This document shows positions 1-64,000 of a stretch of DNA of 64,000 nucleotides, piece by piece (the first letter of the stretch is position 1; each line of letters opens with the position of its first letter). The notes below the pieces were generated by a model. It had not been told where the DNA came from, made no database searches, and saw only the letters and a list, made by a program, of their open reading frames with translations. This DNA comes from Saprospiraceae bacterium (lineage in GTDB: Bacteria; Bacteroidota; Bacteroidia; Chitinophagales; Saprospiraceae), in contig JALHQW010000017.1 in NCBI GenBank assembly GCA_022841745.1, forward strand, positions 35,391-99,390, in the 5' to 3' direction. A program made the translations under genes and the position numbers.

Positions 1-767
1 TTTGCTTACCGCACGGCCACACCTTATGTGGACGTGCCTGCTGGCACGACCTTGAGCATTGGCGTAGCGCCATCGCCGAGCACATCCCCTGCCGACATCA
101 TCGCCACGTTCCCAGCGAACTTCGCACCGAACGGCAGCTATGTGGTTTTGGCTTCCGGCCTTGTCGGCAGTGCAACCACGCCTTTTACCTTGAACGTCGT
201 AGCTGACACCCGTGAGGCTGCCCTTGCCGCTGGCACGGTTGACCTCATCGTGAACCATGGTTCAACGGACGCCCCGGCGGTTGACGTGATCGCCCGTGGC
301 GTTGCCACCATCGTAAGTGGTGCTGCCTACGGCGACGTGACCCCTTACATCACCGTACCTGCCGCCGACTATACCCTCGACATCACGCCCGCAGGGCAGA
401 ACAGCGAAATCGTTGCTTCCTACACTGCGCCGTTGAGCGGCTTGGGTGGCGGTGCAGCCGTTGTGTTCGCCTCTGGCTTCCTGGCCCCTGCTGCTGGCCA
501 GCCAGCGTTTGGCCTCTTCGCCGCACTGCCGAACGGCACTGTGCTCGAACTTCCTGCCGTACAGAACACGGCCCGTGTGCAGATCATCCACAACGCCGCC
601 AACCCGACGGTTGACATCTGGGTGAACGGTGCGCCGTTCCTGACGAACTTTGCTTACCGCACGGCCACACCTTATGTGGACGTGCCTGCTGGCACGACCT
701 TGAGCATTGGCGTAGCGCCATCGCCGAGCACATCCCCTGCCGACATCATCGCCACGTTCCCAGCGAA
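1..767 (+). repeat. 648-bp-period internal direct repeat in DUF4397 gene
   Basis: Bases 1-119 and 649-767 are identical. A second identical stretch recurs at about 527-583 and 1175-1230, with the same offset of 648 bases (216 codons). The stretches between have diverged. Confidence 0.9.
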
Positions 768-2136
768 TTTCGATATTGATGGTACCTATGCCGTCATAGC
801 TTCTGGTTTGGTAGGCGACCCAACTACGCCATTTACCCTAAACGTGGTAGAAAACACAAGGGAAGCCGCTACACAGGCCGATAACGTTGATTTCATCGTA
901 AACCACGGCTCGACGGATGCACCTGCGGTGGACGTGATCGCACGTGGCGTGGCCACGATCGTGAGCAATGCCAGCTATGGCGACGTAACGAATTATATCA
1001 GCGTACCAGCAGGTGATTACACACTGGATATAACGCTGGCAGGAATAGCGGGAGAAATTCTTGCGTCTTACAGTGCGCCTGTATCCACATTGGGCGGTGG
1101 CGCTGCTGTTGTCTTTGCTTCTGGCTTTTTGGCACCAGCCACTGGCCAACCAGCTTTCGGATTGTTTGCTGCATTGCCGAACGGCACTGTGCTCGAACTT
1201 CCTGCCGTACAGAACACGGCCCGTGTGCAAATCATCCACAACTCGGCCAGCCCAACGGTTGATATTTATATTGATGGGGTAAAAGCCATCTCAAATTTTG
1301 AGTACCGTACGGCTACGGAATACCTGGACTTGACCGCTGGTAGGTCTATTGCCGTCGCAGTTGCACCTTCACCAAGTGACGATGCAGGCGATGCCGTTGC
1401 GCTTTTCTTGCCCAAATTCGAAATTGATGGCAGCTATGTCGTGATTGCATCGGGTCTGGTGGGTAGCGTTGCTACTCCTTTTACCCTCAATGTTGTTGAA
1501 AACACAAGGGAAGCTGCAACCGAGGCTGGCAACGTTGATTTCATCGTTAACCATGGTTCAACAGATGCCCCTGCGGTGGACGTGATTGCCCGGAATGTTG
1601 CTACGATTGTAAGTGGTGCATCCTATGGCGATGTGACGGATTACATCTCTGTACCAGCAAGCGAATATATCTTGGATATAACCCCTGCTGGCCAACCCAA
1701 TACCATAGTAGCCTCCTATACGGCCCCGTTGACGGGTCTCGCTGGTGGAGCAGCTGTTGTTTTTGCTTCTGGCTTCTTAACGCCAGGTGCTGGACAGCCA
1801 GGCTTTGGAATTTGGGTGACTTTGCCGGATGGTACAACCTTCCCGCTTGAGCTTATCAGCAACACCAATAACACGATTGAAATCGAGCAATTGGAGATAT
1901 TCCCGAACCCAGCTTCGGAATATTTGATGGTGGAACTTTCTGTGAAAGAAGCTGCTGAGGTGGAAATGAGCCTTTGGGATTTGTCAGGCAAACAAGTCAT
2001 GCCAACAGTGCAAACTGGCCTTACCAGTGGAGGCCATACCCAAAAACTTGCGCTTGAAAATGTTCAATCAGGTATATACCTGCTGACCGTGAAAACAGCT
2101 ACCGGGACGGCTGTAAGGAAAGTTGTAGTGGAATAA
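1..2136 (+). CDS. DUF4397 repeat protein with T9SS sorting domain (5' end cut by window)
   Basis: The frame is open from base 1, so the gene starts upstream of the window. 711 residues are visible. They consist of repeats of about 216 residues built from DUF4397-like beta-sandwich units (recurrent motifs VDIIHN/VQIIHN, VNHGSTDAPAVDV, VVFASGFL). The last ~85 residues are a Por secretion / type A T9SS sorting domain (LEIFPNPASEYLMVEL, then SGIYLLTV, then a basic KVVVE end). The protein should therefore be exported through the outer membrane and anchored or released at the surface. The ligand or role of DUF4397 domains is unknown. Consecutive repeat units share stretches that are identical at the DNA level, which suggests recent duplication or gene conversion. 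A strong terminator follows. Confidence 0.9.
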   Translation, partial: FAYRTATPYVDVPAGTTLSIGVAPSPSTSPADIIATFPANFAPNGSYVVLASGLVGSATTPFTLNVVADTREAALAAGTVDLIVNHGSTDAPAVDVIARGVATIVSGAAYGDVTPYITVPAADYTLDITPAGQNSEIVASYTAPLSGLGGGAAVVFASGFLAPAAGQPAFGLFAALPNGTVLELPAVQNTARVQIIHNAANPTVDIWVNGAPFLTNFAYRTATPYVDVPAGTTLSIGVAPSPSTSPADIIATFPANFDIDGTYAVIASGLVGDPTTPFTLNVVENTREAATQADNVDFIVNHGSTDAPAVDVIARGVATIVSNASYGDVTNYISVPAGDYTLDITLAGIAGEILASYSAPVSTLGGGAAVVFASGFLAPATGQPAFGLFAALPNGTVLELPAVQNTARVQIIHNSASPTVDIYIDGVKAISNFEYRTATEYLDLTAGRSIAVAVAPSPSDDAGDAVALFLPKFEIDGSYVVIASGLVGSVATPFTLNVVENTREAATEAGNVDFIVNHGSTDAPAVDVIARNVATIVSGASYGDVTDYISVPASEYILDITPAGQPNTIVASYTAPLTGLAGGAAVVFASGFLTPGAGQPGFGIWVTLPDGTTFPLELISNTNNTIEIEQLEIFPNPASEYLMVELSVKEAAEVEMSLWDLSGKQVMPTVQTGLTSGGHTQKLALENVQSGIYLLTVKTATGTAVRKVVVE

Positions 2137-2176
2137 TAGTCCCCTTTCATTAGCAAAAAATCGCCACAATATTCAG

Positions 2177-2217
2177 GTGCAAGGCGGTCTGGCGTGCCAG
2201 CCCCTTGCACTTTTTTT
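2177..2217 (+). terminator. Rho-independent terminator of the DUF4397 gene
   Basis: GTGCAAGG (2177-2184) pairs with CCTTGCAC (2203-2210). An inner stem CTGGC/GCCAG adds pairing, and seven T follow (2211-2217). It lies 40 bases after the stop codon and overlaps the end of the convergent gene. Confidence 0.9.
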
Positions 2218-2500
2218 ATGCCCCAACCTTTACCACATCCTTCACCATTTCATAGCTCAAGGGCATGTGGTTCAAGTCGGCGAATCGGCGAATATTGAAA
2301 TTGGGTTCGAAAGTGAACTTCATGCCGTTGCGCACCGTCCAGCCTGTATGCGGGTTCTCGATTTCGTTGAGGAGCAGGCCGATGCCATTGGCAGATTTTA
2401 CCACGTCCCGGACGGAGTACATTTTATCTTTGATGGGTCGGTTTGGGATTTCGGCGATTTGTTCCGGCGTGAATTGGTCGTCAATGCAGATGATATCCAT
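2216..2500 (-). CDS. small conserved protein of unknown function
   Basis: 94 residues, starting MDIICIDDQF. It is soluble, with no signal peptide and no membrane segment. I do not recognise a named family. The composition and the phrase HTGWTVRNGMKFTFEP look like a real compact domain rather than a chance frame. A TAnnTTTG promoter box lies just upstream, and the gene ends inside the terminator of the convergent DUF4397 gene. Confidence 0.65.
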   Translation of the reverse strand: MDIICIDDQFTPEQIAEIPNRPIKDKMYSVRDVVKSANGIGLLLNEIENPHTGWTVRNGMKFTFEPNFNIRRFADLNHMPLSYEMVKDVVKVGA

Positions 2501-2520
2501 TGTTAATTGTTTTTTCTTTG

Positions 2521-2528
2521 CAAAAATA
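2521..2528 (-). promoter_or_regulatory. Bacteroidota -7 box (TATTTTTG) for the 2216-2500 gene
   Basis: On the minus strand this reads TATTTTTG, an exact TAnnTTTG, 20 bases before the start codon. No convincing -33 element was found. Confidence 0.5.
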
Positions 2529-2585
2529 GGGCTTGGCTTTTAAAATTGCGAACAATCGCTTACCATTGCTCAAATGTTTTGAATT

Positions 2586-3524
2586 ATGAAAAAACTCTTA
2601 CCACTCCTTATCATTCTCCTGCTTTGCAGCAGCCACGACTTGTTCCTCAAATTAGACGATTACCGATTGAAGCCCAATGCCCCCGCAAAGCTTCAGGTTT
2701 TCAACGGCACATTTGAAGAAAGCGACAACACCGTTGGCCGACACCGCATGAAGGACATGAGCCTGGTTGGCCTCGGCAACCGTACCCATCCCGATACCAT
2801 GCAATGGTCGGAGAAAGACAATGTGACCATCCTTGATTTTCAAACAGGACAGCCTGGCACGTGGGTCGCTGGACTTTCGACTTTTCCGAAGGATATCAAG
2901 CTCGCAGCCAAAGAGTTCAATGAATACCTCGAACACGACGGTGTTGTTGACATGCTCGATTGGCGCAAACAGAACAACGCCATGGGGCAGGATGCCGTGG
3001 AGAAGTACTCAAAGCATGTAAAGGCTATTTTCCAAGTGGGCGATATCAAGTCGGAAGACTGGAATACAGTGCTTGGATACCCCATCGAATTTGTACCAGA
3101 AGCTAATCCTTATGACCTGAAGGTAGGTGAGTCGCTGGCCGTCAAGCTGCTTTGGAACGGACAACCACTCACCAACCAACTCGTGTATGCGGGGTCCAAT
3201 TCGGACGGCCACGGCCATAGCCATGCTTCGGGTGAATCGCATTCGCACGGCACTACCCAACTCCGTACCGATTCAAATGGCCTTGTCACTTTGCCCATCG
3301 GGCACGAGGGCATCTGGTACCTGCGCACTATTCGATTAGTCCCATCGGAGGAGCCAGGACTTACCCACGAATCCAATTGGGCAACGCTGAGTTTTCAGGT
3401 AGGGAAGGCACAGGGACACCGTCATAGTCATGGACTGCCTATTTGGGGTTATATAATCGCAGCCGTGGTGGTTATAGTAGGGTTATTCGTTTTCAGGCAG
3501 CGTCGAAGAAACGGGCAGCAATAA
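2586..3524 (+). CDS. DUF4198-like exported protein with His-rich loop and C-terminal membrane anchor
   Basis: 312 residues. It has an N-terminal signal sequence (MKKLLPLLIILLLCSS) followed by HDLFLKL, the typical start of DUF4198 domains. A histidine-rich stretch (GHGHSHASGESHSHG, about residues 205-220) could bind metal. One C-terminal transmembrane helix (about 285-305) is followed by a basic tail (RQRRRNGQQ). DUF4198 proteins are often linked to nickel/cobalt uptake, so a periplasmic metal-handling role is possible, but no transporter genes are adjacent. The stop lies 3 bases before the end of the convergent photolyase gene. Confidence 0.75.
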   Translation: MKKLLPLLIILLLCSSHDLFLKLDDYRLKPNAPAKLQVFNGTFEESDNTVGRHRMKDMSLVGLGNRTHPDTMQWSEKDNVTILDFQTGQPGTWVAGLSTFPKDIKLAAKEFNEYLEHDGVVDMLDWRKQNNAMGQDAVEKYSKHVKAIFQVGDIKSEDWNTVLGYPIEFVPEANPYDLKVGESLAVKLLWNGQPLTNQLVYAGSNSDGHGHSHASGESHSHGTTQLRTDSNGLVTLPIGHEGIWYLRTIRLVPSEEPGLTHESNWATLSFQVGKAQGHRHSHGLPIWGYIIAAVVVIVGLFVFRQRRRNGQQ

Positions 3525-3527
3525 GGC

Positions 3528-5021
3528 TTACCCCGTAGTTCCCGCCCAAGCCTCCCTGTCCGGCACGGTATGGCGGCCAAGGATGCGGTCATTTTCTTGC
3601 CGAACAGCCAAGTCGGAGCGCATGCCCCAGAGTTTTTCACGGGCATGGCGATGCGCTACTTTTAATTCAACAATCGGGATAGGGTAGTCCTTGCCCATTT
3701 CAACGCCATAGAGCTGCTGCTCCATTGCCGACATTTTCCAAGGCTCGTGTATGAGGTTTGCTGGCACTTGGCCCAGCTCAGGCACCCAAGTTTTTACGAA
3801 AATACCCTGCGGGTCGTTGTCCTGTCCTTGCTTTACGGGGTTGTAAATCCGCACGGTATTGATACCCGTGACGCCCGCCTGCATCTGCCATTGTGGGTAA
3901 TGGATGCCTGGCTCGAAGTCGAGGAAGAGCTTGGCCAGCCACGCGGCACCGGGTTGCCAAGGCTGCCATAGCAGGTGCGTTAGAAAAGAGGCGAGCATGG
4001 CCCGCATTCGGAAATTGACCCAACCCGTGGCAAGGAGGCAGCGCATGCAGGCATCCACGATTGGGAAGCCCGTGCGACCCTGCATCCAAGTTTCCAGCAG
4101 CTTTGGGTCTTGATTTTTTTCAAGTGAATCGTAGCCCCGGTTGACGTTCTCGAATTCCATCCGGTCTTCGCTCTCGAATTTTTGGATGAAATGCGCCTGC
4201 CATCGCAACCTCGATTGAAACGCAGCGTGCTGGAACTTCCAGCCGTGCTGCTCATGTGATAGCGCCGCAGCTTGCCATACCTGACGGATGCTCAGGTTGC
4301 CCCAAGCTAGGTACGGCGACAATCGGCTGCAACCCCTGCGGCTATCCTGTGGCTTTGAGATGGACTTGGCGTAATGGCGTATTCGGTCGTTGAGGAAGGA
4401 CTTCAAGTAGCTGTGGGCATAGGTCTCGCCTCCAGGTTGGAAATTAGGGTTGGGGGGAAAGCTGAGACTTTCCAAGTCTTGAAGACTTGGAAAGTCTGTT
4501 GTTGGAACGGCCAGCCATTTCGGCCAGTCCACCCGGTGCTGTGGCGAGGCCATGAACCCATACCAATGCTCCCGCCAATGCTTACGGCTGCGAAGGCCAC
4601 GCTGCACGGCATTGCATTCGCACTCCTGCCAGTTGATTTGGTTTGCTGCGCAAAAACTGGTTACGGCCTTGTCACGGTCATACGTGATTTTTAGCCCTGT
4701 TTCCCGGTAGGAAAAAATGGTTTGGATTTGAAATTGCGCCACCAAGTTTTCAAGAACTGACACCACTTCCGAATGGAACGAGACAACAGATGCCCCAAAT
4801 GGCTGCAGTTGCCGGTTCATGTCCACCAGCGACTGCTGCACGAAGCGCCAATGCCGCACGTCATATTGCGGAGCAGCCATAACGGAAGGCTCGAAAATGT
4901 AGATCAACAGGGTTGGCAGCCCCGACTTTTGCGCCAGCAACAACGGCTCGTGGTCACGTAGGCGCAAGTCTCGCTTGAACCAAACGACGTTTATCGGTGG
5001 ACGATGGACGATGGATGGCAT
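3528..5021 (-). CDS. cryptochrome/deoxyribodipyrimidine photolyase
   Basis: 497 residues. The N-terminal alpha/beta domain begins [16 protein letters not shown]. The FAD-binding helical domain carries [13 protein letters not shown], the [16 protein letters not shown] motif, and [10 protein letters not shown] with [10 protein letters not shown] near the C-terminus. This is the plant-cryptochrome / CPD photolyase-like branch rather than DASH, because the antenna-side insertions of DASH are absent. Likely function: light-driven pyrimidine-dimer repair, or photoreception. Residues 2-9 (PSIVHRPP) are encoded by a short GATGGACGATGG-type phrase repeat, so the true N-terminus is uncertain. The gene contains an in-frame perfect palindrome at 4466-4498. 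It lies 14 bases downstream of a Lacal_2735 gene and is probably cotranscribed with it. Confidence 0.93.
4466..4498. repeat. in-frame palindromic insert in photolyase gene
   Basis: Perfect 33-base palindrome with core ACTTTCCAAGTCTT / AAGACTTGGAAAGT. It is translated as [12 protein letters not shown] in the linker between the antenna and FAD domains. A related palindrome (TTCCAAGTTTT/AAAACTTGGAA) lies at 39837-39859. Confidence 0.85.
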
Positions 5022-5035
5022 ACGGCGTTGGGACG

Positions 5036-5206
5036 TCAGTTACCAGCAAGGGCTTCCAATTGCTTGGCGATTTCATCGGCTTCCGCCGATTTCTGGGCAA
5101 AGCCCTTGATGTCGCCCTTGCGCTGGAGGTCACGGGCCTCTTCGAGCAGTTTTTCATATTGCTGCCGCAACTGCTTAGCAGGGTCTTTTTTGAATAGTCC
5201 GAACAT
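5036..5206 (-). CDS. Lacal_2735 family (DUF6435) small protein
   Basis: 56 residues, starting [20 protein letters not shown] and ending EALAGN. The sequence matches the short Bacteroidota family named Lacal_2735, whose function is unknown. It is highly charged and probably a helical hairpin. It lies between the SDR and photolyase genes on the same strand, with 14 bases to the photolyase start, so an operon is likely. Confidence 0.85.
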
Positions 5207-5209
5207 GGT

Positions 5210-5290
5210 TGAATTGTTATTATTGTTGGAATTGTTGAATTGTTGGGGTTGCTAGCAATTAAGCAATTTAATAATTCAACAATCAAGCAA
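5210..5290. repeat. short-phrase repeat tract (AATTGTTG / CAATTAAG)
   Basis: The gap between the SDR stop and the Lacal_2735 start consists of repeated AATTGTTG-like words followed by their near-inverse (CAATTAAGCAATTTAA, CAACAATCAAGCAATTAAG). It can fold into an AU-rich hairpin in front of the Lacal_2735 gene. Confidence 0.6.
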
Positions 5291-5992
5291 TTAAGTAATT
5301 TTCAATGACGACATACCCCCATCCATACCGATGACCTGCCCCGTAATCCACCCACTGTTTTCGCTGAGGAGGAACTGGGCGAGGGCGGCGGCTTCCTCGG
5401 CAGTGCCAACTCGCTTGAGTGGGTGACGGGCACCTGCGGCCTCCTTTTTTTCATCGGAACTGAGCAGGCGGGCAGCCAGCGGTGTATCGGTTAGTGAGGG
5501 GGCGATGCAGTTCACCCGGATGGCGGGTGCCCACTCAGCGGCAAGCGACCTTGTAAGTCCCTCAACTGCTCCTTTTGCTGCCGCAATGGAGGCATGGAAA
5601 GGCATCCCTTGGCCTACTGCCACCGTGCTGAAAAGCACAACGGCGGGGCTTTCTGCAGCTTTCATGGCTTTTTGTGCCGCTTGCAAGACTTTAACTGCTC
5701 CCAGCACATTGATTTGGAAATCCTCGGTGAACGCTTCTGGCCTCAAGGACCTAAACGGCTTGAGGTTGATGCTGCCGGGGCAATAGACCACACCATCGAG
5801 CGTGGCGGGTAGTTCCGCTTCCATGAGGTCATCGGAGACAAGGTTCTTGGCTAAATGGCTGACGCCGGGGAGGCCCTCCAAACTATCGCCCGTGCGGGAA
5901 ACAACCAATACCTGATGGCCGACTTCGCTTAGTTTTTTCACCAAGGCCAAGCCGATGCCGGACGAGCCACCTGCTATTAAATAGGACTTCAT
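5291..5992 (-). CDS. SDR family oxidoreductase lacking the canonical catalytic tyrosine
   Basis: 233 residues. The N-terminal Rossmann glycine motif is AGGSSGIGLAL (residues ~7-17). The acidic/cofactor region carries VVSRTGDS, and the C-terminal substrate loop ends TGQVIGMDGGMSS. In the active site the Ser is present (LFSTVAVGQGM), but the YxxxK motif reads IAAAK (FHASIAAAKGAVEGL): Ile replaces Tyr and Lys is kept. The protein may therefore be catalytically atypical or non-catalytic. It lies upstream of Lacal_2735 and photolyase on the same strand, and its product could act in the same light- or flavin-linked module (inference). Confidence 0.9.
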   Translation of the reverse strand: MKSYLIAGGSSGIGLALVKKLSEVGHQVLVVSRTGDSLEGLPGVSHLAKNLVSDDLMEAELPATLDGVVYCPGSINLKPFRSLRPEAFTEDFQINVLGAVKVLQAAQKAMKAAESPAVVLFSTVAVGQGMPFHASIAAAKGAVEGLTRSLAAEWAPAIRVNCIAPSLTDTPLAARLLSSDEKKEAAGARHPLKRVGTAEEAAALAQFLLSENSGWITGQVIGMDGGMSSLKIT

Positions 5993-6082
5993 GCGAATTC
6001 TTTTTGATTAGAAACGCAGCCTAACAATCAGGGAGTGAATTGGTTGTGGGGAGGTAGGCTGTATGGTGGTATATTGTAAATG

Positions 6083-6124
6083 AAAAAGGGATGAATGCCA
6101 TAAATGATTGACATTCATCCCTTT
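6083..6124 (-). terminator. terminator of the TlpA-type gene
   Basis: A perfect 13-bp stem, AAAGGGATGAATG (6085-6097) with CATTCATCCCTTT (6112-6124), has a 14-base loop. Read on the minus strand it is followed by a short T run. It lies 42 bases after the stop codon at 6166. Confidence 0.8.
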
Positions 6125-6165
6125 ATTGATTGCCTTAAGCAACTTTACTTGCGGAATGGTTTGAA

Positions 6166-8109
6166 TCAGGGCGTTGACGAACTGCCAGCCAGTTCTATCA
6201 TCGAGGAAAGCTCTTCCAGCAGTTCCTTGTCGTTGCCACTAAAACCGACGCTTTTGAAGCGAATCTTGCCATTGCCATCCACGATGAACTTGGTGGGGAT
6301 GCCTGATACTCCGAACTTGCCCACCACTTCATTGCTGTTGTCCATCAACACGTTGAAGGTGTAGGACTTGGAGGCAATGAAATCGCCAGCCTGCTTCTCT
6401 TTGTTGTCGCCGTTTTCCCAAGTGTCAATGAACAGGAAGGCCACATCTTTCCGGTCTGCGAATTTGTCAACTGCCATCTGCATGGCGGGGAAAGAAGCCT
6501 TGCAGGGGCCGCACCAGGTCGCCCAGAAGTCGAGCACCAGCACCTTGCCCTTCATGCTCTCTAAGCTCACTTCCTCGCCTTTCAGGTTGCGCAGGGTGAA
6601 ACTAGGGGCGGCATCGTTTATCATGGTTTTTACCAATGCTTCGTGCTTTTTGGCTTTGGCTTCTTTTTCCAAGCTGGCCACATATTTTTCATAAGCCGAT
6701 TCGAGGGTATTGTTGGCCATGAAAAGGCGCTTGTGCTGTTCTCCCATTTTGCTGCTGGCGGTGCCTTTGGCAATAAAATCGGCCAACAGCTTTTCGGTGG
6801 ATTTAGCGTCGTTGATTTTTTCAAAATAGGCAGCATAGCGTTCGTTCAACTCGGCATTGGCGAATTCAGCCTGTTCGCAAGCCAAGGTTTGCCACTCAAG
6901 TGCTTTTTTATAGTCGCCATTTTTGTACAAAAGCAGGGCATAGGTATCACCATAGCTGCCCAAGTTCATTTGGTTGTTCTTTTTCCACTTTTTCTTGGAG
7001 TAGTTAGGAGGGCAAGATTTCAAGTCTACTATTTCCTTTTCAACCAGGGCCACGCACTGTGCAGCCAGTTCCAGCCCTTTTTTGGCATCCTTCGGCTCGC
7101 CCTCGATGCTTTCGCCGGAGAGGTCCCAAGCAAGGCTGTTCAAAACACTGGCCTGACGACTGCGGTCGAGAATTTGGCTAAAGTATTTCTCAAAATTGAC
7201 CCAATCGCCAGCTTCGCCATAAAGCATGGCGATGTTTTGGACCCAGCCCAGCATTACCTGTTCGGTAAATGGTTCCTTTACCAATTTGGATTTCGCCGTT
7301 GTGTGGATATTCGCCTTTTCCTCCGCAGTTTTTGCTGCCTTAAACGCATCTGTATATTTCACCCTCGCAAAAAAACCATTGGCAAATTTTTCAGTGCCTT
7401 CAGCCTTCAGTTTTTTCGCCAGGTCCTCTTCCTTGAGGTCGGTGGCAATAGTGTAGGCTATTCGATAGTCTTTGTCCGTTGCTTTTTTATTTCCTGTGAG
7501 TTTCGTGATATGGGTTTTGCAAGTAGCAATCAGCGCAGCGTCATCCTGCTTTTTGGCCAGGGTAGCCACTGCGCTTGCAAAACTTGGGTCATTGAGCGCA
7601 GCAGGGTTCGCTGCTAATTCCTGCTTTGCGAGGTTGATGGCTAGCTCGCTATCAGGCTTGATGCCGCTTGTTCGGGCATACTGCTTGTTGTACAGTCCAG
7701 CCTTCAAGCCGAGTGCGTCCGTGACGGGTGTGGCACGGTCGGCATTATAGACCAAGTTCAGGTAGCCTTTGCCACCATTGTCATCGAATTTTTCCGCATC
7801 CATGTTTTCAAATGCAAAAAACACGAGCTTGGCCGTTTTGGGCAAGGCCAATGTGGTAGTATAGCTTTGGTCAAAAACAAGGTCAAAGGCCATAGGCTCG
7901 ACCAAATCAGCAGTAAAAACATAAGCCACAGCATCCACACCCAACCCATTGAGCGGGCCGCCCTTTGGGTCATAGGTCACGGTGATTTGTTCGCCGCCCA
8001 AAGGCTTTTCTGGCGAAATGGAAAAGGTCTGCGTAAAAGCAGGATTTAGAGCCGCCAGGCAGGCGACTAAAGTGGAGAACAACAATCTTTTCATAGTCGA
8101 AAATTTCAA
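6166..8109 (-). CDS. secreted TlpA-family thioredoxin-fold protein
   Basis: 647 residues. A signal peptide (MKRLLFSTLVACLAALNPAFTQ, preceded by an alternative start five residues upstream) leads into a beta-sandwich N-domain (~30-130), a long helical TPR-like middle and a C-terminal thioredoxin domain from ~510. The redox motif is WATWCGPC and the cis-Pro motif is SGIPT. The family reduces or isomerises periplasmic disulfides. Long TlpA proteins of this build are common in Bacteroidota, but their substrates are mostly unknown. The gene is monocistronic, with a good terminator downstream. Confidence 0.92.
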   Translation of the reverse strand: MKFSTMKRLLFSTLVACLAALNPAFTQTFSISPEKPLGGEQITVTYDPKGGPLNGLGVDAVAYVFTADLVEPMAFDLVFDQSYTTTLALPKTAKLVFFAFENMDAEKFDDNGGKGYLNLVYNADRATPVTDALGLKAGLYNKQYARTSGIKPDSELAINLAKQELAANPAALNDPSFASAVATLAKKQDDAALIATCKTHITKLTGNKKATDKDYRIAYTIATDLKEEDLAKKLKAEGTEKFANGFFARVKYTDAFKAAKTAEEKANIHTTAKSKLVKEPFTEQVMLGWVQNIAMLYGEAGDWVNFEKYFSQILDRSRQASVLNSLAWDLSGESIEGEPKDAKKGLELAAQCVALVEKEIVDLKSCPPNYSKKKWKKNNQMNLGSYGDTYALLLYKNGDYKKALEWQTLACEQAEFANAELNERYAAYFEKINDAKSTEKLLADFIAKGTASSKMGEQHKRLFMANNTLESAYEKYVASLEKEAKAKKHEALVKTMINDAAPSFTLRNLKGEEVSLESMKGKVLVLDFWATWCGPCKASFPAMQMAVDKFADRKDVAFLFIDTWENGDNKEKQAGDFIASKSYTFNVLMDNSNEVVGKFGVSGIPTKFIVDGNGKIRFKSVGFSGNDKELLEELSSMIELAGSSSTP

Positions 8110-8241
8110 GGTAAAAGAATGGTCGAAGATAGTGGTTTTTGGAAGGGATTTTCAAACAGGATGTCGAAATCGAGTTTTGGGAGATTCAAAACGTATAGTT
8201 CTTCTACCCCTCTCACCTTTCTCACCTTTCTCACCCTCTGT

Positions 8242-9096
8242 TCAAGAAGCCAACATCACCGCCTTTATCTCTTTCGCCAGTTCTAAGTGGTCGCCGTTTA
8301 GCTCGCCGGACCAGGCTAGGCCCATTTCCTTTAAATCGAAATTTTTCAAAATAGTGCCGTGCGTGGCATGGCCGCCACCGGGAAGGGTAGGGTAGCCGAT
8401 GACGTGGATGGAGTCGGCGAGTTCAATGGCCAATTCTATATCGTGGGTGCTGAACAGGATGGTGTTTAGTTCATGGCTGCTGCAAATCAAGCTGAAGGCC
8501 CGCTTCACGCTTTCGATATTGCCCACGTCAAGGCCGCTGAACGGCTCATCGAGTATGATGAAAGTGCCAGAACTGAGCAGTTGTTCCAAGATGGCAGTGC
8601 GCTGTCGCTGCCCGCCGGAGAGTTCGTTCGGGTACTGGTTCTTCACGTTTTCAAGGCCCCAAGTGGCGAGGGCAGCGGCGATCTTCTCTTCTTTTTCCTT
8701 CACCGATTCCTTGCTTTTCCGCATGGCAAAATGCAGTGCCTGCATCACGGTCTTGTGCCGGAAGAGCGTGTATTTTTGGTCAACAAAGCCCACGTCGCCC
8801 TCATGGACGGGTTTCAAGGGGATGTCGTCGCCGTTACCCTTGAAATTGGAATAGTCGGCCACCATCACACTGCCCGTGGTTGGCACTTCCAACCCCGATA
8901 ACGCCCTGAACAAGGTGGACTTGCCCCGACCCGACCTTCCCACAAATGCAATCGTCTGGCCTTGTTCCTTGCCATCCCGCACGGTATCGAATTCCGTAAA
9001 GTTGATGTCCTTGATGATGGTCTTGCCATCATAAGACACGCTCAGGTTTTCTACTTTAAGGACGGGGGATTTCGTTTCGTAATGTGGTTTAGGCAT
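8242..9096 (-). CDS. ABC transporter ATP-binding protein (NitT/TauT type)
   Basis: 284 residues. Walker A is GRSGRGKS (~52-59), the signature is LSGGQRQR, Walker B is FIILDEPFSGLD, and the H-loop is STHD. It should energise the permease encoded at 9648-10424, with the substrate-binding protein at 10506-12365. The start codon lies only 4 bases downstream of an 8-bp tandem repeat, so the ribosome-binding region is occupied by the repeat. Confidence 0.93.
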   Translation of the reverse strand: MPKPHYETKSPVLKVENLSVSYDGKTIIKDINFTEFDTVRDGKEQGQTIAFVGRSGRGKSTLFRALSGLEVPTTGSVMVADYSNFKGNGDDIPLKPVHEGDVGFVDQKYTLFRHKTVMQALHFAMRKSKESVKEKEEKIAAALATWGLENVKNQYPNELSGGQRQRTAILEQLLSSGTFIILDEPFSGLDVGNIESVKRAFSLICSSHELNTILFSTHDIELAIELADSIHVIGYPTLPGGGHATHGTILKNFDLKEMGLAWSGELNGDHLELAKEIKAVMLAS

Positions 9097-9100
9097 TGTT

Positions 9101-9160
9101 GAAGGATTGAAGGATTGAAGGATTGAAGGATTGAAGGATTGAAGGATTGAAGGATTGAAG
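9101..9160. repeat. 8-bp microsatellite (GAAGGATT) in the leader of the ABC ATPase gene
   Basis: 7.5 perfect copies of GAAGGATT end 4 bases before the ATPase start codon (minus strand). Degenerate versions of the same phrase occur at 9620-9655, on the other side of the four-helix-bundle gene. Confidence 0.9.
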
Positions 9161-9167
9161 AGGGGAG

Positions 9168-9575
9168 TCAGGTTGACTTTCCTCCTGATGTTCCTTTGGC
9201 TTTGGAGGAGATGGCCAGGATTTCGTCTGCTTCATGTTGTAAACGCTTTAATTCAATTGTATCAATATTGAATGTGGCTCCTTCAATCATTTCAAGCCAA
9301 AATACGGATTCATCGGCTTCTTCAACTACTGTGCAAATTTTGGTAAAAAACTCGGCTTTCGACCTTCCTCGACAAGCTGCCCGGTAATTGGCTGCCACAG
9401 AGGTAGCCGCTTTGATGATCTGGTAAGAAATCACTCGTGCAGACTGGTCCGGCGGAAAAGTCCTGCAAAACCGGATGATGTCAATCGCAAATTGCTTCGT
9501 CTTTTTTTGAAACCAAGCTATAAATTCCTCTTTTGTTTTAAAAATTGGTTTCTCCAAAGTATGTGTTTTTGTCAA
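9168..9575 (-). CDS. four helix bundle protein (23S rRNA IVS family)
   Basis: 135 residues, with the family pattern ARVISYQIIKAATSVAANYRAA, then KAEFFTKICTVVEEADESVFWLEMI. These proteins were first found in 23S rRNA intervening sequences. Their role is unknown. It is inserted between the ABC ATPase and permease genes and is flanked on both sides by CAATCCTTC-type phrase repeats, which looks like an insertion into the operon. Confidence 0.9.
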   Translation of the reverse strand: MTKTHTLEKPIFKTKEEFIAWFQKKTKQFAIDIIRFCRTFPPDQSARVISYQIIKAATSVAANYRAACRGRSKAEFFTKICTVVEEADESVFWLEMIEGATFNIDTIELKRLQHEADEILAISSKAKGTSGGKST

Positions 9576-9647
9576 TTAATTTGTTTCCTTTCTCTCTTAC
9601 CTCCTTCCCCCAGCGCCCCTCTTCAATACTTCAATCCTCCAATCCTT

Positions 9648-10424
9648 CTAAATTCTAGAATACCGAAACAGCACTTTCCGCATATAATTCAAAAATTGGT
9701 CAATGCCGAGGCCGACCAATAGGATGACGATTTGCAGCGCCAGGATGCGCCCGTGGTTCATGAAACGGTCGCTGTTTTTTATCAAAACACCGAGGCCGCC
9801 CGCTGCCACGAGGATGGACTCCACGGTGACGAGCATCATCCAGGTGATGGCGAGGTTTTGGCGCAGCACTTCAATCACATAGTCAAGGCGGCCTTTAATC
9901 ACCACTTCCATGAGCACCTCCCAACGGCTGCAACCAAGTGAACGGGCATGGTCAATCTCTTCTTGTGGGATGTCACGAATGACGCCTAAAAGCGAAGTGA
10001 TGAAATAAAGGCTCATGAATACCACCAGCACCCAAACCTGCATGGTTCGGGCATCGGAAACCACCATGGCCAAGTAGAATGTAATGCCCGTAAGCGGCAG
10101 ATAGCGCAACTGGCTTAGGAAATTGGCCACCGGCTTCATGAACGGTACTGGCGATAGGTAAGCAATGGCCAGTGAAATCACAATGGAAATCAGCGTGGCT
10201 TGTAGGCAAAGCCCCAGCGAACTGGCGATATGCGAAACAAGCCCTTCGTTCCAAAGGCTTTGCATGCCTTCCATTACCTTGCCCGGTGGGGGCAATAGGC
10301 TTTTTTCACCAGCTGTGCCGATGAACCACCAAGCCAGTAGCAGTACCACCCAACAAGCAATGATGATGAGCCGCTGGTTGCCTTGCAATGCCTCGAAGGG
10401 CTTGAACCATTTTTTGATCTCCAT
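9648..10424 (-). CDS. ABC transporter permease (NitT/TauT, SsuC-like)
   Basis: 258 residues with about six transmembrane helices. The cytoplasmic EAA loop appears as EEIDHARSLGCSRWEVLMEVVI. I place the start at MEIKKWFK, because the 14 residues upstream in the open frame (VTNHESPITNYD) are encoded by GTGATTCGTGATTCGT phrase repeats. It is in one operon with the substrate-binding/OmpA gene (upstream, 81 bases) and the ATPase (downstream). Confidence 0.92.
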   Translation of the reverse strand: MEIKKWFKPFEALQGNQRLIIIACWVVLLLAWWFIGTAGEKSLLPPPGKVMEGMQSLWNEGLVSHIASSLGLCLQATLISIVISLAIAYLSPVPFMKPVANFLSQLRYLPLTGITFYLAMVVSDARTMQVWVLVVFMSLYFITSLLGVIRDIPQEEIDHARSLGCSRWEVLMEVVIKGRLDYVIEVLRQNLAITWMMLVTVESILVAAGGLGVLIKNSDRFMNHGRILALQIVILLVGLGIDQFLNYMRKVLFRYSRI

Positions 10425-10437
10425 GTCGTAATTGGTA

Positions 10438-10499
10438 ATTGGTGATTCGTGATTCGTGACTCGCAAGTTCCTGCGCCCTACGAATCACGAATCACCAAT
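10438..10499. repeat. inverted phrase repeat before the permease gene
   Basis: Perfect 20-bp arms (10438-10457 and 10480-10499, core GGTGATTCGTGATTCGT) with a 22-base loop, between the substrate-binding gene and the permease start. Each arm is itself an internal repeat of GTGATTC. It could act as an operon-internal attenuator or RNA-processing site (inference). Confidence 0.85.
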
Positions 10500-10505
10500 C
10501 ACGCT

Positions 10506-12365
10506 CTATTTCAACAACGATACTACCACCCTACGATTACGTGCCCGCCCCGACTCGGTCTTGTTGTCAGCGACGGGGTCTTCCTGGCCCTTGCCTTCCA
10601 CTTTTTGGAAGCGGGTGCCGGGTATGCCTTTTTGCATCAAGAAGGTCTTGACGGCCTCGGCACGGGCACGGGAGAGGGCAATATTGTCGCTGGGGCTGCC
10701 CACGTTATCGGTATAACCAACGATTTCCAGCTTGGAGTCCTCGGCTTGAACCAACAGGTTGTAAATCTGGGTGAGCACGTCCTCTGCCTCGGGGCGGATG
10801 GTGGCACGGCCAGTATTGAAGTTGATTTGCCACTCGCCGGAGGCAAGCAGAGTCTTTGCCTTCTCGGTATAATCGGGTGTATAGGCGGCTCCTTCGTCAA
10901 TGCCCTTTACGCCTGTTACATAGCTAAGGTTGACTGCCTCCTCGAAAGGGACAACCCGCTTCACGTTTTGCATAAAGCCTGCCGGGTTCAGTTCCGTCAA
11001 ATACCTCGACACCTGGTCATAGACTGCTTTGTAGCGGTTGATATTGTCGGAAAGGCCATAGTACTGCTGTGCATCGGCGAGGTTGAAAACCCGTGAGCCG
11101 CCCATGTTGTAGCTGATGCCCCCTTTCTCGCCTTTTTGGCCCTTGAACATATTGTACCAATAGTCGGCGTCCTCCATTTCATAGGTAGCGGCAACGGCCT
11201 CGGCAGCCCTGCGACGCCAAGGGTCGTACTGCTTCATTTGATTGGAAGCCGTGAAGCTGGCCTTGAGGATATTGGTCACGATGTCGGGGTTCTTAGCCGC
11301 CCATTCTTTTACACCGATAAGCGTCACAGCCATCTGGTTGTTGAACTCCTTGGTGGAAACGATGTCGGTGAAACCGCTTAAGGCATCGAATACCATCTTG
11401 TCGCCGGGTGTCCAGGTGGCGCAGCCGTCCATTTTTTTGTCAATGGTCTTGCCGGTCAGCTTGCCGTTCTTCACCTCCTTGAGCGGGATGGTCCAGCCCT
11501 CTTTCTGGGACTTGATCAGCTCCTTGGCCGATTCGATATAATCGTCGTTGGCCGAGGGGTAGAAATTGACCGCATCGGCGTCGTAGGTGCTGGGGTCGGG
11601 ATTCACCTTGATGCCGTTTGCAAAAGCGTAGTTCACCGTCGTAACCCAATCGCCGTCGCCCATTACCGCCGAGATAAGTGAACCACGCATGGTCTGTGGG
11701 TCCATCTTCCATTTCGGGGGGCCGATGAGCTTGTCCTCGCCAAAGCTGAGGCCGAGGCAGCCCATCACTTGCAGGTTGTATTTGCCCTCACCGTATTTAT
11801 CGTTGAGCGCCTGCTGGGTGGAACTGATGTAAAACGGCGCACCATCGCCCATGATCATCACCGCAAAAACGCCCTCCTTCGGGTGGGCTGCCCCGCCGTC
11901 GAACTGCTCGACGAACTTCATCTGGAGGTTGCGAAGCTCCGTCAGCCAGTCTTGTCGCACGATTTCGAGGTTGACACCGTTCTGCTCCATCGTGGAGCCT
12001 TCGGTCGTCTTGGGGCCACCATTTGCCACGATGATGCCCGATTGTGCGTTCCAGGCATAGCCGCCGATGCGGGTCAGTGGCTTGCTGGCCACTTTGCTGG
12101 AAGCGATGGTGCTTGGTAAGGCCATTTCCGCCGTAGTGATGACGTTGTTCACGTCGTCCTCACTGAGTTCGATGCTCTCCAGTTGCTTGGACTCACCGGG
12201 CTTAAGGCCAGGTGCAAATTTCAGGATGAGAAAGCCCACTGCACCAACGATGAGCAGGATGAGAAGCAATTTTGATAGACCGGTTAGTTTCATAAAATTT
12301 TGGTTTAGTTTCTTTTGGAAACGTGAATTGGACGCCAATTTCACAATTTCCTTGTTTATCTTCAT
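10506..12365 (-). CDS. substrate-binding protein fused to OmpA-like peptidoglycan-binding domain
   Basis: 619 residues. Residues ~30-50 form one N-terminal membrane helix (LLLILLIVGAVGFLILKF). Residues ~75-480 resemble NitT/TauT or phosphonate-type periplasmic binding proteins. The C-terminal ~110 residues are an OmpA_C domain (INFNTGRATIRPEAEDVLTQ; IVGYTDNVGSPSDNIALSRARAEAV; GRARNRRVVV). The protein should be anchored in the inner membrane and grip peptidoglycan while presenting ligand to the permease encoded next. The ligand cannot be told from sequence. A fusion of a binding protein with OmpA_C in an importer operon is unusual. The start could be at residue 1 or at M25 (MKLTGLSK). Confidence 0.88.
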   Translation of the reverse strand: MKINKEIVKLASNSRFQKKLNQNFMKLTGLSKLLLILLIVGAVGFLILKFAPGLKPGESKQLESIELSEDDVNNVITTAEMALPSTIASSKVASKPLTRIGGYAWNAQSGIIVANGGPKTTEGSTMEQNGVNLEIVRQDWLTELRNLQMKFVEQFDGGAAHPKEGVFAVMIMGDGAPFYISSTQQALNDKYGEGKYNLQVMGCLGLSFGEDKLIGPPKWKMDPQTMRGSLISAVMGDGDWVTTVNYAFANGIKVNPDPSTYDADAVNFYPSANDDYIESAKELIKSQKEGWTIPLKEVKNGKLTGKTIDKKMDGCATWTPGDKMVFDALSGFTDIVSTKEFNNQMAVTLIGVKEWAAKNPDIVTNILKASFTASNQMKQYDPWRRRAAEAVAATYEMEDADYWYNMFKGQKGEKGGISYNMGGSRVFNLADAQQYYGLSDNINRYKAVYDQVSRYLTELNPAGFMQNVKRVVPFEEAVNLSYVTGVKGIDEGAAYTPDYTEKAKTLLASGEWQINFNTGRATIRPEAEDVLTQIYNLLVQAEDSKLEIVGYTDNVGSPSDNIALSRARAEAVKTFLMQKGIPGTRFQKVEGKGQEDPVADNKTESGRARNRRVVVSLLK

Positions 12366-12510
12366 TTAAAAATGAAAATGTCGAGGCAAATTGCAGGAAA
12401 GGCTTCCTTGAAGGGCGAATTTGTTGGGTGCGTGCCCCTTTTTATGCGTCGAACAACGATGAAAACTCCACCAAATTGATGGAAATGAGTATTTAGTCGT
12501 TACAGCATAA

Positions 12511-15246
12511 TTACTGCCGCCTTTCCTCCTTTTTACGCAACCAAATTTTCTCCAATTCTATGACCAAAAATGTGGCAAGGCCCAATCCAATACAAAGCAA
12601 TAGTTCTTCTTTTTGCAGAGCAACAACTTGGAAAAACCCGTCAAGGAATGGCAAGTAAACGACCCCAAGTTGCAAGCCGATGGTAAATAGCACAAGGCCA
12701 AACAATACGGGATTGGAGAACAGTCCCATGGTGAACAGCGACTCTTGCGAGGAACGGGATGCCAGTGCCTGACCGATTTGCATGAAGGCCAGGGTGGTAA
12801 AGAAAATCGTTTGCCAGCGCCTGTCACTGGAATTGGCGGGGTCGTGGTACAAAAGCCCAGCGCCAAGCGCCATAAGCCCGATGAACAGTCCCACCCATAC
12901 GACGTGGATGCCCATTCCACCGCTGAAAATGCCTTCTGCTGGGGAACGGGGAGGTTTTTTCATGGTACCTTTTTCGGCGGGTTCCAGGCCAAGGCCCAGG
13001 CCGAGGAGCCCATCGGTGAGCAGGTTGAGCCAAAGCAATTGTAGTGGGAGCAATGCAACTGGAATGCCAGCTAATGGTGCCAATAGCATCACCACCACCT
13101 TGCCGATATTGCCTGCAATGGAGAACTTGACAAAGCGGCGGATATTGTCGTAGATGGATCGCCCCTCCTCAACGGCAGCCACGATGGTGGCGAAATTATC
13201 ATCGAGCAGGACCATGTCAGCCGCTTCCTTCGACACGTCGGTGCCGGTGATGCCCATGGCGATGCCAATATCTGATTTGCGAAGGGCAGGCGAATCGTTG
13301 ACGCCATCACCGGTCATGGCCACCACCTGCCCCTGTGCCTGTAATGCCTCCACGATGAGCAGTTTGTGTTCTGGCGTCACCCGCGCATAAACGGAAACCT
13401 CCCGCACCACTTTGGCCAGTTCTTCCGGGGTCATCTGGTTCAGGTCGTTCCCGGTCTTTACCCGGAAATTGTCGGTGATGCCAAGGTCGTGGGCGATGAA
13501 ACGGGCGGTAAGGGGGTGGTCGCCAGTAATCATGACTGGCCGGATACCTGCAGTTTTGCAGGTGGCCACCGCTTTTTTTACTTCGTGCCGGGGTGGGTCT
13601 ATCATGCCCGTAAGGCCGATGAAAACGAGGTCAGCTTCCAGTGGCGTTGCATCGTCCTGCCAGTGAAGGGCCATGCCCAAGACCCTCATGCCATTTTGGG
13701 CCATTTTTTCATTGGCAGCCTCAATGCGTTTTAGCCAGTACTCGTCCATGTCAATGGCCGCACCGTTGAGCCAGATGCGGTTGCAAAGGGGAAGCAGCCC
13801 ATCCACGGCCCCTTTCGTGAAGGCCACAAAACGGCTGGGGGAGTCCGCCAGCGCCCGGAGCGACGGTGGCAAGCCCTTTGGTGATTCGGGAAGTTGGTGA
13901 ACCGTTGTCATCCGTTTCCTGACGGCATCAAAAGGCAACTCACCGATCCTTGGCATGGCGGTTTCGAGTTCGGATTTTTGAAGGTGAACCAGTGAAGCTG
14001 CCACCAGTAATGCCCCTTCGGTGGGGTCGCCAAGGGGCAGGTAGCGGCCAGTTTCCGGGTCGGGCTGGAGGGAGGCGTCGTTGCACAAGGCTCCAGCGGC
14101 CATGGTCAACCCGATTTCAACTGGCTGGGTCTCCAAGAACTCGTCGGTGAGGTTCGGCACGATTGGTTCCGAGTTATCCAGATCCTGTAGGGCTAGGTGC
14201 TGCCCTGCCACGTCAATGATGGTGACAGTCATGCGGTTTTCCGTGAGGGTGCCGGTCTTGTCAGAACAGATGGTGGTCACTGAACCCAAGGTCTCCACAG
14301 CGGGCAATTTGCGGATGAGGGCACGGCGGCGGAACATGCGCTGGGCACCCAGCGCCAAGGTAACCGTGACCACGGCTGGCAAGCCTTCTGGCACTACGGC
14401 CACTGCGACGGAAACAGCTGTGAGGAACATATCATCGAGGGCCTCGCCATTGAGCAGGCCAATTGCCATGACCAATGCGGCCACGGCAACGCCGCCTATC
14501 GCTAATAGTACCCCCACTTTTTCGAGCCGGTGCTGGAGCGGGGTCATCCCCGTCGTCACCGTTTGCAAGAGGGTGGCTATCTTGCCCAATTCGGTAGCCA
14601 TGCCGGTGCCGACCACCACGGCTGTGCCCCTACCATACGTCACCACGGTGCCAAGATAGGCCATGTTGAGGCGGTCGCCCAATGGCATATTGACTTCTTG
14701 CAATGCATTGGAATGCTTCTCCACCGGCTCCGACTCGCCCGTCAGGGCGGCCTCTTGTATGCGCAGGTTCACGCTCTCCACGATGCGCAAATCGGCAGGA
14801 ACGGCGTTGCCTTCCTCCAACAGTACCACATCGCCAGGCACCAGTTCCTTGGCCGACAACTCTTGCAGCTTTCCATTGCGGCGCACCCGCACCAACGGGA
14901 CCGACAGCCGTTTGAGGGCCGCCATCGCCCTTTCCGCCCGGTATTCTTGCAGGAAACCAAGCAAGGCGAAAAGCACGACGATAGACCCAATGGCCACTGT
15001 CTCGGTGACCTTGCCCAGAAGGCCCGAAATGACAGCTGCTGCTATCAGTATCAGCACCATCGTGTTGGTGAATTGGGAAACCAGCAATTTTAAAGGTGAA
15101 GTGCCCGCTCTTTCTTGCAATTCGTTTAGCCCGAAACGGTCTTTGCGGGCTTGTACCTCCGCAGTGCCCAATCCTTCCGCCAGTTGGGTTTTTAGCTCCG
15201 GTTCAAGGGCCGGCACCTCTATCACATGCCAATCTTTTTCGTTCAT
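12511..15246 (-). CDS. cation-translocating P-type ATPase (Ca2+-ATPase-like)
   Basis: 911 residues from MNEKDWHV; the open frame has 23 further residues upstream that do not look conserved. Motifs in order: LTGESEPV (actuator), PEGLPAVV (M4), [12 protein letters not shown] (phosphorylated Asp), FTKGAVD (nucleotide binding), [18 protein letters not shown] (hinge), then the C-terminal helices with [20 protein letters not shown]. The family is type II (SERCA/PMR1-like), exporting Ca2+ or possibly Na+. It is a single gene. Confidence 0.93.
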
Positions 15247-15347
15247 TGCAACGCGTTCCGATTTGTGCCAACTGCGCCCTGTCACCAAGGAGGAGATGGG
15301 TTGTTTACTCCGCAAAAAAAGGAAAAAAGTCCAACTTAGGACAAGAG

Positions 15348-15480
15348 TTTGATAACGACATAGGACAAGCGTGATAAAGTATGTTTTTAGTGGGTCAGAA
15401 AGGCGGATAGCGATGTGATTGCTTTGAGCAATCGTATCGCTGACAGTGCCCCTTCACTCATTCCCAATGTCGTTATCAAA
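15348..15480. repeat. MITE-like element with 14-bp terminal inverted repeats
   Basis: TTTGATAACGACAT (15348-15361) and its perfect inverse ATGTCGTTATCAAA (15467-15480) bound a 133-bp segment. An inner hairpin (AGCGATGTGATTGC / GCAATCGTATCGCT) lies at its centre. No coding capacity and no clear target duplication were seen. It lies in the gap after the P-type ATPase start. Confidence 0.6.
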
Positions 15481-15855
15481 GTAAATGACGCAGTGATTTT
15501 AGTCTTTTGGAAGGAGCTGAGGTGGAGTATTGTAAAAAGGAGCTGACTTGCGGTATATTCAAGACCTTTTGGGCATGAAAACAGCAGAAAGACAGAAATT
15601 TACACCACAACTTGTCCCGATTTTGTCGGGATTGCCAAAAAGGGAATTCGTAAAACGGGAAGCCCTCTGGACAGGTTGGAAATTTAAATTTTTTCAACTA
15701 CGTTTGCAATTTCATTTTTGGCGAAGCCAAAACTTCAATGAAGAATGGGTTTGGATTACTTAGGGCATGTTTACTGGCCTATTGCGTGTTTTGGATAGTC
15801 GGCTACATAAAATATGCAATGCGGCAATCCGATGTTCAAGGTAACCAAAAGAAAA
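15481..15855. other. non-coding gap upstream of the Crp/Fnr gene
   Basis: I see no gene here. Apart from a short TTTTGGCGAAGCCAAAA hairpin near 15714-15730 nothing stands out. It probably holds the promoter of the Crp/Fnr-type gene. Confidence 0.5.
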
Positions 15856-16437
15856 ATGAATATAGAACCAATTGTACATTATTTTTCAAAATTCTTGCCT
15901 TTAGAAGAACAAGAAATAGCTTTTTTAGCATCGGTTTTTAAAGAGCGTAAAATTAGAAGAAGGCAGTTCATACTTCAGGAAGGAGATGTATGTAAGTACA
16001 ATTCATTTGTTGTTGAAGGTTGCTTTAGGATGTACAAATTAGATGAAAACGGCAAAGAGCATAATTTACAATTTGCAGTGGAAAATTGGTGGATAGGGGA
16101 TATAGGAAGTTTCCATTCCGAACTACCAAGTCAATTGAACATTGAGGCAATTGAAAATTCTGTTATCCTTCAAATCAAGAAAGAAGATCAGCTCAGGTTG
16201 TTTGTAGATTTCCCAAAGTTCAACCGAATTTTTAGGGTATTTACTGAAAATGCGCTCATCAGTTATCAAAGAAGAGTTTTACAAAACATTAGCTCAACGG
16301 CAGAAGAAAGGTATTTGGATTTTGTTGAGCGGTATCCCTACTTTTTCAATCGAATTTCCAATGTTCAAATTGCTTCCTTTCTTGGAGTTACCCCCGAATT
16401 TCTCAGTACCATTCGAAAGAGATTAGCTAAATCTTAA
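15856..16437 (+). CDS. Crp/Fnr family transcriptional regulator
   Basis: 193 residues from MNIEPIVHYF; an upstream start in the same frame adds 14 unlikely residues. The N-terminal cyclic-nucleotide-type beta-barrel (~25-125; FILQEGDVCKYNSFVVEGCFRMY) is followed by the long helix and a short C-terminal helix-turn-helix (IASFLGVTPEFLSTIRKRL). There is no FNR cysteine cluster. It probably controls the adjacent NTF2-like lipoprotein gene 106 bases downstream (inference from position). Confidence 0.9.
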   Translation: MNIEPIVHYFSKFLPLEEQEIAFLASVFKERKIRRRQFILQEGDVCKYNSFVVEGCFRMYKLDENGKEHNLQFAVENWWIGDIGSFHSELPSQLNIEAIENSVILQIKKEDQLRLFVDFPKFNRIFRVFTENALISYQRRVLQNISSTAEERYLDFVERYPYFFNRISNVQIASFLGVTPEFLSTIRKRLAKS

Positions 16438-16543
16438 GATACATTAAGGTTCTTTCTTAAACTGCTTTAGGGGCACTCAATCACACAATGCCCCATCTTT
16501 GCATTGAAATTAATTTCAGCAATTTATCACCAATCATTTTAAA

Positions 16544-17035
16544 ATGAAACGATTATTAACGGTTATAGTAGCAGTTTTGTTTATCATTTCCTGCGACTTT
16601 AACCAAAATGAATCACAATCAATTAATCAACCACAAGACAAAGATGTCATGGAAAAATTAGAAAAAGGAAAAATCGAAAGCCTATTGAGTGAATACAAAA
16701 AATCGCTCAATACTTCAGATGCAAAACTTGCACAAAGCCTTTATGCCAAGGATGGAATATTTATGCCTTCAGGAGCTCCATCAGCTATAGGGTTGGAGAA
16801 TATTCTGAAATCTTATGAATTCATTTTTTCCCAGATTCAATTAAACATTGAATTCTTCATTGATGAGATTTTAGTTGAAGGAGATTTTGCATTTGCTACA
16901 ACCAGTTCAAAGGGAACAACCTTGATTCGTGCCACAAACGAAACAGTACCTGAAGAGAACAGAGAGTTGTTTGTATTTGAAAAAGCAGACGGTAATTGGA
17001 AAATTGCTCGATATATGTTTAACAAAACAAAATAA
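16544..17035 (+). CDS. NTF2/SnoaL-like lipoprotein
   Basis: 163 residues. The lipoprotein signal ends at a lipobox (FIISC). The mature part is an NTF2-like cone (KIESLLSEYKKSLNTSDAKLAQSLYAKDGIFM ... ELFVFEKADGNWKIARYMF), as in SgcJ/EcaC or ketosteroid-isomerase-like proteins. The ligand is unknown. It follows the Crp/Fnr gene and is closed by a hairpin at 17120-17160. Confidence 0.85.
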   Translation: MKRLLTVIVAVLFIISCDFNQNESQSINQPQDKDVMEKLEKGKIESLLSEYKKSLNTSDAKLAQSLYAKDGIFMPSGAPSAIGLENILKSYEFIFSQIQLNIEFFIDEILVEGDFAFATTSSKGTTLIRATNETVPEENRELFVFEKADGNWKIARYMFNKTK

Positions 17036-17119
17036 TTCTTCTTTTAATCAGAAAGTAGTTGCTTTTATGGAGCTAAACTTCAATGTATTACGGCTAGGCT
17101 AAAAAAGTAAAACATATCA

Positions 17120-17160
17120 TAGAATAACAATAGCCCCTCCGAGGGGCTATCGTTATTCTA
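17120..17160. terminator. bidirectional hairpin terminator
   Basis: 20-base arms (17120-17139 and 17141-17160, core AATAGCCCCTC / GAGGGGCTAT) with one mismatched pair. It lies between the lipoprotein gene (+) and the convergent peptidase gene (-). The T run is weak on both sides. Confidence 0.75.
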
Positions 17161-17234
17161 TGCAGACCCTTAGGATATCCTGCATCTAATACGTTTAGGT
17201 ACAAGCTCAAATCATCATAACGATATACCCCTTT

Positions 17235-19409
17235 TTATGGCTTAATATCCATCTTAACCTGGTACTCCTTCGGCGGTGTAGCACCCATTAAATGCTGCAC
17301 GAAATAATCCCAGCGCCTGCGCATGATGTAAAAGCCATCTTTGCCGTAGCCGTGCCTGGCATTTGGGAGCAAGATGAAATCATAATCCTTGTTTTCCTTG
17401 ATTAAAGCATCAGCAACAAGGTAAGTACTGTAGGGCGGCACATTGTCATCCATTCCACCGTGGACCAGCAGTAATTTACCTTTCAGGTTTTTTGCATGCA
17501 CTTGATTGGCCTGCTGCTCGTAATTTGAGATACTATTGGCGTCCTTGGTCTCTAAGCCGATATAGCGTTCGCCCCAGTCGTCCTCATAGTTGCGGTTGTC
17601 ATGATTACCGGATTCCGCAATGCCAACTTTGAAGAAATCCGGGTATTTGAACATGGCAGCTGCGGAGGCAAATCCGCCGCCGGAGTGGCCCCAGATGCCC
17701 ACTTTGCCCAGGTCAAGATAAGGGTATCGCTCCGCCAATTGCTGTAGGCCAGCCACTTGGTCGGGCAGGGTGTTATCGCCCATATTGCCATAGCAGGCAT
17801 CATGGAAGGACTTCGACCGGTTTGGGTTGCAACTGCCTTCCAACTGTACCACCACGAAGCCCAATTCCGCCAACGCCATATTGTCGCCACGAGCTGCTTG
17901 GAAACCCCAGGAACCGACGCTGCCCCCTTGTGGGCCAGGATAGATGTAAACAATCACCGGATACTTCTCATTGGGATTCATGGCTGGCGGCGTGTACATC
18001 AAGCCGTACAAATCCCAATGCTTATCCGCAGACTTGACCGTGAAAGGCATTGGCGGTTTCCAGCCGGTAGCCTTCAGCCTCGACACATCGGTACTCGCCA
18101 AAGTGGATATCAGTTTTCCCTTTGTGTCCCGTACTTCATGAACGGGCGGGACATCAGGTTGCGAATAGGAATCGAGCAGGTATTTGCCATCGGGAGAAAT
18201 CTGGACGCTGTGGTCGCCCAAGGCCGGGGTCAGCAAGGTCAGGTTTTTACCGCTAAAATCCACCCGGTAGGCATAGCGGTAATATGGATTGGCATTGGCC
18301 TCCCTGCCGCCACCGATGAAATAGATGACCCGGTTTTTTTCATCCACTTTGGGAACTTCCCTTACCACGAAATTGCCGGAGGTGATTTGGTATTTTAGCA
18401 ACCCAGATGTTGCATCATACATATACAAATGCCCCCAATCGCTTCGCTCCGAATACCAGATGATTTCATTGGTCTTCGAAAAATACTTCCAGTTGATGGT
18501 GCCTTGGCCCGACTCGTATTGCGTGGCAACTTTTTCTTCAAAAATATCCCGCACCTCCCCAGTCTCGCAGTTGGCCATTCGCACGTTTGCCTGTTTATGG
18601 TCACGGCTCGTGGACACAAACACCAGGTGCCTGCTGTCGTCGCTCCAAGCCACATCGTCGAAGCCGCCCTCGCAGGAAATATCGTCGCAAAGCGTGCCTC
18701 GCCTCGCATCGGAGCCCATTTTCAGGCGCACCGTTTTCCCGTTTTCCACATCAAGGATGACCCGGTAAATGCGGATGATGTCTGAATCGCCCGGCAGGGG
18801 GTATTTCCATTGCTCCACTTCCGGGGCACCCACCGTTGTTTTCACCAGATACATATCACTGACATGCTGTTGGTCTTGCTGGAAAGTGGCAATCCGCTTT
18901 GAATCGGGCGACCAACTCAATATAGCCCTGTCACTGTGCGTCCAGCCAGCATTGTCGGTGGCATAGCCAAAATCCTTGATGCCATCGGAGGTCAGTGCGC
19001 GCTCCTTTCCGGTCGCTATTTCCTTCACCCAAAGGTTCCAATCACGGATGAAAGCCGCATACTTGCCATCCGGCGACAACACTTCATTCCCAGTTGTTTT
19101 TTTCGTCTCGCCAGGGATGCCCGCTTTTTCGAACAGTTCTTTTTCACTGGGAGCCGTTATCCGCTTTCCGTTGGATGGGTCGAACAAAACATAATTGGTC
19201 TCGCCTGCTACTGTTGATTTGTACCAAACCTTGGCGTCCGAAGCCCACCTGGGCCGGATGTCGTTGTCCACCAACTTACTGGCGTTGAAATTTAATTTGG
19301 CTACCGCCTTGTCATAATCTGCGGCGGTGAAGGTTTTTCCGGCTTGCCCGTGCGCTATTGCGCCAAGGGATACCAGCAAAAAAATTAGCGTTGTTGACTT
19401 ATTGCTCAT
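17235..19409 (-). CDS. S9 family prolyl/dipeptidyl peptidase (DPP-IV type)
   Basis: 724 residues with a signal peptide (ending AIAHGQ). An N-terminal beta-propeller (~60-430; SPDGKYAAFIRDWNLWVKE, WSPDSKRIATFQ) precedes a C-terminal alpha/beta hydrolase. The nucleophile Ser is in GHSGGGF, Asp in DDNVPP and His in ARHGYG. The usual nucleophile elbow of this family is GWSYGG, so GHSGGG is a variant. It is a periplasmic or secreted enzyme that removes N-terminal X-Pro dipeptides from peptides. A TACCTTTG box lies 36 bases upstream. Confidence 0.93.
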   Translation of the reverse strand: MSNKSTTLIFLLVSLGAIAHGQAGKTFTAADYDKAVAKLNFNASKLVDNDIRPRWASDAKVWYKSTVAGETNYVLFDPSNGKRITAPSEKELFEKAGIPGETKKTTGNEVLSPDGKYAAFIRDWNLWVKEIATGKERALTSDGIKDFGYATDNAGWTHSDRAILSWSPDSKRIATFQQDQQHVSDMYLVKTTVGAPEVEQWKYPLPGDSDIIRIYRVILDVENGKTVRLKMGSDARRGTLCDDISCEGGFDDVAWSDDSRHLVFVSTSRDHKQANVRMANCETGEVRDIFEEKVATQYESGQGTINWKYFSKTNEIIWYSERSDWGHLYMYDATSGLLKYQITSGNFVVREVPKVDEKNRVIYFIGGGREANANPYYRYAYRVDFSGKNLTLLTPALGDHSVQISPDGKYLLDSYSQPDVPPVHEVRDTKGKLISTLASTDVSRLKATGWKPPMPFTVKSADKHWDLYGLMYTPPAMNPNEKYPVIVYIYPGPQGGSVGSWGFQAARGDNMALAELGFVVVQLEGSCNPNRSKSFHDACYGNMGDNTLPDQVAGLQQLAERYPYLDLGKVGIWGHSGGGFASAAAMFKYPDFFKVGIAESGNHDNRNYEDDWGERYIGLETKDANSISNYEQQANQVHAKNLKGKLLLVHGGMDDNVPPYSTYLVADALIKENKDYDFILLPNARHGYGKDGFYIMRRRWDYFVQHLMGATPPKEYQVKMDIKP

Positions 19410-19444
19410 CCTGTTTTGATTGTTTGCTATGGAAGTGATTTGGC

Positions 19445-19452
19445 CAAAGGTA
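19445..19452 (-). promoter_or_regulatory. -7 box (TACCTTTG) for the DPP-IV gene
   Basis: Exact TAnnTTTG on the minus strand, 36 bases before the start codon. The -33 element is not clear. Confidence 0.55.
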
Positions 19453-19614
19453 GGTTGATTTCACGGAAAAATAGACGGGTTGGCAAATGCTTGTTTCGCA
19501 GCCGGAAACGAATACTGTGAAATTACTTCAACCATAACATAAGTCATTGCTTTCCTGCATGCCTTGGCTCAAATTGAACCAAATTTACTGTTTGCGAATC
19601 CTTTTCCTACACCG

Positions 19615-20037
19615 ATGAAAAAGCAACTATATCCTATCCTTTTCCTATTGGTTTATCCTTTGCTTTCATTGGGTCAAAACCAGCAAGACACAGTTGCACT
19701 AGCACCTCCAGCGTCCGCCGTTGATTCCATTCGCATGAAATACCCTGCTGGCAGCGTAAAATTCCCATCGCAAGCCGCCTATTCGTTATTGCAAACCACT
19801 GCATTTTCCAAGACCAGGCAGGTGGAACGGCCCATTCCAGGTATTGAAGTATGGCCCATTATTCCCCAAAGCCAACTAGGGCGAATTTTAGGGGACAGGC
19901 AGCTCCCCCATCGTTTTGAAACAAAGCACCAACCGCTATGCCGGGGCGGGCAAACCGTGATTGGGTTATCTTTTATGTTCCTCAGTGTACTCGACAAGGA
20001 TTTTGATTTAAATACTTATGAGGGGTGTGATTGGTAA
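19615..20037 (+). CDS. small exported protein of unknown function
   Basis: 140 residues from MKKQLYPILFLLVYPLLSLGQ, a clear signal peptide; the 17 residues further upstream in the frame are rejected. There is no recognised domain. A membrane-like stretch (VIGLSFMFLSVL) lies near the end, and the protein ends abruptly at GCDW, so it may be a truncated relic. Confidence 0.55.
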   Translation: MKKQLYPILFLLVYPLLSLGQNQQDTVALAPPASAVDSIRMKYPAGSVKFPSQAAYSLLQTTAFSKTRQVERPIPGIEVWPIIPQSQLGRILGDRQLPHRFETKHQPLCRGGQTVIGLSFMFLSVLDKDFDLNTYEGCDW

Positions 20038-20087
20038 TGGCGGTAACTGCGCCTGTTCACATGTTTAATCAAATTTAGAGTTTAAAA

Positions 20088-20522
20088 ATGAAAAAGATAA
20101 AAAAACTCATTTATTTCCTTGTATTGAGCCAATTCATTATTTTTTCATCAGGATGTTTTGTAATCGGCACTAAAATAGGTGCATCTTCGGATTCCAAAAA
20201 ATTTCCACGCTTGGAAATTCCCGGCGATGATGTATTTAATTTACCTACGAATACTAAAATGCAAATTTACTTTAAGAATGGGCAACACAAGGAAGGACAA
20301 TTCCTTCAGGTGATTGAGCAAACAACAGCAGAGGAATCATTTAAATCGCTTATTTGGTATGAAAAGGGTAGCTATCTGCAACTGAAAACCCCAACTTCTG
20401 AAATAGATTGCATAGTCATAAAGCAAAAGAGGAATGGGAAATGGATTGGTTTTTTAGTTGGGTTCGGTTTGGATACTATAATTTATTTGTATATGCTAAG
20501 TAGTTCATTGAAATTAGTTTAG
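20088..20522 (+). CDS. hypothetical lipoprotein with C-terminal membrane helix
   Basis: 144 residues. The signal ends at a lipobox (IIFSSGC), the middle is beta-rich, and a hydrophobic C-terminal segment (WIGFLVGFGLDTIIYLYML) could be a membrane helix. The family is not recognised. It starts 51 bases after the preceding small exported protein. Confidence 0.65.
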   Translation: MKKIKKLIYFLVLSQFIIFSSGCFVIGTKIGASSDSKKFPRLEIPGDDVFNLPTNTKMQIYFKNGQHKEGQFLQVIEQTTAEESFKSLIWYEKGSYLQLKTPTSEIDCIVIKQKRNGKWIGFLVGFGLDTIIYLYMLSSSLKLV

Positions 20523-20712
20523 ATTTGAATTTTAATACAATTGATTGAAATTCAAGTAGGTGTCCAATCGTAAGTCGTAAATCTAAAATCGTAAACCTAC
20601 TTTAACTGTCTATAACGGTTCTTTGAGGGGAAAGGAAGGGACTGCGCCAGCGGGCAGACAAGATTTCTAGGAAAACCAAAAAACTGTTTTACTTTACCCC
20701 CAAATATCCGTC

Positions 20713-22434
20713 ATGAAAAAATTGCTTACCCTTTGCCTAATCCTTGCTGGCTGCCTGAATTTTAGCTTTGCTCAAAAAAGCGCCAGTTTTACCGTGTCGT
20801 TTTCAAAAAACCTGGAAAGCAGCCCGCTTCAAGGGCGCTTGTTGTTGTTCATTTCCACTAAGAATGAACCAGAACCTCGCCGACAGGTGATGGACGCCAC
20901 TGCCACCGGACAGGTCTTCGGGATGAACGTGAAAGACTGGCAACCCGGCAAACCCGTCACGGTGGACGCCACTGCTTTTGGTTACCCCGTCCACAGCTTG
21001 CGGCAGCTTCCAGCGGGCACCTATTGGGCACAGGCGCTCTTGCACCGCTACGACACCTATCGGCTCGCCAATGGGCATACCGTTGATTTACCTGCCAGTT
21101 GGGCCGCCGGGCAATCGTACAACAACGAACCGGGCAACCTGTATAGCCTTCCCGTTCAGGTGAAAATTGACCCAACGGAAGGCAATGTATTCACCCTCCA
21201 ACTCACGGAAAAAGTTCCGCCAGTTGAAGAGCCAAAAGACACGAAATACATCAAGCACATCAAGCTGCGGAGCGAGCGGTTGAGCAAATTCTGGGGCAGG
21301 GACATGTACCTCGGCGCCCACGTGCTGCTGCCGCACGGCTATGATGAGCACCCGGAGGCACGTTACCCCCTCATGATAAACCACGGTCATTTCCCATCCG
21401 ATTTTGATGGCTTCCGCACCGACCCGCCCGACCCCAACCTGAAACCCGATTACAGCGAGCGTTTCCACCTCAGCGGCTACAACCGCATCCAACAGGAGGA
21501 GGCTTACCGTTTTTACCAGACCTGGGTGAGCGATACCTTTCCTCGTTTCCTCATCATCGAAATCCAGCACGCCAACCCTTATTACGACGATAGCTATGCC
21601 GTGAACAGTGCCAACCTCGGCCCCTATGGCGATGCCATCACTTACGAACTCATCCCTTTCATCGAAAAACAGTTCCGGGGCATCGGCCAGGGCTGGGCAC
21701 GCTTCCTGTACGGCGGCTCCACGGGTGGCTGGGAAGCATTAGCTGCCCAGGTTTTTTATCCCAATGAGTACAATGGTTGCTTCGCCGCCTGCCCCGACCC
21801 CATTGATTTTCGGGCTTATATGACCATGAATATTTACGAGCATAAAAACGCCTACTACGAGGAAGGCCCCTTTCGGAAAACCCCTCGCCCCGGCCACCGC
21901 AATTACTTAGGCCAGCTCTCGGCGCATATCGTGGACATGAACCACCGGGAACTGGCCCTCGGCGACCGCTCCCGCTCCGGCGACCAATGGGACATCTGGG
22001 AGGCCGTCTATTCGCCCACTGGCCCCGACGGCTATCCGGCCCGGCTCTGGGACAAGCTCACCGGGGAAATTGACCCGAAAATAGCCAGCTACTGGCGGGA
22101 AAACTACGACCTGGCCTATATCATGAAACGGGACTGGGACAAAATCGGGCAGCAACTCACCGGCAAAATCCACCTCTACTGCGGCGACATGGACAATTTC
22201 TACCTCAACAACGCCGTGTACCTGGCCGAGGAGTTCCTCGAAAGCACCCGCCTGCCTTACTACCACGGCGAAGTGGACTACGGCGACCGGGCCGAGCATT
22301 GCTGGAACGGTGACCACCAAAACCCCAACTACATCAGCCGGCTTCGCTACAATACCCTATACGTCCCGAAAATCCTTCACAGAATGGAGTTGAGTGCGCC
22401 GCAGGGGGCGGATTTGAAGAGTTGGCGGTATTGA
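20713..22434 (+). CDS. secreted alpha/beta-hydrolase-fold esterase-like protein
   Basis: 573 residues. A signal peptide (MKKLLTLCLILAGCLNFSFAQ) is followed by a beta-sandwich N-domain (~25-180) and a hydrolase domain of the feruloyl/esterase D-like group from ~190 (PLMINHGHFP, then the nucleophile elbow GGSTGGW near residue 337). A C-terminal His candidate is in RAEHCWNG. The substrate is unknown. The last seven codons (DLKSWRY) lie within a sequence that is repeated at 30322-30528. Confidence 0.8.
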   Translation: MKKLLTLCLILAGCLNFSFAQKSASFTVSFSKNLESSPLQGRLLLFISTKNEPEPRRQVMDATATGQVFGMNVKDWQPGKPVTVDATAFGYPVHSLRQLPAGTYWAQALLHRYDTYRLANGHTVDLPASWAAGQSYNNEPGNLYSLPVQVKIDPTEGNVFTLQLTEKVPPVEEPKDTKYIKHIKLRSERLSKFWGRDMYLGAHVLLPHGYDEHPEARYPLMINHGHFPSDFDGFRTDPPDPNLKPDYSERFHLSGYNRIQQEEAYRFYQTWVSDTFPRFLIIEIQHANPYYDDSYAVNSANLGPYGDAITYELIPFIEKQFRGIGQGWARFLYGGSTGGWEALAAQVFYPNEYNGCFAACPDPIDFRAYMTMNIYEHKNAYYEEGPFRKTPRPGHRNYLGQLSAHIVDMNHRELALGDRSRSGDQWDIWEAVYSPTGPDGYPARLWDKLTGEIDPKIASYWRENYDLAYIMKRDWDKIGQQLTGKIHLYCGDMDNFYLNNAVYLAEEFLESTRLPYYHGEVDYGDRAEHCWNGDHQNPNYISRLRYNTLYVPKILHRMELSAPQGADLKSWRY

Positions 22435-22620
22435 GGGGGAGGGTTAATGAATGGCTTGCGATGGGATGAGTTTTTAGAATGATTGCTGACATCATTTTGT
22501 ATTTGACGAATTATCGCTTTGGGGAATGAGGCACGTTGCCCACGCTTACGTCTGTCGGAGATTGGCTGATATTAGGATCAAGTAGGTTCCGATAGCTATC
22601 GGAATTGAACGAGCGTTTAT
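22413..22620. repeat. ~205-bp dispersed repeat, copy A
   Basis: Starts in the last codons of the hydrolase gene (TTTGAAGAGTTGGCGG...) and runs to GCGTTTAT. It matches 30322-30528 along its length with substitutions and small gaps. No coding function was recognised. Confidence 0.8.
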
Positions 22621-22707
22621 ATTTTAGGAAGACCATGCGACCGCTGGGTGAAGGTAGAGATTTTGGGAATTGCCAGTAAGGTTAGGTACTGGCACAATTC
22701 CTTGATG

Positions 22708-23028
22708 TTCTTGCAAGTAAAGGACAGCAAATTTGCCGTCGTGCGAGAAACAACTTGATTCGTAAAATACTGAAAATGAGCTATTTGTGAATCAAGTTCT
22801 TAGAAGTTTGTAACTTGCAAGGCTCGGCACTGCAAATGCAGCAGTTATTTCTTGACTGAAATTGCTGACTTTGATTGAAAAAATGCCTTCAAAATTGCTC
22901 CTGCGTAGCCTTACAAGTTGCAAACTCCTAACAACGAAAATCGTAACCAGCTAACTTTCAATGCCTTACGCATTTCGTTGTTTGTCGCAGAACGATGCAT
23001 GGGATAGTCTTTTACTTGCAAGAACTAA
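22708..23028. repeat. degenerate ~320-bp inverted repeat in non-coding gap
   Basis: The outer arms GTTCTTGCAAGTAAAGGA (22708-) and TCTTTTACTTGCAAGAAC (to 23028) face inner arms AGTTTGTAACTTGCAAGGCT (~22804) and AGCCTTACAAGTTGCAAACT (~22909), with further partial pairing between. The gap 22435-23119 holds copy A, this structure and no gene that I can see. Confidence 0.6.
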
Positions 23029-23119
23029 GTCCGGTATTTGAAATGGCCAAAAGCCTTCCCCTGTCGAATGGCAAATGCCGACAGTAATTAATACCCTGCG
23101 CAGCACAGTTATAACCGCT

Positions 23120-23572
23120 ATGAAGACAATCCTTGCTACCATTCTTCTTACCGTTCTGCTTGCTGCTGGCGCTATTGGCCAGACCCATCTATACTATGGC
23201 ACCTGGACCCGCCTCGGCAACGAATACATCTTTGAATTTGACCTGCACCTGGAGCACAGCACTGGCAATAAGGTGACGGGCTATTTCAACTGGAAGTTTG
23301 TGCAGTACGACAAGAACGACGCCTTTAGCGTCAGCTATTACGAAGACAAAATCGGCATGACCGCAAAGGAATATGTGAGCGGCACTTGGGATGCCACTGC
23401 CCGTACTTACCACTTGAAGGGCTACAAAAAAGACGACCCGAACGCCATCATCGCCCTCGACGAATACCGGCTCAAAGTGGACGGCAACGGCGACCTAAGC
23501 GGCGATACCCGCTCGCACGATAGTTGGCTGGGCCGCATCAACCCCAAAGCGCTCTTGCTATTGGATTTGTAG
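23120..23572 (+). CDS. small secreted protein of unknown function
   Basis: 150 residues from MKTILATILLTVLLAAGAIGQ, a signal peptide; longer upstream starts in the frame are less likely. The mature part looks like a small beta-barrel (HLYYGTWTRLGNEYIFEFDLHLEH, YHLKGYKKDDPNAIIALDEYRL). The domain is not recognised. Confidence 0.65.
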   Translation: MKTILATILLTVLLAAGAIGQTHLYYGTWTRLGNEYIFEFDLHLEHSTGNKVTGYFNWKFVQYDKNDAFSVSYYEDKIGMTAKEYVSGTWDATARTYHLKGYKKDDPNAIIALDEYRLKVDGNGDLSGDTRSHDSWLGRINPKALLLLDL

Positions 23573-23689
23573 TGGAAACTGTGTTGAACGGATTGGTGAG
23601 GCGAGCGCCTTACCTGCTGGAACATATCTCCTGACTTGTTCCAATTATCTTTTCGGTTCCGAGTCATTTTTTCAAAACGCCCGCCAATT

Positions 23690-23767
23690 ATTATTTCACG
23701 CAACGCCGCAACGAGCGCAACGATCAAAATATTTCGCTGCGCTCGTTGCGGCGTTGCGTGAAATAAT
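23690..23767. repeat. perfect 30-bp inverted repeat
   Basis: Arms 23690-23719 and 23738-23767 (core CACGCAACGCCGCAACGAG) are perfectly complementary, with an 18-base loop. It may act as a terminator for the preceding gene. The rest of the gap 23573-24133 shows no gene. Confidence 0.85.
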
Positions 23768-24133
23768 TTTGTAGACTCGTTTGCGATTGGACGTATGATA
23801 CTGCCTCAAAAACGACTTAGAGGCACATATGAATTTAATAAGAATTCTTTTACAATTAAATCACATCATAAAATCCTACTGCTACGCAATTGACGAACAC
23901 TTACTTTTAATTTTGGACATTGATATAAATCACCAAATCTTGTAGAACAAACCATGCTGTGACGCCGTTTTGTATGGAAGCTTAACGTTGAACGAATTGG
24001 CATTTTTGAGCGGGAAATGCTCATTCCCGCTTGGACGTGCAGCGTTTGTCCACTTTCAGTTTGCCCACCTTTGCGATGTTGTTGGCAGTTGCGCACACCA
24101 CATTGGTGTTTTTCACCTTCAAAATTAAGCGCA

Positions 24134-26611
24134 ATGAAAAGCATGGTACAAATTTCAACAAAAAACCTTTTTGCCACGTTGGCGGCTTATCTGACACTAG
24201 TCATCCTACTACTTTTCAGCAACAAGGTATTAGCCACCACCTACAGCTTCACTGGCTCCGGCAACTGGAGCATAGCGGGGAACTGGGACGCCAATGGCAT
24301 CCCCCCCAATCCGCTACTTGCCGGAGACGTTATAAGCATAAATGGTTCGGCGGCGATGGACGTAAATCAATCGCTTAACGCAGGCAGTCAATTCGTCCTA
24401 CAGTGGTTTATGACCCTGTCCATTAACTCCGGCTTCACTTTGACCAACAATGGCGACCTCACCATAAGCACCTTCAGCATCCTTACCAACTTTGGTACGG
24501 TAATCAACAACAGTAACTTGTCCGTAAACGGTGGAGGTTCTTTTGACAATAAAAATTACTTGGAGATTAACACTGGCGCCCTCCTTACAAACTTTCAAAG
24601 CTTGACGAACAGCGGCACGCTGAACATTAACTCCGGCGGCTTATTGGACAATAAACACTGGATTATAAATGAACCTGGTGGTATCCTGAATAATAACGCA
24701 GGCGGCACCCTGAATAGTGGTTCTATTCAAAATCAACCCGGTGCTACACTGAATAATAATAATGATGCCACCATGAATATCGGGGGTTCTGTGTTTAATT
24801 ACACCGGTGCCACCATGCATCTTTATGGCTCGATAAATATTACAGGATGGCTCGTAAATGAGGTAGGAAACACACTGGAAAATAACGCCTTCATCATTAT
24901 TCATTATCCAGGGAACATTAACAACCACGGCATGCTGATTAACAACAACTACATTAATAATTATGCAGGCCAAATTTACAATTACCCCAGTGCTACCATA
25001 ACCAACAATGGTACGCTTATTAATTACCACCCATATTACAGTAACATTATTAATTTTGGCACGATCATCAATAACTTCGGCGCTACTATGGACAACGGTG
25101 GCACAATCCAAGGGGAGAGCACAATTGTCCAATCCGGCACTTTGACCAACACCGGCTACCTCTCCCCCGGTCCCCCGATATATACCACCAACCCTGGCAA
25201 GTTCACCTTCACGGGTCCAGTAAACCTCGGCACAGGCACTTACAGTTGTGGAATTTCAGGTACCGGGCAAGGTACTGGCTACGACTGGATAGCGGTTAGC
25301 GATGTCGCTACCCTCACCGATGCCACGCTAAACGTACAATGGGGCTTCACTCCATTGGCAGGGCAAACCTTCATGGTGATGACTTATGGCAGCCATGTAG
25401 GGGAGTTTGCCACGGTGAACATACCGCCTGTCAGCGGGCTTATTATCAACACCAGCTATACTCCTACAGCGTTTATTATTTCGGTCGTGTCACCATGCAC
25501 CGATACTGACTCCGACGGCATTTGCGACAATGAAGACAACTGCCCTTCCACTCCCAATGCCAATCAAGCAGATATTGACAATGACGGTTATGGCGATGTC
25601 TGTGACGGCTGCCCGAACGATGTAAACAAATCTGCCCCCGGCGTCTGTGGCTGCGGCGTAGCTGACACTGACACCGACGGCGACGGCACGGCGGACTGCA
25701 ACGACGGCTGCCCACTCGACCCAGATAAGACTGCCCCCGGCATCTGCGGCTGCGGCGTAGCTGATACCGATACCGACGGCGACGGCACGGCGGACTGCAA
25801 CGACGGCTGCCCACTCGACCCAAATAAGACTGCCCCCGGCATCTGCGGCTGCGGCGTAGCCGACGCTGACACCGACGGCGACGGCACGGCGGACTGCAAC
25901 GATGGCTGCCCACTCGACCCAAATAAGACTGCCCCCGGCATCTGCGGCTGCGGCGTAGCCGACGCTGACACCGACGGCGACGGCACGGCGGACTGCAACG
26001 ATGGCTGCCCACTCGACGCAAACAAGACCGCCCCCGGCCAATGCGGCTGCGGCGTGGCCGATACCGACAGCGACTGCGATGGTGTGGCCGATTGCCACGA
26101 TGTCTGTCCCGGTGGTGATGATAGCGTTGACAACATCCATGACGGCATCCCCGATTGCAGCCAGTTGCTGAATTATGCGAGTTACAGCAATGCATGGAAG
26201 TGCGGGGAGAACAAAATCAAAGTCTGCCACGCTGGTTCGACAAATTGCATCAACAAAAATGCCCTAAGCGTCCATTACAACCACGGCGACAACATTGGCC
26301 CTTGCACCTCCTGTGCCCAGAACATGAATACCCCTGGCAACGCTTCCACCTTTGCCGACCATCCTGGAATTGAAGTGTTCCCGAATCCAAGTAACAACGA
26401 AGTCAGCATCTACCTGCACGGTATGGCAGGTGCTACGGAACTTGCGATTTATGACCAGTTGGGTAAATTGGTTTGGCGGCAGCAAATGGAAGAAGGGCAG
26501 CAGTTGGTAAGCCTTGACTTGATGGAAGCCCATTTCATGAACGGTATCTACTTCGTTCATGCCACTTCCGTAGGGCAGCGGCTGACACAGCGGTTGGTGG
26601 TTGAAAAATGA
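24134..26611 (+). CDS. secreted thrombospondin-type-3 repeat protein with T9SS sorting domain
   Basis: 825 residues from MKSMVQISTK, with a signal ending VLATT. Region 1 (~40-370) is an Asn-rich series of LINNGTL-like repeats, probably a beta-helix. Region 2 (~455-660) is a calcium-binding thrombospondin type 3 stretch (DTDSDGICDNEDNC...), including four near-identical 33-residue units (GCPLDPNKTAPGICGCGVAD). Then a short Cys-rich part, and a C-terminal T9SS type A domain (GIEVFPNPSNNEVSIYLHG ... QRLVVEK). It is most likely a surface or released adhesin or matrix protein. A terminator follows. Confidence 0.88.
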   Translation: MKSMVQISTKNLFATLAAYLTLVILLLFSNKVLATTYSFTGSGNWSIAGNWDANGIPPNPLLAGDVISINGSAAMDVNQSLNAGSQFVLQWFMTLSINSGFTLTNNGDLTISTFSILTNFGTVINNSNLSVNGGGSFDNKNYLEINTGALLTNFQSLTNSGTLNINSGGLLDNKHWIINEPGGILNNNAGGTLNSGSIQNQPGATLNNNNDATMNIGGSVFNYTGATMHLYGSINITGWLVNEVGNTLENNAFIIIHYPGNINNHGMLINNNYINNYAGQIYNYPSATITNNGTLINYHPYYSNIINFGTIINNFGATMDNGGTIQGESTIVQSGTLTNTGYLSPGPPIYTTNPGKFTFTGPVNLGTGTYSCGISGTGQGTGYDWIAVSDVATLTDATLNVQWGFTPLAGQTFMVMTYGSHVGEFATVNIPPVSGLIINTSYTPTAFIISVVSPCTDTDSDGICDNEDNCPSTPNANQADIDNDGYGDVCDGCPNDVNKSAPGVCGCGVADTDTDGDGTADCNDGCPLDPDKTAPGICGCGVADTDTDGDGTADCNDGCPLDPNKTAPGICGCGVADADTDGDGTADCNDGCPLDPNKTAPGICGCGVADADTDGDGTADCNDGCPLDANKTAPGQCGCGVADTDSDCDGVADCHDVCPGGDDSVDNIHDGIPDCSQLLNYASYSNAWKCGENKIKVCHAGSTNCINKNALSVHYNHGDNIGPCTSCAQNMNTPGNASTFADHPGIEVFPNPSNNEVSIYLHGMAGATELAIYDQLGKLVWRQQMEEGQQLVSLDLMEAHFMNGIYFVHATSVGQRLTQRLVVEK
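25606..26100 (+). repeat. 99-bp tandem repeat (TSP3 units)
   Basis: Full units start at 25661, 25760, 25859 and 25958, with partial units on both sides. Adjacent units are nearly identical at the DNA level, so copy number is likely to vary by slippage or recombination without breaking the frame (33 codons). Confidence 0.92.
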
Positions 26612-26628
26612 TTTAAATAAAAAACAGG

Positions 26629-26669
26629 TGCTGGGCATCTCCATATAAGATATGCCCGGCATTTTTTTT
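26629..26669 (+). terminator. terminator of the TSP3 repeat gene
   Basis: TGCTGGGCAT (26629-26638) pairs with ATGCCCGGCA (26652-26661), with one wobble pair, followed by eight T. Confidence 0.88.
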
Positions 26670-27565
26670 AAACTGGCTGATTATTGCGGTGGTTCGTGAG
26701 GTTTCAGGGAGGTTCCCCGCTATTTCTTCTCTAAAGCTATCGGGATGTGCCAGCATTTCCGTTTTGGGTAGTGGAGTATTTAAGCTAACAAGCCGCTGGC
26801 CCGGACTAAGATGACACCCCAAAAGGGCCAGGAAAATCCTGGGGTTGCCTACGGTTCGAGCGGCCCTTTTGAGATGTCATATTAATCCTCCATTGTGCCA
26901 AGTCTTCCACATCTTTACCACATATCCACATAACCTTTGAAGTACATACAAGTAAAGGACTAATGCAAATCAGGGGTTGAAATTCAGTTCCTAAATCCCA
27001 GCGGGGGCTGCTGGATACGGGCATTGCTCGTTTGCGGCCAATGGCCGCCGGGTATAGGTCATAAATTGCAGTTTACGGCGGCCAGAAATTGCAACCTTTG
27101 CCCGAATACAAGCCCAGCTTGCAACGAGCAGGGGCGTTTGTCAATTGACAAGACAGGTGGTGCGCCAGCGGGGATTGTGAACCAGCATAACTGGGAAGTA
27201 CCTTGGACTTTGCCCTGAAACGAGCGGGCGGGTTATCAAACCCGCCAGTTCCGATAAAGGTGAGATTGATAACCCTACCTTTCGAATTGCCATTTGCACG
27301 AATAAAACGCCGCCTTTTAAAACAAGCAAATTTCATTTTTAGAAGATAACTCCCTATTTTATTTTGAAATATACTATGAATGCAAAAACAATAGATACAT
27401 TTACCTTCGCTTTGCCAGAAGCCTGATAGGGATCTCCGCTTGTTCAGCTGTTAGACACACCAGAACCCTTCCACACCGCCCTATTTTCAACAAGTTGATT
27501 AAATCACTAACCGATGACTCAAACCTCGATGAACAGGTTTGTGTGCATTCTAAATCCTTACCGTA
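26670..27565. other. ~900-bp non-coding gap with hairpins
   Basis: No gene is supported. It contains an inverted repeat at 26811-26880 (ATGACACCCCAAAAGGGCC / GGCCCTTTTGAGATGTCAT) and a GGCGGGTT-ATC-AAACCCGCC hairpin near 27227-27245. The latter resembles the GGGGTTATCAAACCCC core of the large hairpin at 62261-62353. Confidence 0.55.
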
Positions 27566-30100
27566 ATGAAAACCGGACATTTTTTACTCATGACAGCCCT
27601 TTGTTGCTTCTCTGCCAACATTTCCTGGGCACAAAAATCAACCCCTCAAACCAATCTTTCCTCAACAACTGTTCAAGCACCTACCCTCTCAAGGGAGTGC
27701 AGGTCGAATGCTGGGCAAGCTGAGATTGACTACGAGAAAAGCGTTGATAGGGCCGCTTTAAAGAACCGCATGGAGTACTACCTAAGTGGCGGTGGCAACC
27801 GAGCCGTGCCACAGCAGGTGGCGATTCAACTCCATATTGTACGGATGGACGATGGCTCAGGTGGGGTTTCTGTCGCTGACATTCGAGAAGAATTTGAGGA
27901 TTTCGTCAACCCCTACTTTGCTGACGTTGATATCGAGTTTGTGGAGTGCAACCCGGAAGTGTACCACAACAGCACGGAGTACTACGTGCTGGGCAACGGT
28001 ACAGAAGACCCCGACGTAGCCGGAGATGCCATGTCGGCGGCATTCAACGTCGCCAATGTCATCAATATCTACTTCGTGAACGACCCCGATGGCGCTTGTG
28101 GCTGGGCGAGGTTCCCATGGAAGCTGCCTGTGGATTATATCGTAATGGCAAACAGTTGTGCGGACAACAACAGCACCATGGTGCATGAACTGGGCCACTA
28201 CTATGGCTTATACCACACGCATGAAACTTTTGACGGAATGCAACCGGAAAGCGTGACCCGCAACGCCATGGACGGCTGCTATGATTGCAATGTTGACGGC
28301 GACCTACTCTGTGATACAGATGCCGACCCGAACTTATCCTCTACCGCCAATAATTTCCCCAGTTGTGCCTATACCGGAAACGGCACGGATGAATGTGGAG
28401 TATCCTATACCCCTGACATTGACAATATCATGTCCTACGCCGACAAACGGTGCCGGACCATTTTTTCACCCCAGCAATTGGCAAGGATGGCGGTTTACCG
28501 GGATGGCACCCGGGCTTACCTACAGGATGGATGCCCATGCGAGCGGCCGCAGGCCATTTGCAAAAACATCATTGTTGACTTGAATCCTGCTGGAAATGCC
28601 AGCATAACACCTGCAAGCGTGGACTTTGGTTCTACTTGGGACTGCGGGTTTGGTTCTTGGTCCGTCAGCCCAAGCAGCTTCAATTGCAGTGATGTCGGCG
28701 GAAATATGGTGACCCTCACCGTGACGGATGCACTTGGATGGGTAAGCACCTGCAACGCTACCGTCACCATCCGTGATGTGACTGACCCGACAATCACCAA
28801 CCCTGCCAGTGACATGACCGTGGAATGTGACGGCAGTGGCAATGTAGCTGCCTACAATAACTGGCTCAATACCAGGGGCGGCGCCACGGCCGCTGACGCA
28901 TGTGGGGGCAGTTGGTCCAATGGCAGCGACGGATTTTCCAGCGGCTGTGGGGCAACTGGTTCCGAGACGGTGGTATTCACCTACGCCGACCCTTCCGGCA
29001 ATTCCGCTAGCACGATTGCTACTTTCACGATCGAAGACACAACTGACCCGTCATTGACGTGTCCCGAAAACATACACCTGCCTGAATGCGTCGAAACAGC
29101 TTCCTGGGAGGCCATTGCCAGCGACGTATGCGGTAGCGTTGCTATCGTATCAGACCCTCCCTCCGGTTCAGTTTTTGAAAAAGGAACTACCACCATTGTA
29201 ACTGTTACCGCCACCGATGAATGTGGCAACATGAGCGAGTGTACGTTCGAGGTAACACGTGACCCAGACCTGGTGGTGAGCATCAATGCACTCGGCACCA
29301 GCCCGCTGAAAACATGCGCCCTCGGGACAAATGCCAATATTGTCTTAGGCTATGGCGGCGGGCCGACCTGTGCCACATTGACCGCAGTAGGTTCCGGTGG
29401 GCATGCCCCATATACCTACGCTTGGGATGCCCCCGCTGAAGTACCAGCCGGCTATTTTACAGGCGAGGGTACTGCTACCCCCAGTTTTTGCGCCGACTTC
29501 CAGACCGAGGCATGTGCCATCTACACTTTCATGGTGACGGTAACGGATATACATGGATGCACCGAAACGAATACCGTGAATGTAAGTGTCATCAACCCGC
29601 TTTGCACCACTGGTGCTAATCCGAAAGTATGGGTTTGCCACCGGCCGAGCGGGAATCCAGCCAATCAGCAACCAATCTGTGTCAGCTCAAAAGCAGTGGG
29701 TACGCACCTTACCGAAAGCGGACACGATGATTGCCTTGGCCATTGCAATACGACCTGTTCGGCCTATGCTGCCCTGCAAAACGGCAATATCGCAGACCGG
29801 GGAGGCAATACCGAATGGCAATCCCAAATGCATGACCCCTACTACTTGTCGTTAAAGCCCAACCCGTTCAGTTCAACGACGGTGGTTGATTTTTCGGCAA
29901 ACTTTGCTACCAATGCCAAGTTGATTGTCGTTGACATAAATGGGAAGCAGGTGGCCAACCTATTTGATGGCCCGGTAGATAAAAACACCACCAACACCGT
30001 CAATTTTGACGCAGGCAACCTACATTCGGGTATCTATTTTGCTCGATTGATAGGTGAGGACGGCACCAATATCAGTGCTGCCGTCTTGCTCGTCAGGTAA
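27566..30100 (+). CDS. M43-type (pappalysin-like) zinc metalloprotease with T9SS sorting domain
   Basis: 844 residues. Signal peptide to ISWAQ, then the catalytic domain (~90-320) with zinc motif HELGHYYGLYH and Met-turn NIMSY. Bacteroidota M43 proteases often carry the HYR/PKD-like domains seen here (~325-690; TVTDALGWVSTCNATVTIRD, CPENIHLPE). The C-terminus is a T9SS type A domain (LSLKPNPFSSTTVVDF ... GIYFARL). It is secreted and probably degrades proteins outside the cell. Two hairpins follow the stop. Confidence 0.9.
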   Translation: MKTGHFLLMTALCCFSANISWAQKSTPQTNLSSTTVQAPTLSRECRSNAGQAEIDYEKSVDRAALKNRMEYYLSGGGNRAVPQQVAIQLHIVRMDDGSGGVSVADIREEFEDFVNPYFADVDIEFVECNPEVYHNSTEYYVLGNGTEDPDVAGDAMSAAFNVANVINIYFVNDPDGACGWARFPWKLPVDYIVMANSCADNNSTMVHELGHYYGLYHTHETFDGMQPESVTRNAMDGCYDCNVDGDLLCDTDADPNLSSTANNFPSCAYTGNGTDECGVSYTPDIDNIMSYADKRCRTIFSPQQLARMAVYRDGTRAYLQDGCPCERPQAICKNIIVDLNPAGNASITPASVDFGSTWDCGFGSWSVSPSSFNCSDVGGNMVTLTVTDALGWVSTCNATVTIRDVTDPTITNPASDMTVECDGSGNVAAYNNWLNTRGGATAADACGGSWSNGSDGFSSGCGATGSETVVFTYADPSGNSASTIATFTIEDTTDPSLTCPENIHLPECVETASWEAIASDVCGSVAIVSDPPSGSVFEKGTTTIVTVTATDECGNMSECTFEVTRDPDLVVSINALGTSPLKTCALGTNANIVLGYGGGPTCATLTAVGSGGHAPYTYAWDAPAEVPAGYFTGEGTATPSFCADFQTEACAIYTFMVTVTDIHGCTETNTVNVSVINPLCTTGANPKVWVCHRPSGNPANQQPICVSSKAVGTHLTESGHDDCLGHCNTTCSAYAALQNGNIADRGGNTEWQSQMHDPYYLSLKPNPFSSTTVVDFSANFATNAKLIVVDINGKQVANLFDGPVDKNTTNTVNFDAGNLHSGIYFARLIGEDGTNISAAVLLVR

Positions 30101-30158
30101 GCAGGAGCAACCAGAAAAGGCTAATTTAAAAGTCTATTGAATAGCTGTTGTTTAAGTA

Positions 30159-30260
30159 ACTTATTGCGCCAAAGGCGCAATAAGTCTAACGCAGGGCGCT
30201 AAGACGCAAGACGCAATGGTTGAGAATTATAGTCAACCTGTATCCTTGCGCCTTAGCGCC
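30159..30260. terminator. double hairpin after metalloprotease gene
   Basis: The first hairpin is ACTTATTGCGCC-AAA-GGCGCAATAAGT (30159-30185). The second has arms GGCGCTAAGACGCAAG (30195-30210) and CTTGCGCCTTAGCGCC (30245-30260), followed by TTTT. Confidence 0.65.
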
Positions 30261-30321
30261 TTTTCGTTGATAAATATTTGAGGTCGTTTTGAAAACGACT
30301 TACAATACAGTCCCGTCTTAG

Positions 30322-30528
30322 TTTGAAGAGTTGGCGGTATTGAGGGGGAATGGCTAGCTATGGGATGAGATTTCTGAATGATTGCTGGCGGCGTTTTGTA
30401 GAAGGCGAATTGTAGCTTTGGAAAAGGAGGCAGGTTGCCATGCTTATGTCTGTCGGAGATAGGCATATTTGCGGTTCAAGTCTGCGTGCCCCTTTGGTGG
30501 AGACTATGAACCAGCGTTTGCGTTTATG
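30322..30528. repeat. ~205-bp dispersed repeat, copy B
   Basis: Diverged copy of 22413-22620 (shared TTTGAAGAGTTGGCGGTATT start, TGTCTGTCGGAGAT middle and GCGTTTAT end). It replaces the C-terminal coding part of hsdS. Confidence 0.8.
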
Positions 30529-31584
30529 AGAGGGGAGGCTTTTTGCGCCGGGCCATTGAAATGTGGAAAACGCTGCGGGAAGGACCTTTGAGACTGGGTA
30601 ATTATTTCTTAACCGAATTGACTTGACACACATTTCTGAACATTCCCTCAAAAAATTACCACTTACTATTAGTGGTTTTATTAAAGCTACACTTCTTACT
30701 ATCACAAATTCATGCTCGCCATCAACAATAGAAGACCTCCCAATTGTTGCGCCAACACTTACAATCATTACATCTCCTTTTTCTGGGTTACATCGCTTTA
30801 TGGACTTTATGTAATCAGCTTCACTGCAAAAATCAACATTGTTATAGTCAATAAATCCATCCCTAACGTTTTTAGCAGAGAGTAACATTTTACCACTCGC
30901 AGTTTTCTGTGGAGTTAAATGTTCGCCATCAGTAATTTGCGAAGACACTTCCATCATGTTACACCACAACCACCCCTCCGGCAACTCAAACGGCATCTCC
31001 TCCGCTTTCACGGGCGGCAGCGGCTTTTCCTTTTTGCCTGTGGCCGCTTTCTCGGCTTGGATGCGGCGCAGCAGTTCCGAGGCGGGTTCTTGGTGGGGGG
31101 TGGCTTGCCGCCATTTCGCCGTCAGTTGGCCCTGCACGGCTTCTTGCAGGATGGACTGACGCAGGCGGGTGAGGAGGGTTTGTGGGTGGGTGAGTTCGGA
31201 GCGGAGTTCGGTTTGCTTCGCTGAAATATGCTCGAATTTGGCGACCCATTTTCGCTGAAAATCAATCGGCGGCAAAGGAATCTCCAGCTCCTCCAGCGCC
31301 TTCAAGGGCAAGGTCACATTTGCCATGCCCCGCATCAGCGGCACGAAAAGTTCTTCCTTGAAAACATCGCAGTAATAGTAAAGGAACAACAGCTCCAATA
31401 CATCATGGTCTTTCGGAATCACTGCGCAAAGGATGGTGCCTACTGCAAATTTCCCTTCTTGGTAATGTATGCGATTGATACTCGCCTTGCCATGACCCGA
31501 ACCAAAAACCATCGGAATGACAATCGCCTTCGCATCGAATTGGTATTCGTTGTGCGTTTTCCGCTCCTCGGCCATCGTCACCAT
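30358..31584 (-). pseudogene. hsdS: type I restriction specificity subunit HsdS, truncated at both ends
   Basis: The open frame gives 408 residues. Recognisable HsdS parts are: the later half of the first target-recognition domain (MVTMAEERKTHNEYQFDAKAI..., GKFAVGTILCAVIP), the central conserved helix (LTRLRQSILQEAVQGQLTAKWR), and the second recognition domain (ELPEGWLWCNMMEVS ... GDVMIVSVGATIG). The expected first ~25 residues are missing: upstream of PGDYPMV the frame runs into repeat cluster 1. The C-terminal conserved helix is missing as well: from about 30590 downstream the frame reads through repeat copy B (SHKRKRWFIVSTKGARR...). DNA recognition would need the full protein, so it is probably non-functional. 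Confidence 0.8.
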
Positions 31585-31604
31585 CGGGTAGTCGCCGGGG
31601 CATG

Positions 31605-31862
31605 AGGGCTGCCGTGGTTTACGCCCCGCTGTGCGTCCTTTTTGTCATTGCCGTAGGCAAACCGCAACGCCACGAGGGCAACGTCATGAGGGCAACGTCA
31701 TAAGGGCAACGTCACGTCGGGACAACACACATGACGTCGCAGTTTGCCTACGGCAATGACAAAGCGGCTTGCACACATGACGTCGCAGTTTGCCTACGGC
31801 AATGACAAAGCGGCTTGCACACATGACGTCGCTGGTCTCGACCTATGGTCGAGATGACAAAA
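31605..31862. repeat. REPIN-like repeat cluster 1
   Basis: Forward arm TTTGTCATTGCCGTAGGCAAA at 31641-31661. Reverse arms TTTGCCTACGGCAATGACAAA at 31743-31763 and 31789-31809. A related hairpin with another stem (TCTCGACC-TAT-GGTCGAGATGACAAA) lies at about 31836-31861. It opens with the same GCCGTGGTTTACGCCCCGC lead-in seen in clusters 2 and 3. It lies between hsdS and the GIY-YIG gene. Confidence 0.9.
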
Positions 31863-31869
31863 GGGACTG

Positions 31870-32238
31870 CTAAACCTCACCCTCAGCTTCTTCTTTGCCA
31901 AGTACCTCCAGCAATTCCGCATTTGGCGGCCACATCCCGCAAATGTCTTCATTTAGAAAACGCCAAGTCGGATTTATCTCTGCAATCAAAGCTTCTTTTT
32001 GCTCTCTTGTCATTTCCTTTAGCAGCTTCTCTTTGCCGATGGCATTGTAAACATATTGATGCCATTCAAACCAAACCAAATTGAAGCAATAGTATTTGCC
32101 TGCAAAACTGTCCTTGTTTCCCCTGTTTTGATAATGTTCCACCAATCTCCGGGTCAAGTTATTGGTCATGCCAGCATACAAAACCGTTTTCCTTGGATTG
32201 GTCGTTAGGTACACCCAAAAGTTGTAAGTTTTTGCCAT
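31870..32238 (-). CDS. GIY-YIG nuclease family protein
   Basis: 122 residues from MAKTYNFWVYLTTNPRKTVL. GIY-YIG signature: VYLTTN ... VLYAGMTNNLTRRLVEHYQN, with the Arg and the later Glu (NAIGKEKLLKEM) of the fold. It resembles stand-alone YhbQ/UPF0213-type proteins. It lies inside the hsd locus, with repeat clusters starting 8 bases after its stop and about 65 bases before its start. The upstream extension of the frame (MALRFAYGNDKSERE) is translated repeat and is not included. Whether the nuclease acts on the repeats is untested. Confidence 0.88.
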   Translation of the reverse strand: MAKTYNFWVYLTTNPRKTVLYAGMTNNLTRRLVEHYQNRGNKDSFAGKYYCFNLVWFEWHQYVYNAIGKEKLLKEMTREQKEALIAEINPTWRFLNEDICGMWPPNAELLEVLGKEEAEGEV

Positions 32239-32304
32239 AGTAGTTCGGTTTAATATTTTCTTAGTTTGTAGCTCTTGCTCTTTTTCTATTCGCTCCCTTT
32301 CGCT

Positions 32305-32537
32305 TTTGTCATTGCCATAGGCAAACCGCAACGCCATGAGGGCCGCCGTGGTTTACGCCCCGCTGTGCGTCCTTTTGTCATTGCCGTAGGCAACCCGCAA
32401 CGCCACGAGGGCAAGTCACGACGGGACAACACACATGTTGTCGCAGTTTGCCTGCGGCAATGACAAAGCGACGCACAGCGGGACGTGAACCGTGACGCAC
32501 ACACATGACGTCGCAGTTTGCCTACGGCAATGACAAA
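32305..32537. repeat. REPIN-like repeat cluster 2
   Basis: Forward arms at 32305-32325 (loop ATA) and 32374-32394. Reverse arms at 32447-32467 (loop TGC) and 32517-32537. The stems TTGCC/GGCAA and the ATGACAAA tail are constant while the loops differ. It lies between the GIY-YIG start and the end of hsdM. Confidence 0.9.
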
Positions 32538-32597
32538 AAGGCGTCGGAACTTCAAAAAATGAATAGGAAAAAACCAAAGCAAAGAAAAGAAAAAAAC

Positions 32598-33860
32598 TCA
32601 CAACTCCGCCTCCAGCGCCCGCAACAACCCCATGCTCCGCTCGAAGCTCTGCCCCAACATCCCCAACAACTCCGCACTCGAATGCCCGGCCTCCTCCACG
32701 GCCCGGTTCGGGTTTTTGATGTCGAGGTCGAAGCCCCGCTGCCGGATGGTCTCGATGTCCACCCGCCAAGCCTGCTCCGTCTCCTGGCGGTCGTGCCACC
32801 ATGCCTCGATGGGGCGGAACTCCTCCCGGCGGATGGGCTTCGTCTTGCTGTACGATTTCTGTCCTTCGGGCAGGCGGTGCTCGTAGTACCAAATCTCCTT
32901 CGTGGGCTGCCCCTACTCGAAAAACAGCAGGTTCGTCGCAACGGTCGCATACGGCGAAAACACCGAATTGGGCAGGCGGATGATGGTGTGCAGCTTGCAG
33001 TCCGTCAGCCACTTCTCCCGGATGCGGGCCTTCACGCCCTCGCCCGTCAGCGAGCCGTCGGGCAGGACGATGGCCGCTCGACCACCGTCTTTCAGCAGGT
33101 GCATCATCATCACGAGGAAGAGGTCGGCGCTCTCCTTGGTGCGGTAGTTCAGCGGGAAATTCTCCTCGTTGCTATTGGCCACCGTGCCACCGAAGGGCGG
33201 ATTGGCGAGGATGACGTCCACCCGGTCATGCTGGCGGTACTCGCTCAGGGGCTTGTCGAGGGCCTCCCGGTAGGTGATGTTCGGCAGTTCCACGTCGTGG
33301 AGGATGAGGTTTCCCGATAGGCAACTCCGAAATTTCGGCAGACTCTGTGACATCATAAGTGCCGCTGTGGTTTACGCCCCGCTGTGTGTCGCTTTGTCAT
33401 TGCCGTAGGCAACCCGCAACGTCACGAGGGCAAGTCAGGACGGGACAAAACACATGATGTCGCAGATTGCCTTTGGCAATGACAAAAAGGGAGAATGCAG
33501 GTTGGTGCCGCTCTACCTATAGTTGTTGTTGCCCTCGAACACCTCCCGCACCATGAACGAGCGGGGGTCGTGCGCTGGCAAGTCTCGCAGCGCCGGGAAC
33601 AGCCGCTGGTCAATGAACTGCTGCAACTCATCCCCGGTGATGCCCTCCGAATTGGCCGCCCAGTTGCGCCACTGGAACTCCGTCGGCACGGGCGACACGT
33701 AGTCATCGTGCAGGATTTCCTGCTCCTGGTCCTTGTCGTCCATGATTTTCAGGAAGAGCATCCAAGCCAATTGCTCGATGCGCTGGCCATCGCCGGAGAG
33801 GCCACGGTCTTCCCGCATGATGTCTCGGATGGATTTGATGAGGGAGGAAAGGTTGGGCAT
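32598..33860 (-). pseudogene. hsdM: type I DNA methyltransferase HsdM, disrupted
   Basis: The N-terminal part is intact (33860-33513; MPNLSSLIKSIRDIMREDRG ... FEGNNNYR, then a stop). The middle is replaced by repeat cluster 3. The frame resumes near 33325 with NLILHDVELPNITYREAL and the catalytic motif NPPFGG, and runs to LLFFE, where a TAG at 32913-32915 interrupts it. The same frame then continues (GQPTKEIWYYEHRLPEGQ ...) to a stop at 32598-32600. About 150 residues carrying the SAM-binding motif I (DPACGTGGFL type) are absent, so the protein cannot methylate. A TATCTTTG box lies upstream at 33910-33917. Confidence 0.88.
33358..33486. repeat. REPIN-like repeat cluster 3 inside hsdM
   Basis: Forward arm 33393-33413 (loop GTA) and reverse arm 33466-33486 (loop TTT), with the lead-in GCCGCTGTGGTTTACGCCCC. 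A separate small palindrome CCGAAATTTCGG (33327-33338) sits at the boundary with resumed hsdM sequence. Confidence 0.9.
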
Positions 33861-33909
33861 AAGTGGTTTGTCGTCTGTATTAAGTTGTAGTTGTTTTGGA
33901 AATCAAGCG

Positions 33910-33917
33910 CAAAGATA
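33910..33917 (-). promoter_or_regulatory. -7 box (TATCTTTG) for hsdM
   Basis: Exact TAnnTTTG on the minus strand, 49 bases before the hsdM start. The 33922-34104 repeat element begins 5 bases upstream of it, so the original -33 region appears to be displaced. Confidence 0.5.
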
Positions 33918-33921
33918 ATGG

Positions 33922-34104
33922 CCCATCTATCATCTTGTAACCCGCCGTTTCAACGGCGGGGCTGGGCGATACCCTGACTCACATCTATCTTCTTTACAGG
34001 ACATCCGCATCAGCGGGATGTGATGTTCTGAATAGATGTTAGATGGGGTTTATGGGTTGTGGCATCCCCCCGTTGAAACGGGGGGTTACAAGATGATAGA
34101 TGGG
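33922..34104. repeat. REPIN-like element of a second family (hairpin CCCGCCGTT)
   Basis: 39-base arms (33922-33960 and 34066-34104) are inverted copies of each other. Each arm carries its own 9-bp hairpin: CCCGCCGTT-TC-AACGGCGGG on the left and CCCCCCGTT-GA-AACGGGGGG on the right. The arms differ only by a paired G-to-C and C-to-G change that keeps the stem. Outside the hairpin both arms read CCCATCTATCATCTTGTAA. Confidence 0.9.
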
Positions 34105-34135
34105 ATTCAGCCTTAACTTGAACACGTACTATCAA

Positions 34136-34699
34136 TCAATAACTCATAAATTTCTCCAATTTCTGCATCAATGTGCCAGTAGAAAGAAGGTATTTCTCAC
34201 CTTTTACCCACAAATTAATATACTGGATTGACGAGGTTCCTTTGGACTTACGATAGCTAATGAATAAGTCTTCGGAAACGGTGAAGTCGTGATAAACCTC
34301 CTCACTGGTTAGCACTTTTTCTTTTTTGATTTTGTCCAATAGAATCTTGTAATTGTCCAAAATTGACTTGCATTGGGGCAGAGTCAGGGTGATATAAGTA
34401 TATTCAGCCACCACAGTTTGGTCTCCTTTGAATTTTTGCCTTGCTTGGTAATACTTGTCAGCCCCTATCACGAGTCCCTTTTTAGAATCGTATTTGTAGC
34501 CAGTCAGTTCTAAATACGAACCTCCTCCGTATGAAGCCCCTCTGAAAATTGAGTACGTCCTGATGTTACTGTGCTTTCCTTCAACATGTTGTTCAATATT
34601 GTTCTTGATGTACTTTTCAGTGATGTATCGGGTTCGCATGCACCCAGAAAAGAGTAATGTAAGCGACAAAAAACTGAGCAAAGTGAAATTCTTTTTCAT
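34136..34699 (-). CDS. hypothetical lipoprotein
   Basis: 187 residues with a lipoprotein signal (lipobox LLFSGC). The mature part is Lys/Tyr-rich with alternating strands and no recognised domain. It is AT-rich compared with the flanking housekeeping genes, as is its neighbour at 34848-37082. It sits inside the hsd locus on the same strand. Confidence 0.7.
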   Translation of the reverse strand: MKKNFTLLSFLSLTLLFSGCMRTRYITEKYIKNNIEQHVEGKHSNIRTYSIFRGASYGGGSYLELTGYKYDSKKGLVIGADKYYQARQKFKGDQTVVAEYTYITLTLPQCKSILDNYKILLDKIKKEKVLTSEEVYHDFTVSEDLFISYRKSKGTSSIQYINLWVKGEKYLLSTGTLMQKLEKFMSY

Positions 34700-34847
34700 T
34701 GTGATTTTAGTTTAAAAAAAAGGTAAAAAATGAATAAATTCTGAGTCAGAAAAGTTGCGTACCTGCAATAGCTAAGTGGCTTTATGTCTGCTTAGATATA
34801 CTTGTGATAACTGGCATACTCTAAACAACTGGGTTAAATTTTCACTC

Positions 34848-37082
34848 TCATATATCTTTAATATCCTCAGGAATTTTTGGATCAATTTTGAGCTTGATGT
34901 AATTCACGATTATTGAATAATTATGGTATTTTTCCCAAAGGTCTTTACTGATAAAAAAAGTCACAACACCCCAACTAACTCCTAAAATTAGGCTCAAAAT
35001 CCAATCCACCTTTAAGTCTTCCCAGATACTTTGAACATTCCAGTCGTTTTTTAAAAGACAATGTAATAAGATAGCAAATAGGACTACAAGTGCTAACCCA
35101 AATCTTATCCATGCATTTGTTCTCCATTTTTTAAGCTCACTTTCTTCAAATTGTTGTCGTTTTTCTTTTTTTAGAAGATTAATTTCTTTTGTTAATTTCT
35201 CTGACTTCTCTTTCTCACCTTTGTAAATTTCGGAAAACTGTTCAGCATTGTACTCTATCCTACTTTTTACCTGTTTAGAAAGGTCTAACTCCTCTTCAAC
35301 TACCCTTCGTTGTTCAAGTAATTGCAATTTTTCATGATTTTTTTGCTTTTCCAAATCGTCTAATTGCCTTTCATGTTCTTGATTTAATCTTGATAGTTTC
35401 TCATTAATTTCTTTGTTTTGAGTTGCTAAAATTTGGTTTTCAATAGTGATTTGATTTTCTATTATTTCGACTTGCTTCTCATAGTCATCCGTTGCCGCAT
35501 TTAGCCTGCCCAACAAAACTTGGTCTCTAACAATTTTAACTTTTGTTTCAAATGAAGCACCGTGAAAATTATCATTGATTATTTGTAATGCCTTTGAGCG
35601 AGTCCCAGAATAATCAATTTCAAACGATCTAAAATCGGGAATTGAAAAGGTTTCAATAAAACGTTTGTTCGTTTCATAATTGTTTTCTACAAAAGGCCTA
35701 ATTATTTGAAGAAAAACACTAGGGCTTAATACAAATGCAACTTCCCAGCTCTTCTTATAGTAAATTTTTTCAAATTTTGCCAATATGTAATCTGAACTTA
35801 AAAAGAAAGCATTACAATCTAAAAATTTTGATTTTTTCCTATTCAAAGACCTAACCTCCCTTAATACTGTAATATCATGTTGGAATTGTAGAAATGATTT
35901 TGGCTTGCGATGAGGTGATTTTTCATAGAATTTTTGATACTCCTCTATATCCTCTTCAATTTCAACATGGTCACTAAGACTAACTACGTTTGATATATAT
36001 TCTGATAGGCCTAAATCGTTTAAAATAAGGTCAACATGCTCATATTTTTCAAGAAATATCTTGGCATCGATTTGATTTTCTATATTCTGTCTATGATAGA
36101 GCATTTCCAAAGGACTTAACTCTTCAATTAAACAGGCAACTCTACTTGTCTCTTTAGTCCATTTTGTGCTTTTCAGAATGAATGACCTTGCATCGAATGA
36201 CCTTCTGAATTCAGAGAGAGTTAATGGGTGATATAACAACTTAAATTTAAGCCTGCTTTGCTTTGCTTCTTTAAGTATTTCAATTGCTGAAGAATCTTCT
36301 GAATTCCTGTGTAAATTTAAAAGTCCAAAAATAAAATTCGTATCAAGAAACAAAGCTAAATCATTAAACTTATAGTTTAAAAAACCGTTGGTATCAGAAT
36401 CGTTAGTAATTGCAAAACTTGTAAAGGTTGCATCAGCCAATTGTGCGATATAATTTGCACGTAATTCATTAGCATTTAAGATGAAATTATTAACTATTGG
36501 GAAAAACAAATCTTCTGAAATTATATTGTTGTTCTTCCTCAATGCTTCATCTGCAATTGCTTGAAGGCTTTTTTGTTCTCCCTCAGTGATTTTTGCGTTA
36601 GGTTTCAAAATTAGAGTCGTTTGAACCCCATGCTGTTCAAATACCATTGACAAATATGACTTTAGTGAATTCCAAATTTCAACTTTTAATTCCGAAATCT
36701 CTGGATGTAGAAATATTTCTTCAGAAAACCAATCGTCTTTAACTTCTTCTTCTGTCTTATTCGACTCTTCAATCCTTTCTAAAATTAATTTACTTTTCTC
36801 ATTACTTACATTTAACACTTTAGAGTTTTGATTCTTTATCAAATATTTTTTATCAATCAACTTATCTATGTTTGACAAAATGGAGTTCAATCTAATAGTA
36901 ATGCCGTATACGGATTCTATATTTTTCGAAACATGATGTTCGTTTTTACAATCTGCATTTGGTTTTTGCACTAATGAGTATAAGATAATATTTTGAACTA
37001 TTTCGTCATACTTATTATCTTGGGACAGTGCCAAGATATGACTCAATTTAGAAAACACTTTTTGAAAATTAATTGGGTTCAT
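34848..37082 (-). CDS. PIN-like nuclease domain / coiled-coil / membrane protein in hsd locus
   Basis: 744 residues, family not recognised by name. Residues 1-235 are helical. Residues ~240-440 look like a PIN-type nuclease: LFLDTNF (D247), HPLTLSEFRR (E291), QHDITVLREVR (D403), DCNAFFLSSDYIL (D422, D431). Residues ~525-655 form a long coiled coil rich in Glu/Lys/Gln. Two membrane helices follow at ~665-685 and ~700-720 (FGLALVVLFAILLHCLL; SLILGVSWGVVTFFIS), with a short cytosolic tail. The gene is intact, AT-rich, and lies 28 bases after hsdR. A membrane-anchored RNase that supports restriction in defence is an inference from context. Confidence 0.8.
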   Translation of the reverse strand: MNPINFQKVFSKLSHILALSQDNKYDEIVQNIILYSLVQKPNADCKNEHHVSKNIESVYGITIRLNSILSNIDKLIDKKYLIKNQNSKVLNVSNEKSKLILERIEESNKTEEEVKDDWFSEEIFLHPEISELKVEIWNSLKSYLSMVFEQHGVQTTLILKPNAKITEGEQKSLQAIADEALRKNNNIISEDLFFPIVNNFILNANELRANYIAQLADATFTSFAITNDSDTNGFLNYKFNDLALFLDTNFIFGLLNLHRNSEDSSAIEILKEAKQSRLKFKLLYHPLTLSEFRRSFDARSFILKSTKWTKETSRVACLIEELSPLEMLYHRQNIENQIDAKIFLEKYEHVDLILNDLGLSEYISNVVSLSDHVEIEEDIEEYQKFYEKSPHRKPKSFLQFQHDITVLREVRSLNRKKSKFLDCNAFFLSSDYILAKFEKIYYKKSWEVAFVLSPSVFLQIIRPFVENNYETNKRFIETFSIPDFRSFEIDYSGTRSKALQIINDNFHGASFETKVKIVRDQVLLGRLNAATDDYEKQVEIIENQITIENQILATQNKEINEKLSRLNQEHERQLDDLEKQKNHEKLQLLEQRRVVEEELDLSKQVKSRIEYNAEQFSEIYKGEKEKSEKLTKEINLLKKEKRQQFEESELKKWRTNAWIRFGLALVVLFAILLHCLLKNDWNVQSIWEDLKVDWILSLILGVSWGVVTFFISKDLWEKYHNYSIIVNYIKLKIDPKIPEDIKDI

Positions 37083-37110
37083 AAGATGAATAAAATTAAG
37101 GAATTATCAT

Positions 37111-39810
37111 TCACTCCACTCGATAAATCTCCCCCTCCAACTCCCTGACCGCCGCCAAAAACCGCTCCTTCCCGCCAAACTCAGTAATAATCTCCTTTTG
37201 AGTACCGAATTCAGTCAAGGGTCGCACTTTCAGCACGTCGAGGGATTCGAGGTTTTCGATGCCTTCGTCAGCGTATTTGTCAAGCAGTGCTTCGAGCACC
37301 CGGCGGGATTGTTTGCCGTATTTGGTAAAGTAGTCCCGCTTTTTCATGATCAACGCCCTCTCCCGGCGTGTAAGGGGTGGCTGGTCGTAAGCCACGTGGC
37401 AGATTCCCTCCGGGAATGACAATGCTGTATCCACGGCACTGCGCAAAATTTCAACGGGGATGCCCTGTTCTGCCAGTTCTTCCAAGAGGGCCTGTTTGCG
37501 CTCGGCGCTGTTCCATCTGCTGAGGAAAGCATCGAGCGAGGCGTATTGCCCGGTCAGCAGTTGGCGGGCATGGTCTTTCAGGCTGGTGGTGACGGGTTTG
37601 CCGTCGTTGTCGAAATGGAGTTCCCGGCTTATGAGCACGGTCACGTCCACGCCGTTTACATATACTTTTTGGGCGTAGTCCGCCTTGGCGGACGGTTCGC
37701 CAAAGAAGTCCTTTGTTTTGGGCGGCAGTATTTCGAGGGCGGTTCCAGTCTCTTCGTCTATCACGGGTACATCCTCTAGGGCTTCCTGTTCCTCGTCAAT
37801 GACGGTGGACAGGTCTTCGTCCTCGTGGTAGGTCCTTGCGGGCACAATCGGGTCGCCATCGAAGGCGGGGTCAGCAAAGAGGTCGGTCACGTAAGTTCCC
37901 TTCGGGGATGACAAAAAGCGCATTTTGCCATACTCCTCGTTGATGCGGGTGCCCCTGCCGATGATTTGCTTGAACTTGGTCATGCTGGCGATATTGGCAT
38001 CCAGCACGATGACCTGGCAGGTCTGGGCAACCACCCCAGTCGTCATTAGCTCGCTGGTGGTGGCAATGACGGGGTAGCGCTCCTCCGGGTTCGAGATTCC
38101 CTTCGGGAATGACAAACAGCGGTAGCCTTCGTCGTTGTCGTCCGTGATTTGCATCACGTATTTATAGTTGAGGGCTACGAGGTCGGTCCCGAGTACACGG
38201 GAGGTGAGGGCGCTGCGCATCCGCTCGGCGTGGTCTATGTCCTTTTCCCCTTTTTTGTCATTGCCGTAGGCAATCTGCGACGTCGTGTTAACGCCACGTT
38301 TGTCATGGCCGTAGGCCACCTGCGACGTCATGTGTTTTGTCCAATATGACTTGCCCTCGTGATGTTGCAGTTTGCCTTCGGCAATGACAAAAGCGGCACA
38401 CACACGACGTTGCGGTTTGCCTACGGCAATGACAAAAAAATAGGGGTTGCCATCCTTGTCAGTCTTGTCCTTTTCGGGCCGCCAGCCTTCGAGGTCCACG
38501 CTCAGGCCGATGCGCACAGTGCGGTACGGGGCGAGGAAGCCGTCGTTGATGCCCTGCCTCAGGGAGTAGGTATAGACGGGTTCGCCGAAGTAGTCGTAGT
38601 TGCTGGCGTCGTGGGTTTCCTTGGGGGTGGCGGTGAGGCCAAGTTGGCTGGCCCCGGTGAAGTAGTCGAGGATGGTGCGCCATGCGCTGTCGGCGGTGGC
38701 GCTGTCTCGGTGGCACTCGTCTATGACGATTAAATCAAAAAAGTCAGCGCTGAACTGTTGGAACAAGGATTGGGGCTCAACGTAGGCCGGAACCCCAGTT
38801 CCGGCGTCAATAATTGTTCTTTCCACCGGAACTGGGGTTCCGGTGTACGTTCCCACCGGAACTGGGGTTCCGGTGTACGTTCCCACCGGAACTGGGGTTC
38901 CGGTGTACGTTCCCACCGGAACTGGGGTTCCGGTGTACGATGGGGCATCTACGGTGAGGCCCTGGTAGAGGGCGAGGTAAATCTCGTAGGCTTTGTCCAC
39001 TTTGCCGTTTTTGACGACGGTCATTTGTTCGCCAAAATGCTTGAAATCGCCCCGCTTGGTTTGGCTGATGAGGGCGTTGCGGTCGGCCAGGAAGAGGATG
39101 CGCTTTTTGACGCCGGATTTCCAGAGCCGCCAGACGATTTGGAAGGCGGTATAGGTCTTGCCGGTGCCCGTGGCCATGACGAGCATGAGCCGCTGCTGCC
39201 CCTTGGCGATGGCCTCCACCGTCCGGTTGATGGCGATTTGCTGGTAGTAACGGGGATGCCTGCCGCTTCCGTCGGTGTAGTAGTTCTGTGCGGCAATGCG
39301 TTCTTCTTCGGTGGTGGCGATGCCTTTGTAGCGTTTGTAGCGCTCCCAGAGGTCGGCGGGGCTGGGGAATTGGTCGAGGGGGAGTTCTTGTTCGATGGCA
39401 TCGGGGTCAAGGTTTACTAAACTTTCAAAGTTTAGTAAACCTGTGCCCAGGGAGGTGCCCACGCTCCGGTCATGAAACAAAAACCAATCCCCGTTGCTGC
39501 TGAACACGCAGGGGATGTCCAGTATCCGTGCATACTCCAGTGCTTGTTGGATGCCTGCCCGCACGGAGTGGTTGTTGTCCTTCGCCTCGTTAATGGCGAT
39601 GGGGATGTTCGGCTTGTAGTAGAGGATATAATCGGCCCGCTTGCCCTTGCCCCGTGCGGCGAGTTTGCCCCGCACGTAGATTTTACCGTCGGTATAGGAG
39701 ACTTCTTCGAAGAGCTGGGTGTGCTTGCTCCAGCCAGCGGCTTCGAGGGCGGGGGTGATGTACTTGGTGCAGATGTCCCGCTCGGAGAGTAGTTTTTTGT
39801 TTAGGGGCAT
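37111..39810 (-). CDS. hsdR: type I restriction endonuclease subunit HsdR with six translated palindromic repeats
   Basis: 899 residues, open frame. The N-terminal PD-(D/E)xK nuclease carries RADYILYYKPNIPIAINEAK. The helicase has motif I ATGTGKT, motif II DECHR, LGLTATPKET, and motif VI IGRGTRINEEYG. The C-terminal domain ends EGEIYRVE. Compared with the usual HsdR sequence, segments are replaced by translated repeats: LLNFESLV (39412-39440), GTPVPVGTYT x4 (38786-38935), a 61-codon hairpin array where helicase motif IV (KTIVFC) is expected (38254-38436), SFPKGI (38096-38116), SSPKGT (37895-37917) and SFPEGI (37401-37423). The frame is kept through all of them. Loss of motif IV makes translocation doubtful. 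Confidence 0.9.
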   Translation of the reverse strand: MPLNKKLLSERDICTKYITPALEAAGWSKHTQLFEEVSYTDGKIYVRGKLAARGKGKRADYILYYKPNIPIAINEAKDNNHSVRAGIQQALEYARILDIPCVFSSNGDWFLFHDRSVGTSLGTGLLNFESLVNLDPDAIEQELPLDQFPSPADLWERYKRYKGIATTEEERIAAQNYYTDGSGRHPRYYQQIAINRTVEAIAKGQQRLMLVMATGTGKTYTAFQIVWRLWKSGVKKRILFLADRNALISQTKRGDFKHFGEQMTVVKNGKVDKAYEIYLALYQGLTVDAPSYTGTPVPVGTYTGTPVPVGTYTGTPVPVGTYTGTPVPVERTIIDAGTGVPAYVEPQSLFQQFSADFFDLIVIDECHRDSATADSAWRTILDYFTGASQLGLTATPKETHDASNYDYFGEPVYTYSLRQGINDGFLAPYRTVRIGLSVDLEGWRPEKDKTDKDGNPYFFVIAVGKPQRRVCAAFVIAEGKLQHHEGKSYWTKHMTSQVAYGHDKRGVNTTSQIAYGNDKKGEKDIDHAERMRSALTSRVLGTDLVALNYKYVMQITDDNDEGYRCLSFPKGISNPEERYPVIATTSELMTTGVVAQTCQVIVLDANIASMTKFKQIIGRGTRINEEYGKMRFLSSPKGTYVTDLFADPAFDGDPIVPARTYHEDEDLSTVIDEEQEALEDVPVIDEETGTALEILPPKTKDFFGEPSAKADYAQKVYVNGVDVTVLISRELHFDNDGKPVTTSLKDHARQLLTGQYASLDAFLSRWNSAERKQALLEELAEQGIPVEILRSAVDTALSFPEGICHVAYDQPPLTRRERALIMKKRDYFTKYGKQSRRVLEALLDKYADEGIENLESLDVLKVRPLTEFGTQKEIITEFGGKERFLAAVRELEGEIYRVE
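37401..37423. repeat. ATTCCC-hairpin repeat in hsdR (1)
   Basis: ATTCCC-TCC-GGGAAT followed by GACAAT. Translated on the minus strand as SFPEGI. Confidence 0.8.
37895..37917. repeat. ATTCCC-hairpin repeat in hsdR (2)
   Basis: GTTCCC-TTC-GGGGATGACAAAA; one wobble pair in the stem. Translated as SSPKGT in place of the usual strand before the LFADPAFDGDP motif. Confidence 0.75.
38096..38116. repeat. ATTCCC-hairpin repeat in hsdR (3)
   Basis: ATTCCC-TTC-GGGAATGACAAA, a perfect 6-bp stem with the ATGACAAA tail. Translated as SFPKGI. Confidence 0.85.
38254..38436. repeat. REPIN-like array inside hsdR (cluster 4)
   Basis: Two forward arms (38254-38285, 38299-38330) and two reverse arms (38371-38391, 38416-38436). 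The second forward arm has TGGCC-GTA-GGCCA instead of TTGCC-GTA-GGCAA: both sides of the stem changed together. The array is fully translated (FVIAVGKPQ / QIAYGNDKK-type peptides). Confidence 0.92.
38786..38935. repeat. 30-bp tandem hairpin repeat inside hsdR
   Basis: Four direct copies at 38824, 38854, 38884 and 38914, each CACCGGAAC-TGGG-GTTCCGGTG. An inverted copy GCCGGAACCCCAGTTCCGGC lies at 38786-38805. The period of 30 bases keeps the frame (GTPVPVGTYT). It sits between helicase motifs Ia and II. Confidence 0.93.
39412..39440. repeat. perfect palindrome inside hsdR
   Basis: GTTTACTAAACTTT-C-AAAGTTTAGTAAAC: 14-bp arms around one base, translated as GLLNFESLVN. Confidence 0.9.
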
Positions 39811-39836
39811 GAGGTTTTGGGGGACATGCGGAGATT

Positions 39837-39859
39837 TTCCAAGTTTTTAAAACTTGGAA
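39837..39859. repeat. palindrome in the hsdR leader
   Basis: TTCCAAGTTTT-T-AAAACTTGGAA, 27 bases before the hsdR start. It is related to the palindrome in the photolyase gene at 4466-4498. The rest of the gap 39811-40134 shows no gene. Confidence 0.8.
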
Positions 39860-40134
39860 GGTCTGGTGCTGAGATGAATGGGAGGTTTGAGGGCGTCATG
39901 CGCTTGGTTGTTGAGTACGGGCGTGAAGGTATATGCTTTTTCTAAAATAAGAAAACCCTATAGCGGTTTTTTAAACCATTTCTAAGCTTTGAATGGGCCT
40001 CACCACGCTGAAGCTTGCGCCTTGTGGCTACACCAGCACCACCATTAGCTTTCCGAAAAGAGGGCTTTCCGCAAGGCGTTGGCACTTAGGCAATTCTCCA
40101 TTTTTTTCCCCAACTTTGCCCCAAATTCTACCAC

Positions 40135-42285
<2,151 letters not shown>

Positions 42286-42392
42286 TAGGGTTGCAATCGC
42301 CAGGCTGTCGGGACGAAACTTTGGGTGGCGGCGAATGTGGCCTTGTTGAAAGTTATTGGGTTTTAGAAGTACAGTAGGTTGTTAATCGCTAG

Positions 42393-42645
42393 GCTGCCGA
42401 AGAGGACTTCGGCAGTACGGCTTGTGGCTCCGTTCGTACTGTCGAAGTCCTCTTCGACAGCGCAGTCTCTACAGTTACGATAGTCAATTTTTTAGCCGAT
42501 GATAACCTGTTGAGAACCCCTAAGTTGCCGTCAAGCATTACCATCGAAAAAGGACTTCGGCAGTACGGTTTATGGCTCCGTTCGTACTGCCGAAATCCGC
42601 TTCGACAGCGCAGTCACTTCAATTACGATAGTCAATTTTTTAGCC
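42393..42645 (+). repeat. two 95-bp direct repeats carrying hairpins
   Basis: Copies 42403-42497 and 42551-42645 have equal length and are about 90% alike (both end GATAGTCAATTTTTTAGCC). In the first, the 27-bp arms 42393-42419 and 42435-42461 (GCTGCCGAAGAGGACTTC... / ...GAAGTCCTCTTCGACAGC) pair with few mismatches. The second copy has a matching hairpin. They lie between the convergent MCM and arginyltransferase-like genes; no other gene was seen in 42286-42670. Confidence 0.88.
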
Positions 42646-42670
42646 AACGCTGCACCTTGAAGGCTTGGCA

Positions 42671-43738
42671 TCAAGCCAACAGCCTCCTGATCAGCGTCAA
42701 CAGATCCCCAGCTCTTAGGAACTGCCCCAAAAAGCTTTGCTGCTGGACGCTCAGGTAATGGTGTACGGGCTTGGGCGTATCGAGGGCAAGCGCAGGGGAG
42801 AGGTTGGTGCCTTCAAACAGCAGGAATTGGCTGGTGACGGCGTCCCAAGTGATAAAAAACAGCCGGACTTGTCCGCTGAGACTCAAGGGCACGATGAGGT
42901 GAATGTTGAAGCTGCCGAGTCTCGGTTGTTGCGAAGCAAAAGAGGTGCCTAACGTATAGCCTTCGATGCCGTTAATGCCTTGGGTGGACAAGACTTGCTT
43001 TAGTAGGCCCAATTGCCCCATCATTTCATCCATCATCCAGTCGGTTTCTTCCAATTCTTCGATGGGATGCCATTCCTTGGTGCGAAGCCGGTAGAACGCC
43101 ATGCCGCCGGGGCGGAGTTTGTAATTGAACATGGGCACGTCCTTGGGCAAAAAACCGGGGTAGTAGTGGTCGAATCCATTGTCCATGCAAAACTGGATTT
43201 CGAGCAGCATGGTGTAGAAGCCGAGGCTGTAATTGGCGTAGTCGGGGTCGTAGGCGGCTTCGAGGGAAGCGAGGCTTTTTTTTCCCAAATCAAAAATGGA
43301 GAATGCGACTAACTTGCCTTGGTCAAAGACGCAGAGGTCGTGCATGCGGTAATTGGTGGCGGGCTTGCCCCGCAGCAGGTGGAATTCGAGTTGGGAGACG
43401 TTGCCCCATTGGTGCACATTGGTCTTGTAGCGTTGCCAGAGCGCCTCTTTTTCTTCATTGTGCTCAAACGGCTTCACCTCGAACCTGAACCGTTCGCTGT
43501 TGTTCTTCAGGAGTTTGCGGTGCCTTTTCTTGAACTGGAAACCGTGGATGGCCAATCGGAGCGGGAGGCAAGAGGCCCAACGGTTTCCGAGGTACCTTGC
43601 GTAGATGCTGCAAAACTCCGACCCGTTCCTGAAATAGCCGTTGGCCAATGCCTCGTCCATCATCCAATCGGCGATGGGGCCCATTGGGAAACGGGCGTAG
43701 AAAGTAGGTATGAATTCAGGGTAGAGGCCTGTTGTCAT
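42671..43738 (-). CDS. arginyl-tRNA-protein transferase-like protein (ATE/Bpt fold)
   Basis: 355 residues from MTTGLYPEFIPTFYARFP. The C-terminal half matches the GNAT-like ATE_C domain (YSLGFYTMLLEIQFCMDNGFDHYYPGF, then MFNYKLRPGG). The N-terminal ATE_N cysteines are not seen in the usual pattern, and the region after ~residue 245 is an extra domain, so it is a divergent relative. It may transfer an amino acid from tRNA to protein N-termini, but this is inference. An open-frame extension of 18 residues upstream would overlap the promoter box, so I prefer this start. Confidence 0.75.
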   Translation of the reverse strand: MTTGLYPEFIPTFYARFPMGPIADWMMDEALANGYFRNGSEFCSIYARYLGNRWASCLPLRLAIHGFQFKKRHRKLLKNNSERFRFEVKPFEHNEEKEALWQRYKTNVHQWGNVSQLEFHLLRGKPATNYRMHDLCVFDQGKLVAFSIFDLGKKSLASLEAAYDPDYANYSLGFYTMLLEIQFCMDNGFDHYYPGFLPKDVPMFNYKLRPGGMAFYRLRTKEWHPIEELEETDWMMDEMMGQLGLLKQVLSTQGINGIEGYTLGTSFASQQPRLGSFNIHLIVPLSLSGQVRLFFITWDAVTSQFLLFEGTNLSPALALDTPKPVHHYLSVQQQSFLGQFLRAGDLLTLIRRLLA

Positions 43739-43756
43739 GATTTGGATTTGCGGGTG

Positions 43757-43764
43757 CAAATATA
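43757..43764 (-). promoter_or_regulatory. -7 box (TATATTTG) for the ATE-like gene
   Basis: Exact TAnnTTTG on the minus strand, 19 bases before the chosen start. It supports the shorter gene model. Confidence 0.55.
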
Positions 43765-43881
43765 ATCGAATCGTTTTCCTAAGCTTTTTCAAAACTAGGT
43801 CAGGCTTCGATTGTTAGGCTGGCAGTGTTTTCGTTCAATATAATTTTTGAACTGGCGGTGGGGAACTGAGGGTGTTTGGAT

Positions 43882-44066
43882 GGATGATGGCTTGGTTTTT
43901 TTTGAGACAGAGGGACGCTGATTTTTATGATTTTTTTTGGTTTTCACCTGCGGTGAAAAGCAACGACGGATTGCGTTTAAAGGGATGATGGCTTGGTTTT
44001 TTTTGAGGCAGAGGGACGCTGGTTTTTTATGGTTTTTTATGTTTTTCACCTGCGGTGAAAACAACG
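43882..44066 (+). repeat. tandem ~100-bp repeat with TTTTCACC hairpins
   Basis: Copies 43882-43965 and 43983-44066 share GGATGATGGCTTGGTTTTTT and end with the hairpin TTTTCACC-TGC-GGTGAAAA (43941-43959 and 44043-44061). It lies in the divergent gap 43739-44179, which otherwise has no gene. Confidence 0.88.
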
Positions 44067-44179
44067 CACGCATTCAAAAGCAATGATTTGATGCAATGCC
44101 ATATTGATTATGCTTGTCCCGCAATCCGCATTCGAAAACTCCGCAATCGAAAACTCCGCAATCGAGAAATTTCTTTCAA

Positions 44180-45604
44180 ATGAATAATCGCATAGGCATA
44201 GTTTGGTTTCGGCAAGACCTCCGGCTTCACGACAACGAAGCCATGACGGAGGCACTCCTGCACTGCGAGAAGGTCATTCCAGTGTATGTTTTCGATGAAC
44301 GCATGTTCTTGGGTAAGACCCGTCAATTTGGGTTTCCTAAGACGGGGAAATTCCGGGCGAAGTTCCTGCTGGAAAGCGTGGAAGACCTGCGCCGCAACCT
44401 GCGCAAGCTCGGCAGCGACTTGGTGGTGCGTGTTGGAAAACCAGAGGATGAGCTTTTCCAATTGGCCCGGAAGTTCAAGACAAGCTGGGTCTTCTGCAAT
44501 CGGGAACGTACGCAGGAGGAACTGCAAATACAGGACGTTTTAGAACAGCGCCTATGGACGGTTGGCCAGGAAATCCGCTATTCCCGTGGCAAATTGCTTT
44601 ACTACACAGCCGACCTACCTTTCCCCATCACGCACACGCCAGAAGTGTTCACGCAGTTCCGAAAGGAGGTGGAGCGAGTGGTACCCGTGCGCCAGTGCCT
44701 GCCCACGCCCGAAAGCCTACCAGCGTTTGATTTCGACCTCGACATAGGCACCCTGCCGACCATAGAAGAACTAGGGCACACCCCATTCGAGGTGGACAAA
44801 CGTGCCGTGCTCGACTTTAAGGGCGGAGAAACAGCGGGGCTGGAGCGCCTTCGGCAATTCCTTTGGGAAAGCAAGGCGGCCAGTAGTTATTTCGATACGA
44901 GGAACGAGCTATTGGGGGCCAATTACTCCACCAAGTTTTCTGCTTGGTTGGCGCAAGGGTGCCTTTCACCTAAGATGATTTACCACGAACTAAAAGCTTA
45001 CGAACACCAACGGGGCGAGAACAAAAGTACTTATTGGATTTTCTTTGAACTGCTTTGGCGGGATTTCTTCCGACTCATGGCCAAGAAGCATGGCAACAAT
45101 TTATTTTTGAAGGGCGGCCTTAGGGAAGAGCCGAACCGGCGCTTGCGCAACGACCGCCAGCTATTGCAGGTATGGATGGACGGGCGCACGGGCGTACCTT
45201 TTATTGATGCAAATATGCGGGAACTGAAACTGACGGGCTTCATGTCGAACAGGGGCCGTCAGAACGTGGCCAGCTTCCTCGTTAACGACCTTAAAGTGAA
45301 CTGGCAAATGGGCGCCGAGTACTTCGAGAGCGTGCTCATTGACTATGACACGGCCAGCAATTGGGGCAATTGGAATTATATCGCCGGCGTGGGCAACGAC
45401 CCACGGGAAGATCGCTATTTCAACATACTCAGCCAGGCCCGGCAATATGACCCGCACGGCGATTATGTGCGGTATTGGCTCACTGAATTAGGCGATATCC
45501 CTGGTGCAAAAGTACACCGGCCAGAAGAGGTTCATGCGTTGCCCATAACCTTGGGTTCTGCCTATCCAAGACCGATGGTCAATATGGACAAATGGGAGCG
45601 GTGA
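44180..45604 (+). CDS. DASH family cryptochrome
   Basis: 474 residues from MNNRIGIVWFRQDLRLHDNE. The 22 upstream residues of the frame (SRNPHSKTPQSKTPQS) come from a CCGCAATCGAAAACT phrase repeat and are left out. DASH features: YSTKFSAWLAQGCLSPKMIY, WRDFFRLMAKKHGNNLF, WMDGRTGVPFIDANMREL, TGFMSNRGRQNVASFL, WGNWNYIAGVGNDPRED. It binds FAD and probably MTHF; DASH proteins repair dimers in single-stranded DNA and may signal light. It is the second photolyase-family gene of the window. Confidence 0.95.
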   Translation: MNNRIGIVWFRQDLRLHDNEAMTEALLHCEKVIPVYVFDERMFLGKTRQFGFPKTGKFRAKFLLESVEDLRRNLRKLGSDLVVRVGKPEDELFQLARKFKTSWVFCNRERTQEELQIQDVLEQRLWTVGQEIRYSRGKLLYYTADLPFPITHTPEVFTQFRKEVERVVPVRQCLPTPESLPAFDFDLDIGTLPTIEELGHTPFEVDKRAVLDFKGGETAGLERLRQFLWESKAASSYFDTRNELLGANYSTKFSAWLAQGCLSPKMIYHELKAYEHQRGENKSTYWIFFELLWRDFFRLMAKKHGNNLFLKGGLREEPNRRLRNDRQLLQVWMDGRTGVPFIDANMRELKLTGFMSNRGRQNVASFLVNDLKVNWQMGAEYFESVLIDYDTASNWGNWNYIAGVGNDPREDRYFNILSQARQYDPHGDYVRYWLTELGDIPGAKVHRPEEVHALPITLGSAYPRPMVNMDKWER

Positions 45605-45671
45605 ACCTAATTATTGCCCCTTCATTTGGGGTAAAACGCACGCAAAGTCATTAGTTCACAATTTCTTAATA

Positions 45672-45700
45672 TTGGAATCCTGCTCATTGGGCTAATTTTG
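45672..45700 (+). promoter_or_regulatory. promoter of the two-component operon (TTG-N18-TAATTTTG)
   Basis: TTG at 45672-45674 and TAATTTTG at 45693-45700, close to the Bacteroidota -33/-7 spacing. It is followed by a TCCGAAATCGTAAATCCGAAATCG phrase tract up to the response-regulator start. Confidence 0.55.
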
Positions 45701-45834
45701 CACCAGTTTCCAGAGATTCCTTGGAAATGCTATTGCTAGATAAACTTAGATTTCGATTTCCGCATCTAGATTTGACATTTGGGCAGTGCCCAATCCGAAA
45801 TCGTAAATCCGAAATCGCAAATCATCATTGGCCT

Positions 45835-46518
45835 ATGGATGGCAAGAAGATATTGGTTGTGGACGACGAGCCGGATATTTTGGAAATACTATCGTACAAC
45901 CTCCGCAAGGAGGGTTTCACCGTCCAGACCGCCAACAACGGTGAAGAGGGGTTGAAGTCTGCCCAGCAAATGAGCCCTGACCTCATCATCCTTGACATTA
46001 TGATGCCCCAAATGGACGGCATCGAGCTTTGCCGCCAATTGCGGAGCACACCCAGTTTCGACGATACTCTCATCGCATTCCTGACCGCCAAAGAGGAAGA
46101 CTATTCGCAAATTGCAGCCCTTGATTTTGGGGGTGACGACTATATCACCAAGCCCATTAAGCCGAAGGTGCTGATGAGCCGGGTCAAGGCCCTGTTGCGC
46201 CGCAACCTCAAAACAGAAGAAAGCACCAACAATCATAGGACGGTCATCGGCGATTTGACCATTGATCGTGAAAGCTACCGGGTGACGAAGGGTGGGGTAG
46301 AAGTCGAATTGGCGAAGAAAGAATTTGAATTGCTGAACCTCTTGGCCTCAAAACCGGGTAGGGTATTTACCCGCAATGAGATATACGATAAGATTTGGGG
46401 AAGCGAGGTGATTGTCGGGGATAGAACAATTGATGTTTATATCCGTAAATTGCGGGAAAAATTGGGCGATGATTTTATCAAAACTATCAAGGGAATCGGA
46501 TACCGCTTCGAATTCTGA
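45835..46518 (+). CDS. OmpR/PhoB-type response regulator
   Basis: 227 residues from MDGKKILVVDDEPDILEIL. The receiver domain has the acidic pair DDE, the phosphorylated Asp in LIILDIMMP and the Lys in YITKPIKP. The C-terminal winged helix carries VIVGDRTIDVYIRKLREKLGDD and ends KTIKGIGYRFEF. The open frame extends upstream through a phrase repeat, which is rejected. It is paired with the histidine kinase 28 bases downstream. Confidence 0.95.
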   Translation: MDGKKILVVDDEPDILEILSYNLRKEGFTVQTANNGEEGLKSAQQMSPDLIILDIMMPQMDGIELCRQLRSTPSFDDTLIAFLTAKEEDYSQIAALDFGGDDYITKPIKPKVLMSRVKALLRRNLKTEESTNNHRTVIGDLTIDRESYRVTKGGVEVELAKKEFELLNLLASKPGRVFTRNEIYDKIWGSEVIVGDRTIDVYIRKLREKLGDDFIKTIKGIGYRFEF

Positions 46519-46546
46519 ACAAGGTGCCAGGGTAAATGGTGCTGAC

Positions 46547-47623
46547 ATGCAGGTATTGCCTCGCCCCATTATCAACCTAAAGAACCCTACGCCCAACGGC
46601 ATGGCATTGGCCGCCGCTTTTTTCTCTTCCCTGGTGGTGGTTTCGCTCAGTTTAATGGCCAAATTGTACCATGGTGCCTCTTCTGCCACACTCCTGCTCT
46701 TCGTGGTACCTTTCGCCTCCTTTATCTCCACCTACTTCATTTTCAGGTATTTTTTGAAAAAATTCATCCTTCGCAAGGTCAAGGTCATCTACAAGAATAT
46801 CCACAGCCGCAAGCTCCAATCCAATCAAAAAAAGGACAATTTTGATATGTCCAGCAATATCCTTGATGAGGTGGAAAAGGAAATGGAGAAATGGGCGGCA
46901 AATGAGGAAAAAGAGGCCAAGCAACTGAAAACCTGGCAAGAGTACCGTCGCCGTTTCCTCGGCGATATTTCACATGAACTAAAAACGCCCATCTTCAATA
47001 TTCAAGGCTATCTGGAAACCCTGCTCGATGGGGGCATGGAAGACGAGACCATCAACAAGAATTACCTAAAAAGAGCCGCCAAAAACGTGGAACGCCTGAG
47101 CACCATTGTGGAGGATTTGGAGTCCATCTCCCGTCTCGAATCTGGCGAACTGATTCTTGACATTCGGCCATTTGACATCAAAAAACTGACGGAGGAAGTG
47201 TTCGACGGGCTGGAAATTAAGGCCAAAGGGCGCAATATCCGTTTGCAGTTCAAAGCTGGGGCTGACGAAAGCTACCTCGTAAAGGCCGACCGTGACTATG
47301 TCCGGCAAGTGCTGACGAACCTTGTCAATAATTCCCTCAAATACGGCAAGGAAGGTGGCAATACCAAGGTGAGCTTTTATGACATGGACAAGATCATCCT
47401 CGTGGAAGTGGCTGACACAGGAATTGGCATCTCGCCCGACCACCACAAGCGCCTTTTCGACCGTTTTTACCGGGTGGACAAAAGCCGCTCACGGGAGCAG
47501 GGCGGCTCTGGGCTGGGGCTTTCCATCGTAAAGCATATCGTGGAAGCACACAAGCAGACCATTACGGTGCGGAGTACGCCGGGTATGGGGTCAACGTTTG
47601 GGTTTACGTTGGAGAAAGCGTAG
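46547..47623 (+). CDS. PhoR-like sensor histidine kinase
   Basis: 358 residues from MQVLPRPIIN. Two N-terminal membrane helices (~20-75) leave almost no periplasmic loop, so the signal is probably sensed in the membrane or cytosol. The H-box is FLGDISHELKTPIFNIQGYL, the N-box is LTNLVNNSLKYG, G1 is DTGIGIS, the F-box is LFDRFYRV, and G2 is GGSGLGLSIVKHI. It follows the response regulator, and the pair resembles PhoB/PhoR of Bacteroidota, although no phosphate genes are near. Confidence 0.93.
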   Translation: MQVLPRPIINLKNPTPNGMALAAAFFSSLVVVSLSLMAKLYHGASSATLLLFVVPFASFISTYFIFRYFLKKFILRKVKVIYKNIHSRKLQSNQKKDNFDMSSNILDEVEKEMEKWAANEEKEAKQLKTWQEYRRRFLGDISHELKTPIFNIQGYLETLLDGGMEDETINKNYLKRAAKNVERLSTIVEDLESISRLESGELILDIRPFDIKKLTEEVFDGLEIKAKGRNIRLQFKAGADESYLVKADRDYVRQVLTNLVNNSLKYGKEGGNTKVSFYDMDKIILVEVADTGIGISPDHHKRLFDRFYRVDKSRSREQGGSGLGLSIVKHIVEAHKQTITVRSTPGMGSTFGFTLEKA

Positions 47624-47693
47624 CCGCCAAACTTGTTTGGCTGGCTCATTATGTGTTGATCCGTTCAGCCAGCCAAATAAATTTGGCGGCTAC
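47620..47693. terminator. long hairpin between convergent genes
   Basis: 27-base arms 47620-47646 and 47667-47693 (GTAGCCGCCAAA... / ...TTTGGCGGCTAC) with a 20-base loop. The left arm includes the kinase stop codon. It probably terminates the kinase transcript. Confidence 0.75.
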
Positions 47694-47727
47694 AATTAAC
47701 CTCAAAAACAAATATGGGCTTGTTAAA

Positions 47728-48669
47728 CTACTTCTTCCCATAAAGCTCCCGTAGCTTTTTCAACAAGCGCAACAGTTTGAGGTTCAACGACTTATTGGCA
47801 TTGAAAAAAATGCCGTTGATGACAATCCAATCTTCCTGTCGCTTTATTTCTTCCAAGTTTTTGTAGTAAACCCGCTGTTTTTTCTCGAAGGGCATTTTCC
47901 AATAGATGCAATCACGTGTCATGGAGAAGCCGTCCTTGCAGTTGTTGAACATGGATAGGTCGCAGATGAAGAAAATGGTCTCGCCTTTTTCGGGAAATAG
48001 GTAATTGGTAGCGGCGTTCTTCAGTTTATGGGCGGGCATGGTGACGAAGTCCATGAAAACGGACTCGCCCTCTGCGTCGAAGTCAAGGTAGTCGAGCAGC
48101 ATTTCGCCGAGGTTGATTTTCTCGACGCTTCGTCCTTGGTATTTCAGGATTTTTTCATCGAAAAACACCTCGTTCAAATCGGAGCAATGGCGGATAACGA
48201 AATAATCAATCAGCTCCTCCAAGGCAGGCGATGCGAAATTGAAGCGGTTGGCGTCGTCGGGATTACGCAAGGCTTGTTCCGCCAGTTGTTTTACCCGAAA
48301 ATCCACACTGTTGCGGAAGTCGCTTTTGTAGAATCGGTCAATGTATTTGCCGTGCAAGGAAGGGCTTACTTCCTCTTTCAAACGCCGCTCGAAGGCTAAG
48401 CTGAAACGGTCGGCGATTGCCTGTTCAAGGTTCTCGGTGCGGGAATTCTCAAAAAGATCTTCCAATATGGCCTTTGGGTTTTCCTTTGGGCTTTCCTTTT
48501 TTTGCTTGGCAAATATGTGGTGGCAATTGATGCAGCTTTCTGCCGATAGCTCGTTTTCGGTGCCACATTCGGGGCAGTCCAACGTCTCCACGATGACGGG
48601 CGTGCCGCAGTACGGGCAAAACCTCGCCTCCAGAGGCATGGACTTTTGACAGGCACGGCAGTTTTTCAT
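47728..48669 (-). CDS. double zinc-ribbon protein of unknown function
   Basis: 313 residues. The first 50 residues hold four CxxC pairs (C4/C7, C18/C21, C32/C35, C46/C49), i.e. two zinc ribbons. The remainder is a soluble alpha/beta region that I do not recognise (FVTMPAHKLKNAATNYLF, GFSMTRDCIYWKMPF). The late part resembles proteins that describe local state or binding (IVINGIFFNANKSLNLKLLRLL), but no function can be assigned. Confidence 0.75.
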   Translation of the reverse strand: MKNCRACQKSMPLEARFCPYCGTPVIVETLDCPECGTENELSAESCINCHHIFAKQKKESPKENPKAILEDLFENSRTENLEQAIADRFSLAFERRLKEEVSPSLHGKYIDRFYKSDFRNSVDFRVKQLAEQALRNPDDANRFNFASPALEELIDYFVIRHCSDLNEVFFDEKILKYQGRSVEKINLGEMLLDYLDFDAEGESVFMDFVTMPAHKLKNAATNYLFPEKGETIFFICDLSMFNNCKDGFSMTRDCIYWKMPFEKKQRVYYKNLEEIKRQEDWIVINGIFFNANKSLNLKLLRLLKKLRELYGKK

Positions 48670-48815
48670 AGAAAAATGTTTGTTTCAAAGGCGAAGGTAA
48701 GTAAACGCCCTGCTTTTCGCCAAAACCAAGTGCAGTTTGGGCTGTTAAACAGGCGTAATTTGGTTTCCATTTACGAGAATATCAACGACATTCGTGACCA
48801 TAAATTCGCAACAGC

Positions 48816-49436
48816 ATGAATAGCAAGCCACCCGCACCTGTTTACAGCGAGTATAACAATTTCGCATTCCACCCTTACAACGTCATGCTGGTACTGCTGC
48901 TGATGGCCATCACCGCCTTGTTTTTAGGTACAGCGGCAGCGTTCATCTATACCCGTGTCACCAATGGCGAGGAAGCTGTCAAGATACCTTGGTTGTTTGC
49001 GTTTAACACAATTATTCTCTTGGGGAGCAGCTACGCCATGAAGCTGGCCAAGAAAGCGTACCTGAACGACCAAACAAAGACCTACCAAAGTTGCTTGATG
49101 GCGACCATAGGCCTTACTTTCTTATTCCTTGGCCTGCAATTGGCCGCATGGAGCCAATTGTTTGGTAACAATGTTTTCTTGGCATCCAGCAATGCTGCGA
49201 GCTACCTGTACATGCTTTCCGGCCTGCACTTTGCGCACGTTTTGGCTGGGCTGCCTTTTTTGGGCTTGTTCCTGTGGAAATCCAAAAAACAAATGATTGA
49301 CCCAGTTACGGTATTGATCTATTTCAGCGACCCCGAAAAAAGGTTACGTTTGCGCTTATTGTCCATTTATTGGCATTACTTGGATGCGCTTTGGATCTTC
49401 CTTGTGCTGTTTTTGTTTGCCAATCAATTGATTTAG
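48816..49436 (+). CDS. cytochrome c oxidase subunit III family protein
   Basis: 206 residues with about five membrane helices (NVMLVLLLMAITALFLGTAAAFIY; WLFAFNTIILLGSSYAMKLA; LYMLSGLHFAHVLAGLPFLGLFL; YWHYLDALWIFLVLFLFANQ). The H-x-x-H and WHYLDALW motifs are those of heme-copper oxidase subunit III. Subunits I and II are not adjacent, so the gene is separate from the main oxidase operon. Confidence 0.9.
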   Translation: MNSKPPAPVYSEYNNFAFHPYNVMLVLLLMAITALFLGTAAAFIYTRVTNGEEAVKIPWLFAFNTIILLGSSYAMKLAKKAYLNDQTKTYQSCLMATIGLTFLFLGLQLAAWSQLFGNNVFLASSNAASYLYMLSGLHFAHVLAGLPFLGLFLWKSKKQMIDPVTVLIYFSDPEKRLRLRLLSIYWHYLDALWIFLVLFLFANQLI

Positions 49437-49666
49437 TGGTGATAGGTGATTCGTGATTCGTGATTCGTTGGAAACTCACGTCATTTGGTTGACAATTATC
49501 AAAAATTGGTGCTGCAAGAAAAATGGTTTATTTCAATATCCTCAAATCCAGGCAGAATGCCCACTAATTCAATATTTGGAGAGTTGGTAAAATATATCAA
49601 ATCCAGCCCTACAACTAAACGCCGCATATTCCTACCTTCACGAATCACCAGTTACCAGTTACCAAC

Positions 49667-50257
49667 ATGAACTTCCTCGCCCACCTATACCTTTCCGGCC
49701 AAGACGAGCACCTGATGGTGGGCAACTTCCTTGCTGATTTTATCGACAATAAGGCGGTGGCCAACCTACCACCCGATATAAAGAAAGGCGTAGCGATGCA
49801 CCGGCAAATTGACAGTTTCACCGATAAGCACCCGATGGTTAAGCAAGGTGCAAGGCGATTGCACGCCAGCCATGGCAAGTATGCCCCGGTCATTCTTGAC
49901 GTTTTCCATGATTTCTTGTTGGCACAAAACTGGGGTCGTTACTCCTCGCTGACTTTACCGGAATTTGCGAGGGGTGTTTATGAGGTGCTGCTTCGGCATT
50001 TGGACATCATGCCGACCATGCTGCACGACCGATTGCCAAGGATGGTTGCCGATGACTGGTTGGTTCGCTACGGCACGGAGGACGGGCTGCGGTTCACTTT
50101 TTCAAGGGTGAAATTGCGGAGCAGTGCGCCCCATTTCTTCGAAAACGCTGTTGAGAACCTGACAATTTATTACCAAGATTTCAATGAAGAGTTCAATTCG
50201 TTTTTTCCCGACATAATTGGCGAAGTAAATCCGCTACTTTTGCCCTCGAATGATTAA
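49667..50257 (+). CDS. acpH: acyl carrier protein phosphodiesterase
   Basis: 196 residues, beginning MNFLAHLYLSGQDEHLMVGNFLADF, the family hallmark. It continues MHRQIDSFTDKHPMV and HDFLLAQNW with the His/Asp residues of an HD-like metal site. It removes phosphopantetheine from holo-ACP. In front of the start are GTGATTCGTGATTCG (49444-) and CACGAATCACCAGTTACCAGTTACC (49636-) phrase tracts. Confidence 0.92.
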   Translation: MNFLAHLYLSGQDEHLMVGNFLADFIDNKAVANLPPDIKKGVAMHRQIDSFTDKHPMVKQGARRLHASHGKYAPVILDVFHDFLLAQNWGRYSSLTLPEFARGVYEVLLRHLDIMPTMLHDRLPRMVADDWLVRYGTEDGLRFTFSRVKLRSSAPHFFENAVENLTIYYQDFNEEFNSFFPDIIGEVNPLLLPSND

Positions 50258-50314
50258 TTACAGTGTGAATTTATCCATCGAATTCTGACCAACATTTTAA
50301 ATTTAAAACCTGTT

Positions 50315-51949
50315 ATGAAATTTAAAACCTTTACTTGTACCATTGCCTTGCTTGTCAGTCTATTTTGTCAAGCACAGGATTACAACATTGCCCTTCGTTC
50401 GGTCATGGAAATTCCCGGGCAGACGCTCGGTAATGTCTGGGGTTATGTCCAGAATGGCAGAGAATATGCACTGCTTGGTGGCCAACTCGGCCTCATCATT
50501 GTGGACGTGACTGACCCGGAAAACCCCGTTCAAATTACCCAAATACCTGGCCCTGACAACCTTTGGAAAGAGGTAAAGACCTACCAGCACTATGCTTATG
50601 CCACTACGGAGGGCGGCCCAGTTCAAGTGATTGACCTCAGCCCCTTGCCTTCAACCAATTTGCCCGTTAATGTCTATAATGGCGATGGCCCCATCGCTGG
50701 CGAAATCACCAATGTACATGCCCTGCATGTGGATGAGACAAAAGGGTTCCTCTACCTATATGGCTCAGGCGCAGGGGTAAGTGGTACTGGAGGTGCCTTG
50801 GTTTGTGATTTGAACGAAGACCCTTTCAACCCCAAGTTTGTAGGGGAGTTCCAAGCAATGGGCTATATCCACGACGGCTTTGTGGACAACGATATCTTGT
50901 ATGGAGGTCATATCTATGCCGGCCAAATGTCCATTGTGGATATGAGCGACAAGTCCAACCCGGTTATCCTCGGCGCCGTTCAGACTCCTAATGCCTTCAC
51001 CCACAACACTTGGCCAACGGACGACCGCAAATATGCGCTCACGACAGATGAAGTGGATGGCTCTACCCTGGCATGCTTTGATGTTACAGACCCTGCCAAT
51101 ATCAAAGAATTGGATCGCTTTCAGTGTACACCTGGCTCTGGTTCCGTGCCCCACAACACTCATATCTTGAACAACTACGCCATCACCAGCTGGTACACCG
51201 ACGGCGTCAGCATCGTGGACGTGACCAACCCTTCCAATCTTGTACAGGTTGGCCTTTACGATACTTACCCAGAACAGGCAGGTGGCGGTTACAATGGCTG
51301 TTGGGGGGTGTATCCTTATTTTCCATCCGGCAATTTGATAGCCACGAACATACCCGTTGCGTTTGCTGTTGGTACTGGTAAAATGTTCGTGCTTACTCCT
51401 ACCTATGTACGGGCTGCCTGGTTAGAAGGAAAGGTTACTAATGGCCTTACTGGACAACCTATTAGCGGAGTTTCCGTTTTCGTGGATAGCGGTGAACCGC
51501 AAACAGAGACCAGTACTGGCCTCTTAGGCGATTATAAAACGGGCCAGAAGCTGGCAGGTACTTTTGAAGTCACCTACTTCAAGAATGGCTTCTCTCCAAA
51601 AATGGTGGAAGTGACCCTCGAAAATGGCGTATTGACAACCTTGGATGTCGTGCTTTACCCACCTGGTACCAGCAACACTGACTGGTTGGAGCCTACCGAT
51701 GTAAACCTGAAGGTAAGCCCAACGGTATTTTCCAGCAGCACCAATATCAGCTTCAATTTGCCTTCCTGGACCGACAAGGCATTTTTGCAAGTAGTCAATT
51801 CGGCAGGACAAAGTATATGGACGAGGTCAGTGGACAAAGGCACTAAAAATATTGCTTTTGATGCACAAGTGCCGAGTGGGAGCTATTTTCTTACCCTGTA
51901 TGTAAATGGCCAACAGACCAAAGCATTACAAATGACCAAGGTTGATTGA
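50315..51949 (+). CDS. choice-of-anchor B family protein with T9SS-like C-terminus
   Basis: 544 residues. Signal peptide MKFKTFTCTIALLVSLFCQAQ, then a beta-propeller of LVIP-type repeats (~25-370; LGLIIVDVTDPENPVQI, VHALHVDETKGFLYLYGSG, DGVSIVDVTNPSNL). A carboxypeptidase-regulatory-like Ig fold follows (~375-445; LEGKVTNGLTGQPISGVSVFV), and a C-terminal sorting-type domain (~455-544; VNLKVSPTVFSSSTNISFNL ... GSYFLTLYVNGQ). It is a surface or secreted protein of unknown role. A TACTTTTG box occurs at 50235-50242 inside the end of acpH. Confidence 0.9.
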   Translation: MKFKTFTCTIALLVSLFCQAQDYNIALRSVMEIPGQTLGNVWGYVQNGREYALLGGQLGLIIVDVTDPENPVQITQIPGPDNLWKEVKTYQHYAYATTEGGPVQVIDLSPLPSTNLPVNVYNGDGPIAGEITNVHALHVDETKGFLYLYGSGAGVSGTGGALVCDLNEDPFNPKFVGEFQAMGYIHDGFVDNDILYGGHIYAGQMSIVDMSDKSNPVILGAVQTPNAFTHNTWPTDDRKYALTTDEVDGSTLACFDVTDPANIKELDRFQCTPGSGSVPHNTHILNNYAITSWYTDGVSIVDVTNPSNLVQVGLYDTYPEQAGGGYNGCWGVYPYFPSGNLIATNIPVAFAVGTGKMFVLTPTYVRAAWLEGKVTNGLTGQPISGVSVFVDSGEPQTETSTGLLGDYKTGQKLAGTFEVTYFKNGFSPKMVEVTLENGVLTTLDVVLYPPGTSNTDWLEPTDVNLKVSPTVFSSSTNISFNLPSWTDKAFLQVVNSAGQSIWTRSVDKGTKNIAFDAQVPSGSYFLTLYVNGQQTKALQMTKVD

Positions 51950-51959
51950 GCATTGACAA

Positions 51960-52022
51960 TTTCTTTGAATAAGAAAAGGCTGCTGCATCAATGGTGCAGC
52001 AGCCTTTTCTTATTCAAAGAAA
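51960..52022. terminator. perfect bidirectional terminator
   Basis: 28-bp perfect arms (51960-51987 and 51995-52022; core AAAAGGCTGCTGCA / TGCAGCAGCCTTTT) with a 7-base loop, between convergent genes. The A/T-rich flank of the stem gives a T run in both directions. Confidence 0.92.
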
Positions 52023-52035
52023 GAACGATTCTCCT

Positions 52036-52767
52036 TTATCGCCCAGACCGATGAAAGCGCATCCTATCGCTACAAGCCGACTGCGCCCAGTGGCCGATGC
52101 CGAAATTGAACTCAATCATGAATTCGGCCAGGGCAGGACGAGTCACCGCATCAGATTCATAGGGTATGAAACGCACAGGGTTAGGAAAGCCTGCTTTTTG
52201 GCCATCGCCATTCACGAAATCGGTGAGGCCATAGTGGAAGCGGAGGCCGAGGCCCAGCGAGAACGTTTCGGTACCGGTGATATAACCACCAAAGCCCAAG
52301 ACGCCGGAGATATAGTTCTTCTCATACATATCGGCAACGTCCTCTAAATCCTCACTGAGAACCGTTTGGTTCACCGAACGGACGATGGAGTATTTTGGGC
52401 CCAATTCAAAATACACCCGGTTGTTGATGTGCCGAAACAAAACCAATGCATCAATGCTCTTCCATTCGACTTCGTTTATAAGGTCATTGCCCAATAACTC
52501 GTTGTCGTATTGCCATTTAGCGCCTCCCTTTGAAAGCAAGCCTTCCAGCGAGACGCCATTGTACGGCCCGAAGTTCACGGCAAACTTACCGCCATAATTG
52601 TACCCAGAAGCCACTTGGTAGGCATGGGTATCGTCGTCGAAGATATTCTTATTCAATAGAAAAGAAGCGCCAAAGCCGCCTTTTAGGGCTGCCTCTATCC
52701 AGATTTCCTGGGCAGAAGCGGACAAGCTGGTGAGCAAAAAACAAATCGCAAGCGTAAGATTTTTCAT
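52036..52767 (-). CDS. outer-membrane beta-barrel-like protein
   Basis: 243 residues from MKNLTLAICFLLTSLSASAQ, a signal peptide; the 24 upstream residues in the frame are rejected. Alternating strands typical of PorT/OMP_b-brl barrels (YFELGPKYSIVRSV, GVLGFGGYITGTETFSLGLGLRFHYGL). The C-terminus carries a non-barrel tail (AQSACSDRMRFHRSGR) that lacks the terminal aromatic residue. Confidence 0.75.
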   Translation of the reverse strand: MKNLTLAICFLLTSLSASAQEIWIEAALKGGFGASFLLNKNIFDDDTHAYQVASGYNYGGKFAVNFGPYNGVSLEGLLSKGGAKWQYDNELLGNDLINEVEWKSIDALVLFRHINNRVYFELGPKYSIVRSVNQTVLSEDLEDVADMYEKNYISGVLGFGGYITGTETFSLGLGLRFHYGLTDFVNGDGQKAGFPNPVRFIPYESDAVTRPALAEFMIEFNFGIGHWAQSACSDRMRFHRSGR

Positions 52768-52994
52768 ATCTGTTGTAGATTTTGGTGAAAACTGAGGCAA
52801 TGGTGGTGTTTTTTTGGCGATTGGCCAACTGATTGGCATTACAATTTTTGATTTTGGAAGTTTTTAGACATAATAAAAAAGCAAAAGGGCACAAGCCTTT
52901 CAGCACTGCGCCCTTTTTGAAAAAGGTATTGGATTGCGTCTTTAGGAAATTTGGAAATTATACCGCTCACCAATTTCTCAATTTCTTAATTTCC

Positions 52995-53906
52995 TTATTT
53001 TACTTTAAAGGTGTAGGTAATCGTCCCACATTGGCTGTCAGGACCACCAGCATCGAATTTATATTTCTTTGCATTCGCAGTGGCGATGGATTTCAGCCTT
53101 GAACTTGTGGTGGAAGAGCCTTTCTGGGTGTATTCTGCACTAGTAACATTCCCATTTTTGTCAATGCAGACCCTGATGGCCACGGTGCCAGTTTCTTGGG
53201 AATCATCATTGGGCTTGCCTGGGCTTTTGAACCCGCGGCCACCGAACCCTTCTACTACGCCTGATCCAGTGGTCTTACCTTTAAGTATGTCGGAATCTCC
53301 ACCGTCAGGGTCGCCTTGATTGCCAGGCTTACCAGTGTCGCCTTTGCCACCGCCACTACCACCACCTTTCGAGGGCTTGCCCAAGTCTTTAAGGGCATCA
53401 CGCTTTGCTTGTTCCTCGGCCCTTTTTTTGGCCTCAGCGTCGGCCTTGGCTTTAGCTTCTGCTTTTGCCTTGGCTTCTGCAGCCGCTTTTTCACGGGCTT
53501 CGGCGTCAGCCTTGCGTTTTTCTTCTTCTTTTTTCTTTTTGATGGCGGCAGCCTCAGGGTCTTCGGTTTTCACAACGTCTTTTTTCGGCTCCGTCTTTGT
53601 GGGTTTTTCTTTTTCAGGCTTTTTCGGCTCTTCCTTTACAGGTTCTGGCTTTTCCTCCTCAACTGGTTCTGGTTCAGCCTCAGGTTCAGCTTCAGCTTCA
53701 GCTGGTGCAGCTTCGGGGGCGTTCTCTTCGCCCTGACCTACATCGGGTATGCCAAGGTTCACCAAAACACCCGCAGCTTCGGGCGGTGGGTTCTGGAAAG
53801 TAAAGCCATACAATGCGGCAAGTATCAGCACAAGCGTGTGGAACACAACGCTAAAAATGATACCCTTCTGCCGATTGCCTTTTTCTGTTCTTGATAAATC
53901 TTCCAT
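52995..53906 (-). CDS. TonB-like energy transducer
   Basis: 303 residues. One N-terminal membrane helix (~15-38; IIFSVVFHTLVLILAALYGF) precedes a Pro/Glu/Lys-rich periplasmic spacer (~60-115), an Ala/Lys helical stretch (~115-170), a Gly-rich linker, and a C-terminal TonB-type domain (VAIRVCIDKNGNVTSAEYTQKGSSTT). Encoded last in an exbB-exbD-exbD-tonB operon, it carries proton-motive energy to outer-membrane receptors. None of those receptors is in this window. Confidence 0.88.
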   Translation of the reverse strand: MEDLSRTEKGNRQKGIIFSVVFHTLVLILAALYGFTFQNPPPEAAGVLVNLGIPDVGQGEENAPEAAPAEAEAEPEAEPEPVEEEKPEPVKEEPKKPEKEKPTKTEPKKDVVKTEDPEAAAIKKKKEEEKRKADAEAREKAAAEAKAKAEAKAKADAEAKKRAEEQAKRDALKDLGKPSKGGGSGGGKGDTGKPGNQGDPDGGDSDILKGKTTGSGVVEGFGGRGFKSPGKPNDDSQETGTVAIRVCIDKNGNVTSAEYTQKGSSTTSSRLKSIATANAKKYKFDAGGPDSQCGTITYTFKVK

Positions 53907-54066
53907 GACAAAAGATTGAGTTGATGGTTTTCAAATTGATAACGATAGAACGATGCCAATATTTAGGGGAATACACAGGAGTTTGAAAATAATTAACATT
54001 TTGAGCAGTAGGGAGGTATGTTTCAGCCGCTGCGTCGCATACCTCCATACCTCATACCTCTATACC

Positions 54067-54468
54067 TCACTTTTTTTCTGCTGCCAAAATCGCATTGATT
54101 TCAAACCGCATGGCGATGTCCATGACAAAAGCGACATGCTTGACAGCGGTGCCTGCTTCTGGTGCTATGATGATGTCGAGTTTGTCGGAAGCAGATTTTG
54201 CTTTCCGTTCTAAGGACTCCTCCAAATCTGAAGACGAAATACGCTTGCCATTGATGAAATAATTGCCAGACTTGCTGATGGCGACCTCGTCCGTCTTGTT
54301 GTCAATCTCAACCTTGGCGTTGGAAGAACCCGGCAATTTTAGGTTCAACGAGTTTGGGGCCACCAAGCCGGAGGTCAGCATAAAGAAAATTAGCAACAGG
54401 AATATCATGTCCGTCATGGAGGCGGAGCTGAACTCTGTACTGATTTTGTTCTTTTTCTTAAGTCCCAT
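54067..54468 (-). CDS. exbD: ExbD/TolR family biopolymer transporter (second copy)
   Basis: 133 residues. A short cytosolic N-terminus (MGLKKKNKISTEFSSASMTD) leads to one membrane helix with the conserved Asp (SMTDMIFLLLIFFMLTSGL) and a periplasmic domain. It sits between the other exbD and tonB. Between this gene and tonB lies a CATACCTC phrase-repeat tract (~54037-54069). Confidence 0.93.
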   Translation of the reverse strand: MGLKKKNKISTEFSSASMTDMIFLLLIFFMLTSGLVAPNSLNLKLPGSSNAKVEIDNKTDEVAISKSGNYFINGKRISSSDLEESLERKAKSASDKLDIIIAPEAGTAVKHVAFVMDIAMRFEINAILAAEKK

Positions 54469-54521
54469 TTAGGTTCAAGTAAAAAGTAAAAAGGATAAAG
54501 TCAAAAGTTGAAGCACATAAG

Positions 54522-54926
54522 TCAACCCTCGGTCTTCGGTGCAGTCGCCAAGATGGCCTTAATGCGCAATTCACCTGCCACTTTGATGACATCCGTCAAA
54601 TTATCGAACGGTGCCTCTTGGTCGGCGGCGATGGTCAGGGTGAAGTCTTTGGGGTCGCCCATTTCCTTTTTCTTGCGGGCAATGGCCGCTTTCAAGGCAG
54701 AAGGCGAAACCACTTGCTTGTCCCACAGAATCTCACCCTCCGGGTTCACCTCCACCACTGCGGAGGTAGGGGCCACCGTCTTGCTGTCCGACTCCGGCAA
54801 CTTGAAGTCCGAAATTTGGACGAAATTGCTGGTCAACACGAAGAAAATCAGCAGCAGGAAGATGATGTCCGTCATCGAAGCATAGCTGAACTCAGCGCCA
54901 ACCTTGTTTCTTTTTTTTAGGCCCAT
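54522..54926 (-). CDS. exbD: ExbD/TolR family biopolymer transporter (first copy)
   Basis: 134 residues from MGLKKRNKVGAEFSYASMTD; the open frame upstream (25 residues) is made of leader phrase sequence. One membrane helix with Asp (SMTDIIFLLLIFFVLTSNF) and a periplasmic domain. The paired exbD genes are typical of Bacteroidota TonB systems and suggest a heteromeric stator. Confidence 0.93.
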   Translation of the reverse strand: MGLKKRNKVGAEFSYASMTDIIFLLLIFFVLTSNFVQISDFKLPESDSKTVAPTSAVVEVNPEGEILWDKQVVSPSALKAAIARKKKEMGDPKDFTLTIAADQEAPFDNLTDVIKVAGELRIKAILATAPKTEG

Positions 54927-55033
54927 TGTTCTGTAAGGAAAAAGGTGAAAGGAAAAAGTAAAAAATAAATGCAGTGATTGCCAGAACATTCGGGCCCCCA
55001 CTTTTTACTTTTTACTTTAAACTTTTTACTTGC

Positions 55034-55720
55034 TCAAGCCGTCGGCTCCTGCAACAAGTCCATGAACTCCGTGGTAAAGCGCTCCATTTGATAGACCACT
55101 TTGTCCACCTTGCCCACGAGGTAGTTGTAACCGATATAGGAGAAGATACCCACCACAAGGCCCACCGCAGTCGTGATGAGGGCTTGATAGATACCTCCAG
55201 CCAGCACTTGTGGCGTTACATTGGTAGCGGTCGCCATTTGCTGGAAGGAAACAATCATACCCGTCACCGTGCCCAAGAAGCCAAGCATCGGGGCCGAGCC
55301 AGAAATACCGGCCAGTGTTCCAAGGTTCTTTTCCAGTTTGAAGATTTCGAGGTTGCCCACGTTCTCTATGGCTGCGTCAATATCGTTCAGCGGCTTTCCG
55401 ATGCGGGCGAGGCCTTTTTCAACCATCCTTGCAACGGGCGTGTCGGTGCTTTGGCAAAGCGCACGAGCAGCCTGGATATTGCCTGAAGAAACGTTTGCCC
55501 GGATATTGTTCATGAAATGCTGGTCAATCTCGCCAGCTTTCTTGATGGACAAATACCGCTCGATGAAGATATAGAGGGCAAAAACGGATTGAATGAGTTG
55601 GATAAGTACAATGGTCACACCAATCCAACCGCCGGAGAACAATAAACTTACCAATGATTGGGATTCGGTAGTGGTGGCAGGCATATCCACGTCCTGCAAA
55701 AACAGAAGGGTCTGGAACAT
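55034..55720 (-). CDS. exbB: ExbB/TolQ/MotA proton channel protein
   Basis: 228 residues with three membrane helices (~30-52, ~135-160, ~175-200). The MotA/ExbB motif is GTLAGISGSAPMLGFLGTVTGMIVSFQ. First gene of the exbB-exbD-exbD-tonB operon. Phrase repeats of the type AAAAAGTAAAAAG lie between it and the first exbD. Confidence 0.94.
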   Translation of the reverse strand: MFQTLLFLQDVDMPATTTESQSLVSLLFSGGWIGVTIVLIQLIQSVFALYIFIERYLSIKKAGEIDQHFMNNIRANVSSGNIQAARALCQSTDTPVARMVEKGLARIGKPLNDIDAAIENVGNLEIFKLEKNLGTLAGISGSAPMLGFLGTVTGMIVSFQQMATATNVTPQVLAGGIYQALITTAVGLVVGIFSYIGYNYLVGKVDKVVYQMERFTTEFMDLLQEPTA

Positions 55721-56178
55721 AAAACGAAGTTTAGTTTTTCACGTAATGTCTGTTCTGTGTAAGTCTCGAAAACGACACGGTAGGGAGGATTAGTGCCGAT
55801 TCGGGCCGAAAGTTATTGCTTTTATTTAAAACTCAATGAATTACACAGTGAAAATACTAAGATTTTGGGTTTAAAAAGTTGTTTTGGGGTGGATTCACCC
55901 TGCATAGGTTCTAAACTCCAACAGGATTTTACTCCATAATATGGGTCAAGATGAATCCTTTATTTTCCTGCTTGGAGCAGGAATTTTGCTAAAACCTGCC
56001 CCGCAACTTTGTTTATTCCCGGGCGTTTGTATTTTTGCGTTTCCAGCGAAAATTCGCTGATTTTTACTCAGGTTATCAAAGCTAACATAAGGAAGGTTTC
56101 CGTTTGAGTGGAGCAGGCCCTTGCAGACAACGACTTGCCCACCGTCAACCGTCTATCGTCCACCGTTTACCGAAAAAA
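55721..56178. other. divergent promoter region between exbB and fadN
   Basis: No gene was seen. It contains the fadN promoter at 56008-56037 and, directly before the fadN start, an ACCGTC / TCGTCCACCG phrase tract (~56143-56171). Confidence 0.6.
56008..56037 (+). promoter_or_regulatory. promoter of the fadN-fadA operon (TTTG-N18-TATTTTTG)
   Basis: TTTG at 56008-56011 and TATTTTTG at 56030-56037, with an 18-base spacer. This is a good match to the Bacteroidota -33/-7 pattern. Confidence 0.6.
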
Positions 56179-58569
56179 ATGAGAAGAATATCCAAAGTGG
56201 CCGTTCTCGGCTCAGGTGTTATGGGTTCGGGCATCGCTTGCCATTTCGCCAACGTCGGCTTGCAAGTCCTGCTGCTCGACATCGTTCCAAAAGACGCCGC
56301 CGGAATCCCGGTCGCTGACAAAAAACTACGCAACAGCGTCGCTGACAATGCCTTGGCAGCATCCATCAAATCGAAGCCTGCACCTTTATATGATGCTGCA
56401 TTCGCCAGTCGTATCACCACAGGCAATTTCGACGACGATATTCCCAAAATCAAAGACTGCGATTGGGTAATCGAGGTGGTGGTCGAGCGTTTGGACATTA
56501 AGAAGCAGGTGTTCGAAAAGGTGGACCAATACCGCAAAAAGGGAACGCTTGTCACCTCCAATACCTCAGGTATCCCCATTCACCTCATGCTCGATGGCCG
56601 CAGCGAGGACTTCCGGGAGCATTTTTGCGGAACGCACTTTTTCAACCCGCCCCGCTACATGCGCCTGTTGGAAATCATTCCAACGAAAGAAACCCGCCGT
56701 GACATCGTGGACTTTTTCATGCACTACGGCGATGTATTTTTGGGCAAACAAACAGTGCTCGCCAAGGACACCCCGGCGTTCATCGCCAACAGGGTTGGGG
56801 TCTATGCCATGGCCAAGATCTACCAACTCGCTACCCAAATCGGACTGAACATTTCCGAAGTAGATGCGCTGACTGGCCCTGCCATTGGCCGCCCTAACAC
56901 GGGCACTTTCCGCCTTGGCGACCTCGTGGGGCACGACACAGCGGCTAAAGTCATCCAAGGTATCAAGGACAACTGCCCCAACGACGAACAAGCCGGGGCT
57001 TTTGAAATCCCGGCATACCTTAAGTTTTTATTGGAAAACAACTACCTCGGCAACAAGACCGGCCAAGGTTTTTATAAAAAGACCAACGAGAAAGATGAGA
57101 AGGGCAAGCCCATCATTTTAGCATTAAACCTTGAGACGCTTGAGTATGAAAAAACGCCGAAGCCGGGCTTGCCTGTTCTCGCCGTTGCGAAGCAGATAGA
57201 CGACCTCGAAAAGCGGGTAAAAGCCGTTTTCAACGCTGAGGACAAGGGCGGGGAGCTAGTTCGCCGCTCGTTGCTCGGCCTATTTGCCTACGTTTCCAAC
57301 CGTATCCCCGAAATTGCCAACGAGTTGTATTCCATTGACGATGCGCTGCGGGCGGGCTTCGCTTGGGACTTGGGGCCGTTCCAATATTGGGATGCCGTCG
57401 GGGTTCGTGATGCTGTCGCAAAGGCCGAGGCACAGGGCGAGCAGATTGCCCCGTGGGTAAAGGAGATGTTGGACGCTGGCATTGAGGCGTTTTACAAACG
57501 GGAAGGTGGCAAGCAATACTACTATAGTGTAAAATCCAAAGGCTATAAGGAAGTTCCCGGCACGGAGAGCTTCATTATTCTGGACAATTACCGGGACAAA
57601 AAGCCCGTCTATCAAAACCCCGAAGCGACCCTCCACGACATCGGCGACGGCGTGCTTTGCCTCGAATACCAGAGCAAAGCCAATACGATGGGCGAGGGTG
57701 TATTACGGGGTATCAACGACGCCATCCGCATTGCAGAGGAGGGCGAATGGAAGGGCCTTGTGCTTGGCAACAACGCCAAGAACTTCTCCGTCGGCGCCAA
57801 CTTGATGATGGTGGCCATGATGGCCTACGAACAAGAGTGGGACCAACTGAACATGGCCGTGAAATTCTTCCAGGATACAGTAATGCGCTGCCGCTATTCA
57901 GGCATCCCGGTGGTGGCCGCCACGCAAGGCTATGTCTTTGGCGGGGCTTGCGAGACCATCATGCACTGCGACGCCGCGGTTTGTGCAGCTGAAAGCTATA
58001 TCGGCCTCGTGGAAGTGGGCGTTGGCCTGCTGCCCGGTGGGGCTGGCACCAAGGAATTCGCCGTACGGGCCAGCGATTCGTTCTTCGAGGGCGATGTGCA
58101 GATTCCAACACTGGTGGAGAAGTTCAAGGCCATTGCCTTGGCTTCTGTGGCGACTTCGGCCAGCGAGGCGTTCAAGCATGGTTATTTGCTCCGCAACAAA
58201 GACCAAGTGGTGCTGAATGGCCAGCGAAACATTGCGGAAGCAAAACAAAAAGTGCTCGAACTTGCGGACAACTACGTGCAACCGCTTCAACGCCAAGATG
58301 TTACTGTATTGGGTCGTGGTGGCTTGGCAGCACTCTACGTGGCTGCCAACGAACTGAAGCTCGGTGGCTATGCCAGCGACCACGACATCAAGATTGCGAA
58401 GAAAATCGCCTTCGTGCTCTGTGGCGGCGACCTGACCGGGGTGCAGCAAGTGAGCGAGCAATACTTGTTGGATTTGGAAAGGGAGGCGTTTATGAGCTTG
58501 TGCGGGGAGCAGAAGACGCAGGAGCGGATTCAGTACATGTTGACGAATAATAAACCGCTCAGAAATTAA
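56179..58569 (+). CDS. fadN: 3-hydroxyacyl-CoA dehydrogenase / enoyl-CoA hydratase (FadN type)
   Basis: 796 residues from MRRISKVAVLGSGVMGSGIA. The NAD-binding domain comes first (GSGVMGSG), followed by the HADH C-domains (RVGVYAMAKIYQLATQIGL...). The crotonase domain is at the C-terminal side (~500-690; KGLVLGNNAKNFSVGANL, YVFGGACETIMHCDAAV, GLVEVGVGLLPGGAG), with both catalytic Glu present. This order is that of FadN, reversed from FadB. It carries out the hydration and oxidation steps of beta-oxidation. The thiolase follows after a REPIN-like element. Confidence 0.95.
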   Translation: MRRISKVAVLGSGVMGSGIACHFANVGLQVLLLDIVPKDAAGIPVADKKLRNSVADNALAASIKSKPAPLYDAAFASRITTGNFDDDIPKIKDCDWVIEVVVERLDIKKQVFEKVDQYRKKGTLVTSNTSGIPIHLMLDGRSEDFREHFCGTHFFNPPRYMRLLEIIPTKETRRDIVDFFMHYGDVFLGKQTVLAKDTPAFIANRVGVYAMAKIYQLATQIGLNISEVDALTGPAIGRPNTGTFRLGDLVGHDTAAKVIQGIKDNCPNDEQAGAFEIPAYLKFLLENNYLGNKTGQGFYKKTNEKDEKGKPIILALNLETLEYEKTPKPGLPVLAVAKQIDDLEKRVKAVFNAEDKGGELVRRSLLGLFAYVSNRIPEIANELYSIDDALRAGFAWDLGPFQYWDAVGVRDAVAKAEAQGEQIAPWVKEMLDAGIEAFYKREGGKQYYYSVKSKGYKEVPGTESFIILDNYRDKKPVYQNPEATLHDIGDGVLCLEYQSKANTMGEGVLRGINDAIRIAEEGEWKGLVLGNNAKNFSVGANLMMVAMMAYEQEWDQLNMAVKFFQDTVMRCRYSGIPVVAATQGYVFGGACETIMHCDAAVCAAESYIGLVEVGVGLLPGGAGTKEFAVRASDSFFEGDVQIPTLVEKFKAIALASVATSASEAFKHGYLLRNKDQVVLNGQRNIAEAKQKVLELADNYVQPLQRQDVTVLGRGGLAALYVAANELKLGGYASDHDIKIAKKIAFVLCGGDLTGVQQVSEQYLLDLEREAFMSLCGEQKTQERIQYMLTNNKPLRN

Positions 58570-58590
58570 GTCGCTTTTGTCCATGTCGCT

Positions 58591-58670
58591 TTTGTCATTG
58601 CCGAAGGCAAACTGCGACGTCAAACGTGACATCACACATGACGTCGCAGATTGCCTTCGGCAATGACAAA
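58591..58670. repeat. complete REPIN-like element between fadN and fadA (cluster 5)
   Basis: 32-base arms 58591-58622 and 58639-58670 are inverted copies with one mismatch and a 16-base spacer. Each arm has TTGCC-GAA-GGCAA (or TTC) and the TTTGTCA / TGACAAA end. It is the cleanest copy in the window and may define the unit. Confidence 0.92.
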
Positions 58671-58716
58671 AAGGACGCACACCACGTCATTTTTCAGAAT
58701 AAAAAAATCGAAAATC

Positions 58717-59892
58717 ATGCAAGACGCATATATCGTAAAAGCATACCGTTCCGCTGTTGGCAAAGCCAAAAAAGGCGGCTTCCGCAACTACCGCTCCGAT
58801 GACTTAGCGGTGGACGTCATCAAATACCTGTTGGCGCAAACTCCTGAACTCGACCCGGCCCTCGTGGACGACCTCATCGTTGGCTGCGCCAACCCAGAAG
58901 GGGAGCAGGGCTTGCAGGTTGGTCGGCAAATCTCAGTGCGGGCGCTGGGCAAGACGGTGCCGGGCATGACCGTGAACCGCTACTGCGCCTCTGGCTTGGA
59001 GACCATCGCCATCGCTACCGCAAAAATCAGGTCGGGGATGGGTCAGTGCTATATCGCTGGCGGAGCGGAGAGCATGAGCATGATTCCGATGACGGGCTAC
59101 AAACTGGCACCGAGCTACCAAGTGGCCATTTCCACGCCGGAATACGTGACGGGCATGGGCAATACCGCCGAAGCCGTGGCCGCCAAATGGGGCATCACCC
59201 GTGAGATGGGCGACGAGTTCTCCGTGCGTTCCCACCAAAAAGCAGCGGCAGCCATTGCCGAGGGCAAGTTCAAGGATGAAATCGTGCCAGTGAACGTGAC
59301 GGAGGTCTTCGTGCAGGACAACAAGCGGGTGGAAAAGTCCTTCCTCATCGACACCGACGAAGGCGTGCGGGCGGATACGAGCCTAGAGGGCCTTTCCAAA
59401 CTGAAACCTGCCTTCAAGAACGGCGGCGTGGTCACGGCGGGCAATTCCTCGCAGACCTCTGACGGGGCGGCCTTCGTGCTGGTGATGAGCGGCGATTTGG
59501 TAAAACAACTGAACCTGACGCCCATCGCTCGATTGGTTTCCTGTGCCGTGGCAGGCGTTGAGCCGCTCTACATGGGCATCGGCCCGGTGGCTGCCATCCC
59601 GAAGGCGCTGGCGCAAGGCGGACTGACGCTGAACGATATTGACCAGATAGAACTGAACGAGGCATTTGCCGTGCAGGCCCTCGCCGTGATACAAGAGGCT
59701 GGCCTCAACCCCGACATCGTAAACGTGAACGGTGGGGCAGTGGCGCTTGGCCATCCGTTAGGATGCACGGGGGCGAAGCTCTCGACACAACTCTTCAACG
59801 AAATGCGCAGGAGGAAGCAGAAGTATGGGATGGTGACGGCTTGTGTTGGGGGCGGGCAGGGGATTGCGGGGGTGTATGAGATGTTGAATTAA
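58717..59892 (+). CDS. fadA: acetyl-CoA acyltransferase (thiolase)
   Basis: 391 residues from [21 protein letters not shown]; the 22 upstream residues in the frame derive from the repeat and leader. The catalytic Cys is in NRYCASGLE, His in [17 protein letters not shown], and the second Cys in [12 protein letters not shown]. It cleaves 3-ketoacyl-CoA to acetyl-CoA and is paired with fadN. Confidence 0.95.
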
Positions 59893-59928
59893 ATCCAGTT
59901 GCTGATTTCTGACACACCAAATAGTTTG

Positions 59929-59936
59929 TAGTTTTG
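59929..59936 (+). promoter_or_regulatory. -7 box (TAGTTTTG) for the PIN toxin gene
   Basis: Exact TAnnTTTG ending 4 bases before the ATG. If used, the transcript would be leaderless or nearly so. Confidence 0.4.
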
Positions 59937-59940
59937 TACA

Positions 59941-60405
59941 ATGAGGCAAAGAATCTACATAGATACTTCTGTTTTTGGAGGACTCTTTGACGAGGAGTTT
60001 GCTGAATATACTTTGCCATTATTTGAAAGGCTCAATAATGATGAATTTATTGTGCTTTTCTCAACCGTAACGCAGGACGAATTGACAAATGCTCCTGAAA
60101 AAGTCAGAGAATTTGTAAGAAAAATCAAGGTTGAAAGTACAGAATTCATTGAAACCACGGAAGAAGCAATTGAACTTGCCACTGAATATATTGCTGAAAA
60201 GGTGGTTGGTCAGACAAGTTTTGCTGATTGCTTGCATATTGCTTTGGCAACTATTAACAGGGCTGATTTTTTGATAAGCTGGAATTTCAAGCATATCGTA
60301 AATGTTCAACGAATACGAGGCTACAATGCCATCAATATCAAAAATGGTTACAAGCAATTGGAAATCCGTTCACCAAGAGAATTTGAAAAATATGAAGACG
60401 ATTGA
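59941..60405 (+). CDS. PIN domain protein (VapC-like toxin)
   Basis: 154 residues. PIN acidic residues: IYIDTSVFGG (Asp near 7), TQDELTNAP (Glu), TSFADCLHIALA (Asp) and FLISWNFKHI. It should be a Mg2+-dependent RNase. The stop overlaps the start of the next small gene by 14 bases, giving a toxin-first order instead of the usual antitoxin-first. Confidence 0.85.
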   Translation: MRQRIYIDTSVFGGLFDEEFAEYTLPLFERLNNDEFIVLFSTVTQDELTNAPEKVREFVRKIKVESTEFIETTEEAIELATEYIAEKVVGQTSFADCLHIALATINRADFLISWNFKHIVNVQRIRGYNAINIKNGYKQLEIRSPREFEKYEDD

Positions 60406-60550
60406 AGAACAAAAGCAGTTTGATGCAGTGAAATACATGCGTCAACAACGAGAAAAGTTGAGCGAGAAATTGGCGAAGATGACCAAGGAGGAAATAATCG
60501 ATTATTTCAAGAGGGTAAAGAAACAGGCTGAGGTAAAGCCTTGTGCATGA
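60392..60550 (+). CDS. small charged protein, likely partner/antitoxin of the PIN protein
   Basis: 52 residues from MKTIEEQKQFDAVKYMRQQR, overlapping the PIN gene by 14 bases. Strongly helical and Lys/Glu-rich (EKLAKMTKEEIIDYFKRVKKQ), with no DNA-binding domain visible. The assignment as antitoxin rests on position and size. Confidence 0.65.
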   Translation: MKTIEEQKQFDAVKYMRQQREKLSEKLAKMTKEEIIDYFKRVKKQAEVKPCA

Positions 60551-60585
60551 TTTCATTCTACACATCGAGCGAAATAACTTTGCAA

Positions 60586-60975
60586 ATGAAAAATATTGTA
60601 ACTCAAATATTGATTTTCTGTTTTGTGTGTTTAAGTATAAACCCAATTTTTGCTCAATATCGTGAATCAAGAGGACGGTATTATTCTGGTGATGAGAATA
60701 TCGGTCTTCCACCATTAGGGTTTTCTGGGAAAGCTTTAATAGCTGGAATAATATTATTTGCATTAGGATGGATAGTATCTAAAGCCACTGAAAAACCAAA
60801 TGGAGAGGGTAGTTCACCTGTAGGAGGATGTTTAGTTATGTTGGGAATTATTTGTGCTATACCAGGTTTAGCTTGGTTGCAAACTATTGTTGCCTCAATA
60901 TGGGTAATAGTAGTGGGAGCAATTTTTATTATTGGAGGTATAGCTTTGTTTTGGGATAAAATTAATGGAAAATAA
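60586..60975 (+). CDS. small membrane protein of unknown function
   Basis: 129 residues from MKNIVTQILIFCFVCLSINPIFAQ, a signal peptide, followed by two or three hydrophobic helices (ALIAGIILFALGWIVS; LVMLGIICAIPGLAWL; IWVIVVGAIFIIGGIALFW). The family is not recognised. Confidence 0.65.
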   Translation: MKNIVTQILIFCFVCLSINPIFAQYRESRGRYYSGDENIGLPPLGFSGKALIAGIILFALGWIVSKATEKPNGEGSSPVGGCLVMLGIICAIPGLAWLQTIVASIWVIVVGAIFIIGGIALFWDKINGK

Positions 60976-61023
60976 TGTACATTTTAAAGCAAGCAATACC
61001 AAAATTTACTATTTTTCTTTAAT

Positions 61024-61116
61024 TCAAATTTGCCGCCAACCCTCTCCACCGCCAACCTCGCCTTCCTCACCACCTTCTGGTCATTATTGCGCTCGTACAG
61101 ATAGTATTTCTCGTAC
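61024..61116 (-). pseudogene. 3'-end fragment duplicated from the gene at 61320-62036
   Basis: Reads YEKYYLYERNNDQKVVRKARLAV in one frame, homologous to YENYCLYESNNDQKVARKVKLAG at the end of the neighbouring gene. There is no start. It overlaps the last codons of DUF433 in another frame. Confidence 0.75.
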
Positions 61117-61290
61117 AGCAGTCAAATCCTCCTTCGTCAATCTCGGAAAATTCTCCAACAACATTTCCTCCGACCACCCATCCGATAGGCGCTCCAACAG
61201 GAACTCAACCGAAAGCCTTGTGCCTTTGATGGTGGGTTTGCCCCTTAGCACCTCTGGGTCGGAAACGATATAGTCTTTCCAGTTTTGCAT
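61084..61290 (-). CDS. DUF433 protein (antitoxin-like), C-terminus altered
   Basis: 68 residues from MQNWKDYIVSDPEVLRGKPTIKGTRL, the typical DUF433 start, with the helix-turn-helix-like LSVEFLLERLSDGWSEEMLLENFPRLTKEDL. The end (AVREILSVRAQ) is read out of frame from the duplicated gene fragment, so the natural C-terminus is lost. DUF433 genes usually stand next to a DUF5615 PIN-like toxin; none is here. The CAAAAATA box upstream favours this start over M-7. Confidence 0.8.
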   Translation of the reverse strand: MQNWKDYIVSDPEVLRGKPTIKGTRLSVEFLLERLSDGWSEEMLLENFPRLTKEDLTAVREILSVRAQ

Positions 61291-61305
61291 GTTCTTGATT
61301 TTTGA

Positions 61306-61313
61306 CAAAAATA
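61306..61313 (-). promoter_or_regulatory. -7 box (TATTTTTG) for DUF433
   Basis: Exact TAnnTTTG on the minus strand, 16 bases before the chosen start. Confidence 0.5.
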
Positions 61314-61319
61314 CAGAGA

Positions 61320-62036
61320 TTATACGGTTGTTTGCACACCCGCCCCCGCCAACTTCACCTTCCTCGCCACCTTCTGGTCATTGTTGCTCTCATATAGGCA
61401 GTAGTTCTCGTATTTCGCCTTGTCCTTGTTGTCCCAGATGTCCTTGCCGATATTGCAAAGCACCACGAGTTCTTCGTAGAGTTCGTTGCCGAGTTCCACA
61501 CGGCGCTCCACGCCGATGTCACGGTCGGCGACCTTGTCCTGTTGCAGGTTCACGGCATTCTCGAAGGCTAGGCAGGCATCGCTTATGCGGCCAAGGATGC
61601 GCTCGTTCACGCCTACATCATCTAAGAAGTCTAGCTGCTGGCGAGCTACCCGCACCACCCGGCGGGCACAGAAGATGAGCTGTGCGTCGGTCATGTCGCC
61701 GAGCTTGCCTGCCCCGAACTTGCGGTAGCGGCCCGTGCGGTTGTTGAACTTGAGAGCCACACGGGTCATCAGGCTGCGGATGGCGGCTTGGAGGTTGTCG
61801 CTGGCTTTGTATTTCTTTTCGGAAAGTAGCATTTGGTCGCCCACGAGTTCGTCGTCGTCTGGGAGGTCACGGAAGCGGTCGGCGATGGTCTTCAGCTTCA
61901 CCAGCTTGTCCATGCCGTAGCTGTATTGTTCGAATTGGGCGAGGTCACGGTGGGCATAGCGCAGTCGCTCCATGACCTGAAAGTGGAGGTCGGCGTCGGG
62001 GTAGTTGTGCTTGCGGTGAACGTCTTGCTTTTTCAT
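61320..62036 (-). CDS. conserved helical protein of unknown function
   Basis: 238 residues, all soluble and helical (YPDADLHFQVMERLRYAHRDLAQFEQYSYG ... VVRVARQQLDFLDDVGV). No family name is recognised. A copy of its 3' end lies just downstream, suggesting a former tandem duplicate. Promoter box at 62070-62077. Confidence 0.7.
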   Translation of the reverse strand: MKKQDVHRKHNYPDADLHFQVMERLRYAHRDLAQFEQYSYGMDKLVKLKTIADRFRDLPDDDELVGDQMLLSEKKYKASDNLQAAIRSLMTRVALKFNNRTGRYRKFGAGKLGDMTDAQLIFCARRVVRVARQQLDFLDDVGVNERILGRISDACLAFENAVNLQQDKVADRDIGVERRVELGNELYEELVVLCNIGKDIWDNKDKAKYENYCLYESNNDQKVARKVKLAGAGVQTTV

Positions 62037-62069
62037 AATCTGTCAATCATTTGAGTTCAAAACGAGCAA

Positions 62070-62077
62070 CAAATTTA
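62070..62077 (-). promoter_or_regulatory. -7 box (TAAATTTG) for the 61320-62036 gene
   Basis: Exact TAnnTTTG on the minus strand with a TTTG 22 bases further upstream (62100-62103). It lies 33 bases before the start. Confidence 0.55.
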
Positions 62078-62260
62078 GTTTATTTCTACAAAGTTGTAGC
62101 AAAATAGTGCTGTAATTTTTAATTAACTTACTCAGGCAATGTTTCCCCAAGATATTGTTTGTAATAAAATAAAAGAAAAGATAGGCGGATGGAAGGCCAA
62201 AGCCAAGTTGTAGTAAACTTGGTAGATTGTCGCATTTGGCATTAAAAGATAAAATATGCC

Positions 62261-62353
62261 AACAGCAGTCACCAAAGAGAGTAGGGGTTATCAAACCCCG
62301 GTGTCCTTGAACGCCGGGGTTTGATAACCCCTACTCTCATTGGTGACTGCTGT
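62261..62353. repeat. long hairpin (41-bp arms) downstream of the GT2 gene
   Basis: Arms 62261-62301 and 62313-62353 with a single mismatch and an 11-base loop; core GGGGTTATCAAACCCCGG. It lies in a non-coding gap (62037-62385) and may terminate the GT2 transcript (minus strand). The core resembles a hairpin at ~27227-27245. Confidence 0.92.
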
Positions 62354-62385
62354 TAACTTTAAATATGTTCAAATTGAAAAGAGAC

Positions 62386-63585
62386 TCACACTGCCCGTTT
62401 CGCCTTCTCCCACACCACCGACTGCCGTCCGCCCACGAGCCGGAAGAAGCCCCGGTACATGGCGTAATTCATCACACAGAAGTAGTAGGGAACGAAGAAC
62501 GCCTTGATTTTCAATTGCTTGCGCTCAAAGATGTAGCCGAGGATGGCGAAGGCGTAGAACAAGATTTGGCCAATAAGAAAGGCTTTGTAAAGCATGGAAC
62601 CGCCCATTGCCAGCCAAATATTTAGGATGAAAATGGTGGGCAAGGCGAGGGGTGCCAGCGTCCAACGAAGTACCCGGTGGGAGAGATACTGAAAGCTGAG
62701 GAGGCCGTATTTGAAAGGATTGAGCAGGCTGCGCAAGCGCCAAACGGCTTGCAATGCACCTGCGGCGATGCGGATTTTACGTTTGAGTTCCTCTGCAATC
62801 GACGCACTGGACGATTCCACGGCATAAGCATCGGGTTCGTAAACGATTTTGTAGCCCCGCATGGCAATGCCCATCGTCATCACAAAGTCTTCGATGAGCG
62901 TGTCCTGTGCCACATGCCGGTACTGCTCGGTGCGGATGGAAAACAACTCGCCCGCTGCGCCGATGGCGGAGTACAGTTCGGAGTCCCATTTTTTAAGCAG
63001 GGACTCGTATTTCCAGTAAATGCCCTCGCCAGCGCCGGATGCGTCGTCCTTTTCGCCAAGGGCGATGCGCTTTTCACCAGCTACGGCTCCCACATTGGGG
63101 TCGGCATAGTGCCGGACGATGTTGCGGATGGCCATTGGGTTTACGTCGGTATTGGCATCGGTGAAAATGGTGATGGGGGCTTTCACAAAAGCCATAACAC
63201 GTTCCACGGCGGCGATTTTGCCTTTGCGTTCAGGACTATGGAAAAGTCGGATGGTTTGGCCGGGAAGGGTAGGGTAGTTCTCTACTTGCTTGGGGGTGTT
63301 ATCGTTGGAGCCGTCGGTGACAAACCAAAATTCAATTTTGTCTTCGGGGTAGTCAAAGGCGAGGCAGTTCTTTATTTTTTCAACGATATAATCTTCTTCA
63401 TTGTAGGCGGCAACGATGAATACCACGCCCGGCAGTTGGCTATCCAATGTGCTGTAGGGTGGGTTATTGGAAAACAGCCGTTTTATTTTCACCAAAACCC
63501 ACAGCAAGATGCCATACCCAAGGTAGGCATAAAATACCACGAAAATTAAGGCCCAGAAAACAAGCTCAGTACCGGAAAGGCTCAT
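62386..63585 (-). CDS. family 2 glycosyltransferase, membrane-bound
   Basis: 399 residues. One N-terminal helix (LVFWALIFVVFYAYLGYGILLWV), then the GT-A domain (~50-275: VVFIVAAYNEEDYIVEKI, the substrate Asp in FWFVTDGSNDNT, FTDANTD, EDFVMTM), an IRIAAGALQAVWRL region in place of QxxRW, and three or four C-terminal helices. The build is like processive cellulose/hyaluronan synthases or exopolysaccharide GT2 enzymes. The product is unknown. Confidence 0.92.
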   Translation of the reverse strand: MSLSGTELVFWALIFVVFYAYLGYGILLWVLVKIKRLFSNNPPYSTLDSQLPGVVFIVAAYNEEDYIVEKIKNCLAFDYPEDKIEFWFVTDGSNDNTPKQVENYPTLPGQTIRLFHSPERKGKIAAVERVMAFVKAPITIFTDANTDVNPMAIRNIVRHYADPNVGAVAGEKRIALGEKDDASGAGEGIYWKYESLLKKWDSELYSAIGAAGELFSIRTEQYRHVAQDTLIEDFVMTMGIAMRGYKIVYEPDAYAVESSSASIAEELKRKIRIAAGALQAVWRLRSLLNPFKYGLLSFQYLSHRVLRWTLAPLALPTIFILNIWLAMGGSMLYKAFLIGQILFYAFAILGYIFERKQLKIKAFFVPYYFCVMNYAMYRGFFRLVGGRQSVVWEKAKRAV

Positions 63586-63716
63586 ATTGAAAATGGCAAT
63601 GGTGAAATGGTAAGGTTTTTTGGCTTGCGTTTGTAAAATTCATACCAGAATTAGCAAGTATTTGTTGTGTTCATACTTTCAAGCCGCAATATTGTCATTT
63701 TTTTGTCTTGTGGGTT

Positions 63717-63724
63717 TACCTTTG
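63717..63724 (+). promoter_or_regulatory. -7 box (TACCTTTG) for the MarR gene
   Basis: Exact TAnnTTTG, 39 bases before the ATG, with a TTG 22 bases upstream (63692-63694). Confidence 0.6.
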
Positions 63725-63763
63725 CTATTTACTACCTCTTGCTTGATATCCAATTAAGTGTGT

Positions 63764-64000
63764 ATGAGAATTGAAGACGAAATCAAACAGAAGCGTTTTA
63801 CCGACGAATACGCCAAGGCTCACGTAAACATCCTTTTTACCGCATCCTGGATTGGGACGAGAAGTGCCAAGATGCTCAAACAATTTGGCATTTCACCACA
63901 ACAGTTCAATATCCTTAGAATCTTGCGGGGAATGCAGCCAAATCCCGGTAGCATCAAGACCCTGACAGAAAGGATGATTGACAAATCATCCAACGCATCG
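63764..64000 (+). CDS. MarR family transcriptional regulator (3' end outside window)
   Basis: 79 residues are visible from MRIEDEIKQKRFTDEYAKAH, open to the window edge. The winged-helix start is clear: LKQFGISPQQFNILRILRGM, then SIKTLTERMIDKSSNAS. The family binds small ligands and represses nearby genes. The regulated partner is beyond the edge. Confidence 0.85.
   Translation, partial: MRIEDEIKQKRFTDEYAKAHVNILFTASWIGTRSAKMLKQFGISPQQFNILRILRGMQPNPGSIKTLTERMIDKSSNAS

What the first reader, a model, noticed from the sequence alone, without database searches (positions are those of the whole stretch)
37111..39810. hsdR translated through six different hairpin or palindromic repeats while keeping its frame
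Seen: LLNFESLV palindrome, a 4x30-bp GTPVPV hairpin array, a 183-bp REPIN-like array, and three ATTCCC hairpins all lie within one open frame of 899 codons. Known: HsdR normally has helicase motif IV (KTIVFC-like) where the 183-bp array now sits. The repeats seem to replace host codons, not simply add to them (for example SSPKGT where FTILDFKGA-like sequence is usual). Inference: either the elements are selected to be translatable, like Rickettsia palindromic elements, or the ORF survives by chance after repeat-mediated gene conversion.
Basis: partly seen in the sequence, partly recalled or inferred. Interest (0 to 1): 0.88.

Follow-up and report, generated by a model that had tools for sequence, protein, structure and literature searches.

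The report
Restriction gene patched by in-frame hairpins
A bacterial DNA-cutting-enzyme gene carries at least seven short repeated DNA hairpins inside its reading frame, several of them sitting where normal codons should be, and a mostly clean second copy in the same genome shows what was overwritten.

Summary
HsdR (37111-39810, minus, 899 codons, EcoAI/FtnUII family) stays open through at least seven hairpin or palindrome sites. A paralogous operon in the same genome (contig C1; aligned blocks 87-96% identical) has native sequence at most of them. It shows that S1 and S2 are loop insertions, and that S3 (motif IV), S5, S6 and S7 replace codons conserved in 77-79 of 80 named homologue loci.

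The elements are REP-like hairpins; one family flanks a RAYT-like gene. The ATTCCC hairpin lies in frame in 17 other genes of this genome (e.g. mfd, uronate isomerase). Among clusters with coding on both sides no clear frame-breaker was seen, but 63 of 88 clusters could not be judged.

So the RPE-like reading is broadly right. New here are codon replacement, and 24-30-bp patches shared by two species at identical breakpoints although the flanks follow another allele.

This HsdR is probably no longer a working motor: motif IV is gone and hsdM is broken; motors, and apparently hsdM, are also damaged in congeners G004 and G008. Why the frame survives is unexplained; recent death after purifying selection (window-C1 dN/dS 0.15) is likeliest.

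The parts
37111..39810 (-). hsdR ORF, 899 codons, EcoAI/FtnUII family, frame open through all elements
39410..39442 (.). S1: palindrome with perfect 16-bp arms (LLNFESLV) in the loop between nuclease and helicase domains; the loop carries other palindromes in C1, G004 and G008
38785..38940 (.). S2: four 30-bp GTPVPV hairpin units plus one inverted copy in a helicase loop; the same palindrome flanks a RAYT-like gene on contig C24; C1 and G008 have other palindromes at this loop
38242..38442 (.). S3: head-to-head array of four ATTGCC-type hairpins (repeat core 38254-38436); 67 residues stand where C1 has 46 native ones including helicase motif IV; predicted fold -105 kcal/mol
38185..38202 (.). 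S4: small TCCCG/CGGGA hairpin, +2 codons (TSRVLGTD vs TRWNAD)
38092..38124 (.). S5: ATTCCC hairpin (YRCLSFPKGIS) in place of native KRELENFT (GKxEL pattern in 79 of 80 homologue loci); same patch in G004
37891..37920 (.). S6: ATTCCC-type hairpin (RFLSSPKGTY) in place of native YFTILDFRN (pattern in 77 of 80); absent from G004 and C1
37402..37425 (.). S7: ATTCCC hairpin (ALSFPEGI) in place of EVDLFDLI, 24 nt for 24 nt (pattern in 78 of 80); same patch in G004
32598..33860 (-). broken hsdM: a hairpin-bearing stretch (about 33312-33496, 185 bp) stands where C1 has 338 bp including LDPACGTGG; phase kept but four stop codons in the frame
31641..32537 (.). further ATTGCC hairpins between hsdS and hsdM (10 of the genome's 85 exact ATTGCC copies lie in this operon)
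30358..31584 (-). hsdS-like gene of the same operon

Best explanation
The gene is a paralogue of an hsdR with an intact motor in the same genome, and has been hit repeatedly by REP-like hairpins of at least three sequence families. SHOWN: the elements lie in frame; S1 and S2 are insertions into two loops that hold different palindromes in each allele that retains the loop (S1: four alleles; S2: three); at S3 and S5-S7 conserved codons are gone and hairpin sequence stands in their place; the same kind of hairpin lies in frame in 17 other genes of this genome; the S5 and S7 patches are shared with another species' hsdR although the flanks are not. INFERRED: hairpins enter DNA often, by RAYT-type single-strand transposition or by template switching or short-patch conversion at hairpins; mainly events that keep the frame survive in genes under selection (Rickettsia-element-like tolerance); some events trim or overwrite host codons, and a hairpin allele can then pass between alleles as a 24-30-bp patch. 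The operon then lost function recently (motif IV overwritten, hsdM broken), so the present protein is probably a relic and C1 the working system.
For: C1 paralogue, 863 aa, with native sequence at S3-S7; native motifs at S3/S5/S6/S7 by pattern in 77/79/77/78 of 80 named loci and, by stricter patterns, in 30/30/27/30 of 31 aligned homologue proteins, none of which holds the hairpin peptides; dN/dS window-C1 0.15 over 693 unmasked codons; exact ATTGCC hairpin in 10 of 14 genus genomes and 0 of 26 outside; 21 of 88 ATTCCC clusters with both flanks coding in one frame against 3 in different frames on one strand, while the classifier recognises 986 of 1000 synthetic frameshifts; 15 of the 17 other genes match a Pfam family; Mfd without the hairpin in 13 of 13 congeners and uronate isomerase in 6 of 6 congeners that have the gene; 8 of 17 GTPVPV palindromes flank a RAYT-like ORF; window hsdM broken, only partial hsdM matches in the fetched G004 and G008 stretches.
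Against: In three operons with damaged motors (window, G004, G008) the hsdR frame is nevertheless kept; under plain decay about six core length changes should not all be multiples of three (about 1 in 700, but the window ORF was chosen for being open, so only the two G004 and G008 deletions are free of that bias). 63 of 88 ATTCCC clusters could not be judged, and a hairpin that ended a gene would hide among them. No experiment shows mobility or translation. The right-hand junction homology I looked for was weak (S7 host site rank 140 of 2578). The RAYT match is below NCBIfam's cut-off (74.9 vs 80). S7 may instead mean that C1 was restored to native sequence.
Confidence: 0.6

Rival explanations
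1. The patched, motor-less HsdR is kept translatable by selection for another role: a decoy R subunit that docks on the C1 methylase complex and tunes restriction, or a leader ORF whose uninterrupted translation prevents polarity on downstream operon genes.
For: Frame kept in the four genus alleles seen although 3 have damaged motors (in G008 continuity across a contig break is not shown); residues D60/E75/K77 (nuclease role recalled) and the EcoEI_R_C domain are retained; long open ORFs lie downstream in the window.
Against: Window-branch changes hit near-invariant residues (G109W, D594V); hsdM is broken in the window and only partial in the G004 and G008 stretches; no expression data.
Confidence: 0.15
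2. Pure decay: the operon is dead and the open frame is luck.
For: hsdM has four stops; motif IV lost; S3 modelled with very low confidence (pLDDT about 25); the ORF was singled out because it is open.
Against: All hsdR length changes against C1 are multiples of three, no stop in 899 codons, dN/dS 0.15 against C1; the G004 and G008 deletions, found by homology, are also in frame.
Confidence: 0.2
3. Assembly chimera at repeats.
For: Repeats trouble the assemblies elsewhere (N runs in loci L158 and L166; a contig break at the S1 loop in G008).
Against: No N in window 30001-40000; a whole-genome search with the C1 protein found the segments missing from the window copy only in C1; S5 and S7 recur in the separate assembly G004; all junctions in frame.
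Confidence: 0.05

Closest known systems
Rickettsia palindromic elements (RPE; as reviewed in PMC10969869 and PMC2229807, passages read; original papers not read)
   Same: Dispersed palindromic repeats inserted in frame in unrelated, partly conserved genes; also found between genes.
   Different: Here units are about 20-40 bp, the host is Bacteroidota-like by homology, five reading frames are used, several copies stand in place of host codons, and one gene carries at least seven.
CGTC-tagged REPs and intragenic REPs (PMC3733652, passages read)
   Same: TGTC tag (a listed variant of CGTC), AT at the stem base, head-to-head dimers, reported in Bacteroidetes, known inside replication and repair genes (cf. 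mfd and a dnaG here); RPE-4 and RPE-6 are counted among them.
   Different: Stem 6 bp and loop 3 nt instead of 8-9 and 4-5; tail mostly CCT, not CCA. The passages I read describe insertions and mention no codon replacement.
REPIN/RAYT systems (PMC3116915, passages read)
   Same: Hairpin doublets; the GTPVPV palindrome lies on both sides of a RAYT-like gene.
   Different: In P. fluorescens SBW25 only 14 of 1,067 REP 16-mers overlap genes, whereas 21 of 88 ATTCCC clusters are intragenic here (definitions differ); no GTAG tag in the GTPVPV unit.
EcoAI-family HsdR
   Same: D60/E75/K77, GTGKT, DECH, EcoEI_R_C domain.
   Different: Motif IV and neighbouring segments overwritten; hsdM partner broken.

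Membership tests
EcoAI/FtnUII-type HsdR | match above the family cut-off | tested here: met
   NF046051 904.2 bits, cut-off 550
EcoAI/FtnUII-type HsdR | intact helicase motor including motif IV | tested here: not met
   S3 stands where the KTIVFC segment is in 77 of 80 homologue loci by pattern
EcoAI/FtnUII-type HsdR | cognate HsdM in the operon | tested here: not met
   four stops and a 338-bp replacement in window hsdM
RPE-like protein-coding palindromes | repeats in frame in several unrelated genes | tested here: met
   21 of 88 own clusters, 18 genes counting hsdR; 15 of the 17 others match Pfam; orthologue comparison done only for hsdR, mfd and uronate isomerase, and for a G004 primase outside this set
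RPE-like protein-coding palindromes | product translated | not testable with these tools
   no expression data
CGTC-tagged REP superfamily | CGTC/TGTC tag | tested here: met
   TGTC precedes the stem; it is part of the search pattern, so met by construction for the 97 copies, and seen directly at S5-S7
CGTC-tagged REP superfamily | stem 8-9 bp, loop 4-5 nt, CCA-like tail | tested here: not met
   6-bp stem and 3-nt loop for S5 and S7; consensus tail CCT, at S5 and S7 TCT
CGTC-tagged REP superfamily | head-to-head dimers | tested here: met
   S3 and many +- pairs of the ATTGCC type
REPIN/RAYT | repeat flanks a RAYT gene | tested here: met
   GTPVPV palindrome at C24:91035 and at seven places in 91920-92381, around ORF C24:91106-91906
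REPIN/RAYT | gene is a RAYT by family cut-off | tested here: inconclusive
   NF047646 74.9 vs 80; Pfam Y1_Tnp 24.8 vs 23
REPIN/RAYT | GTAG tag | tested here: not met
   no GTAG in the 30-bp GTPVPV unit

The most novel reading that the evidence does not exclude
REP-like hairpins in this genus act as mobile 24-30-bp codon-replacement patches: the same patch is installed at identical breakpoints in different species and alleles with the frame conserved. The reading frame of the patched, motor-less HsdR is itself maintained, so hairpin patching is a recurrent way of rewriting, and perhaps disarming, a restriction motor without stopping its translation.
Probability: 0.2. Interest if true: 0.82.

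Novelty: new variant of a known kind. Interest (0 to 1): 0.58.

Why it matters
Selfish repeats inside coding genes are known, but what they displaced is seldom visible. Here one genome holds a patched and a mostly clean copy of one gene, and congeners hold intermediate patterns, so it can be asked directly whether such hairpins are inserted, trimmed or exchanged as patches, and how protein-coding repeats pass the filter of selection.

Tried and rejected
Assembly error: rejected as main reading (no N; segments missing from the window copy found only in C1 when the C1 protein was searched against the genome; S5 and S7 recur in G004). A dedicated translated frame as in a designed element: rejected, since the 21 own in-frame ATTCCC clusters use the FVIPEGN frame 9 times, LSFPKG 6, FPSGMTK 3, CHSRREP 2 and VPFGNDK 1; the frame with an internal TGA is not used (my count by eye, a paired cluster counted once). 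Junction microhomology as mechanism: inconclusive (S7 host 14-mer is rank 140 of 2578 for similarity to the ATTGCC repeat tail), so not claimed. Structure prediction: the 28-sequence alignments are shallow, the patched protein scored mean pLDDT 55.1 and a Runella homologue 66.0; used only as weak support. Fold search was not run. Literature: seven searches. None of the passages I read (PMC10969869, PMC3116915, PMC3733652, PMC2229807) describes codon replacement by REP hairpins; these are passages, not whole papers. One original Ogata paper (PMC186582) was not held; the others were not tried. A reference-list title in PMC3733652 (Higgins 1988) shows that gene conversion was proposed for REPs long ago.

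Limits. The codon classifier is not independent gene calling: it was trained on ORFs of at least 400 aa in the fetched loci, window included, and 63 of 88 clusters have one or no coding flank and were not resolved. The 21 include the three hairpins in window hsdR and two in one gene (L262). Copies with one mismatch, such as those in L201 and L262, may be partly fortuitous. Genus restriction was tested only for exact patterns (ATTGCC; ATTCCC: 4 of 14 genus genomes, 0 of 26 others); with two mismatches the ATTCCC pattern is in 13 of 14 genus genomes and the reversed control gives 0 or 1 per strand, and other genera were not searched that way. The S1 and S2 families were not searched outside the genus. 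On re-checking I lowered the main reading from 0.62 to 0.60 and raised pure decay from 0.17 to 0.20, because the window ORF was picked for being open, which weakens the multiples-of-three argument.
Full report
OBSERVATION. The ORF 37111-39810 on the minus strand is open for 899 codons and scores 904.2 bits (cut-off 550) for the EcoAI/FtnUII HsdR family. A seventh small hairpin lies at 38185-38202 (S4). The array is predicted to fold into one long hairpin of -105 kcal/mol.

A MOSTLY CLEAN COPY IN THE SAME GENOME. The window is contig C17 of an 8.43-Mb genome in 178 contigs. Contig C1 carries a second hsd operon with an 863-aa HsdR, a 513-aa HsdM and an HsdS-like ORF. Aligned blocks are 87-95% identical in hsdR and 93-96% in hsdM. 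C1 has native sequence at S3 to S7. Against it the window copy shows: S3, 67 residues for 46 native ones including KTIVFC (motif IV; motif name recalled); S5, YRCLSFPKGIS for KRELENFT; S6, RFLSSPKGTY for YFTILDFRN; S7, ALSFPEGI for EVDLFDLI, 24 nt for 24 nt; S4, two extra codons. Of 80 named homologue loci, 77, 79, 77 and 78 hold the native motif of S3, S5, S6 and S7 by pattern anywhere in the locus's three forward frames; one of 80 holds an LS[FL]PK[GA] string somewhere, position not checked. In the 31 of these 80 that I aligned as proteins, stricter patterns gave 30, 30, 27 and 30 of 31, and 0 of 31 holds the hairpin peptides. S1 and S2 are different: the homologues have short loops there (14-15 residues in 29 of 31 and 11-12 in 30 of 31, the rest not parsed), while C1 itself has a 3 x 17-aa palindromic array at S1 and a palindrome with 16-bp arms at S2. 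These are two permissive loops.

OTHER ALLELES IN THE GENUS. G004 (404 of 480 residues identical over its C-terminal block) has the S5 and S7 hairpins, lacks S3 and S6, carries another palindrome (15-bp arms) at S1, and has an in-frame deletion of the helicase region around residues 190-386. G008 has a palindrome and hairpins at S1 up to a contig end, a 16-bp-arm palindrome at S2, and a hairpin-bearing stretch that joins residue 321 to residue 769 in frame; continuity across the contig break is not shown. hsdM is broken in the window (four stops, 338 bp replaced); in the fetched stretches of G004 (19 kb) and G008 (9 kb) only partial hsdM matches were found, and their whole genomes were not searched for hsdM. 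Thus the only allele seen with an intact motor, C1, has elements only in the loops.

SHORT PATCHES. At S7 the 60 nt on the left differ between window and C1 at 1 position and between window and G004 at 21; on the right the numbers are 3 and 6. Yet the 24-nt site is shared with G004 (1 difference) and not with C1. At S5 the flanks also follow C1 (5 and 6 differences against 12 and 12 of 60) while the 30-nt site matches G004 (1 difference). Either the same patch arose or was installed twice at the same breakpoints, or C1 was restored to native sequence by recombination. The data do not decide this.

THE ELEMENTS. The exact ATTGCC hairpin occurs 85 times in the genome (reversed-pattern control 0), in 10 of 14 genus genomes and in 0 of 26 outside the genus; 10 of the 85 lie in this operon. 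The ATTCCC hairpin occurs 97 times at up to one mismatch, control 0. The GTPVPV palindrome occurs, at up to one mismatch, 17 times in this genome and once in one of the other 13 genus genomes; 8 of the 17 lie on both sides of an ORF that matches the REP-associated transposase family at 74.9 bits (cut-off 80) and Pfam Y1_Tnp at 24.8 (cut-off 23). The S1 palindrome, at up to three mismatches, has 37 places in this genome and 60 in G010.

GENOME-WIDE FRAME TEST. All 97 ATTCCC copies were fetched; they fall into 88 clusters. A codon-usage classifier on the 210 nt either side gave 21 clusters with both flanks coding in one frame, 3 with both flanks coding on one strand in different frames, 1 with different strands, 49 with one coding flank and 14 with none. 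Of the 3, two show a gene end and a gene start and one is marginal. Random positions in the same loci gave 49% one-frame and 0.7% same-strand-different-frame (n = 4000), and 986 of 1000 artificial frameshifts were recognised. So hairpins are depleted inside genes, and those that could be judged keep the frame. Three of the 21 are in window hsdR; the other 18 are in 17 genes, of which 15 match a Pfam family, among them uronate isomerase (UxaC), an MFS transporter, a LytTR regulator, a chorismate-binding enzyme and Mfd (UvrB_inter, CarD_TRCF_RID and helicase domains). From relatives I fetched a further 16 clusters: 3 one-frame (two in G004 hsdR, one in a G008 P-type ATPase), 6 with one coding flank, 7 with none. 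Orthologue checks: Mfd has the hairpin in this genome and in none of 13 congeners, G008 having a different insert there; uronate isomerase is longer by about 16 residues than in the 6 congeners that have it; a G004 primase (DnaG by Pfam) shares an ATTGCC-type hairpin with G006 only, 2 of 10 loci compared out of 16 fetched. In the ATTGCC family, paired hairpins elsewhere mostly lie just outside genes; one 60-bp pair lies in frame in a membrane-protein-like ORF.

SELECTION. Window against C1: dS 0.25, dN 0.038, ratio 0.15 over 693 codons outside the repeats. By parsimony with G004 as outgroup the window branch has 50 synonymous and 30 nonsynonymous changes, C1 25 and 10, and 18 are ambiguous. 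The pair has therefore mostly diverged under purifying selection. The window branch also changes near-invariant residues (G109W, D594V). An AlphaFold model gives mean pLDDT 55.1, with about 25 in S3, against 66.0 for an intact Runella homologue; this is weak, because both alignments are shallow.

READING. Most likely these hairpins spread often, most copies inside genes are removed, and in-frame ones survive, as with Rickettsia palindromic elements and intragenic REPs. At S3 and S5-S7 the event took host codons with it. The operon then lost function. What is not explained is why the frame is kept in all four alleles seen. If the core changes in window, G004 and G008 (about six length changes, S5 counted once) had happened in dead genes, all being multiples of three would have a chance of about 1 in 700; but the window ORF was chosen for being open, and only the two deletions in G004 and G008 are free of that bias. 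The changes may have occurred before or during the loss of function, or the frame itself may still be under selection.

KNOWN WORK. In-frame palindromic elements in Rickettsia are reviewed in PMC10969869 and PMC2229807 (passages read). PMC3733652 (passages) defines GTAG- and CGTC-tagged REPs, counts RPE-4 and RPE-6 among CGTC REPs, reports CGTC REPs in Bacteroidetes and intragenic REPs in replication and repair genes. The present hairpins have the TGTC tag and the head-to-head pairing but shorter stems, so they are CGTC-REP-like and not filed as members. PMC3116915 (passages) reports that only 14 of 1,067 REP 16-mers overlap genes in P. fluorescens SBW25.

Noticed in passing
L121:2929-3693 (G004): A RAYT-like ORF next to the partial hsdM contains translated palindrome-like segments of its own (DLSDFENLTGL, FRNLSGL); weak NF047646 match, 41.4 bits against a cut-off of 80.
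   Followed up: partly
window 40135-40251: N-terminus of a methylmalonyl-CoA mutase ORF (Pfam) reads [22 protein letters not shown], apparently translated AATCCGC-type short repeats; such repeats also flank many ATTCCC hairpins.
   Followed up: no
L281 (G008 mfd): At the linker where G000 Mfd has the ATTCCC hairpin, G008 has an unrelated repeat-like insert (LLPSPAGEGPGVR), so the linker looks like a shared landing site.
   Followed up: no
L144:13068 and L156:7102: Two similar FG-GAP-type ORFs carry a hairpin at the same position (PIRNPLSFPKGT and PIRNPSLSSPKGT).
   Followed up: partly
L122:2182-2331, L124 about 6246-6422, L126:4134-4304: Stray matches to the hsdR 3' end in G008 and G011.
   Followed up: no
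window 37180-37212 (S8): Segment EFGTQKEIITE differs from C1 and G004 (QFGSPIEILRE, EFGSPIEILRE) by a block of changes without a recognised hairpin.
   Followed up: no
window 39832-39864: Another imperfect palindrome (CCAAGTTTT/AAAACTTGG) just upstream of the hsdR start.
   Followed up: no
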